Shown here in pieces: positions 1-41,808 of a stretch of 41,808 bases of DNA. The DNA is from Gammaproteobacteria bacterium (GTDB lineage: Bacteria > Pseudomonadota > Gammaproteobacteria > Steroidobacterales > Woeseiaceae), in NCBI GenBank assembly GCA_009937605.1, contig JAACFG010000005.1, positions 1 through 41,808 on the forward strand. Direction: 5' to 3'. The position numbers and the translations under genes were made by a program. The stretch's first letter is position 1; each line of letters opens with the position of its first letter. The notes under the pieces are model-generated. The model was not told the origin of the DNA. It saw nothing but the letters and a program-made list of their open reading frames with translations, and ran no database searches.

Positions 1-1232
1 GCGCCTTCCTCGATAACGCCCAGCTTTGCGTCCGGATAGGGGTTCATAAAATCGCCGCTCAACGCGACGATCTCACCACCGACGGACGTCATCGTCACCA
101 GCGAGGTATGGGGTCCGAAGAATTCGTTATTCAGGTATTTCTCGTAGGCGACCTGGATATTGCAGGCGGCAACAGAGCCGACGCAATCAGTCTGAAAGCC
201 GCGCTTCGCAGGGCATTTCTTCATATTGGGGATGTAATTCGCGAACGTCGCCGACGCCGATTTCGCTTTGGCCAGGCTGGCCGGGACGTTAGCAACAGCA
301 GGAATGTCGAGAAGACCGGGATCAAAGGCCGTCAGGTTGGTGGTGATGTAGGCGCCCTTCTTCTTCATCAGCCGGGATATCTCGCAATCGAACGAGAAGC
401 CGTGTTCAATGGATTTCACCCCCGCGTTCAGCGCAGTCATGATGGCCTCTTTTCTATAGGAATGCGCCATCACGTAGCTGCCATATTCATTTGCGACCTG
501 AACGGCTGCTTCGATCTCTTCCTGCGATCCTGCAAGCAATTGCCAGGGATCGAAGGCCGAAACCACACCACCTGATTGCATGTACTTCAACTGCGTGGCG
601 CCCATACGGAAGTTATTGCGGCCAAACTTCTGAACGTCGGCAACATTGTCTGCCTCCTGCGCCATGTTCAGGCGGCCAAAATTGGTCGATTCGCCGACCG
701 GCGATGTGTAGGGCGCGAAATCTGCGTGACCGCCCCTGGTGCCGATGAACGCAGCGGAAGGATAGAAACGTGGTCCGATGATCATGCCCGAATCAATCGC
801 GCGGCGCAGACCGGCGTTCGCCCCACCGGCATCGCGCACCGTGGTAAAGCCCTGCATCAGGTACATCTCGGCCATCTTGGTTCCGTGAATCGCGAAATCT
901 TCCCACGTCGTATTGCCCTCCATAGCCGGCAGGGACGGACCCATGAGCATCAGATGGGCATGTGTTTCAATGAAACCCGGCAGCAGCGTGCGACCGCCGC
1001 CATCGATCACTGTGGCACCCGGAGCGGAAATCGGCTCCTCGCTGACCTGCTTGATCAGGTTGTTTTCGACGAGAATATTCATGTCCATCGCGAGTTCGTC
1101 TGCATACCCGTCAAACACGTTGACGTTCGTAAACAGCACCTGCTTCGGCTCGTCCTGCGCGCCTGCCACAAGTGACATGCTCAGAACTATCGTCGCAAAG
1201 ATCGCCGCAACCCATTTCACCATCGGTCTCAT
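1..1232 (-). CDS. Exported metal-dependent amidohydrolase (C-terminus beyond the window)
   Basis: An amidohydrolase-superfamily enzyme of the exported, imidazolonepropionase-like branch, probably periplasmic; its substrate cannot be read from sequence. About 410 N-terminal residues are present and the gene runs off the left edge, so the missing C-terminus is a window effect. A signal peptide covers about residues 1-25 (hydrophobic core, then AGAQ). The metal-binding HAH pair is at residues 91-93 in PGFIETHAHLM. Further on come QLKYMQSGG, the usual place of the bridging lysine, then MAHSY and KSIEHGF with the later metal histidines. The last visible segment, DFMNPYPDAKLGVIEEGA, is typical of the family near the final strand. 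The ATG at 1232 has GGAGA five bases upstream. The gene diverges from the porin pair, which could suggest a shared exported substrate, but that is conjecture. Confidence 0.88.
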   Translation of the reverse strand, partial: MRPMVKWVAAIFATIVLSMSLVAGAQDEPKQVLFTNVNVFDGYADELAMDMNILVENNLIKQVSEEPISAPGATVIDGGGRTLLPGFIETHAHLMLMGPSLPAMEGNTTWEDFAIHGTKMAEMYLMQGFTTVRDAGGANAGLRRAIDSGMIIGPRFYPSAAFIGTRGGHADFAPYTSPVGESTNFGRLNMAQEADNVADVQKFGRNNFRMGATQLKYMQSGGVVSAFDPWQLLAGSQEEIEAAVQVANEYGSYVMAHSYRKEAIMTALNAGVKSIEHGFSFDCEISRLMKKKGAYITTNLTAFDPGLLDIPAVANVPASLAKAKSASATFANYIPNMKKCPAKRGFQTDCVGSVAACNIQVAYEKYLNNEFFGPHTSLVTMTSVGGEIVALSGDFMNPYPDAKLGVIEEG

Positions 1233-1499
1233 TGTATTCTCCATCCAGTTCCGGCGATCGATATGTACGCCGATATTTGTGTTTGCTGGGTTACCTGCTT
1301 GCTGTAACTCGCGAGGAATATATTCACTCCGGCGCACGTGGCGCAGGCGCATCTTCTGTACAGTAGCAACAAGACGGTCTCTTAATTACCATCTGTTACA
1401 AGTTGTTGCAAAAAGAACGCCCGAATTGTGCGGACAAACGTCGACGCTGTGAGTATCGTCAAGCTTCGAGACCCCGACAACTACACAGGATCGAAATTG
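1233..1499. other. Divergent intergenic region, amidohydrolase / porins
   Basis: This 267-base gap must hold the promoters of both divergent genes. I see two small symmetric elements: GTTAC (1290-1294) with GTAAC (1304-1308), and the perfect palindrome CTGTACAG (1356-1363). Either could be an operator half-site, but both are short enough to occur by chance. I could not pick a convincing -35/-10 pair on either strand. Confidence 0.3.
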
Positions 1500-2711
1500 A
1501 TGAATCCGCCGGCCAAACGTACGATTTTCAGCGTGCTTCTATGCTGTTTTTGCAGCTGGTCAATGGCACAGGAAGTGACGGAGCGTTCAGGGCCTCGCTT
1601 TGGCGGACCGAATGCCGTCGAGAACCAACTCGATAAAGACAGGGAGTCCTGGAACGACTGGAAGAAGCGACTCAAGGATGAGCACGGCTTTGGCTTCTCT
1701 ATCGACTACACGGGCGTCGTTTTGTCAGCGAATGAGACTATTTCAGACAGCACGGGAGCGGGTGGTATCGCGCGCTTGTACGGCGCCTGGGAGTTGACGG
1801 ATGGCGGCAATGGCTCGTTCGTCTGGAAGTTCGAACATCGTCATGCGTACGGCGACACCTCACCGTTCGATTTCTCGCTTGGCCAGATGGGTTATGTCGG
1901 CCTGCAGGAGCCGCCGTTCAACGACAGTGACTTCCGTACGCAGAACTTCTACTGGCGGCAGCGCATGAATGACGGCCGCTCGACGCTGATCGCCGGCGTC
2001 CTCGACGTGACCGACTACCTCGATGCGTTTGCCCTGGCCAGCCCGTGGCTGCACTTCATGAATTTCGCTTTCAGTACGGGCAGCGCCGCGATCGGGTTGC
2101 CGAATGACGCCGCCGTCGGCATCGCCTACGGCACGATGATCACCGACAACCTGTACGTTATCGGCGGTATCACTGACACCAATGGCGACCCGTCGCGACC
2201 ATTTGAAGGCTTCGAGAATTTCTTCAGTGACAACGAGTATTTCACGAGCATCGAAATCGGCTGGACGACGTCAAAGGACCGCATCATCTTCGACAACACG
2301 CACCTGACGCTGTGGCACAAGGACCGACAAGACGAGTTGGGCGTTGCCGGGGGCTGGGGTGTGGCGTTTTCTTATTCGCGTTACCTCAACGAGAACTACA
2401 TGCCATTTATTCGCGGCGCCTACACCGATGAAGCCGGGAGCTTGCTGCAGAAATCGCTGAGCGTTGGAATGGGCCGCCAGACGGAGGCGTTTTCCGGATT
2501 GCTCGGCGTTGGCATCAACTGGGGCGAACCCAATGAAGATACATTTGGTGCTGGCCTGGATGACCAGTATGCAATCGAGACATTCTACCGGGTGCCCGTC
2601 GGCAAACGCACGGCGATCACAATAGACGTTCAATACATCAAGGATCCCGCGCTGAATCCGAACGAGAGTTCACTGTGGATGTTTAATACTCGAGCCCGAT
2701 TCGCGTTTTAG
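1500..2711 (+). CDS. OprB-family carbohydrate-type porin, first of a tandem pair
   Basis: A predicted outer-membrane beta-barrel of the carbohydrate-selective porin OprB family, 403 residues from the chosen start. The signal peptide runs from MNPPAKRTIF through a Leu/Cys-rich core to SMAQ. The mature N-terminus has a polar linker (GPRFGGPNAVENQ) and then the helix DWKKRLKDEHG. Alternating strands follow and the protein ends in a terminal Phe (ARFAF), the usual BAM signal. The open frame extends upstream to 1428, but those 24 codons would precede the signal peptide, so the ATG at 1500 is preferred. The next gene starts four bases after the stop and encodes a paralogue. OprB proteins are known for sugar uptake; the substrate here is not evident. 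Confidence 0.8.
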   Translation: MNPPAKRTIFSVLLCCFCSWSMAQEVTERSGPRFGGPNAVENQLDKDRESWNDWKKRLKDEHGFGFSIDYTGVVLSANETISDSTGAGGIARLYGAWELTDGGNGSFVWKFEHRHAYGDTSPFDFSLGQMGYVGLQEPPFNDSDFRTQNFYWRQRMNDGRSTLIAGVLDVTDYLDAFALASPWLHFMNFAFSTGSAAIGLPNDAAVGIAYGTMITDNLYVIGGITDTNGDPSRPFEGFENFFSDNEYFTSIEIGWTTSKDRIIFDNTHLTLWHKDRQDELGVAGGWGVAFSYSRYLNENYMPFIRGAYTDEAGSLLQKSLSVGMGRQTEAFSGLLGVGINWGEPNEDTFGAGLDDQYAIETFYRVPVGKRTAITIDVQYIKDPALNPNESSLWMFNTRARFAF

Positions 2712-2715
2712 GCTT

Positions 2716-3993
2716 ATGAATAAACTCCTGACATTCCTGCTCGCGCTGATCCTGGTACAACCCGCATTTAGCCAACAAGACGAAGACGACGGTACCAAGT
2801 CCGGCTACACGGAAGTGACGGAGTTCGGCGGCCCCGATGGTGTCAGTTCGACGCTGAAGCGTGATGACGAGAAACGCGAGTCCACGTTCCAGTTCGATAA
2901 CTTGCAGCGCGGGCTGAAGCCCTACTTCGACTGGAAACGCCGCATCCAGGACGAGCACGGCGTAGCCATGGGCGCGCAGTTCTATGTGCTGCTCCAGGAC
3001 GCCAGCTCCAGCCTCCCCGGCCGTGACGACGATGCCTTCGGCAACATCTTCCGTTTCTTCGGCAAATGGACCGTGTTCAGCCGCGACAATGGCAACCTGG
3101 GGCGTCTCGAGTGGCGCGTCGAAAGCCGCTCCAACTTCGGCAGCTTCCAGGCACCCGGCTCACTCGGGTCTGCGACCGGCATTACGACGCTCGCCCCCGG
3201 CTTTGCCTATTCGGACAATTTCGACCTCGATATTCCGATCGTCAACTGGACGCAGATTTTCGCCGACGGGCGTGCTGGTTATGCGGTTGGCCGTCTGGCC
3301 TTCGACGTCTATCTCGATGCATTCCCCTTCCAGACTTTTTCGCGCGGCTTCCTCAATCGTTCGTTTCTCCTGAATCCAACGATGGCCACGACCGGCATCG
3401 GTGCGATCGGCGGTGTAATCAAAGGATTCATGACTGACAACATCTGGCTCGGCGCTCAGATGCACGACGCGAATGCGGCCAGCGGCGATTTCGACTGGAA
3501 TACCGTGCAGGAAGGCGAATGGCTCAAGGCCGTTGAAATCGGCTATACGCCGTCGTTCGACGAGCGCAACGACAAACGCGTGCAGCTCACATTTTGGGAG
3601 AAGGATGCGCGGACGCTTGCCGGTGTCTCGAAAGGCAGAGGCTGGGTTGTTAGTGCTGCCTACAAGTTAAACGACAAGTACTTCCCGTTCCTGCGCTTCG
3701 GCCATTCGGACGGTGGTGCCGGCGTTGCGGCCGAAAGCTCGGTGAGTGCGGGCGTGGAAATTGTGCAGGCATTTGATCAGGTCTGGTCAATTGGCGCCGG
3801 CTGGGCAAAGCCATCGTCCGAGACATACGGTAGCGGCCTGAGTAACGAGACGGTGCTCGAAACTTCGTACAAGTTTCAACTTTCGCAGAACTTCTCGCTC
3901 ATGCCCGACGTGCAGGTCGTCTTCAACCCTGCGTACGATACGAGCGAGAGTTCGGTCTGGGTGGTCGGGCTACGGGCGATCCTGTCGCTGTAG
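2716..3993 (+). CDS. OprB-family carbohydrate-type porin, second of a tandem pair
   Basis: A 425-residue predicted outer-membrane porin, paralogous to the gene just upstream. The signal peptide is MNKLLTFLLALILVQPAFS. The mature N-terminus repeats the upstream pattern: EVTEFGGPDGV, a charged linker, then DWKRRIQDEHG, matching DWKKRLKDEHG in the first protein. The rest is barrel-like with many aromatic and glycine residues (YAVGRLAFDVYLDAF, YLDAFALASPW in the first). It ends in ...LRAILSL, so the last residue is Leu instead of the Phe typical of barrel proteins. The four-base gap implies co-transcription. Its stop TAG abuts the stop of the convergent gene with no base between. Family assignment is good; function beyond a pore is inference. 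Confidence 0.8.
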   Translation: MNKLLTFLLALILVQPAFSQQDEDDGTKSGYTEVTEFGGPDGVSSTLKRDDEKRESTFQFDNLQRGLKPYFDWKRRIQDEHGVAMGAQFYVLLQDASSSLPGRDDDAFGNIFRFFGKWTVFSRDNGNLGRLEWRVESRSNFGSFQAPGSLGSATGITTLAPGFAYSDNFDLDIPIVNWTQIFADGRAGYAVGRLAFDVYLDAFPFQTFSRGFLNRSFLLNPTMATTGIGAIGGVIKGFMTDNIWLGAQMHDANAASGDFDWNTVQEGEWLKAVEIGYTPSFDERNDKRVQLTFWEKDARTLAGVSKGRGWVVSAAYKLNDKYFPFLRFGHSDGGAGVAAESSVSAGVEIVQAFDQVWSIGAGWAKPSSETYGSGLSNETVLETSYKFQLSQNFSLMPDVQVVFNPAYDTSESSVWVVGLRAILSL

Positions 3994-4812
3994 CTAGAAT
4001 GTAAACGCCCAACCCAGCGTCGGGCCGTGCTGGATCATGTCGACCTTGAACTCGGCGCCGTCTTCGCTGACGTCGTTGCCGATCTGCAGGTAGCGATAAC
4101 CGAACCAGAGATTATTGAGATCGCTGAACCGGTAGAGGGCCCTGAATTCTGTACTGAAATCCCGATCGTTATCACCGGCGACGCCCAGATCGGAGTTCAG
4201 CATCAGACCCCACTTGTCATTGATCCAGTGGTTGAAGTTGATGCCGATCAGATAGTCGAACTGGTTTTCGTCCGTTATGACGATGGTCTCGTCGAACACC
4301 TCGGTGTCACCCAGCGTGCTGTAGAGGTCCAGTTCTACTTTCGCAAGGACGTGCCGTACACCTGTCACCAGCCGCACCTTGTCATGCACTCGAAATGACG
4401 CGAGCAGGTCGTTGACGCCCATATCGAGATTGGTCTGGACGCGCGTATCCAGCAGGCCGCTTCGTGATCTTTCGTCTTCGGCCCGCATGAAATTGCTGCG
4501 CAGCGCCAGGCCGAAAGGCCCCCTGTTGGCATACAGCTCAAACATGATGCCAAAACTCAGTTTATCGAGAATGTCATCGAAGGTAATCGAGAAATCAACA
4601 TTCTGGTCGCCCCGGATCTTGCCGTCGATATCCGGCGCCCAGATCATCGGGAATGCGATCGTAAAGCGCCACTGGTCTTCATGCGCGGGCAGCGGGTTGC
4701 CCGATTCCGCAGGCGACATAGGAGTATCGTCGGTTACGCCGCTCTCTTCCTCTTCGGCGAAAGCCCAACTGCAGAGAAGCAATACAGCGACTAATAGAAC
4801 GGCTCTGGTCAT
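3994..4812 (-). CDS. Uncharacterised outer-membrane beta-barrel protein
   Basis: A 272-residue exported protein with no enzymatic motif. MTRAVLLVAVLLLCSWAFA is a clean signal peptide and is followed by an acidic linker (EEEESGVTDD). The remainder alternates short amphipathic strands, for example WRFTIAFPMIWAPDIDG, FGIMFELYANRGPFGLALR and FGYRYLQIG, and ends in GWAFTF with a terminal Phe, as expected for a BAM-inserted barrel of roughly eight to ten strands. A segment like DILDKLSFGIMFELYANRG resembles a widespread uncharacterised barrel family, but I assign no function. The frame also allows a GTG start at 4842; the internal ATG is preferred because it opens the signal peptide. Neither start has a good Shine-Dalgarno. 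Confidence 0.72.
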   Translation of the reverse strand: MTRAVLLVAVLLLCSWAFAEEEESGVTDDTPMSPAESGNPLPAHEDQWRFTIAFPMIWAPDIDGKIRGDQNVDFSITFDDILDKLSFGIMFELYANRGPFGLALRSNFMRAEDERSRSGLLDTRVQTNLDMGVNDLLASFRVHDKVRLVTGVRHVLAKVELDLYSTLGDTEVFDETIVITDENQFDYLIGINFNHWINDKWGLMLNSDLGVAGDNDRDFSTEFRALYRFSDLNNLWFGYRYLQIGNDVSEDGAEFKVDMIQHGPTLGWAFTF

Positions 4813-4855
4813 GGTCGGGATAATATGATCTTCGGGAACCACACTACTAGCATAA

Positions 4856-4877
4856 TCGAGATTCGCGTGAGTCTCGA
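4856..4877. other. Small inverted repeat in a divergent promoter region
   Basis: TCGAGA (4856-4861) and TCTCGA (4872-4877) form a 6-bp inverted repeat with a 10-base centre. It lies in the 152-base gap between the outer-membrane barrel gene and the divergent phospholipase-D-like gene. It could be an operator or chance. No convincing promoter hexamers are visible in the rest of the gap. Confidence 0.25.
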
Positions 4878-4964
4878 CTGCTTCAGATTAGCGCGTATGG
4901 ACTCCCATCCGGTTTCATGCTTTAGTTTGGGGCTATTGACGGATACCAGCTCACGGAAACCGCA

Positions 4965-6515
4965 GTGACCAAGTTAAGCCGAATTCCTGCCATTGTCGTC
5001 ACATTTGCTGCATTGGTCGCCCTGACGGGCTGCGCGAGCGTCGATTTCGACTACCCAAAAGTGGAGTCGGTGGCGATATCGGAAACTGACACCACGGAGA
5101 CCTACCTCGGGAAGCAGGTGGCCGAACTGGTGGCGGAACATCCGGAAGACGAATCCGGCTTCTACGCGGTTTACGATGGCAAGGATTCGCTGGCGCTTCG
5201 ACTGCTCATGATGGAGCGCGCCGAGCATACGATTGATGCGCAGTATTTCCTGATCTACGACGACCTCGTAGGCCGGGTATTCGTTAACGCAATGCTGCGT
5301 GCTGCAAACCGTGGCGTCAGAGTGAGATTCCTGCTCGACGACGTGCTCTCAAAAGGCCTTGATCCTGGCCTGGCCATCCTCGACTCTCATGAAAATATCG
5401 AGGTTCGAATTTACAACCCGTTCGCACATCGCAAGTACCGCGCGATGGATGCATTCAGCCTTGGTCGCATTACCAGGCGAATGCACAACAAGTCCCTGAC
5501 GGTTGACAACCAGGTTACATTGATTGGCGGGCGGAATATTGCAGGGGAATATTTCGATGCTCGCGACGACGTGCGCTTCGGCGATCTCGATGTGCTGGCG
5601 GTCGGCCCCGTTGTACCCGAAGTTTCTGCCAGTTTCGATATCTACTGGAACCACCGCGCCGCGGTGCCAATCCTGGCGCTCGCAGACGTTCCGGACAATG
5701 CGGCGGATGCGCTCGCCACTCTCGATGCAAGAGTGAAGAAATCGGTCGAAACCGCTGAGAATAGCGAGTATGCCGATGCTGTCAGGGCCTCTATCGAAAG
5801 TTATATTGGCAGCGGCAAGGATATATTCACCTGGGCAACTTATAACCTGGTTTCCGATTCACCCAACAAGTCCAGCGCGGATACCTGGGACGAGTCTGAC
5901 CTCATAACCACGAAAATAGAAAGCGCCATCGACACGCAGAAAGAGCTGTTCGTTGTCACACCGTATTTCGTACTCGTCAAGAAGGACATTGAGGAATTCG
6001 GCCAGTTGCGCGACAGGGGCGTCGAGGTAACCGTGGTCACGAATTCGCTTGCGGCCAACAATCATACGGCTGTCCACAGCGCCTATTACCCGACGAGAAA
6101 ACCCTTGCTGAAGGAAGGCATCAATATCTATGAACTGCGCGCCAACCTCGATGAGCCAGCTGATGAGAAGCTGCCGAAGGACGTACCACTCTCGACGCTG
6201 CATGCCAAAACTTTTGCCGTCGATCGCGAGTCGATTTTCATAGGATCATTCAACTGGAACCAACGATCGGTCAATCGCGATACCGAGCTCGGCGTCATCA
6301 TTCATTCTCCCGAAATGGCAACAGAGCTCGTTGAACGTGTAAGCGCCCAATTGCCGACTAAGGCATTCAAGGTGACTCTGGACGAAAGAGACAACACACG
6401 GTGGACAGTCACCGAGGATGGTGAAGAAGTCGTCGTTGACAAGGAGCCACAGACCGGTGCCTGGAAACGCTTCAATGCGTGGCTCCAGCGCATCGTCCCA
6501 AGGAGCCAGCTCTAG
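4965..6515 (+). CDS. Phospholipase-D-superfamily lipoprotein (ClsC-like)
   Basis: A 516-residue member of the phospholipase D superfamily with two HKD motifs: HNKSLTVD at residues 174-181, followed by GGRN, and HAKTFAVD at 413-420, followed by GSFNWN. Two motifs make one active site that transfers phosphatidyl groups, as in cardiolipin synthases; ClsC/YmdC-type proteins are the nearest described relatives. A lipobox (ALTGC, Cys at residue 23) marks it as a lipoprotein, unlike Cls enzymes with two membrane helices. The start is GTG at 4965; no ATG precedes the signal peptide. The gene stands alone between divergent and convergent neighbours. Cardiolipin synthesis is likely but a phospholipase role is not excluded. 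Confidence 0.85.
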   Translation: MTKLSRIPAIVVTFAALVALTGCASVDFDYPKVESVAISETDTTETYLGKQVAELVAEHPEDESGFYAVYDGKDSLALRLLMMERAEHTIDAQYFLIYDDLVGRVFVNAMLRAANRGVRVRFLLDDVLSKGLDPGLAILDSHENIEVRIYNPFAHRKYRAMDAFSLGRITRRMHNKSLTVDNQVTLIGGRNIAGEYFDARDDVRFGDLDVLAVGPVVPEVSASFDIYWNHRAAVPILALADVPDNAADALATLDARVKKSVETAENSEYADAVRASIESYIGSGKDIFTWATYNLVSDSPNKSSADTWDESDLITTKIESAIDTQKELFVVTPYFVLVKKDIEEFGQLRDRGVEVTVVTNSLAANNHTAVHSAYYPTRKPLLKEGINIYELRANLDEPADEKLPKDVPLSTLHAKTFAVDRESIFIGSFNWNQRSVNRDTELGVIIHSPEMATELVERVSAQLPTKAFKVTLDERDNTRWTVTEDGEEVVVDKEPQTGAWKRFNAWLQRIVPRSQL

Positions 6516-7376
6516 CTACTGGACGGAGTCCGGAGCCGGAACGACGTTCTCGGAGAAAAGGCGCTCTACATCAACCGCGTCGAAGTGACGGCGGTGACCG
6601 CAATATTCGCAGATGATCTCGATGCCGCCCAGCTCGGCCAGGGTCTCGCGTGCCTCGTCCTCGCCGAGCATCCTGAGGACATCTTCGGTCTTGCGGGCTG
6701 AGCAGCGGCAGCGAAAATTGACCGCGCGCGGTTCGTAAACACGGACATCGTCCTCGGCAAACAGCTTGCCAATCAATTCGAGGCCTGCCTCTCCCTCGAA
6801 GTCCCCGAAAGCGAGGGTCTCAATCAGGAACTTCAGACGATTCCAGTCGTCCTCATCTATCGGCTGTCCGGCAACCTGCTGCAAGACAATGCCGGCAGCC
6901 AACTCCTCATTGGCCAATAGAACAATGTGGCTCGGCACCTGCACAGATCGCGAGAAATAATGTTCGAGGCTCGCGGCGAGGGACTCTTCGGCAATCTCTA
7001 CGATGCCCTGGTAGGGCCGCTCCCCGTTGTCCACGGTTACAGCGCAATGCGCGCCGTTCGTCAACTCCGGGAAATTCGCTGCTGTCTTGTCGGTATCGGC
7101 CACCGCCATTCCCCGCATTTCCAGGTCGCTCGTGCATTGCATGACAAGCATCTGCAATGCACTAGGGCTCTGAATCTGCAGGGTAACGGCGCCTTCAAAC
7201 TTGAGGCTTTGCGCGATAAGTCCGGTCGCCGCAGCCGCATGACCGAGCGTCTCCGTGAACAGCTGGTCATAATCGTGGTCGCGCAACATGCGCTGCCACG
7301 ACTGCGACATATGGATCAGGGCACCACGGACGGGAAGCGACTCGAAGCCGAATGGAATAACAGTATCGGCCGCCAT
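6516..7376 (-). CDS. hslO: Hsp33 redox-regulated holdase chaperone
   Basis: Hsp33 is a cytoplasmic chaperone that is inactive while reduced with zinc bound. Oxidative unfolding forms disulphides and switches on holdase activity. The protein has 286 residues, normal for the family. The zinc site is complete: CRC at 223-225, then 30 residues, then CEYC at 256-259, matching the CXC-X(27-32)-CXXC redox switch. The ATG at 7376 lies only two bases after the gatB stop, so it is probably the last gene of a gatC-gatA-gatB-hslO transcript. Its stop abuts the stop of the convergent PLD gene. Confidence 0.95.
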   Translation of the reverse strand: MAADTVIPFGFESLPVRGALIHMSQSWQRMLRDHDYDQLFTETLGHAAAATGLIAQSLKFEGAVTLQIQSPSALQMLVMQCTSDLEMRGMAVADTDKTAANFPELTNGAHCAVTVDNGERPYQGIVEIAEESLAASLEHYFSRSVQVPSHIVLLANEELAAGIVLQQVAGQPIDEDDWNRLKFLIETLAFGDFEGEAGLELIGKLFAEDDVRVYEPRAVNFRCRCSARKTEDVLRMLGEDEARETLAELGGIEIICEYCGHRRHFDAVDVERLFSENVVPAPDSVQ

Positions 7377-7378
7377 GG

Positions 7379-8815
7379 CTAGCCGCTTAGCTTGGCTTTC
7401 AAGATCTGGTTAACCTGGCCCGGGTTGGCCTTGCCCCTGGTTTCCTGCATGACCTTGCCGACGAAAAAGCCGATCAGCTTGTCTTTGCCTGCCTTGTACT
7501 CGGCAACCTGCCCCGGGTTCGCTTCGATGACCCTATCGACGACCTCTTCAATCGCCGACGTATCCGTAATCTGCTTGAGACCCCTGGCCTCGATCACGTC
7601 ATCGGCGGAACCCTCGCCGTCCCACATCGCTTCGAAAACCTGCTTCGCGATCTTGCCCGATATGGTGTTGTCCTGGATACGCGTGAGCAGCCCGGCCAGG
7701 TCCACGGCGGAGATCTTGCTATCGGCAATATTCAGGCCGTCCCTGTTTAACGCACCTGACAAATCGCCCACGACCCAGTTCGCGACGAGTTGCGCTTTCG
7801 CATCGGTCGCCGCTGCGGCCGCCTCGAAATAATCGGCAGCCGGGCGCGAACTTGTCAGAATCGCCGCATCATCCTTTCTGAGTTCGTACTCGGCGACAAA
7901 GCGCTGCTGCTTGGCGTCGGGCAGCTCCGGCAATTCCGCACGCACCGACTCGATGTATTCCGCGGTAATTTCAACCGGGAGCAAGTCGGGATCCGGGAAA
8001 TAGCGATAGTCGTTCGCCTCTTCCTTCGATCGCATCGAGCGCGTCTCATCCTTGTCGGAATCGTAAAGGCGCGTTTCCTGCACCACTTCGCCGCCATCTT
8101 CGATCAACTCTATCTGGCGCTCGACCTCGAAGTTGATCGCCTTCTCCACGAAGCGGAAGGAATTCAGGTTCTTGATCTCGGCACGGGTGCCAAATTCTTC
8201 CTGCCCCTTCGGTCGCACGGATACGTTGGCGTCGCAACGGAAGGAGCCTTCCTGCATATTGCCATCGGAGATTCCGAGGTAGCGCACAATCGTGTGAATC
8301 TTGCGCATGTACGCGACCGCTTCTTTCGCAGAACGGATGTCCGGTTCGGAAACGATTTCCAAGAGTGGCGTACCGGCCCGATTCAGGTCGATGCCCGACG
8401 ACTTGTCGAGCCCCTCGTGAATGGACTTGCCCGCATCCTCTTCGAGATGCGCGCGCGTAATACCAATGCGTTTGTCATTACCCTCGGCATCCGCGATAAA
8501 CAATTCACCGTGCTCGACGATCGGCAATTCGAACTGACTGATCTGGTAGCCCTTCGGCAAATCCGGGTAGAAATAATTCTTGCGCGCAAACACCGAACGC
8601 TGCGCCACGGTCGCGTTCACCGACAAACCGAACATGGCCGCCATGTGCACGACCTCTTTGTTCAGGACCGGCAAAACACCTGGGTAGCCCAGATCGACCA
8701 GGCAGGCCTGCGTGTTTGGCTCGGCCCCGTATGCCGTTGATGCAGCAGAGAAAATCTTGGACTTTGTCGCGAGCTGCGTGTGAATCTCGAGTCCGATGAC
8801 GACTTCCCAACTCAT
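7379..8815 (-). CDS. gatB: Asp-tRNA(Asn)/Glu-tRNA(Gln) amidotransferase subunit B
   Basis: GatB is the tRNA-binding and kinase subunit of the GatCAB amidotransferase, which converts misacylated Glu-tRNA(Gln) and/or Asp-tRNA(Asn) to the amidated form in the cytoplasm. The 478 residues start [15 protein letters not shown], the family signature, and contain [31 protein letters not shown] and [13 protein letters not shown]. The C-terminal YqeY-like tail ends [20 protein letters not shown]. The start codon overlaps the gatA stop by four bases (ATGA), which suggests translational coupling. Confidence 0.98.
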
Positions 8816-10272
8816 GCGAAGTCCTCCGGGCAGGCGATGTGCCAGTCGGTCGCCTGCTGGTAGGCATGGGCGCAGCGCAGCAGCGCACTTTCGTCGAAAT
8901 GATGGCCGACCAGTTGTAAGCCGACGGGCAGGTCATTCACGAAACCACAGGGCACGGACATCGCCGGGAAACCACCGAGGTTGGCGCCAATTGTGTAGAT
9001 ATCATTGAGGTACATCGTGATCGGATCGTCGACCTTGTCACCGAGCTTGAATGCGGGCGTCGGCGTGGTCGGTCCGGCGATCAGGTCGACTTTCTCGAAC
9101 GCCTTCTTGAAATCGTCGGCGATCAGGTGTCGCACCTGCTGCGCCTTCAAGTAGTACGCGTCGTAGTACCCTGCTGACAAAACGTAGGTGCCTGTCATGA
9201 TGCGGCGCTTCACTTCGTCGCCGAACCCTTCGCCGCGACTACGGCAATAAAGGTCGAACAAGTCCTCGGCATTTTCTGCGCGATGACCGAAGCGCACGCC
9301 ATCGAAGCGTGACAGGTTCGACGAACACTCAGCCGGCGCAACGACGTAATAGGTCGGCACCGAGTAATCGATGTTCGGCATGTCGACCTCGACGGCCGTC
9401 GCACCGAGGGATTCGATGACCGCGATCGCGTCTTTCACCCGGGCGCCGCAATCGGCATCCAGACCTTCGTCAAAATGCTGGCGAACAATACCGATCTTCA
9501 GTCCCTTGACGGAATCGCCAAGTGCAGCCACGTAATCCGGAACCGGCTCGTCGATGCAGGTCGAATCGCGCTCATCAAAACCCGCCATGACGCCAAGCAA
9601 CCTGGCCGCATCCTCGGCCGAGCGTGTGATTACGCCTGCCTGATCGAGGCTGGATGCGAATGCAATCATGCCGTAGCGAGACACGCGACCATAGGTCGGC
9701 TTGATACCCACCGTTCCTGTCAGCGCCGCAGGCTGGCGAATCGAACCGCCGGTATCGGTGGCCGTAGCGCCCGGTGCGAAACGCGCCGCGACTGCCGCCG
9801 CCGACCCGCCTGACGAGCCGCCGGGTGTACGCTCAAGATCCCACGGGTTGTTTACCGGGCCGAAGTAGCTGGTTTCATTCGACGAGCCCATCGCGAACTC
9901 ATCCATGTTGGCTTTGCCAAGCACGACCGCGCCGGCATCGGCCAGCCGTTCAACGATCGTTGCGTCGTATGGCGAGATGAAGTTGTCGAGCATCTTCGAA
10001 CCGCAGGTCGTCCTGACGTCACGCGTGCAGAAGATATCCTTGTGGATAATCGGCAGGCCGTTCAACGCTCCGGCTTTTCCGGCGGCACGATCGGCGTCGG
10101 CCCTGGCCGCCGCTGCAATCGCCTGTTCCCCCGTAACGGTCAGGAGCGCATTGAGCGTGTCATTGTGCGCGGCAATACGGTCGAGCAAGGACTGGGTCAG
10201 CTCGACAGACGTGTAATCGCCCCTTTCCAGACCGGCTGACAGCTCGGTCATCGTTTTCGTATGCAGGTCCAT
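8812..10272 (-). CDS. gatA: Asp-tRNA(Asn)/Glu-tRNA(Gln) amidotransferase subunit A
   Basis: GatA is the amidase subunit: it releases ammonia from glutamine for the GatB reaction. It has 486 residues. The amidase-signature triad is visible: Lys in IIHKDIF, the cis-Ser region [11 protein letters not shown] and the nucleophile in [11 protein letters not shown]. It ends near [12 protein letters not shown], as usual. GTG (10275) and ATG (10272) lie side by side. I chose the ATG, which overlaps the gatC stop by one base; the GTG would overlap by four. Both give the same protein apart from one residue. It is the second gene of the gatCAB-hslO operon. Confidence 0.98.
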
Positions 10273-10559
10273 CACTCGATGACCTTGGGCACAAGATAGA
10301 GCCCGTCCGAGACGGACGCCGCGTTTTCCTGGTAGCGATCCCGATCGTTTGGCTCGGTCACCACATCCGGACGCAGCCGCTGAGCGATATCAAGCGGGTG
10401 CGCCATCGGGATGACGCCGCTCGTATCGGCCTCTGACAGGTGGTCGACGAAATCGACGATTCTCGAGAGTTTTTCGACGCTTTCAGCGTACTCGTCGTCG
10501 CCTAATTTGAGTCGCGCCAGCGTCGCAATCTGCCGGACCTGATCTTTGTCGAGTGACAC
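10272..10559 (-). CDS. gatC: Asp-tRNA(Asn)/Glu-tRNA(Gln) amidotransferase subunit C
   Basis: GatC is the small belt subunit that stabilises the GatA-GatB interface. It has 95 residues, the family size, with the typical opening [17 protein letters not shown] and the closing Pro-rich segment near [10 protein letters not shown]. The start is GTG at 10559, preceded only by a weak CCGGA-like site. It is first in the gatC-gatA-gatB-hslO operon, which is read away from mreB across a 134-base divergent gap. GatCAB in the genome implies indirect Gln- or Asn-tRNA formation; which one depends on whether GlnRS or AsnRS exists elsewhere. Confidence 0.95.
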
Positions 10560-10594
10560 GGTGTTTTTCCGGTATTTTCAGTGATATCTGTATC

Positions 10595-10610
10595 GCCCGC
10601 CGCAGCGGGC
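10595..10610. other. GC-rich hairpin in the gatC/mreB divergent region
   Basis: GCCCGC (10595-10600), loop CGCA, GCGGGC (10605-10610): a perfect 6-bp stem with a tetraloop. It would lie in the 5' leader of gatC if transcription starts on the mreB side, or upstream of the mreB promoter on the other strand. There is no U-tract, so it is not a classical terminator. A leader structure or protein site is possible. Confidence 0.4.
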
Positions 10611-10630
10611 ACGCATTATTACACGGCGCC

Positions 10631-10659
10631 TTGTGGAATGTCCTGCGCATTGTTAGATT
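10631..10659 (+). promoter_or_regulatory. Candidate sigma-70 promoter for the mreB operon
   Basis: TTGTGG (10631-10636) and TAGATT (10654-10659) are separated by 17 bases and sit 35 bases ahead of the mreB ATG. They match the consensus at three and four of six positions. Position and spacing are good, sequence match is moderate. Confidence 0.35.
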
Positions 10660-10669
10660 ACGCCGTTAA

Positions 10670-11737
<1,068 letters not shown>

Positions 11738-11758
11738 GCGACCAGTTCGGGGATAACG

Positions 11759-12625
11759 ATGGTCGCGTCCCGGGGAAATGACTCGAATCCAGCCCGCATC
11801 CCGGCGCTGGGTCTTAGATTCCTTGCCCTTGTCTTCGTCAGTATCCTGCTGATGTACCTCGATCACCGCGAGAACCATCTCGACGGTATTCGCCGTGGTA
11901 TAGGCGCCGCCGTGTACCCTCTGCGCCTCGCTGTGGATGCACCCGTACGTCTCTGGGGATGGCTTGGCGACTCAACGACCTCGCGCAATGAACTCGAACT
12001 CGAACTGGGCCGCCTGCACGCCGAGCGCCTGTTGACCAACGCTCGACTGCAGCGACTGACAGCGCTCGAAGCTGAGAACGCCAGGCTGCGTGCGCTGCTG
12101 GACGCCCGCTCACGCGTTCGCGATGAAGTCCGTGTTGCGGAAATCATGGCGGTTAACGCCAACCCCTACGAACACAACCTGGTCATCGACATCGGCAGCC
12201 GGGATGGTGTCTACGATGGCCAGGCAATCGTTGATGCCGACGGCGTCGTCGGGCAGGTGATCGAAACCGGCGTAATGACAGCGCAAGCCGTGCTCATCAG
12301 CGACGCCGACCACGCGCTGCCCGTCGAGGTGAATCGTAATGGCCTGCGGACGATCGCCGTGGGGACCGGCGAAATCGACCAACTCGATCTCCCATTCCTG
12401 CCGAACAACGCGGATATTCGCGCCGGCGACCTCCTGGTTACATCGGGCCTGGGCGGCGCGTTTCCGGCCGGCTACCCGGTTGCGGTCGTCAACTCGGTAA
12501 CACGTATTCCGCAAGAACCCTTTGCCGATGTGACGGCGACTCCTTCCGCCGCGCTCGATCAGGTTCGGGAAGTGATGCTCATCTGGTCCAGGCCAACGGT
12601 TGTTCGGGAGGAAGCCGATGAGTAG
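11759..12625 (+). CDS. mreC: Rod-shape-determining protein MreC
   Basis: MreC is a bitopic inner-membrane protein whose periplasmic domain binds and activates PBP2. It has 288 residues: a short basic cytoplasmic tail, one membrane helix (about 21-39, LGLRFLALVFVSILLMYLD), a coiled coil (roughly residues 75-120, rich in Leu, Glu and Arg), then the beta-rich MreC domain with NPYEHNLVIDIGSRDGVYDG and the DLLVTSGLGGAFPAGYPV signature. The ATG has a GGGGA site five to six bases upstream. Its stop overlaps the mreD start by eight bases. Confidence 0.96.
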   Translation: MVASRGNDSNPARIPALGLRFLALVFVSILLMYLDHRENHLDGIRRGIGAAVYPLRLAVDAPVRLWGWLGDSTTSRNELELELGRLHAERLLTNARLQRLTALEAENARLRALLDARSRVRDEVRVAEIMAVNANPYEHNLVIDIGSRDGVYDGQAIVDADGVVGQVIETGVMTAQAVLISDADHALPVEVNRNGLRTIAVGTGEIDQLDLPFLPNNADIRAGDLLVTSGLGGAFPAGYPVAVVNSVTRIPQEPFADVTATPSAALDQVREVMLIWSRPTVVREEADE

Positions 12626-13109
12626 GGATCGCACATCCCGCCGCTTGCCCGTCATCATCACGCTCGTGGTGGGCCTGATGCTCACGATCATGCCGCTGCC
12701 AGAGTCAATCAGGGCATTCCGCCCCGACTGGCTGGCGTTGCTCATGATTTTCTGGGCAATGCAGCTGCCGCGCACCTGGAGTGTCGGCTCCGCCTGGGTC
12801 GTGGGCATCGTACTTGACGTGTCTTACGGCACGCTGCTTGGCCAGCATGCGCTGGCACTGTGCTTTATCGTTTTCATAACCGTACGCTTTCACCTGCTTA
12901 TGCGCGTGTTCCCGTTGTCACAATTGTCGGCAACGGTTTTCGCTTTGCTGGCGATCTACCAGTTCCTGCTGTTCTGGATTAACGGAGTCGCAGGCGTCGT
13001 GGCGCCGGCGACCGCGTACTGGGGGCCCGTCATTACGGGCACGCTGCTTTGGCCGTTCCTGTTCATGTTCCTGTCGGGAGTGCGATACCGGGCGAGTTCG
13101 GGAGGCTAG
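12618..13109 (+). CDS. mreD: Rod-shape-determining protein MreD
   Basis: MreD is a small polytopic inner-membrane partner of MreC and RodA/PBP2. It has 163 residues with about five hydrophobic segments, starting LPVIITLVVGLMLTIMPLP and followed by the family motif FRPDWLALLMIFWAMQLP. I chose the ATG at 12618, which has GGAGG six bases upstream inside the mreC 3' end; the longer frame opened by TTG at 12600 is unnecessary. It overlaps mreC by eight bases. The GGAGG close to its own stop serves the following minicistron. Confidence 0.93.
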   Translation: MSRDRTSRRLPVIITLVVGLMLTIMPLPESIRAFRPDWLALLMIFWAMQLPRTWSVGSAWVVGIVLDVSYGTLLGQHALALCFIVFITVRFHLLMRVFPLSQLSATVFALLAIYQFLLFWINGVAGVVAPATAYWGPVITGTLLWPFLFMFLSGVRYRASSGG

Positions 13110-13135
13110 CCATGGTTTCAGCGACGTCCAAATGA
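13101..13135 (+). promoter_or_regulatory. Seven-codon minicistron with strong RBS leading into mrdA
   Basis: GGAGG (13101-13105), inside the last codons of mreD, lies six bases ahead of an ATG at 13112. That ATG opens the frame MVSATSK and stops at TGA 13133-13135. The TGA overlaps the mrdA ATG (13132) in an ATGA arrangement, while mrdA itself has no Shine-Dalgarno in the 20 bases before its start. The layout predicts that ribosomes load at the minicistron and reinitiate at mrdA. This is seen directly in the sequence; the coupling is inferred. Confidence 0.6.
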
Positions 13136-15030
13136 GCGCACTTCTTTCCCCGATCAAAGATATCCATTCGGAGCGCCGCCTGTTCATTGCCCGCGTGGTT
13201 CTCTCGATTGTCGTGTCATTGCTGCTAATGGGCACGGTCGTCGCAAGACTCGTACAGCTGCAGGTCGTCGATCACGAGCTGTTCGCGGAGAAGTCGCAGG
13301 GCAACCGCGTGCGTATTGAACCCGTGCCGCCAATTCGTGGCCTCGTCTTCGACCGCAAGGGCCGGGTTATCGCCCAGAATATCCCCGCCTACCAGCTCGA
13401 ACTGATTCCGGAGCAGGTTTCGGATATCGATGACACGCTGAATCGGCTGGCTGCCATCAACCTGATCGAGTTCGAGGAAATCGAGCGCTTCAAGGAGCTG
13501 AGTCGCAGCGGTCCACGATTCAAGCCCGTCACCCTCAAGTTCCGGCTGAGCGACGAGGAGATCGCCAATTTCGCGATCCAGCGCCCCCGTTTCCCGGGCG
13601 TCGATTTTCGGCCGAGACTTGTGCGTCACTATCCGAGTGGCACGTCCGTGGCTCATGCGGTCGGCTATGTTGGCGCCTTGAGTACCAACGACCTGCAGCG
13701 CCTCGACTCGGCGGCCTATGCGGGCACGTCGCACACAGGCAAGACCGGCGTAGAAAGTAGCTACGAGTCAGACCTGCATGGCGATGCGGGCTACCGGCAC
13801 CTGGTCGCCAATGCCAGGGGGCGCCGGGTCCCGAGTGGCACCAGTGAGTTGCTCGATACGCTGCCCGACGATCTGACACCAGCGCCGGGCGAAAACGTCT
13901 ATCTCAGCATCGATCTTGACCTGCAGATGATCGCAACCAAGGCGCTCGAAGGCCGACGCGGCGCGCTTGTCGCGATCGACCCCTGGACCGGCGAGATTCT
14001 CGCGCTGGTCAGCGCACCGTCGTTCGACCCGAACCTGTTTGCGGCTGGCATGTCGACGCAACAATACCGTGAGCTGCGGGACAACCCCGATCGCCCACTA
14101 TTCAATCGCGCCGTGCGCGGCACTTATCCACCAGGCTCAACGATCAAGCCGATGCTGGCGCTTGCGGCACTCGAGACCGGGGCAACGAACCTGACGCGCA
14201 AGACCCTGTGCCGGGGCTATTTCCAGTTGCCCGGCGACGATCATCGCTACCGCGACTGGAAGCCCGAGGGCCATGGCCCGGTCGACCTGCACGATGCGAT
14301 CGCGCAGTCCTGCGACGTGTACTTCTACGAGATCAGTCGCGACGTTGGCATCGACGCGATGCACGACTACCTGGACCGATTCGGGCTGGGCACCAAGACG
14401 GGCATTGATCTCGACAGCGAAAGCTCGGGCCTGGTGCCATCAAAGGAGTGGAAGCGCTCGGCGTTCCGTGATCGCGACGACCAGCGCTGGTATCACGGCG
14501 AGACGGTTATCGCCTCCATTGGCCAGGGCTACATGCTTGCCTCGCCTTTGCAGCTGGCGTCTGCCGCGGCCGCTTTGGCCACACGCGGCCAACGCTATCG
14601 CCCGCATATCGTCGCCGCAATTGAAAATGCCCTGACGAACGAAAGTCGCATCATCGCCCCCGAACGCCTGCCAGATGTGGAAATCAGCAATGAGTTCTAC
14701 TGGTCGACCGTAGTTGGTGCGATGCATGACGTCATGCAAGGACCGCGTGGCACGGCACGCGCCGTCGGGACAGGTGCGCCGTACGAAATGGCCGGTAAAA
14801 GTGGAACGGCCCAGGTTGTGTCAATCGCCCAGGACGAAGAGTACGACGATGCCGAGCTCGAAGAAAGGCAGCGCGACCACGCATTATTCATCTCATTTGC
14901 ACCGTACGACAATCCACGCATAGCGGTCGCGCTCATCGTCGAAAATGGCGAGAGTGGTAGCGGCGTCGCGGCGCCGATTGCCAGGTCCATCATGGATGCT
15001 TACCTCGGGTTCGGTGACGATGCGTCTTAG
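13132..15030 (+). CDS. mrdA: Penicillin-binding protein 2, elongasome transpeptidase
   Basis: PBP2 is the class B transpeptidase that cross-links peptidoglycan during lateral growth, paired with RodA and activated by MreC. It has 632 residues, with a membrane anchor at about 20-42 (FIARVVLSIVVSLLLMG) and the pedestal motif PPIRGLVFDRKGRVIAQN. The transpeptidase motifs are STIK (nucleophile Ser336), SCD in IAQSCDVYFYE, and KSGTAQ. The N-terminal segment SPIKDIHSERRLF aligns in length with other PBP2 proteins, supporting the ATG at 13132 although it lacks its own ribosome site. It overlaps rodA by 11 bases. It is the target of mecillinam in Escherichia coli. Confidence 0.98.
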   Translation: MSALLSPIKDIHSERRLFIARVVLSIVVSLLLMGTVVARLVQLQVVDHELFAEKSQGNRVRIEPVPPIRGLVFDRKGRVIAQNIPAYQLELIPEQVSDIDDTLNRLAAINLIEFEEIERFKELSRSGPRFKPVTLKFRLSDEEIANFAIQRPRFPGVDFRPRLVRHYPSGTSVAHAVGYVGALSTNDLQRLDSAAYAGTSHTGKTGVESSYESDLHGDAGYRHLVANARGRRVPSGTSELLDTLPDDLTPAPGENVYLSIDLDLQMIATKALEGRRGALVAIDPWTGEILALVSAPSFDPNLFAAGMSTQQYRELRDNPDRPLFNRAVRGTYPPGSTIKPMLALAALETGATNLTRKTLCRGYFQLPGDDHRYRDWKPEGHGPVDLHDAIAQSCDVYFYEISRDVGIDAMHDYLDRFGLGTKTGIDLDSESSGLVPSKEWKRSAFRDRDDQRWYHGETVIASIGQGYMLASPLQLASAAAALATRGQRYRPHIVAAIENALTNESRIIAPERLPDVEISNEFYWSTVVGAMHDVMQGPRGTARAVGTGAPYEMAGKSGTAQVVSIAQDEEYDDAELEERQRDHALFISFAPYDNPRIAVALIVENGESGSGVAAPIARSIMDAYLGFGDDAS

Positions 15031-16159
15031 CGATACACAACGACTGCTAATGCCCAAGGCCGCGCCATTGTCGGACTTCGGACTGATCATGCGTCGCCTG
15101 CACATTGACGGACCTTTACTGGTTGCACTGCTGCTCATCTGCTGTTTCGGCCTGTTCGTACTCTACAGCGCCGTTGGCGAAAGTAACCGCCTGCTGATGA
15201 ACCAGGTTGTTCGCCTCGGCGTCGCGTTCGTCGCCATGCTAATCGTGGCGCAGCTGCCTCCCGATTTCCTCCGGCGATGGACGCCGTGGGGCTATTTCGC
15301 CGGTCTTCTGCTGCTGATTCTCGTCCTGACCAAAGGTGACGTTGGCCAGGGTGCGCGGCGCTGGCTCGATCTTGGTATTCGTTTCCAGCCCTCTGAGGCG
15401 ATGAAGCTCGGCGTACCGATGATGACTGCCTGGTACCTGCACGACCGGCAGATCCCGCCCAGGCTAGGACACCTCGCAATCATTGCCGTCATGATCGCGG
15501 TACCAACCCTGCTGATTGCGAAACAGCCCGACCTCGGTACGTCGTTGCTCATCGCCGCCTCGGGCGTAATCGTTATCGTGCTCGCCGGTATGTCGTTCCG
15601 GCTCATGCTTGGCCTCGGCGTACTGGCCGTACCCGGCGCGATGCTGCTCTGGACTTTCATGCAGGACTACCAAAAACAGCGCGTGCTGACGCTGCTCAAT
15701 CCGGACAGCGACCCGCTCGGCGCCGGCTACAACATCATCCAGTCGAAGATCGCGATCGGCTCGGGCGGCCTGTTCGGCAAGGGTTGGACCAACGGTTCGC
15801 AAGCCCAGCTCGAGTTTCTTCCCGAACGTGATACCGATTTTATTTTCGCTGTTCTCGGTGAAGAATTTGGACTATTCGGTGTGCTGACCCTCCTGGTTCT
15901 GTATCTGTTCGTCGTCGGCCGAGGGCTTTACATCGCCACACAGGCGCATGACACCTACTCTCGCCTGCTCGCGGGCTCGATAAGTCTCACGTTCATGGTT
16001 TATGTGTTCGTGAACACGGCCATGGTCACGGGTCTTGTGCCCGTCGTTGGTGTCCCATTACCCCTCGTGTCCTTCGGCGGCACCTCGATGGTGACGCTGA
16101 TGGCTGGTTTCGGTATTCTGATGTCTATCCATTCGCACCGTAAATTGTTGCCGCATTAA
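15020..16159 (+). CDS. rodA: Peptidoglycan glycosyltransferase RodA (SEDS)
   Basis: RodA polymerises lipid II into glycan strands for the elongasome. It has 379 residues and about ten membrane helices. The SEDS signature is present: PERDTDFIFAVLGEEFG with the essential Asp of TDFIF, and near the C-terminus NTAMVTGLVPVVGVPLPLV followed by SFGGTSM. I chose the ATG at 15020, which overlaps the end of mrdA by 11 bases; a longer frame opens at 14945 but adds 25 residues of mrdA shadow. The stop TAA shares a base with the mltB ATG (TAATG). Confidence 0.97.
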   Translation: MRLSDTQRLLMPKAAPLSDFGLIMRRLHIDGPLLVALLLICCFGLFVLYSAVGESNRLLMNQVVRLGVAFVAMLIVAQLPPDFLRRWTPWGYFAGLLLLILVLTKGDVGQGARRWLDLGIRFQPSEAMKLGVPMMTAWYLHDRQIPPRLGHLAIIAVMIAVPTLLIAKQPDLGTSLLIAASGVIVIVLAGMSFRLMLGLGVLAVPGAMLLWTFMQDYQKQRVLTLLNPDSDPLGAGYNIIQSKIAIGSGGLFGKGWTNGSQAQLEFLPERDTDFIFAVLGEEFGLFGVLTLLVLYLFVVGRGLYIATQAHDTYSRLLAGSISLTFMVYVFVNTAMVTGLVPVVGVPLPLVSFGGTSMVTLMAGFGILMSIHSHRKLLPH

Positions 16160-17169
16160 TGAAAAAACACCTTCTCGCCGTCGCGGCAATCTTCGCTCTC
16201 TCCGTTTCCTGCTCCAATGCGGCCGACAAGACCTTCGTCGACATCACACAACCCAACGTGGTCGCCTTTATCGATGAGATGGTCTCTTCGCAGGGCTTTG
16301 ACCGCGATGCCCTCTCCGGCGTGCTCGCCAAAGCGGAAATCAAGCCGGTAATTATCGAGAAGATATCCACACCAGCCGAACGCAAGCTGAGCTGGGGCGA
16401 ATATCGCAAGATCTTCATTACAAAGGAGCGCATCGCTGCTGGCACGACGTTCTGGCTCGAAAATCGCGAGATGCTCGAGCGCATTCAAAAAGAGTCCGGT
16501 GTCTCGATTGAGATGATCGTCGGTATCATCGGCGTAGAAACCTACTACGGTCGTATTACGGGCAGGGATCGCGTTCTCGATGCGCTCGCGACGCTCGCGT
16601 TCGACTATCCGCCACGGTCGAAGTTTTTCCGTAACGAACTGATGCAATTCCTGATTCTCGCGCGGGAAGAAGAAATTGATCCGGCCGTACCGCAAGGTTC
16701 GTATGCCGGCGCAATGGGCCGACCCCAATTCATGCCGTCGAGTTTTCGCGCCTACGCGGTCGACGCATCCGGCGATGGCAAGCGCGACATCTGGAACAAC
16801 TGGGCGGATGTGGCGGGCAGCGTCGCCAACTACTTCGTCGAACACGGCTGGCGAAGCGACGAGGAAGTCGTTGCACAAGCATCGATGAGTAGTCGCTGGG
16901 AAGGGCCTGTTCCCGAGCCAAAGAACAAACTGAGCGCAAACGGCACGGTTGCATCGCTGAGTGAGAAAGGTGTCGTGTTCGCGACAAATCTTCCTGCCGA
17001 CGCCAAGGCCGAATTGCTGAGTTATGAAGGGGATGATGGAAAGGAGCTGTGGGTTGGCTTTCACAACTTCTTCGTCATAACCAAGTACAACCGCAGTGCC
17101 ATGTACGGGCTGGCTGCATACCAACTCGGTCAGGAAATCGCCAGCAAGGTCGCCGCCGATGCGGGCTAG
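16159..17169 (+). CDS. mltB: Lytic murein transglycosylase B
   Basis: MltB cleaves the MurNAc-GlcNAc bond with formation of 1,6-anhydroMurNAc, opening glycan strands for growth and feeding recycling. It has 336 residues. The catalytic Glu is E127 in GIIGVETYYGR, followed by the family block YAGAMGRPQFMPSSF and DGKRDIWNNWADVAGSVANY. The N-terminus MKKHLLAVAAIFALSVSCS has a Cys at residue 18, but the lipobox is poor (SVSC), so membrane anchoring as a lipoprotein is uncertain and cleavage after SNA is possible. It sits between rodA and rlpA, as in Pseudomonas, overlapping both. Confidence 0.95.
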   Translation: MKKHLLAVAAIFALSVSCSNAADKTFVDITQPNVVAFIDEMVSSQGFDRDALSGVLAKAEIKPVIIEKISTPAERKLSWGEYRKIFITKERIAAGTTFWLENREMLERIQKESGVSIEMIVGIIGVETYYGRITGRDRVLDALATLAFDYPPRSKFFRNELMQFLILAREEEIDPAVPQGSYAGAMGRPQFMPSSFRAYAVDASGDGKRDIWNNWADVAGSVANYFVEHGWRSDEEVVAQASMSSRWEGPVPEPKNKLSANGTVASLSEKGVVFATNLPADAKAELLSYEGDDGKELWVGFHNFFVITKYNRSAMYGLAAYQLGQEIASKVAADAG

Positions 17170-17992
17170 GTTGCCGTTACTGGCAATCGTCATGTTGGGC
17201 ATACTCGCTGTCGCCAGCTGTGGCGGCCACAAGACCAAAGATGACGGGCCGCCCGGGAGCACACGTATACCCGATTTGCCCGATGATGCGGTTCCTCGTC
17301 CGGAGGCGCGCAGCAAGTACGGCAACGGCCCCGTCTACGAGGTCTTTGGAAAACGCTACACGGTGATGCCATCGGGTTCCGGTTACCAGGAGCGTGGCGT
17401 TGCCTCCTGGTATGGCAAGAAGTTCCACGGCAACCTGACCTCTAACCGCGAAGTCTACGATATGTACGCAATGACCGCCGCGCACAAGACATTGCCATTG
17501 CCAACTTACGTACGCGTGCGCAACTTGAGCAACAACAAATCGATCGTTGTGCGCGTCAACGACCGCGGCCCGTTCGTGCATAACCGGATTATCGACCTGT
17601 CGTATGCAGCAGCGATCAAGCTCGACATGATTACGGACGGTACGAGCCTGGTTGAAGTAACGGCCATCAGCTTTGACCCGCCGCAGGGTGATCGCCCTGT
17701 TCGGGTTAGCTCACCCGCATCAGCAAGCAACGGGTCCACGCAGCCTGTGGACACGTCCAACCAGATCTATGTGCAGGTCGGCGCTTTTGGCGATCGCTCC
17801 AACGCCGAGCGTCGCCTGGGCGAGCTTTCGCTCGCCGGGATAGACGATGCATTCATCCATGAAGACCCCTCAAGCGACCGGGTACTCTATCGAGTCCGCA
17901 TCGGCCCGGTCGCCGACGTCATGCAGTACGACGTCATCGTCGACGACCTCGCCGCCATGGGAATCACCGACCCGTACCTTATTAGTGAATAG
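17159..17992 (+). CDS. rlpA: Septal-ring/SPOR lipoprotein RlpA
   Basis: RlpA is an outer-membrane lipoprotein; in Pseudomonas it is a lytic transglycosylase acting on denuded glycans. It has 277 residues from the ATG at 17159, which has AAGG nine bases upstream. The signal peptide ends in the lipobox VASC. The double-psi beta-barrel contains GVASWYGKKFHGNLTSN, AAHKTLPLPTYVRV and RVNDRGPFVHNRIIDLS, with the catalytic His and Asp of the family. A SPOR domain for denuded peptidoglycan starts at QIYVQVGAFGDRSNA and reaches the C-terminus. It overlaps mltB by 11 bases. Confidence 0.96.
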   Translation: MRARLPLLAIVMLGILAVASCGGHKTKDDGPPGSTRIPDLPDDAVPRPEARSKYGNGPVYEVFGKRYTVMPSGSGYQERGVASWYGKKFHGNLTSNREVYDMYAMTAAHKTLPLPTYVRVRNLSNNKSIVVRVNDRGPFVHNRIIDLSYAAAIKLDMITDGTSLVEVTAISFDPPQGDRPVRVSSPASASNGSTQPVDTSNQIYVQVGAFGDRSNAERRLGELSLAGIDDAFIHEDPSSDRVLYRVRIGPVADVMQYDVIVDDLAAMGITDPYLISE

Positions 17993-17993
17993 C

Positions 17994-18008
17994 CGCGTAC
18001 AATACGCG
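17994..18008. other. Perfect 6-bp hairpin between rlpA and dacA
   Basis: CGCGTA, loop CAA, TACGCG. It starts two bases after the rlpA stop in the only sizeable gap (49 bases) of the distal elongasome operon. No U-tract follows. It may be an mRNA-stability or processing element that sets dacA expression apart. The embedded TACAAT also resembles a -10 box, without a good -35. Confidence 0.4.
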
Positions 18009-18041
18009 CCCAATCTCTCCACCACATTGTTCAGAGCCCAC

Positions 18042-19187
18042 ATGATCATACGTTTGTCCCGCGCACTCCTCGTTCTTGTTTTCGTATTTACATCAAGCGC
18101 TTATGCCCAGTCATCCATGCCGGCCCCGGCTGCGCCGATCATCGGTGCCAAGAGTTACCTCGTGGTGGACGCGACGACCGGGAAGGAGTTGGCCTCGCTT
18201 GACCCCGATACACCGCTGGCACCAGCGAGCCTGACCAAGATCATGACAACCTATGTAGTCTTCTCCGCACTGAAGCAAGGCCAGATCAACCTCGAAGACG
18301 AAGTCACCATCTCCGAGAAAGCCTGGCGCATGCCTGGTTCACGCATGTTCGTTGAAGTCGGCAAGCGTGTGGCGATCGAGGACTTGTTGCTCGGAATGAT
18401 TGTTCAGTCCGGCAATGATGCGAGTGTCGCCCTGGCGGAACACATCGCTGGCACCGAAGGCGTATTTGCGGAGATGATGAACCAGTACGCGCAACAACTG
18501 GGGATGTATTCAAGTAATTTTCTGAACGCGACCGGCATGCCCGCCGAGGGCCATGTCACCACGGCTCGCGACCTGGCCACGCTGGCACGCGCTGTTATCG
18601 AAGAGTTCCCCGAATACTACCCCTGGCATGCGATTAAGGACTTCACTTTCAATGACATCAAGCAGGACAACCGCAACTCGCTATTGTGGCGTGATCCATC
18701 GGTCGATGGACTGAAGACCGGCCATACGGAAGATGCCGGGTATTGCCTCGTTTCCTCGGCATTGCGCGACAACATGCGTGTGATCTCTGTTGTCATGGGT
18801 ACTTCGAGCACCAAGGCGCGCACAGATGGAAGCCAGGCATTGCTCAATTATGCTTTCCGATTCTTCGAGACGCGATTGCTTTTCAAAGCAGGTGAAGAAA
18901 TCGCGACGACGCGTGTATGGAAGTCGGCGAATGAGACATCGCGGCTTGGCGTACTCGAAGACCTCTACATTACGGTACGCCGTGGCACATATGACCAACT
19001 CGAGTCGACACTCGACATCCCGGCAGTTGTCGAGGCGCCCGTGGCCGCCGGAGAGCCTGTTGCCGAACTCAAGGTCGCCTCTGGCGAGGATGTGATATTG
19101 AGCGCTCCGTTGCGCGCCCTCGACGACAATCCCGTGGGTTCGTTTTGGCAGCGCACAAAGGACAGCGTCAGCCTCTGGTTTGAGTAG
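18042..19187 (+). CDS. dacA: D-alanyl-D-alanine carboxypeptidase (PBP5/6 type)
   Basis: A low-molecular-mass PBP that removes the terminal D-Ala from pentapeptides and so limits cross-linking. It has 381 residues. Signal peptide residues 1-22 end SAYAQ. The active-site motifs are SLTK (S63, K66), SGN (123-125) and KTG (225-227). A beta-rich PBP5 C-terminal domain follows and the last residues, FWQRTKDSVSLWFE, form the amphipathic helix that anchors these enzymes to the inner membrane. A longer frame opens at 17847, but the ATG at 18042 starts the signal peptide. ybeD begins two bases after its stop. Confidence 0.96.
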   Translation: MIIRLSRALLVLVFVFTSSAYAQSSMPAPAAPIIGAKSYLVVDATTGKELASLDPDTPLAPASLTKIMTTYVVFSALKQGQINLEDEVTISEKAWRMPGSRMFVEVGKRVAIEDLLLGMIVQSGNDASVALAEHIAGTEGVFAEMMNQYAQQLGMYSSNFLNATGMPAEGHVTTARDLATLARAVIEEFPEYYPWHAIKDFTFNDIKQDNRNSLLWRDPSVDGLKTGHTEDAGYCLVSSALRDNMRVISVVMGTSSTKARTDGSQALLNYAFRFFETRLLFKAGEEIATTRVWKSANETSRLGVLEDLYITVRRGTYDQLESTLDIPAVVEAPVAAGEPVAELKVASGEDVILSAPLRALDDNPVGSFWQRTKDSVSLWFE

Positions 19188-19189
19188 TT

Positions 19190-19453
19190 ATGACTGAAGA
19201 ATCCGTTATCGAATTCCCCACCGAGTTTCCAATTAAGTTGATGGGTCGCAACACGCCGGAGTTTCCGGCGATTGCCCGTGCGGTCGTCGAGAAGCATGCT
19301 GGCGCGGTGAGCGACGATGCGGTGCAGACAGCCTCCAGCAGTAACGACCGCTTCGTCTCGGTCACGGTGACAATCACCGCAACGAGCCAGCAACAACTCG
19401 ACGCCATCTACCAGGACGCCACGGACCACGAAGACGTCCTGATGGCGTTGTGA
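19190..19453 (+). CDS. ybeD: YbeD-family (DUF493) small protein
   Basis: A cytoplasmic 87-residue protein of the DUF493/YbeD family, an ACT-like fold of unproven function conserved between dacA and lipB in gammaproteobacteria. It shows the family features IEFPTEFPIKLMGRN near the start, and FVSVTVTITATSQQQLDAIY followed by a short helix at the end. Its TGA overlaps the lipB GTG by four bases. A regulatory link to lipoylation has been supposed for the family because of this position, but is not established. Confidence 0.93.
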   Translation: MTEESVIEFPTEFPIKLMGRNTPEFPAIARAVVEKHAGAVSDDAVQTASSSNDRFVSVTVTITATSQQQLDAIYQDATDHEDVLMAL

Positions 19454-20067
19454 AGACTCGCTTTCGCGGTTGGCAGGACTACGTGCCGCTGTGGCACGAG
19501 ATGCGGGATTTCACAGATACGCGCAACGAAGACACTCCGGATGAAATCTGGTTTTGCGAACACCCGGGTGTTTTTACGCTCGGCCTGAACGCCGCCAAGG
19601 AACATCTGCTAGCGCCAGGCGACATTCCGGTCGTACAGATCGATCGCGGCGGGCAGGTTACGTTTCACGGGCCGGGCCAGTTAATGATCTACCCGTTGAT
19701 CGACATCCGCCGTGCCAACATAGGCGTGCGCCGTCTTGTCACGGCACTTGAGCAGAGCGTGGTCGACCTTGCCGCCGAGTATGACGTCACTGCAGCGGCT
19801 CGAGCCGATGCGCCTGGCGTCTATGTTGATGGCAGGAAGCTGGCCAGCGTCGGACTCCGGATTCGCCGCGGTGCGAGCTTCCACGGCATGGCGCTAAATG
19901 TCGAAATAGACCTTGAGCCCTTCTCGCGCATCAACCCCTGCGGCTACGAAGAACTGGAAATGACCGACCTGCACCGACTGGGGGTCGCTCTGCAACTCGA
20001 GGAAACAGCGGAAAAAATAACGCCGCATTTCCTGCGACACCTGGCTATTCGCCCACCTCCGCAATAA
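19450..20067 (+). CDS. lipB: Octanoyl-[ACP]:protein octanoyltransferase
   Basis: LipB moves octanoate from acyl carrier protein to the lipoyl domains of dehydrogenases and of GcvH, the first step of lipoate synthesis. It has 205 residues. Signature DRGGQVTFHGPGQL is at 65-78. The catalytic dyad is K130 (DGRKLASVGLRI) and C164 (INPCGYEELEM). The start is GTG, coupled to the ybeD stop. lipA, which often follows, is absent: the next gene, murU, is convergent and overlaps the lipB 3' end by 23 bases. The GcvH protein encoded near 40.5 kb is one probable client. Confidence 0.97.
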   Translation: MKTRFRGWQDYVPLWHEMRDFTDTRNEDTPDEIWFCEHPGVFTLGLNAAKEHLLAPGDIPVVQIDRGGQVTFHGPGQLMIYPLIDIRRANIGVRRLVTALEQSVVDLAAEYDVTAAARADAPGVYVDGRKLASVGLRIRRGASFHGMALNVEIDLEPFSRINPCGYEELEMTDLHRLGVALQLEETAEKITPHFLRHLAIRPPPQ

Positions 20068-20707
20068 GCGCTGCCAGTCGTTCCGGGGTTCCTGCATCCG
20101 CCCAGAGTCCCTCATAGAGTGAACCTGACAATTGACCACGATCGGCCGCCTCGCGCAGCATCGGCGCGATAGAAAATCGCCCGGCTTCGCAGCTATCGAA
20201 AAATTCAGGCCGGTAAACTGCGACACCGCTGAACGTGTAGGCGGCATCCGTTCCGTTGCGGATGAGTCCCGCCTCGATATTGAAATCGCCGTTATCCCGA
20301 TAGCCCGGCGTTGGCACCATCACAAGATGCCCGACACATTCGTCACCAAGTGTCACATCGGGTATCGGCATAGCCGTGTAGATGTCGGCGTTCACCACGA
20401 GGAACGGCTCGTCGCCGAGCAGCGGTAACGCCTTATGAACGCCGCCGCCGGTTTCGAGAATATCGTCGCCTTCCTGGCTGTAGAGAACTTCGAGTCCGTA
20501 CTGCGCTCCCGAGCCCACGCGCTCGGCGATCCTGTCACCCAGCCAGCCAAGATTAATCACGACGGTTTCAATGCCGGCAGACCTCACGCTGTCGAGATGA
20601 CGTTCGAGCAGACTCTGTCCGCCAACTTCTATCAGCGGCTTGGGCGTTTCGTCCGTCACTGGCCGCAGGCGCTCGCCGCGGCCGGCCGCCAGTATCATTG
20701 CCTTCAT
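20045..20707 (-). CDS. murU: N-acetylmuramate alpha-1-phosphate uridylyltransferase
   Basis: MurU makes UDP-MurNAc from UTP and MurNAc-1-phosphate in the recycling route that bypasses MurA, the fosfomycin target. It has 220 residues with a nucleotidyltransferase fold: LAAGRGERLRPVTDETPKPL at the N-terminus, VNADIYT (metal-binding Asp) and GLWADAGTPERLAAL at the end. It follows amgK, whose stop overlaps its start by four bases, the pairing known from Pseudomonas. Other sugar-phosphate nucleotidyltransferases share the fold; the amgK partner is what makes MurU the best name. Confidence 0.92.
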   Translation of the reverse strand: MKAMILAAGRGERLRPVTDETPKPLIEVGGQSLLERHLDSVRSAGIETVVINLGWLGDRIAERVGSGAQYGLEVLYSQEGDDILETGGGVHKALPLLGDEPFLVVNADIYTAMPIPDVTLGDECVGHLVMVPTPGYRDNGDFNIEAGLIRNGTDAAYTFSGVAVYRPEFFDSCEAGRFSIAPMLREAADRGQLSGSLYEGLWADAGTPERLAALIAEVGE

Positions 20708-21726
20708 GGTGTAGCCTTCAATCGTGGCAGAACGCGATCCTCGATCAGGCTGATCAGGAAACCGAGTTCCTCGTAGCGGCTGCCGAGATCGACGATGTAC
20801 GACAACGTGCGAGGAATATCGGCGAGGTAGCCGGGCTTGCCATCACGATGATTGAGCCGCGCGAAAATCCCGGCGGCTTTCAGATGCCGTTGCGCGCCCA
20901 TAAGTTCAAAGTAGCGCCGGAACTGCTCTTCGTCGATACGGTCGCGCGCCGCCGACTCGATGGCTTTGTAGAAGTCGAGCGCCCATTGCCAGACCTGCTC
21001 GGCCGGCCATTTCACGTAACAGTCCTTCAACAATGACGCCAGGTCATAGGTGAACGGACCCTCGACCGCATCCTGAAAATCGAGGATGCCCGGATTACCC
21101 TGGTCCGTCACCATCAGGTTGCGCGCATGATAATCACGATGCACGAACACCTGTGGCTGATCGAGTGCATTCGCCACGAGAACATCGCAGCAATCCTGCC
21201 ACTCGTGTTCCTCTTCCTCCGTTAGCGAAATTTCCAGGTGGGTGCCGCAGAGCCAGTCGTGAAACAGTGAGACTTCGAAGCGCAGCAGCTCATCATCGTA
21301 CGGGGGCAACAGGCCCTGGTATGCGGTGCCCCGACGCTGCATCGTCGAAAGAGCTGTCAGGGCATCGCTGTACAACGCCGGCGCGGTGGACGCGTCGCGT
21401 TGTAGTTCTTCCAGGTACTGCCGCGAGCCGAGATCGCTGAGCAACAGGAACCCTTCCTCGAGGTTGGCCTCGATTATCCGCGGCGCATTGAGGTGCATCG
21501 CCTCGAGGTAGCCTGCAATCCGCACGAACGGCAAACAGTCTTCCTGCCCTGGCGGCGCGTCCATAACGATGAAACTACCCGGCCCTGACTGCATTCGAAA
21601 ATAGCGGCGAAAACTCGCATCGGCGGACGCTGGTACGGGTTCGCTGCCCGCAACGGCGTCAATACCGCTCGTCCAGGATTTCAGAGCGGCCAGGCGGGCG
21701 TCCGCCGGGATTGTGGAAGGGTCGAT
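20704..21726 (-). CDS. amgK: Anomeric MurNAc/GlcNAc kinase AmgK, apparent ATC start
   Basis: AmgK phosphorylates MurNAc at C1 for MurU. It has the aminoglycoside-phosphotransferase fold with catalytic loop HRDYHARN (about 196-203) and metal loop LDFQDA (from about 215). The first ATG in frame, 21594, would give 296 residues and lose the family N-terminus. The frame stays open upstream to a TAG at 21763-21765 and encodes DARLAALKSW and PASADASFRRYFR, the conserved start of this family, yet contains no ATG, GTG or TTG. The only candidate with a ribosome site is ATC at 21726, with GGAGA six bases upstream, giving 340 residues, a normal length. A sequencing error at the start codon is the main alternative. 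Confidence 0.9.
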   Translation of the reverse strand: MDPSTIPADARLAALKSWTSGIDAVAGSEPVPASADASFRRYFRMQSGPGSFIVMDAPPGQEDCLPFVRIAGYLEAMHLNAPRIIEANLEEGFLLLSDLGSRQYLEELQRDASTAPALYSDALTALSTMQRRGTAYQGLLPPYDDELLRFEVSLFHDWLCGTHLEISLTEEEEHEWQDCCDVLVANALDQPQVFVHRDYHARNLMVTDQGNPGILDFQDAVEGPFTYDLASLLKDCYVKWPAEQVWQWALDFYKAIESAARDRIDEEQFRRYFELMGAQRHLKAAGIFARLNHRDGKPGYLADIPRTLSYIVDLGSRYEELGFLISLIEDRVLPRLKATP

Positions 21727-21737
21727 TACAGCTCTCC
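21724..21737 (-). promoter_or_regulatory. Shine-Dalgarno and ATC initiation codon of amgK
   Basis: GGAGA (complement of 21733-21737), six-base spacer GCTGTA, then ATC (complement of 21724-21726) in frame with AmgK. The spacing is ideal. AUC and AUU starts are rare but real: infC and pcnB of Escherichia coli use AUU and initiate weakly, infC under IF3 control. Confidence 0.55.
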
Positions 21738-21789
21738 GTAACGCGTTGAAGCACCTCGAAAACTATGCGAAGGTAACAAATACCAATGC

Positions 21790-24042
21790 TTGATAACATC
21801 CCGTTCACGCAAGTCCCGGCCCAAACCTGACCGGACCAACGTTTTGTCTGCTAAACCACTGATCCTAGCCTGCACACTGCTGGTCGTGACACATGCGCAC
21901 GGCGAGGATGAGTTGTCGTGTGGCGTTTCGCTCGGGCGACCGCTGGCGATCGACTCGCCATTGCGCGCTGTCGTACTGGATGATCCGGAGACAATCCAGC
22001 TGGAAGCGGGCCAGTTCGAGGCGCAGATGGGCGATAGCCCGACTGCGAGCATGAGCGGCGGCGTCCTGCTTCGGCGGGACGACAAAATCGCCGGTGCTGA
22101 CTCGGCACACTATGACCCGGAGCAGCGCGCGCTGTTTCTGCAGGGTGGCGTTCGTTACGAGGATCCGGGCACGCAGATCGTGAGCCGCTCAGCCGAGTTC
22201 GGCTACGACATGGGGCGCATTCGCTTCGATGGCGCCGAGTTCTCACTGGGGAGCAACAATTCTCGTGGCGCCGCTGACTTACTCGAGATTAACCAGGACG
22301 GCACGCTTACTCTCGGCGGCGTGGAGTACACGACCTGCCCGCCGGACTCGGAAGACTGGCTAATCGAAGGCAAGTCAATCACGCTTGATACAAACTCGGG
22401 TGTCGGCACCGCCAAGGGAATGAAACTGCGGTTCAAGGGCGTACCGATTCTTTACCTTCCTCACATGTCATTCCCGATCAGTGATGCACGCAAATCCGGC
22501 TTCCTGACACCGGAGATAGGCAGCTCAGCACGTAGCGGCAATGAGATTCGGGTGCCCTACTACTGGAATATCGCGCCGAACTACGATGCAACGATCACGC
22601 CACGCTGGCTCACCGACCGAGGCTTGCAGCACGCCGGCGAGTTTCGCTACCTGACCCGGCGCAATGAAGGCAGGATTGCGGCCGATTACCTGCGCGATGA
22701 TCAGATACTCAATATTTCGCGTAGCCAGATCCGGTACAACCATCGGACACTGTTCGATAATGGTTGGCGCAATCGCATCGAGTACCGCGACGTGTCCGAC
22801 AGCCAGTACTTCGAGGATCTTGGCGGCAGCTTGAGTGCCACCAGCATTTCAAATCTCGATCGCCATGTGAGCTTTGACTACTACTCACGGCACCTCTCGT
22901 TCTTTGCCCAGGTGCAGGACTTCCAGACAATCGATGACGCCATCCTGCCTGAGGACCAGCCCTATCAGCGTGTGCCACAGTTCTTGCTAAACGCAGATTG
23001 GCCTGTGTCAATTCTTGATCTGGGCCTTGACCTCGATGTCGTTAATTTTGATCGCGACACGGGTGTTACAGGTTGGCGCTTTAACGCAGCGCCGTCGATC
23101 GAGATTCCGCTAACCAGGCCGGGCATGTTTTTCACCCCGGCGGTTTCCTTCGACTACACACGATACGCCCTGTCAGATACCGCGCCCGGAGAAGAAACCG
23201 AACTAACGCGCAGCGTTCCGATAACGAGCGTTGATACAGGCATGATCCTCGAACGCGCCATGACCGGTTCGCGTCGCATCCAGACCATCGAAGCCCGCCT
23301 GCTGTACGTCAATATCCCTTTCCGTGACCAGGACGACCTGCCGGTCTTCGATACGATCACGCCCGACTTCAACTTCGTGCAGTTGTTCCGCAAGAACCGC
23401 TTCCTGGGAATTGATCGAATCGGTGACACAGAGCAATTAAGTTTCGGTCTGACAACGCGCGTACTGGACCTCGGAACCGGTCGCGAACTTGTGACCGCGA
23501 CGATTGGCCAGACGCGATATTTCGGCGACCGCAACGTCACCTTGCCCGGTGTACCTGTATCCACACTCGAAAGTTCTGATTACATCGCGGAACTTCGTTT
23601 TCTCTTGTGGAAGAATTTTAATTTCGGGTTTGGACATCAGTGGGGCACCGGCGACGCCGGCACGGCGAGATCCGAAGCACGTTTTCAGTACAAACCCGCC
23701 AACAACAAGATTCTGAATCTCGCGTATCGCTACCGGCGCGGTTCCCTGGAACAAGGCGATGTTTCAATGCTTTGGCCTATAAGCAAGAACTGGAATTTTG
23801 TCGGCCACTACAACTACTCTTTCCGCGATCAGGAGGCGCTCGAGCAGTTGTACGGCCTTGAATATGAGAGCTGTTGCTGGGGCTTTCGCCTCGTCACCCG
23901 GCGCTTCATTTCCACGCGTGACGGAACTCTGGATACCTCTATAGGTCTGCAATTTGTACTCAAGGGAATGACGAGCGTTGGCACGGCAGCTGACAAAATG
24001 CTCGAACGTGGTATTCTTGGCTATTCCGCAGATCTCCGGTAG
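21790..24042 (+). CDS. lptD: LPS-assembly protein LptD
   Basis: LptD is the outer-membrane barrel that inserts lipopolysaccharide into the outer leaflet together with LptE. It has up to 750 residues: signal peptide around 20-38, the periplasmic OstA/jellyroll domain to about residue 220, then a 26-strand barrel. The disulphide cysteines are present: Cys44 (ELSCG), the Cys of YTTCPPDSE and the CC pair near 695 (YESCCWGF). The start is unclear: there is no in-frame ATG, TTG at 21790 gives a long basic n-region, and TTG at 21844 would give a short signal peptide (LSAKPLILAC). An out-of-frame ATG at 21786 opens a 14-residue peptide that ends at 21830. surA follows after six bases. Confidence 0.95.
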   Translation: MITSRSRKSRPKPDRTNVLSAKPLILACTLLVVTHAHGEDELSCGVSLGRPLAIDSPLRAVVLDDPETIQLEAGQFEAQMGDSPTASMSGGVLLRRDDKIAGADSAHYDPEQRALFLQGGVRYEDPGTQIVSRSAEFGYDMGRIRFDGAEFSLGSNNSRGAADLLEINQDGTLTLGGVEYTTCPPDSEDWLIEGKSITLDTNSGVGTAKGMKLRFKGVPILYLPHMSFPISDARKSGFLTPEIGSSARSGNEIRVPYYWNIAPNYDATITPRWLTDRGLQHAGEFRYLTRRNEGRIAADYLRDDQILNISRSQIRYNHRTLFDNGWRNRIEYRDVSDSQYFEDLGGSLSATSISNLDRHVSFDYYSRHLSFFAQVQDFQTIDDAILPEDQPYQRVPQFLLNADWPVSILDLGLDLDVVNFDRDTGVTGWRFNAAPSIEIPLTRPGMFFTPAVSFDYTRYALSDTAPGEETELTRSVPITSVDTGMILERAMTGSRRIQTIEARLLYVNIPFRDQDDLPVFDTITPDFNFVQLFRKNRFLGIDRIGDTEQLSFGLTTRVLDLGTGRELVTATIGQTRYFGDRNVTLPGVPVSTLESSDYIAELRFLLWKNFNFGFGHQWGTGDAGTARSEARFQYKPANNKILNLAYRYRRGSLEQGDVSMLWPISKNWNFVGHYNYSFRDQEALEQLYGLEYESCCWGFRLVTRRFISTRDGTLDTSIGLQFVLKGMTSVGTAADKMLERGILGYSADLR

Positions 24043-24048
24043 TAAAAC

Positions 24049-25347
24049 TTGTTAAAATTCAATACCTTATGCGCCGTCGTTGTGATAATGGTCGCGCCCG
24101 CCACCGCCGCTGACGAACTCTCCGAGACGGGCGAGTTCCTCGATGGCGTCGCCGCCATTGTCAACGAGGGCGTCGTCCTCAAGAGCCAGCTCACGTCCCA
24201 GATCGACACCATCAACGTGCGTGCAGCCGAGCAGAATATGCAGTTGCCTCCGCCTGACATTCTGGAGGAACAGATCCTGGAACGCTTGATCATGGCGGAA
24301 ATCCAGTTGCAGCGTGCCGACCGAATCGGCCTCGAGATTTCGGACGAGATGCTCAATCGGCAAATTGCGTCAATTGCGCAAGGCAACAATATCCCTTTCG
24401 AAGAAATGCCCCGATTGCTGGCGCAGGATGGAATCGACTACGCGGAGTTCCGGCGATCGCTCCGTGAAGAAATCACGATTGAGCAATTGCGACGTATCGA
24501 AGTTGGCCAAAGCATCAACGTATCCGAACGCGAAATCGAACAATGCATTGCTGATCTGGAAGGCAATGTCGTCGCCAATTCGGAATACGAGCTTTCACAC
24601 ATACTTTTAGCGATGCCCGAAGCGGCCAGTTCTGAGGAGGTCGCTGAGACACAAGCATTGGCCAACCAGATTTACGCGCAACTCGAAAACGGCGCGGATT
24701 TCCGACAACTCGCCGCCCGTTATTCGGCCGGTCCGACGGCTCTCGAAGGCGGATCGCTTGGCTGGTTGGATGGTCAACAGGTACCGACCTTGTTCGCTGA
24801 GGTGCTGCAGGACATGGCAGCCGGTGATGTCGCGCCCCCAATTCGCGCCGCGAGCAGCTTTCATATTGTCAGGGTCGACAATTTGCGCAGCGCAGTTGAG
24901 CGTAGCGAGGTCAACCAGGCCAAGGTGCGCCATATCCTGATCATGCCCGACGAGATCATTGACGATGCCACCGCAAAACAACGGCTTGAAGAATCGCTCG
25001 AAAAGATTCGCGCTGGCGAAGATTTCGGAGAGCAGGCCAAGTTGCTGTCGGATGACCCGGGCACGGCGAATCTCGGGGGTGAACTCGGCTGGGCAGGTCC
25101 TGGTACCTACGCGCCAGAGTTCGAGCAGACAATTGCGAGCAGCGAGCTTGGCGTCGTATCGGAGCCTTTCCGTACGCAGTTTGGCTGGCACATTCTCGAA
25201 GTCCAGGAACGTCGCGTGTACGACAACACCGAAGACCTGAAGGAACGCAACTGTGATCTCCGGATCCGTAACGGCAAGATGGAAGAGGAATCGCAGCTGT
25301 GGATGCAGCGCCTGCGCGATGAGGCTTTCGTCCAGACTCGCATCTAG
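24049..25347 (+). CDS. surA: Periplasmic chaperone / peptidyl-prolyl isomerase SurA
   Basis: SurA escorts outer-membrane proteins, LptD among them, to the BAM complex. It has 432 residues: signal peptide to about residue 20 (APATAA), the N-terminal chaperone domain beginning LDGVAAIVNEGVVLKSQL, and two parvulin domains, from about 180 (YELSHILLAMPE) and about 290 (VRHILIMPDE), each ending with the FG/FH-type strand (SSFHIVRV, FGWHILEVQERR). A stop codon lies two codons upstream in frame, so the start must be TTG at 24049 unless the signal peptide is lost; the ribosome site is weak. It is co-transcribed with lptD and pdxA. Confidence 0.96.
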   Translation: MLKFNTLCAVVVIMVAPATAADELSETGEFLDGVAAIVNEGVVLKSQLTSQIDTINVRAAEQNMQLPPPDILEEQILERLIMAEIQLQRADRIGLEISDEMLNRQIASIAQGNNIPFEEMPRLLAQDGIDYAEFRRSLREEITIEQLRRIEVGQSINVSEREIEQCIADLEGNVVANSEYELSHILLAMPEAASSEEVAETQALANQIYAQLENGADFRQLAARYSAGPTALEGGSLGWLDGQQVPTLFAEVLQDMAAGDVAPPIRAASSFHIVRVDNLRSAVERSEVNQAKVRHILIMPDEIIDDATAKQRLEESLEKIRAGEDFGEQAKLLSDDPGTANLGGELGWAGPGTYAPEFEQTIASSELGVVSEPFRTQFGWHILEVQERRVYDNTEDLKERNCDLRIRNGKMEEESQLWMQRLRDEAFVQTRI

Positions 25348-25361
25348 AGACGCATGCGGGT

Positions 25362-26270
25362 GTGAACTTAAGTAAGCCACTCGTAGTGACAGCCGGCGAG
25401 CCTGCCGGTATCGGCCCCGAGCTCTGCAACGCGCTCGCCGACAGCCCATTTGCCAATGATGTAGTCATTGTTGGTGATCGACGCCAGATCGACAATCGCT
25501 TGCGCATTATCGACACACCCTTTCCTGCCGCCGTCACGCCGGGAAATCCAAGCTCAGCCAATGCGGCCACTTTGCTTGAGGGACTGAGTGCCGCGGCCAC
25601 CGGGTGTGCAAATGGTGAATTCGCCGGCATGGTGACCGCACCGCTCGCGAAGAGTGTGATTGCCGGCAGCGGCGTCCGGTTTGTCGGGCACACCGAGTAC
25701 CTTGCGGCAGCGACCGGTGCGCCACTTCCCGTCATGATGCTGGTCGCCGGCGACCTGCGCGTCGCCCTGGCCAGCACGCACATGCCATTGCGCGAGGTGG
25801 CTGACTACCTGACCCCGCAGCATCTGCAACAAGTACTGCATGTCCTGCACGCAGACCTTAGGGATAAATTCGGAATCGCGTCGCCGGAGATCGTCGTGTG
25901 CGGACTCAATCCTCACGCCGGTGAAGACGGCCACCTGGGTAGCGAGGAGACCGACTTCATTGCACCAACCGTCGACCAGATGCGTCGACAAGGGCTTAAC
26001 GTGCGTGGCCCACTGCCGGCCGACACGGCGTTTACGCCGGTAGCCGGTCACAAGGATGCCGTGCTCGCAATGTATCACGACCAGGGCTTGCCGGTGCTCA
26101 AGTACGCCGGCTTTGGCCGGGCCGTGAATGTGACGCTGGGCCTGCCAATCATCAGGACCTCCGTCGACCACGGTACGGCATTCGATATTGCGGGCCAGGG
26201 AAAAGCAGATGCCGGCAGCCTGCTCGCCGCCGTTGAGTTGGCGAGGACCATGGCTCTTCGGAGTATCTGA
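25362..26270 (+). CDS. pdxA: 4-hydroxythreonine-4-phosphate dehydrogenase
   Basis: PdxA oxidises 4-phosphohydroxy-L-threonine in the DXP-dependent pyridoxal phosphate pathway, using NAD(P) and a divalent metal. It has 302 residues, slightly shorter than the E. coli enzyme (about 329). The N-terminal TAGEPAGIGPEL is diagnostic; metal ligands are in VGHTEYLAA, GLNPHAGEDGH and MYHDQGLPVLK, and the C-terminal DHGTAFDIAGQGKAD is complete. The start is GTG at 25362, 14 bases after surA. The PLP-dependent GcvP subunits in this window are users of the cofactor. Confidence 0.97.
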   Translation: MNLSKPLVVTAGEPAGIGPELCNALADSPFANDVVIVGDRRQIDNRLRIIDTPFPAAVTPGNPSSANAATLLEGLSAAATGCANGEFAGMVTAPLAKSVIAGSGVRFVGHTEYLAAATGAPLPVMMLVAGDLRVALASTHMPLREVADYLTPQHLQQVLHVLHADLRDKFGIASPEIVVCGLNPHAGEDGHLGSEETDFIAPTVDQMRRQGLNVRGPLPADTAFTPVAGHKDAVLAMYHDQGLPVLKYAGFGRAVNVTLGLPIIRTSVDHGTAFDIAGQGKADAGSLLAAVELARTMALRSI

Positions 26271-26271
26271 G

Positions 26272-27057
26272 ATGACTTCCCGGCACAGAGCCCGCAAACG
26301 CTTTGGGCAGCATTTCCTGTCCGACCCCGGCGTTATAGATGCGATCATTCGGGCGGTGCATCCGACCCGTGACGATGTCATCGTGGAAATCGGCCCCGGC
26401 CAGGGCGCAATAACGGACGCGCTTGCCCGCAGCGCCGGTCACCTTCATGCTGTTGAACTCGATCGCGACCTGGCCGCAGGATTACGCCACCAATACGATG
26501 GCAATCCCAATGTTACGGTGCACGAAGCCGACGCACTCCAGTTCGACTTTGCCTCCCTGGGCGACCGCATACGCGTCGTCGGCAACCTGCCTTACAACAT
26601 TTCCACGCCGTTGCTGTTTCACCTGCTCAAGTTTCGTGAACAGATTCTCGATATGCACTTCATGCTGCAAAAAGAAGTCGTCGACCGCATGGCCGCCGGA
26701 CCGGGAAGCAAAACGTACGGACGCCTTGGGATCATGCTCGGCTGCTACTTGAACATCGAGCGTTTGTTCGACGTACCACCGGATGCGTTCGATCCGCCCC
26801 CGGAGGTGACGTCGGCCGTCGTCCGCCTGGACCCGTTGCCTGCCGGCACATTCGACATAGAGGACAACGCCGGGTTCTCGACACTGGTTTCTACCGCGTT
26901 TATGCAACGCCGCAAAACGCTCCGTAATTCGTTGAAAAAACTCGTTGAGGGGCCTGATTTTGAAGCCGTGGGTATCGATGCAGGACAAAGACCGGAGCAG
27001 ATTTCGATCGCAGATTACGCCCGACTAAGCAATTACCTGCGACAAAAATCAGGCTAG
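26272..27057 (+). CDS. rsmA: 16S rRNA (A1518/A1519) dimethyltransferase
   Basis: RsmA (KsgA) dimethylates two adjacent adenines in the terminal hairpin of 16S rRNA late in 30S assembly; loss gives kasugamycin resistance. It has 261 residues with the motifs RKRFGQHFLSDPGVID, VEIGPGQGAITDAL (SAM binding) and the catalytic NLPYNIS. I chose the ATG at 26272, one base after the pdxA stop; the frame opens further upstream inside pdxA but adds unrelated sequence. Confidence 0.98.
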   Translation: MTSRHRARKRFGQHFLSDPGVIDAIIRAVHPTRDDVIVEIGPGQGAITDALARSAGHLHAVELDRDLAAGLRHQYDGNPNVTVHEADALQFDFASLGDRIRVVGNLPYNISTPLLFHLLKFREQILDMHFMLQKEVVDRMAAGPGSKTYGRLGIMLGCYLNIERLFDVPPDAFDPPPEVTSAVVRLDPLPAGTFDIEDNAGFSTLVSTAFMQRRKTLRNSLKKLVEGPDFEAVGIDAGQRPEQISIADYARLSNYLRQKSG

Positions 27058-27066
27058 AATGCCCGC

Positions 27067-27447
27067 ATGGATGAGCAGCAGTGTGAAATTGGCATCAACG
27101 TCGCAACAAGCTACGTTGACGATCAGTCCGAACCGGATGCGGATCGCTACGTTTTCGCCTACACAATCACGATTTCGAATAACGGCGACGTTCCGGCAAC
27201 GTTGCTGAGTCGCCATTGGATCATCACTGACGCCAACGGCAAGATTCAGGAAGTCAGTGGCGACGGCGTCGTCGGTGAGCAACCTCACCTGGAACCCGGA
27301 GAACGATTCCGTTACTCGAGTGGCGCGGTACTGGAAACACCCGTCGGGGCAATGCAGGGCTTGTACCGCATGGAAACCGATGAAGGTGCGAGTTTTGACG
27401 CTCTGATCGAGCCTTTCACTCTCGCAGTACCCGGTCTGCTTCACTAG
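27067..27447 (+). CDS. apaG: ApaG domain protein
   Basis: A 126-residue ApaG-family protein, a fibronectin-III-like beta sandwich of uncertain biochemical role conserved with rsmA and apaH. It has the family features YVFAYTITISNNGD, RHWIITDANGKIQEVSGDGV and PHLEPGERFRYSSGAVLETP. It lies nine bases after rsmA and eight before apaH. The intervening sequence holds a TAGAAT that looks like a -10 box, but I do not claim a promoter. Confidence 0.96.
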   Translation: MDEQQCEIGINVATSYVDDQSEPDADRYVFAYTITISNNGDVPATLLSRHWIITDANGKIQEVSGDGVVGEQPHLEPGERFRYSSGAVLETPVGAMQGLYRMETDEGASFDALIEPFTLAVPGLLH

Positions 27448-27455
27448 GACTACAC

Positions 27456-28268
27456 ATGGCCGTCTACGCAATCGGCGACTTGCAGGGTTGTTACGATCCG
27501 TTCCGGCGGCTACTGGACGAGATCGATTTCGAACCTTCGAAGGATACCCTCTGGCTGACCGGTGATATCGTCAACCGTGGTCCTAAATCACTGAAAACCC
27601 TGCGCTTTGTTCGCAGCCTGGGCGACTCCGTCGTTACCGTACTCGGCAACCACGACTTACATCTCCTCGCACTTGAAGCAGGCGCTGTCCGCTTTGGCAA
27701 TCGCTTTGGGTCACTCGAGAAACTGCTCGATGCCAGCGATGTCGAAGAGCTCTGCGACTGGTTGCGGCAACGACCGCTCGCGCACTACGACAAGAAACTC
27801 AATACATTGCTGGTACACGCCGGCACGCACCCGCGCTGGACCGTGAAGAAAACGCTCGCCCGTGCCGCCGAAGTCGAGACGGCCCTGCAGAGTGACGATT
27901 ATCCCAACGTACTCGGCAAGATGTACGGCAACGAACCCAACAAATGGTCTGGAAAGCTCTCCGGCTACAAGCGGCTGAGGTTCATCATCAACTGCCTGAC
28001 GCGTATGCGCATGGTTACCGCGGACGATCGCCTGGACCTGTCGTTCAGTGGCTCGCCGTGGCGTGCTCGCAAGGGACTACGGCCCTGGTTTAAGGCTGAT
28101 GCGCCCGCCTGGAACGGTACGCGCGTTGTCTTCGGGCACTGGTCTGCGCTGGGCCTGATCGTGTTACCTGATCTCATCAGCCTCGACACGGGATGTGTGT
28201 GGGGCCGCCAGCTTACCGCTGTCCGTATGGACAAGCGCCTGCCGCGGGTTGTGCAGGTAGACGCCTAG
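27456..28268 (+). CDS. apaH: Diadenosine tetraphosphatase
   Basis: ApaH is a symmetrical Ap4A hydrolase (to two ADP) of the calcineurin-like metallophosphoesterase family; it also decaps Np4-capped RNA in E. coli. It has 270 residues with the metal motifs AIGDLQGCYDPF, LTGDIVNRGP and LGNHDLHLLA and later HAG and GHW histidines. It is the last gene of the lptD-apaH run. A hairpin overlaps its stop codon and separates it from convergent folA. Confidence 0.97.
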   Translation: MAVYAIGDLQGCYDPFRRLLDEIDFEPSKDTLWLTGDIVNRGPKSLKTLRFVRSLGDSVVTVLGNHDLHLLALEAGAVRFGNRFGSLEKLLDASDVEELCDWLRQRPLAHYDKKLNTLLVHAGTHPRWTVKKTLARAAEVETALQSDDYPNVLGKMYGNEPNKWSGKLSGYKRLRFIINCLTRMRMVTADDRLDLSFSGSPWRARKGLRPWFKADAPAWNGTRVVFGHWSALGLIVLPDLISLDTGCVWGRQLTAVRMDKRLPRVVQVDA

Positions 28269-28278
28269 ATCAGGCGTC
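28260..28278. terminator. Hairpin between convergent apaH and folA
   Basis: GACGCCT (28260-28266), loop AGATC, AGGCGTC (28272-28278): a perfect 7-bp stem containing the apaH stop codon. It occupies most of the 18-base gap between the two convergent stops, so it may act on both transcripts. There is no U-tract on either side, so Rho-independent function is only possible, not shown. Confidence 0.4.
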
Positions 28279-28286
28279 GGTGACGA

Positions 28287-28772
28287 TCAGGCACGTTCGT
28301 AGACCTGAAACGAATAGTCGAATGCATTGCGGTCGTCTGCCGGGCACGACTCATCGCTCACGAGGCGCCACTCCAGCGAGCTGAACTCCGGGAAGAGTGC
28401 ATCGCCTTCGACGTCGGCATGCACGCGCGTCAGGTAGAGCCGTTTCGTATCGGGCAAGAACAATTCGTAGACCTGGCTGCCACCAATCACCATCACTTCC
28501 TCGGCACTGCCAGCAACGGTGATCGCCTCCTCTTTCGAAGCGACAACGTCGCATCCGGCGGCCGCGAACTCCGCCTGCCGCGTAACAACAATGTTCTGCC
28601 GGCCGGGCAACGGGCGGCCGATCGAGTCCCAGGTCTTGCGGCCCATGACGATGGGTTTGCCCATGGTAATTGTCTTGAAACGCCTGAGATCGTCCGACAG
28701 CCGCCATGGCAGGTCGCCGGCGGCGCCAATGACGTTATTTTCGGAGGCTGCGACGATAATTGAGATGGTCAT
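28287..28772 (-). CDS. folA: Dihydrofolate reductase
   Basis: FolA reduces dihydrofolate, made by ThyA, to tetrahydrofolate with NADPH. It has 161 residues, normal size. Motifs: MTISIIVAASENNVIG, LPWRLSDDLRRFK (the catalytic acidic residue is the Asp), VMGRKTWDSIG and VIGGSQVYELFL for NADPH binding. The open frame extends back to 28826, but this upstream part is REP sequence, so the ATG at 28772 is the start. thyA lies 63 bases upstream and its product regenerates the FolA substrate. Confidence 0.97.
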   Translation of the reverse strand: MTISIIVAASENNVIGAAGDLPWRLSDDLRRFKTITMGKPIVMGRKTWDSIGRPLPGRQNIVVTRQAEFAAAGCDVVASKEEAITVAGSAEEVMVIGGSQVYELFLPDTKRLYLTRVHADVEGDALFPEFSSLEWRLVSDESCPADDRNAFDYSFQVYERA

Positions 28773-28790
28773 TAAATCAGGCCCTTGTGA

Positions 28791-28839
28791 ACGCCCTGCG
28801 GGCGCTCCGCGTTGCTTCGCGCGCAAGGCGCGCTCCTAC
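28791..28839 (-). repeat. GTAG-headed REP doublet at the thyA/folA junction
   Basis: On the minus strand the unit starts GTAGGAGC at 28839. Hairpin one is GCGCGC-CTT-GCGCGC (28833-28819); it is followed by GAAGCAACGC, and then GGAGCGCCC opens hairpin two, CGCCC-GCA-GGGCG (28804-28792). The head, GC stem and order closely resemble the REP sequences of Pseudomonas and Stenotrophomonas, which are mobilised by RAYT transposases. The TAG of the head is the thyA stop codon (28836-28838). I see no second copy in the window. Confidence 0.72.
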
Positions 28840-29630
28840 ACAGCCACAGCCGCCTTGATGTGCGGGTGCGCCTCGTAGTTGAGGATCTCAAAATCGTCGA
28901 ATGTGTAGTCGAAGATGCTCGGCGGACGCCGCTTGATCGCCAGTGTGGGCAACGGCAGGGTCTCGCGTGTCAGCTGCTCGTTCGCCTGTTCCAGGTGGTT
29001 CAGGTACAAGTGGCAATCGCCACCCGTCCAGACGAAATCACCGACAGAGAGATCGGCCTGCTGCGCGAGCATATGCGTCAACAGCGCATACGACGCGATA
29101 TTAAAAGGTACACCGAGGAAGATATCGCAGCTCCGCTGGTACAACTGGCAGGATAATTTGCCGTCAGCCACGTAGAACTGGAACAGGCAGTGGCATGGCG
29201 GCAGCGCCATGTTCTCGATCTCCGCGACATTCCAGGCCGAGAGAATAATGCGACGCGAGTCGGGCGTTTCCCGCAATTGCTGCAAAATCTGCTCGATCTG
29301 GTCTACCTTGCGGCCGTCGGGTGTTGGCCAACTCCGCCATTGCACACCGTAAACCGGTCCGAGGTCGCCGTTTTCATCCGCCCACTCATCCCAGATCGAA
29401 ACACCGTTCTCCTTGAGGTAGCGGATGTTGCTGTCGCCCGAGAGGAACCACAGCAATTCGTGAATGATGGATCGCAGATGCAGTTTCTTCGTCGTGACCA
29501 GGGGGAATCCCCTGGCGAGGTCGAATCGCATCTGATGCCCGAACACACTCAGGGTGCCTGTGCCAGTGCGGTCTTCCTTGCGGGTGCCCGTATCGCGCAC
29601 CAGTCGCATCATGTCCAGGTATTGCTGCAT
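28836..29630 (-). CDS. thyA: Thymidylate synthase
   Basis: ThyA methylates dUMP to dTMP with methylene-tetrahydrofolate and yields dihydrofolate for FolA. It has 264 residues, the same length as the E. coli enzyme. The catalytic Cys is C146 in [14 protein letters not shown]; the folate and dUMP motifs ([29 protein letters not shown]) are intact. The C-terminus [10 protein letters not shown] is followed by a TAG that belongs to the REP head GTAGGAGC, so the repeat sits exactly at the end of the coding region without shortening it. The start is one base from the lgt stop. Confidence 0.98.
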
Positions 29631-29631
29631 G

Positions 29632-30417
29632 TCAGGTCTGTGCCCCCTCGTTCTTACGGTACGCCATAACGAGCATGATAGCGCCCACGACGATCATCGG
29701 CACGCTCAGGATCTGGCCCATCGTGACCCAGCCCAGCGCCAGGTAGCTCAGGTGCGCATCCGGGACGCGATAGAACTCGACAGAAAACCGGAAGATCCCG
29801 TACAGCAGCAGGAACATTCCCGAAACCGCCATATATGGCCGCGGTTTGGACGAGTACCACCACAACACCACAAACAGAACGAGCCCCTCGAGAAGCGCCT
29901 CGTAGAGCTGTGACGGATGCAGGACCTGGCCGTCAACCATGAACCCCCAGGGCACGTCGGTCGGCTTGCCCCAGAGCTCGCCGTTGATGAAGTTGCCGAT
30001 GCGACCAAAACCCAGGCCGAGTGGCACCATCGGGGCGATAAAATCGGTCATGCGCCACATCGTCAGGCCCAACTTCCGGCCGTACATCCACATCGCGATC
30101 AGTACGCCGGCCAGGCCTCCGTGGAACGACATGCCGCCCTCGGTGATCCTGAAGAGATACAACGGATCGGACAACAGCTGGTCGGTCCCATAGACCAGCG
30201 CGTAGCCGATGCGAGCACCCAGGATGACGCCCAGCATCCCGTAAAAAAGGAGATCATCGACCTGATCCGCCGTGATCGGCGTATCCGCACGCCTCGAGCG
30301 CCGCCTCGCCAGCCACCAGGCCAGCAGGAAGCCGATTACGTACATCAGCCCGTACCAGCGAATCTTGAGGGGCCCAATCGCGAAAATCACCTCATCGATT
30401 TCGGGGTATGTCAGCAT
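29632..30417 (-). CDS. lgt: Phosphatidylglycerol:prolipoprotein diacylglyceryl transferase
   Basis: Lgt adds diacylglycerol to the lipobox cysteine of prolipoproteins in the inner membrane, the first step of lipoprotein maturation. It has 261 residues from the ATG at 30417, and this start aligns with the usual [12 protein letters not shown] opening; a longer frame from 30453 adds 12 residues. About seven membrane helices are visible. Signatures are [26 protein letters not shown] with the essential His, and [13 protein letters not shown]. It is first in lgt-thyA-folA. Predicted clients in this window include RlpA and the PLD-like protein. Confidence 0.97.
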
Positions 30418-30463
30418 GAAAAACAGCTCGCGTGGAAGAGAAGCCGGTATCATAGATCAAACC

Positions 30464-32485
30464 ATGCCAAATCGCCTCGCCAAAGAAACCAGCCCCTACC
30501 TGCAACAGCACGCCGACAACCCCGTCGACTGGTATCCGTGGGGCGACGAGGCGTTCTCTGTCGCACGCTCGACTGGCAAGCCTGTGTTGCTATCGATCGG
30601 CTACTCCGCGTGCCACTGGTGCCACGTCATGGCACATGAGTCATTCGAGGACGATGCGATCGCTGCCGTCATGAACGAATTGTTCGTGAACATCAAAGTC
30701 GATCGCGAGGAACGACCCGATATCGACAAGATCTACCAGACCGCACACCAGTTGATCACGCAGCGCGGCGGCGGATGGCCGCTGACAATGTTCCTGGATG
30801 GCGAAAACCAGCGCCCGTTTTTTGGCGGCACGTATTTTCCGAACGAGGCACGCTACGGCATGCCGGCGTTCAGCGAACTGCTGAAGAACATCGCGAACTT
30901 CTACGCCGACAAACGCGACGACGTACGCGCGCAAAGCGAGAAAATACTCGAGGTCTTCTCGCGGCTCGAGCCGGCACCGGCCGGCGCCGGAAAGACCCTT
31001 ACCGCGGCTCCGCTCACGGCGGCAAGAGAAACGTTCGAGAAGACCTTTGATCGCGAGTACGGCGGCTTCGGCTCTGCACCGAAGTTCCCGCATCCAAGCA
31101 CGATTGACCGTCTCCTGAGGCACTGGCGTAGCACGGCCGACGACCCCGAGCCCGATGTCGAGGCCCTGTTCATGGCGGCGTTGACGCTGGCACGAATGGC
31201 CGAAGGCGGCTTGTTCGATCACGTCGGCGGCGGATTCTATCGCTACTCGGTGGACCGCTATTGGCAGATTCCGCATTTCGAGAAAATGCTCTATGACAAT
31301 GGGCCGCTGCTCGCCATTTACGCACAGGCCAGCATCGCGACCGGCGAGACGCTCTTTGCCGCTACGGCGAACGCCACAGCCGACTGGTTACTCGCCGATA
31401 TGCGGGACGAAAACGGTGGCTTCTACGCTACGCGAGATGCGGATTCGGAGGGCCACGAAGGTTTGTATTACCTGTGGGATCCGGACGTCGTGCGCGAGCT
31501 GCTTGGCAGTGATTACGAGGTTTTTGCCAGCCGTTTCGGCCTGGACGGAGATGCCAATTTCGAGGGACGTTGGCACCTGACTGTACGCCAGCCGATCGGC
31601 GACGACGACGCTGCCCTGATCGACGAGGCGAAGCGCGTTCTGCTCGCCGAAAGAGCGAAACGCGTGGCGCCGGGACGCGATGAGAAACAACTGACCGCCT
31701 GGAATGCGCTGGCGATTCGTGGGCTCGCGATTTCCGGCAGCAGTCTCGAGCGACCGGTACTGATTGATGCGGCCGCCGCTGCAGTCAATTTCCTGCAGAA
31801 AAATCTCGTGCGCAACGGTCGCTTGCTGGCCAGCTACAAGGATGGCGAAGCACGGTTCGATGCTTATCTCGACGATCATGCCTTCCTGCTCGATGCGCTG
31901 CTCGAGCTGCTACAGGCCCGATGGGACACGGGGCATTTGGCGTTTGCTCAGCAAATTGCCGAACTATTGCTCGAGCACTTTGAGGACAAGGCGAATGGCG
32001 GATTCTGGTTCACGGCAAATGACCAGGAACAGCTCATCCATCGGCCCAAACCACTTGCCGATGAAGCCGTGCCGTCCGGGAATGGAATCGCTGCATTTGC
32101 CCTGCAACGCCTCGGCTTCCTGCTTGGTGAGACGCGCTACCTGGATGCTGCCGAACGTACATTGCGCGCCGCCTGGCGTGCGATCGATGAGTACCCGCAC
32201 GGGCACGTGAGCTTGCTCGCGGCGCTCGAAGAGTATCTTGAACACCCCGAGATCGTGGTAATCCGCGGCGACCACGACGACGTCGGTCGCTGGCGCGACT
32301 CAGCGTTGAAAGTCTACGCGCCGAGAAGGTTGGTCTTTGCGATAGCTCGAGATGAAATTAACCTGCCCGGAGCACTTGCCGACCGCGCGCCCGTCGACGG
32401 GGAGACGGTTGCGTACCGGTGTCTCGGCACGCATTGCGAAATGCCCGTTACGACGTGGGAAACACTGGCTGGCCAGCTAGACTGA
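30464..32485 (+). CDS. DUF255 thioredoxin-fold / six-hairpin domain protein (YyaL-like)
   Basis: A 673-residue cytoplasmic protein of the YyaL/SPATA20 family, found from bacteria to mammals, of unknown biochemical function. The N-terminal DUF255 domain is thioredoxin-like and carries [14 protein letters not shown] (Cys50, Cys53) and [24 protein letters not shown] and FFGGTYFP are further hallmarks. The rest, from about residue 190, resembles an alpha/alpha six-hairpin barrel as in N-acylglucosamine epimerases. The CXXC suggests redox or metal chemistry, but no reaction is established. I chose the ATG at 30464; the frame opens upstream inside antisense lgt. Confidence 0.9.
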
Positions 32486-32501
32486 GCGGAATGCCATTGG
32501 C

Positions 32502-33053
32502 CTATTTCGCGAATGCGCGATTCGCCTCTTCAAAGTACGCCACGTTCTTCTCGATATCATACGGCCGCTCCTCGAGACTCTCCGGGTCCCACTCACTGCG
32601 CTTCTGGCTGAAGAAGTCGCCGCCGTAGACGTGAATTGCCCCGGTCAACTTTGCGGTTGGATTCGTCACCGAGTGAATGATCTCTTCGCCCAACGGCCGT
32701 ACATCCTTCGGACCCAGCGACTTGGCGCCAGCGGCCTCGACCCGACCCTTCGCATCGTCCGGTAATCGGCGCCAGAAAATATTGTCCTCACGGCCACCGT
32801 AGACGCCGATGGTTGCCCACATGTTGTGATTATGAGGCATCAGTGTCATTCGCGGTGCCCAGATCACATTCAGGACGGTCAGTTCATCGGAGACATGCAG
32901 CCGCTGAATTCCGGCCCGTTCGGGCTCGCCAAGTGCTTGCAATAGTGCGGCAGGTTCGGCAACTGCGCGCGCCAGAATCTCCCGCACCGCCTTGGTTGGA
33001 GCCACATCGCTGACTGCGGTAGCACAATCCTGGATGAGTTGATCGATGTCCAT
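32502..33053 (-). CDS. Cupin protein, cysteine-dioxygenase-like
   Basis: A 183-residue predicted cytoplasmic cupin. The first cupin box has H74 and H76 in LMPHNHNMWATIGVYGG and the second has H127 in EEIIHSVTNP, the three-histidine pattern of the cysteine/mercaptopropionate dioxygenase superfamily, which uses non-haem Fe(II). A later His (141) is in GAIHVYGGDFF. The substrate is not evident. The ATG at 33053 directly abuts the stop of the M23 peptidase gene, so it is probably the last gene of a protease-M23-cupin transcript. Confidence 0.75.
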   Translation of the reverse strand: MDIDQLIQDCATAVSDVAPTKAVREILARAVAEPAALLQALGEPERAGIQRLHVSDELTVLNVIWAPRMTLMPHNHNMWATIGVYGGREDNIFWRRLPDDAKGRVEAAGAKSLGPKDVRPLGEEIIHSVTNPTAKLTGAIHVYGGDFFSQKRSEWDPESLEERPYDIEKNVAYFEEANRAFAK

Positions 33054-34028
33054 CTACTGGTATGCCGTCAGAGACAATCCGCGCTGCGGGCTGATCGTGC
33101 TGTCGCCCGACCCACGAAACGTCACCGGTATGGACTCTACTCGCATACCCAGGTTGCGCTGCACCGCAAAATGCAGGTGCGGACCGCTCGAAAACCCCGT
33201 GTTACCGGAGTCCGCAATGTACTCGCCGGCTCGCACACGATCGCCCGGATTTACTCGAATCGAATTCCAGTTCAAGTGTGCATAAAGAGCAAATGTGCCG
33301 TCGTCATGCAGGATGCGCACGATGTTTGCGAGGTCCGCATACTGGTCCGCATCCGGGCCACCCCTGAAGTTAGTGCTGGAAACATCGAAGACGATGCCAC
33401 TTCGCGCAGCGACGATGTCGGTGCCGACCGGCATTGCAATATCGACCGCGTGCATGCTGTCGCGCGTCAAGTGTGTCGCGGAGTCCGGATACGCCTGTGT
33501 AATCGGGAAACTCAGACCAACCGAGAACGGCGCACGGTAGCTAACCCCCTCGTCCGGGTTGGCGTCCGGATCACCCGGAAGATACACGTAACGATACTGA
33601 ACGGACGGTGGTGCATTGCCGGTCGCCGGAAGATCGAAAAGCCGGAGCTCATCGCGAGGAGACACCACCCACACCCGGTCTTCGTCGGGATGTGGATAGT
33701 CGATGCCATCGAGCGCATCAATTATGAGCCCGACTTCCATCGGTGCAAAGAAGCGGTTGCGGGCGACAAAGCGGATGGAACTCCCGGTGAACGAATCTTC
33801 GATGACCAACTCACCTTTTCTGATTCGGGAACTGCCAGCGCGCACTTCGGCGCTCTGGCCGTCATCGGGTGGTCGGTCGGAGAATATCCACTCTCCATCG
33901 TCACCACGATATTTGTACATTGTCTGTGCGGACGCGATGCTACACGCGAGCAGCGCCGCGAACAGCAGCAGTGTCGGCAAACGTCGGTCTCGCCTATGGA
34001 CCGAAATCCGTTCGTCTCCAGCCTTCAT
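33054..34028 (-). CDS. Exported M23 metallopeptidase with N-terminal DUF4124
   Basis: A LytM/M23 zinc endopeptidase that is expected to act on peptidoglycan cross-links in the periplasm, or to activate amidases. It has 324 residues from the chosen ATG. A basic n-region (HRRDRR) and core LPTLLLFAALLACSIASA form the signal peptide. A DUF4124-like segment follows (MYKYRGDDGEWIFSDRPP). The catalytic domain has His and Asp in MHAVDIAMP, His in LYAHLNW and the HLH pair in GPHLHFAVQ, so it looks active. ATGs at 34046 and 34028 and TTGs at 34070 and 33980 are possible starts; none has a good ribosome site. The 34028 start overlaps the upstream protease gene by 35 bases. Confidence 0.88.
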   Translation of the reverse strand: MKAGDERISVHRRDRRLPTLLLFAALLACSIASAQTMYKYRGDDGEWIFSDRPPDDGQSAEVRAGSSRIRKGELVIEDSFTGSSIRFVARNRFFAPMEVGLIIDALDGIDYPHPDEDRVWVVSPRDELRLFDLPATGNAPPSVQYRYVYLPGDPDANPDEGVSYRAPFSVGLSFPITQAYPDSATHLTRDSMHAVDIAMPVGTDIVAARSGIVFDVSSTNFRGGPDADQYADLANIVRILHDDGTFALYAHLNWNSIRVNPGDRVRAGEYIADSGNTGFSSGPHLHFAVQRNLGMRVESIPVTFRGSGDSTISPQRGLSLTAYQ

Positions 34029-36792
34029 CAGTGCGGTAGATTTCATACGCTGGCCAGTATTGGGTATCAAGCTTGAGTGTAATCACCTCGACGGCTTCAT
34101 TCCACGTTACCGTCTTCAACCGCACAGACTCGCGATGCCCAATATCCTTCACAGCATCGATGAACGCCTGCAGGTCAGGTGTCGGTATTTCATTGACTTC
34201 GACCACGCGACGCCCGGCCCAAAGGCCATAGCGTGTTGCCGGTGAGCCGTAGCTGAAATAGGCGATGTACACACCCTCTGTCGAAACACCGCGCTGTGCA
34301 GCCATCGCCCGATGCGGATCCTGGATCAGCGCACCGGCCCAGGAGAATGCCCTGTCGACGCCCAAGCCATCAAGTTCGGTAGTCTGTACGGGAATTTCCA
34401 GTGCCTGATCATCTCGCCAGACCGTAACTGTCACTTCGGGCTTCTGGACAGCATTCTCAAGCTCCCGGAAGGACGTAACGACATCACCGTCTATTGCGAG
34501 GATCATGTCTCCGATCTTCAACAATTCCGCTGCCGAGGTTCCTGCCACGATGCGAGTAATACTCAAAGCTCGCCTGCGCACAGGGTTATTTTCCTCGAGT
34601 TGCTCGACCCATTCCTCGTCCACACCCATTTTTCGCGCAGCAAACAATGGCGCGTAAACAAATTCTGCCTCAAGCGAATAGAAAGGCTTGTTCTCGCGCA
34701 CAATATCGACGAATTGCATCGCAACCTCGGAACGGATGCCGCGGTTATACTGCGCTGTTTCGCCACCTGCCTGAACGGCGAAGCTTGACCACGTTGCGAG
34801 GACATTGCCTCGCCTGTTGACCAGTACACCGTCCACATCGCCGGGTGCATTTACGAGGGAGATCCCCTCGATGTTCGCATCCCGAAAGCGCATCGTCCGC
34901 GACAACGGCAACATCAGCGGATCGACCGACGACACCGTACTCTGCTGATGCACGAGCTGGTGATCGCTCTTGATGCCGACAACCCAGACTTCATCGCCAG
35001 GACGTAACGTGTCCGTACTGAATTCAGCCTGCCTGACGGGAGTCGTGCCAATACTTGCCGGATCGTAGGAAACAATTGCGTAGTTGTGCAGGGGGTGTAG
35101 TTGCTCGACTTTGCCAGGAACTTCAAGCGAGCCCGCAAACGTGACTGTCACATCGCCAATGGCGATAGGCACCGTGTTACGGTCGACGAGCACGAAGCCA
35201 CGCTCCTTGTCGACGATCAATCCCGTTCCGTAGTAGTGGCGATCTGCCACCCCCGAAAGGGTGTAGGGCAGATCGAATGTCACGACAACCAGCGACGGCG
35301 CGATCGCCTGAACGATGGGGTCCTTGTACTTCGTCAGCCTCGTACTACTGGCTTCAACCGGTGCCGGCGCCGGACCATCAGCGAGGTCCCTGCATGGCCA
35401 GATACCAAGTACATCGTCGCGCACGCAGCGGCGCGCCGGAAACCACACGCGATCCATCTCGAGCAGGCGGACGACCGAGTTCTTCGGGCTTTCCATCGTC
35501 ACAAAACGTACTCGAGCGCGTTCGCCATCTGCCAGTTGGGCCAACGCGGCTTCGAAATCATCCAGCGTACTGACAGCTTCGCCATCCATCTCGACGATAA
35601 CCGCGCCTCGCGGTATCGCTGCCCTCGACAGCAGGTAACCGGGATTCGCCACGTAGACGCCTTCGGCCTTGCGGTTGTAGTGCCGCGCCTGCTGATACGA
35701 CAACTGGTTGACGATCGCGTCGCCAAATTCGAGGTACTCGGCCGGTGTGATGGAATGCAGATCGTCCACGGGCAGCATTGCAACGATGCGTTTGCCGCCT
35801 CGTTCGAGCTCCATCTCGATCTTCTCGCCCACATGCGAGTCGAGAATGGCCTCGAGCGGCACGAACTGGGTAATCAGCTCGCCGTTTATCCGGATCAGGA
35901 TATCCCCGGGCGCCAACAGCTCGTATGCCGGGGAGTCGGGAATGACTTGCTCGATCGTAAGCATGCCTGTCTGGTCCGGATTCGCTTCGCGCGCAATGCG
36001 CTCCGACTCATCCGTAAGGCCCAGGCGCAGCAATTCATCGTAGGGTTCGCTGCGGAAAGTCGTCTGCAACGTTCCGCGGGTGACCGGATCGCCGTTCTGC
36101 AGTTCACGCAGAGCACGATCGATGCGGTCAAGCGGCAGGAAGAAGCTGCTTGCTGCCGAATTGTTTGCGCCCGCATTCAGCGCGACGACCTGCCCTTCGA
36201 TATTGACAACGGGCGACCCCGACGAACCGCCCGACGTGCCAGACGCGGCCTGAAGGTAGAAAGTGTTGAAGTCGTTGTAGTTGCCGCGCCCGTATTCGGG
36301 AGCCTTGCGATCAAGGCGCGCGATCGTGCCGGCCAGGATGGAAAGCTGCTCACCAGCATCGTTACCGATAACCCGGATCTCCCTGCCGATGCCAGCACCC
36401 TCCGGCACAAGAGGCAGTTCGACCGGTTCGATGTATTTCAGGTCAGCCGGGTCATAGCGGAAGAAGCCGAAGTCGTGTACCGGATCGCGATAGACCGGCG
36501 TCAGGCGCACTTCCTCGTTGTTCCGAAAGACAGCCTCGGCTATCACAGGGCCGGGGGTCACCACGTGCCGATTGGTAAGAATCAGGCCCCGTTCGGCGTC
36601 GACTACAAAACCGGTAGCCTGGCTGGACGCATTCCATTCCGTATCGAAGGCGCGCGTGCTGTCGACACGAATCGAAACAACACCCGATGAGATGCGGTCC
36701 AACGTCGCATTCCAGGCTGTGTCCTCAGCAGCGAGTGCCGGAACACAGAGTGTCAGTGCAGCGAAAGCCGCGAAAAATCTGCCGTGAATCAT
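33994..36792 (-). CDS. Double-domain HtrA/Nma111-like serine protease with PDZ domains
   Basis: A 932-residue exported protease. The signal peptide ends near ALAA. Protease domain one carries His (LTNRHVV, about residue 76), Asp (DPVHDFGFFRYD, about 107) and Ser (GGSSGSPV, about 191), so it looks active. PDZ-type repeats follow at about 265-340 and 370-445. A second protease-fold domain (about 490-695) has lost the triad: RNTV replaces RHVV, HPLHNYAIVSYD has Asn for Asp, and NAPGDVDGV replaces the Ser loop. Two more PDZ segments close the protein. This is the layout of fungal Nma111. The ATG at 36792 has AGGA five bases upstream; the frame opens six codons earlier with TTG. The M23 gene follows with overlap. 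Confidence 0.88.
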   Translation of the reverse strand: MIHGRFFAAFAALTLCVPALAAEDTAWNATLDRISSGVVSIRVDSTRAFDTEWNASSQATGFVVDAERGLILTNRHVVTPGPVIAEAVFRNNEEVRLTPVYRDPVHDFGFFRYDPADLKYIEPVELPLVPEGAGIGREIRVIGNDAGEQLSILAGTIARLDRKAPEYGRGNYNDFNTFYLQAASGTSGGSSGSPVVNIEGQVVALNAGANNSAASSFFLPLDRIDRALRELQNGDPVTRGTLQTTFRSEPYDELLRLGLTDESERIAREANPDQTGMLTIEQVIPDSPAYELLAPGDILIRINGELITQFVPLEAILDSHVGEKIEMELERGGKRIVAMLPVDDLHSITPAEYLEFGDAIVNQLSYQQARHYNRKAEGVYVANPGYLLSRAAIPRGAVIVEMDGEAVSTLDDFEAALAQLADGERARVRFVTMESPKNSVVRLLEMDRVWFPARRCVRDDVLGIWPCRDLADGPAPAPVEASSTRLTKYKDPIVQAIAPSLVVVTFDLPYTLSGVADRHYYGTGLIVDKERGFVLVDRNTVPIAIGDVTVTFAGSLEVPGKVEQLHPLHNYAIVSYDPASIGTTPVRQAEFSTDTLRPGDEVWVVGIKSDHQLVHQQSTVSSVDPLMLPLSRTMRFRDANIEGISLVNAPGDVDGVLVNRRGNVLATWSSFAVQAGGETAQYNRGIRSEVAMQFVDIVRENKPFYSLEAEFVYAPLFAARKMGVDEEWVEQLEENNPVRRRALSITRIVAGTSAAELLKIGDMILAIDGDVVTSFRELENAVQKPEVTVTVWRDDQALEIPVQTTELDGLGVDRAFSWAGALIQDPHRAMAAQRGVSTEGVYIAYFSYGSPATRYGLWAGRRVVEVNEIPTPDLQAFIDAVKDIGHRESVRLKTVTWNEAVEVITLKLDTQYWPAYEIYRTDEGWRRTDFGP

Positions 36793-36874
36793 GTATTTCC
36801 TGATAGCCAAAGGGCTGGGGGTGCAACCTTGTCTATATCTCGACTACGGCAGGGCCCAGCGGTTCCCTATTTGA

Positions 36875-36892
36875 GCAAAATCAGGCGCCTGA
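36875..36892 (-). terminator. Possible weak terminator after gcvPB
   Basis: Read on the minus strand 37 bases after the gcvPB stop, the 12-base perfect palindrome TCAGGCGCCTGA (36881-36892) is followed by TTTTG. The stem cannot be long because the palindrome has no loop, so its strength is doubtful. It is the only terminator-like feature in the 136-base gap between gcvPB and the HtrA-like gene; nothing else stands out in that gap. Confidence 0.25.
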
Positions 36893-36928
36893 AGCGACTG
36901 CAAGGGTCACATTCGAGACTGTCGACTG

Positions 36929-38389
36929 CTACTTCTGGTACCGCAGGTCCAACTCGCGGGCCGCTTTGACGTCGTCGAGGCGGCGCACCGGCATTGTGTA
37001 TGGCGCCTCCTTGTATTGAACACCGTCATCGCGCGCCGCTTTGGCTATGTCGATCATCGCCGCCATGAAATTGTCGAGCGTTTCCTTGCTCTCCGTTTCA
37101 GTCGGCTCAATGAGCAGGCATTCGGGCACAAGCAGCGGGAAATACGTCGTGGGTGCGTGGAAATTGCGATCAAGCAGCGCCTTGGCGACGTCCATCGCCG
37201 TAAGTTGAAATTCCTTGGCCTCATGCTTGAGCGTCACGATGAATTCGTGGCTCGCACGGCGCTCTGGAAAAGCGAGTTCGAAGCCGGCATCACGCAGGCG
37301 TGCCATCAGATAGTTCGCGTTCAGCGTCGCGTACTCCGCAACGCGCTCCATGCCGTCGCGACCCAGCATTCGCATATAGACGTACGCGCGCAACAATACG
37401 CCGGAATTGCCCATGAATCCGGAGAGGCGCCCAATGCTCTGTGGCAGATCTTCTTCCTGTGCCCAGTCATAAACCACCCCGTCATCGACTTCTTTCTGCG
37501 TCACAACGGGTATCGGCATGAACGGCAGCAGCCGTTTGTTCACACCTACGGCGCCGGAACCCGGGCCGCCACCGCCGTGCGGTGTTGAAAACGTCTTGTG
37601 CAGGTTCATGTGAATGACGTCAAAGTCCATATCGCCCGGACGAACCTTACCGAGAATGGCGTTGAGGTTGGCGCCGTCGTAGTACAGCAGCCCACCCGCG
37701 TCATGGACCATATCGGCAATGTCCTTGATGTGGCGTTCAAACACGCCAAGTGTCGACGGGTTGGTCAGCATGATGCCCGCCGTCTTTGGTCCGAGGACTG
37801 CCTTCAGCGCGTCCATATCGACGTCGCCATCCGGTCCCGTCGGAATCTCCTTGACCACACAACCACACATAGTCGCGGTCGCCGGATTAGTGCCATGTGC
37901 AGCGTCCGGAACGATGATTTCGTCGCGTTCCGTATCGCCACGAGATTCGTGATACGCCTTGATCATCGCAACGCCCGCCAGTTCACCCTGCGCACCGGCC
38001 ATCGGCGTCAGCGATACGCCTTTCATGCCCGTTACGTCCTTGAGCATCTCCTGCAATTCGTACATGCAGGTTAGAAATCCCTGGCCGTGGCTGACCGGGC
38101 CCAGAGGGTGCCGGCCCGCAAACTCAGGCAATAATGCGAGCGCGTTACAGGCACGCGGGTTGTACTTCATCGTGCACGATCCCAGCGGGTAAAACTGCGT
38201 GTCGATAGAGAAGTTCTTTTGCGACAACCGCGTGTAGTGCCTCACGGTCTGCAGTTCAGAGGCCTCCGGCAGGCGCGGTTTGTCGCTGCGGAGAAACTGC
38301 TCCGGGATCGACGTGATGTGATCGTCACCGGGAGCCTGTGCGAAAGCGCGGCGACCGCCACGCGATTTCTCAAAAATCAGTTCACTCAT
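36929..38389 (-). CDS. gcvPB: Glycine decarboxylase P-protein subunit 2
   Basis: The PLP-bearing half of the two-subunit glycine decarboxylase, which releases CO2 from glycine and passes aminomethyl to lipoyl-GcvH. It has 486 residues. The PLP lysine is K265 in [29 protein letters not shown] and [11 protein letters not shown] are family motifs. It ends near [11 protein letters not shown]. The last gene of the gcv run, it starts eight bases inside the 3' end of the tpx-like gene. The split GcvPA/GcvPB form differs from the single-chain GcvP of E. coli. Confidence 0.97.
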
Positions 38390-38912
38390 CTATTTCAATT
38401 CCCAACGCGCGGAAAGCCGACGAATAGTCGGGCTCCGTTGTAATATCTTCTATGTGTTCGCGGTGTACGACCGTGTTGTTCTCGTCGAGAACGACGACTG
38501 CACGCGAGAACATGCCCGCAAGCGGTCCATCCATGATCTGGACACCGTAATTTTCACCAAAGCCGGCATGGCGAATGGCTGACAAGCCCTCGACTTTTTG
38601 CAAATCGTGCTGCTCCCGGAAGCGCTTGTGCGCAAACGGCAAATCGTAAGACACCATGAGCAAAGCAAGATCATCCTGACCGCTGCCGTAACGGTCGAAC
38701 TTGATAACCGAATTTGCGCACACGTCAGTATCGACACTAATAAAGATGTTCATGATCTTGCGCATGCCGGTCCAGTTCGCGAGCGACACGTCCTGCAGCT
38801 TCGTATTGACAAGCGACACGTCGGGTGCAGAACTGCCGACGCGTGGCAACTCGCCCCAGGTCTGGTAGCTCCCGTTATCGAAGAGAATCCTGGCGGCGAT
38901 CGTTCCCGACAT
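38382..38912 (-). CDS. Single-cysteine Tpx-like peroxiredoxin inside the gcv operon
   Basis: A 176-residue thiol peroxidase (Tpx) family protein. It keeps the fold motifs [30 protein letters not shown] with the peroxidatic Cys (C65), [32 protein letters not shown] and the C-terminal EDITTEPDY. Two hallmark residues are changed: the Pro of PxxxTxxC is Ile58, and the resolving Cys after LPFA-KRF is Arg (about 99). C65 is the only cysteine, so it could work only as a 1-Cys enzyme or as a non-catalytic sensor. The ATG at 38912 shares a base with the gcvPA TGA, and its stop overlaps the gcvPB start by eight bases, so it is translationally coupled within the operon. Confidence 0.88.
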
Positions 38913-40258
38913 CAGCTCATTGCCTCGGCATACGCGGCGATGCACGCATCGATGTCTGTACCGGTCTTTGTTTCAGTCGCGCAAATAAGCACAGCGTCGC
39001 AACCCGCGTCCGCTGTCAGGTCGTAACCGCCCAGGATACCTTTCGATGCCAGGGTCTCGAGCACCGGCGCCACCGGGCGATCCAGTTTGAGTGCGACCTC
39101 GTGGAAGTACGGGCCCTCGTACAGACGCTCGATTCCATCGATTGCGCACAGACCATCAACCAGCCGGGTCGTGTTGGCGTGCGACATCTGTGCGACGCGC
39201 GCGATGCCTTCGGCACCCAGCAATGACATGTAAATCGTTGCCGCTGTGACCATGAGTCCCTGGTTCGTGCAGATGTTCGACGTCGCTTTGGAACGGCGGA
39301 TATGCTGCTCGCGCGCCTGCAGTGTCAGGGCAAAGCCGGGATTGCCGTCGAGATCCGTTGTGCGGCCCACGATGCGTCCAGGCATTTGCCTGACGTGCTT
39401 CTGCTTACAGGTCATGTAGCCGAAATACGGCCCACCCGAGGACAGGGGTACGCCCAGCGGCTGGCCCTCGCCGCACGCGATATCGACGCCCAGCTCGCCC
39501 CAGTGCCCTGGCGCCTTGAGGATCGCGAGCGACATCGGATTGGCTATGCCGATAGCGAAGGCTCCCTGCTCGTGCGCCCAGTCGGTGAGCCGATCGACGT
39601 CCTCGAGCGTGCCGGGGAAAGTCGGCTGCTGCATCACGACAGCCACGGGTTCCTGTCCTTCGGGCAGCTGGTCAAACGCGACATTGCCGGTCACTGCGTC
39701 GACCGGTAACCACTCGAACTTCAGTCCCTGGCTCCCGGCAATAGCTTCGGCCACGTGCTCGTACACAGGGTTCACGCCGGGGGCGAGTAACACGAGTCCC
39801 GACTTGACCTTCCGATTGGCTCTGACGGCCATAAGTGCGGCCTCAGCAAGACCCGATGCGCCGTCGTACAGCGAGGCGTTACTTACATCGAGCCCCGTCA
39901 ATTCGGTGATCATCGTCTGGTATTCGTAGATCGTCTGCAACGTGCCCTGGCTTGCCTCCGCCTGGTACGGCGTATACGCGGAATAGAACTCGCCACGCGT
40001 CGCAATGTCCCAGACGGCGGTCGGGATGTGGTGCTCGTAGGCGCCAGCGCCGATGAAGCACATTGGCGAGCCATCCATGTGGGCACGCTCACGCATCAAT
40101 CGCGAAATTTCCATCTCGCTGAGCGCCTCGGGGACACCGTGCAGATGATCGATGCGCAGCGCCGCCGGTATCTCGTCAAACAGGTCTTCGATTGAGTCCG
40201 CGCCGATGGCCGCGAGCATTTCCCGAGTGTCTTTCTCGGTGTGGGGAATGAAAGGCAT
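38912..40258 (-). CDS. gcvPA: Glycine decarboxylase P-protein subunit 1
   Basis: The partner of GcvPB in the heterotetrameric P-protein of the glycine cleavage system. It has 448 residues and starts [15 protein letters not shown], typical of the family. Further signatures are [49 protein letters not shown] in pieces, and [16 protein letters not shown]. It lacks the PLP lysine, which is in GcvPB. It lies 24 bases after gcvH and runs directly into the tpx-like gene with a TGATG junction. Confidence 0.97.
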
Positions 40259-40282
40259 TAGTCTTGTCTCTTTCGTCCTGGT

Positions 40283-40675
40283 CTAGTCGTCAAGCTCGTC
40301 CAGCAGTTGCTGGTAGGCATCCGGTGTCATCAAGGCGCTTTCGTCGAAGCCGTCGACAGTCATGCGCACGATCCAGCCGTCACCGAAGGGATCGGCATTG
40401 ATCTTCTCCGGGTCGTCCGCGAGCTCGTCGTTAACAGCCGCAATACTTCCGGCAACCGGTGCATACACATCCGATGCAGCCTTGACCGACTCGACCACGG
40501 CCATGTCACCGCCCTCATCGACGTCCTGGCCGACTTCGGGCAGTTCGACATAGACAAGATCGCCCAATGCCGTCGCAGCATGATCCGTGATACCGATCGT
40601 CACGCTGCCATCGCCCTCGCGCCGCAGCCATTCGTGATCTTTGGTAAAGAGGAGATCTCCCGGCAATTCACTCAT
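40283..40675 (-). CDS. gcvH: Glycine cleavage system H protein
   Basis: The lipoyl carrier that shuttles the aminomethyl group between P, T and L proteins. It has 130 residues. The lipoylation site is K65 in VVESVKAASDVYAPV. FTKDHEWLR at the N-terminus and NADPFGDGWIVRM near the C-terminus are diagnostic. It has a strong ribosome site, GGGAGA, ahead of the ATG at 40675, so it may be translated more strongly than its neighbours. It is a predicted LipB substrate. Confidence 0.98.
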   Translation of the reverse strand: MSELPGDLLFTKDHEWLRREGDGSVTIGITDHAATALGDLVYVELPEVGQDVDEGGDMAVVESVKAASDVYAPVAGSIAAVNDELADDPEKINADPFGDGWIVRMTVDGFDESALMTPDAYQQLLDELDD

Positions 40676-40710
40676 TGTGTTTCTCCCTGTGGTTTTCTCT
40701 TACAGTGACG

Positions 40711-41802
40711 CTAAACGTCGATTCGAATTTGCCCATTGCGAACGAACGGCGTCTTAACAATCCGAACATTCAGTAACTTGCCCCTGACCTCGACCTGGGC
40801 TCGGTCGTAGTCACCTGCAGGCACCCGTGCGAGCGCAATAGAACGCCCGATCGTCGGCGAGAAACCACCGCTCGTGATTTCGCCCTCGCCCACCCCGTCA
40901 ACAACGATTTTCTGGTGATTGCGAAGCACGCCTTTATCTTCTAGTAACAGACCGACAAAGCGGCGTCTGTCCGTATTTTCCCGCTGAGCCTCAATAGCGG
41001 CACGTCCGATGAAGTCCCGATCGCCTGGCTCCCACGCCACGGTCCACTCAAGACCCGCCTCCAGCGGCGAAATCGTCTCGTCCATGTCTGAACCGTAGAG
41101 GTTCATGGCGGCCTCAAGACGCAATGTGTCGCGAGCACCCAGACCACACGGCTCAACGCCGGCGGCCAACAGTCGATCCCACACCGAATGCGCATCGGCG
41201 GCCGGCATAACTATTTCCCAGCCATCCTCGCCCGTGTAACCAGTCCGGGCCACAAACCAGTCCCCTGCCTCCATTCCGAAGAACGGCTTCAGAGCCAGCG
41301 CCTTGTCTCGGTACTCCGCGTCAATACAAGGTGCCGCAAGCTCCCTCGCATTCGGGCCCTGTACCGCAATCATCGCGAGTTCCGAGCGTTCTACGACATC
41401 GATATCGAATGCGCCCGCCTGCTCACGAATCCAGGCGAGGTCCTTCTCTCGAGTCGATGCATTGACGACCATCCGGTAATCCGTGTCACTCATGTAATAG
41501 ACGATCAGGTCATCGATGACGCCGCCTTCCGGATTCAGCATGCACGTATAAAGCGCCTTGCCGTAATCCTTGAGCCGGGCGACGTCGTTGGCGACCAGGT
41601 ATTGCAGGAATTCGCGGGCGCGATCACCCTCGAGATCGACAATCGTCATATGCGAAACATCGAACACGCCGGCATTCTGCCGCACCGCATGATGCTCTTC
41701 CTTCTGCGAGCCATAGTGGAGCGGCATATCCCAACCGCCAAAATCGACGATTCGCGCGCCGGCTTCAATATGCTTGTCGTGATGCGGAGTCTTGGAACCC
41801 AT
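40711..41802 (-). CDS. gcvT: Glycine cleavage system T protein (aminomethyltransferase)
   Basis: GcvT transfers the methylene group from aminomethyl-GcvH to tetrahydrofolate and releases ammonia. It has 363 residues. The ATG at 41802 gives [20 protein letters not shown], which aligns with the usual N-terminus, so the gene is complete although only six bases of the window remain upstream. Family motifs are [39 protein letters not shown] and [13 protein letters not shown]. It is first of gcvT-gcvH-gcvPA-tpx-gcvPB. The promoter, and any glycine riboswitch, would lie outside the window. Confidence 0.98.
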
Positions 41803-41808
41803 ATAAAT

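Follow-up and report, generated by a model that had tools for sequence, protein, structure and literature searches.

A predicted periplasmic tandem HtrA protease of Woeseiaceae with one active and one inactive protease domain, and its probable kinship with eukaryotic DEG7 and Nma111

Introduction

Tandem HtrA proteases that pair one active with one inactive protease domain are described from eukaryotes in the literature that we found, and bacterial members may already stand in databases. Plant DEG7, a clade III Deg/HtrA protease with the plan PD-PDZ-PDZ-PDia-PDZ-PDZ, is reported to be stromal, and its inactive domain in Arabidopsis (AtDEG7) is said in a passage of PMC3473262, citing Schuhmann 2011, to mediate trimerisation. 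Yeast Nma111/Ynm3 follows the same plan and is nuclear (PMC11596484); a statement in PMC4877387 that cites Padmanabhan 2009 credits it with chaperone activity. A 2019 survey, which cites acquisition of HtrA from the alphaproteobacterial endosymbiont, assigned PDZ_1 to a few fungi and archaea (PMC6411480).

Here we describe a bacterial protein of this tandem plan. It has the HtrA protease and PDZ fold in common with DegP, DegQ and DegS, and probably also their periplasmic location, but these have a single protease domain and form a clade separate from the tandem halves.

Results

Gene and domain organization

The window is the whole stretch of DNA that was analysed, 41,808 nucleotides of contig JAACFG010000005.1 (assembly GCA_009937605.1). 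Its source is a draft genome of 3.12 Mb whose nearest named relatives are Woeseiaceae (Gammaproteobacteria); the relatives of the host are Woeseiaceae of marine sediments. The tandem protease is encoded by an intact open reading frame on the minus strand, with its ATG at 36792 and its stop codon ending at 33994. Pfam matched the 932-aa protein with Trypsin_2 in two stretches, PDZ_6 in four and PDZ_1 (PF12812) in two, the last at 82.7 bits against a cut-off of 28, while the score with the Do-family model TIGR02037 (DegP/DegQ) was 142.6 bits and did not reach the cut-off of 416.2. The initial annotation had described a 932-residue exported protein with an intact His-Asp-Ser domain, two PDZ segments, a second domain devoid of the triad and two further PDZ segments. 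The open reading frame, Pfam and alignments agree on this layout, and both motifs that it had singled out, QAASGTSGGSSGSPVVNI around the catalytic Ser and LHPLHNYAIVSYD in the second domain, are present in the translation. The features are as follows.

33994..36792, minus strand: whole gene, predicted exported tandem HtrA protease, 932 aa (open reading frame and translation, Pfam, profile match 1451 bits)
36730..36792, minus strand: putative N-terminal signal peptide, residues 1-21, MIHGRFFAAFAALTLCVPALA (read from the sequence; like the hydrophobic N-termini of most homologues)
36073..36714, minus strand: protease domain 1, predicted active, residues 27-240 (Trypsin_2, invariant triad, HtrA fold at Z about 23)
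36565-36567, 36472-36474 and 36220-36222, minus strand: triad codons of domain 1, H76, D107 and S191 (932-aa numbering)
35764..36063, minus strand: PDZ 1, residues 244-343 (PDZ_6; secondary structure of the model)
35452..35739, minus strand: PDZ 2, of PDZ_1 (PF12812) type, residues 352-447 (PF12812; genome match 35527-35754)
35392..35427, minus strand: conserved cysteine pair C456 and C467, probable disulfide (homologue alignments; neighbouring strands in the model)
34693..35331, minus strand: protease-fold domain 2, pseudoprotease, residues 488-700 (PF13365 match 34795-35184; pLDDT 90.6; Z 23.3; pseudo-triad fixed in 52 of 52)
35176-35178, 35083-35085 and 34831-34833, minus strand: pseudo-triad codons of domain 2, N539, N570 and D654
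34369..34680, minus strand: PDZ 3, residues 705-808 (Pfam PDZ_2/PDZ stretches; model)
34063..34353, minus strand: PDZ 4, second PDZ_1-type domain, residues 814-910 (PF12812 match 34138-34356)
33054..34043, minus strand: downstream neighbour, M23 peptidase with DUF4124, not part of the protease (Pfam; overlaps the 3' end of the tandem gene)

Active and inactive protease domains

Domain 1 was the most conserved part of the protein. H76, D107 and S191 showed no variation among diverse tandem homologues (33 of 33) or closer ones (52 of 52), and a set of 17 diverse homologues gave the same picture. W27, which opens the domain, was invariant in all homologues aligned, and no tryptophan was found in the matching stretch of domain 2 in the rows inspected. 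At the positions corresponding to the triad, domain 2 has N539, N570 and D654, all three catalytic residues being absent, and this N-N-D trio was fixed in the 52 close homologues. Of the 33 diverse homologues, 29 had N, 3 had D and 1 had T at the His position; 32 had N and 1 had D at the Asp position; and 23 had D, 8 had G, 1 had S and 1 had T at the Ser position. Within these homologue sets, then, the His is always lost and the Asp almost always replaced by Asn, with drift at the third position. Judged from its residues, domain 2 cannot use a His-Asp-Ser mechanism, yet it is strongly conserved.

The full-length structural model had a mean pLDDT of 83, with weak loops (pLDDT under 50) around the active site of domain 1 at residues 155-187 and 210-215; the second half modelled alone reached 90.6. 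VIA-align placed residues 17-349 and 489-808 or 489-907 onto DegP, DegQ, DegS, HtrA1 and Deg9 with Z about 20-23, and the second half alone superposed on HtrA structures at Z 23.3. The superposition on DegP that had been proposed at the outset thus gave an HtrA fit for both halves (Z about 23), and in the models domain 2 is a complete HtrA fold.

Export and cysteine pair

By eye, the N-terminus reads as a Sec-type signal peptide, and hydrophobic N-termini are found in most bacterial homologues, with ambiguous starts in a few (L041, L032). C456 and C467 are cysteines in all 33 diverse and all 52 closer bacterial homologues and lie on neighbouring strands in the full-length model, where they probably form a disulfide. 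The signal peptide and the invariant pair together fit export to an oxidising periplasm, and we infer that the tandem protein is secreted there. One homologue (L031) has a lipobox-like N-terminus (LFLTSC), which suggests a membrane-anchored lipoprotein form.

Genomic neighbourhood

A glycine cleavage operon lies upstream of the tandem gene, with gcvPB present in 73 of 80 relatives' loci at a gap of most often 60-250 bases; in the window, the 136-base gap upstream of the gene yielded no sigma-70 promoter or terminator pattern. In 47 of the 80 loci the M23 peptidase gene comes directly after the tandem gene, and in about half of those 47 the two overlap; they are probably co-transcribed. We counted the M23 gene, which encodes an envelope peptidase, as support for reading the tandem gene as an envelope protease. 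The overlap pattern itself is kept in many Woeseiaceae loci. Three other genes nearby were recorded: a redoxin/peroxiredoxin-like gene (38382-38945, minus strand) inside the glycine cleavage operon, between two P-protein subunit genes (52 of 80 loci); a 183-aa cupin-like frame (32502-33053, minus strand) without a Pfam match (only 3 of 80); and, on the opposite strand, a gene for a DUF255 thioredoxin-like (DsbH) protein (30272-32485, plus strand), located close to the tandem protease gene in 41 of the 80 loci.

Comparison with DEG7 and Nma111, and proposed function

The yeast Nma111 and Arabidopsis DEG7 sequences used throughout are approximate versions and not database records, set down when the bacterial sequences were already known; the DEG7 one has the published length of 1097 aa, longer than the 932 aa of the bacterial protein. 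In this form, AtDEG7 was ~48% identical to the bacterial protein over the first half, and it differed in having neither a bacterial signal peptide nor the cysteine pair and in keeping Ser at the third pseudo-triad position. The yeast sequence in this approximate form aligned end to end at ~38% identity, contained PF12812 twice, likewise lacked the cysteine pair, and had R-N-S where the bacterial protein has N-N-D. As to the check proposed at the outset, whether bacterial and fungal proteins lose the same triad residues, His and Asp (to Asn) are lost in both, and the third position is Ser in the approximate eukaryotic sequences.

Clade III proteins are about 1000 aa long with the order PD-PDZ-PDZ-PD-PDZ-PDZ, and the bacterial protein has this order in 932 aa, with His-Asp-Ser in the first domain, no triad in the second, and PDZ_1 (PF12812). 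The Nma111-like layout, with a complete triad in the first half and none in the second, was part of the original reading and is borne out by Pfam, alignments and models alike. DegP/Q-like and DegS-like genes are present elsewhere in the same genome, so the tandem protein is a separate, third HtrA. We consider it probable that this is a bacterial, exported member of clade III (DEG7/Nma111), a periplasmic protease that carries a pseudoprotease scaffold. Its PDZ domains would capture misfolded envelope proteins in the periplasm and domain 1 would cleave them, as a quality-control protease. If plant DEG7 is a guide, the pseudoprotease domain together with its PDZ domains might serve as a scaffold for oligomerisation and substrate holding, and this half may possibly also have chaperone activity. 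A protein acting mainly as a periplasmic chaperone or regulator, with proteolysis minor, would suit the four PDZ domains and the activity reported for yeast Nma111, but it is an unlikely reading given that domain 1 is the best conserved part and its triad invariant.

Distribution

Of 60 relatives searched with PF12812, 58 had the tandem protein; the two genomes in which the gene was not found are G023 (84% complete) and G048 (a small genome of 1.4 Mb). In a class-wide sample, 16 of 274 genomes (~6%) combined a PF12812 match over the cut-off with a frame at least about 930 aa long, and outside the order the gene has a patchy distribution within the class. At least 429 coding relatives were confirmed in a scan of GTDB contigs. 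We also used a full-length profile, which gave all 15 known tandem genomes a score of at least 1100 bits and other HtrAs at most 79 bits. With it, the tandem form was absent from the 78 genomes examined in a different class and, with two candidates per genome scored, from 337 genomes of another large class, presumably Alphaproteobacteria to judge by its size. Sampling beyond Pseudomonadota consisted of 14 control genomes. Among the plasmid matches listed there was no tandem form, only single HtrAs at 23-29% identity.

Phylogeny and origin of the tandem form

A tree was built from 20 N-halves, 20 C-halves and 18 single HtrAs, with the yeast and Arabidopsis halves included. The N-halves formed one clade (100/99) and the C-halves another (100/100), both apart from the single HtrAs, and the approximate Nma111 and DEG7 halves fell within the matching clades with the same support. 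One clade for each half fits a single origin of the tandem layout; the long branch to the C-halves leaves room for a fusion of two old HtrAs. The outcome named in advance as speaking against kinship with Nma111, separate DegP-type duplications for each half, is not what the tree gave, the eukaryotic part of that result depending on the approximate sequences. Shared ancestry of the bacterial and eukaryotic tandem forms is accordingly likely on these approximate eukaryotic sequences.

An AU test did not reject bacterial halves as clades apart from the eukaryotic ones (p 0.216 and 0.401, with the approximate sequences), a result compatible with transfer between bacteria and eukaryotes in either direction. 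We tentatively suggest, as one possibility short of an even chance, that Nma111/DEG7 derives from a gammaproteobacterial exported tandem protease and not via the mitochondrial alphaproteobacterial ancestor, with export and the disulfide lost later and the protein moved to nucleus or plastid. The reverse course, a transfer of the gene from a eukaryote into bacteria followed by the gain of a signal peptide, is permitted by the AU test and would suit the patchiness outside the order, but it is quite improbable: the gene is near-universal in one order and the bacterial homologues are very divergent (down to about 38% identity), which together suggest long residence in bacteria. It is very unlikely that an ordinary DegP/DegQ was duplicated independently in this lineage and came to resemble Nma111 by convergence. 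Both halves do have ordinary HtrA folds, and the nearest solved structures by sequence (PDB sequences) are single HtrAs; against this stand the separation of the halves from all 18 single HtrAs (100/100, one origin each) and the PF12812 scores, 192 bits for the approximate yeast sequence and 83 for the window protein, with most single HtrAs under the cut-off.

Selection on the second half

When the window gene was compared with 13 relatives, domain 2 gave pN of 0.08-0.18 against pS of 0.64-0.83, domain 1 was tighter (pN 0.04-0.11), and pN was much smaller than pS in every domain, a large contrast; with synonymous sites near saturation, exact ratios are not quoted. Together with the presence of the protein in nearly all of the 60 relatives, this places the tandem frame far from chance. 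The term "decayed" first applied to the second domain was wrong, because the domain is conserved and under purifying selection, with N-N-D fixed throughout the close homologues; since nearly all close relatives keep the tandem form, the "dead" half is maintained as a pseudoprotease. That the second half is a decaying, functionless remnant is hardly credible: loss of all three triad residues and the longer branches of the C-halves would agree with it, but domain 2 and PDZ 3-4 are under strong purifying selection, the pseudo-triad is fixed and full length is retained across the order, all of which refutes it unless synonymous saturation misleads.

Discussion

The tandem protein is a known type of protease, but in a compartment and a lineage for which we found no description in the literature. 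The bacterial form makes the origin of Nma111 and DEG7 testable by phylogeny, and, as a widespread form that is probably periplasmic, it would offer a simple system for asking what the inactive half does.
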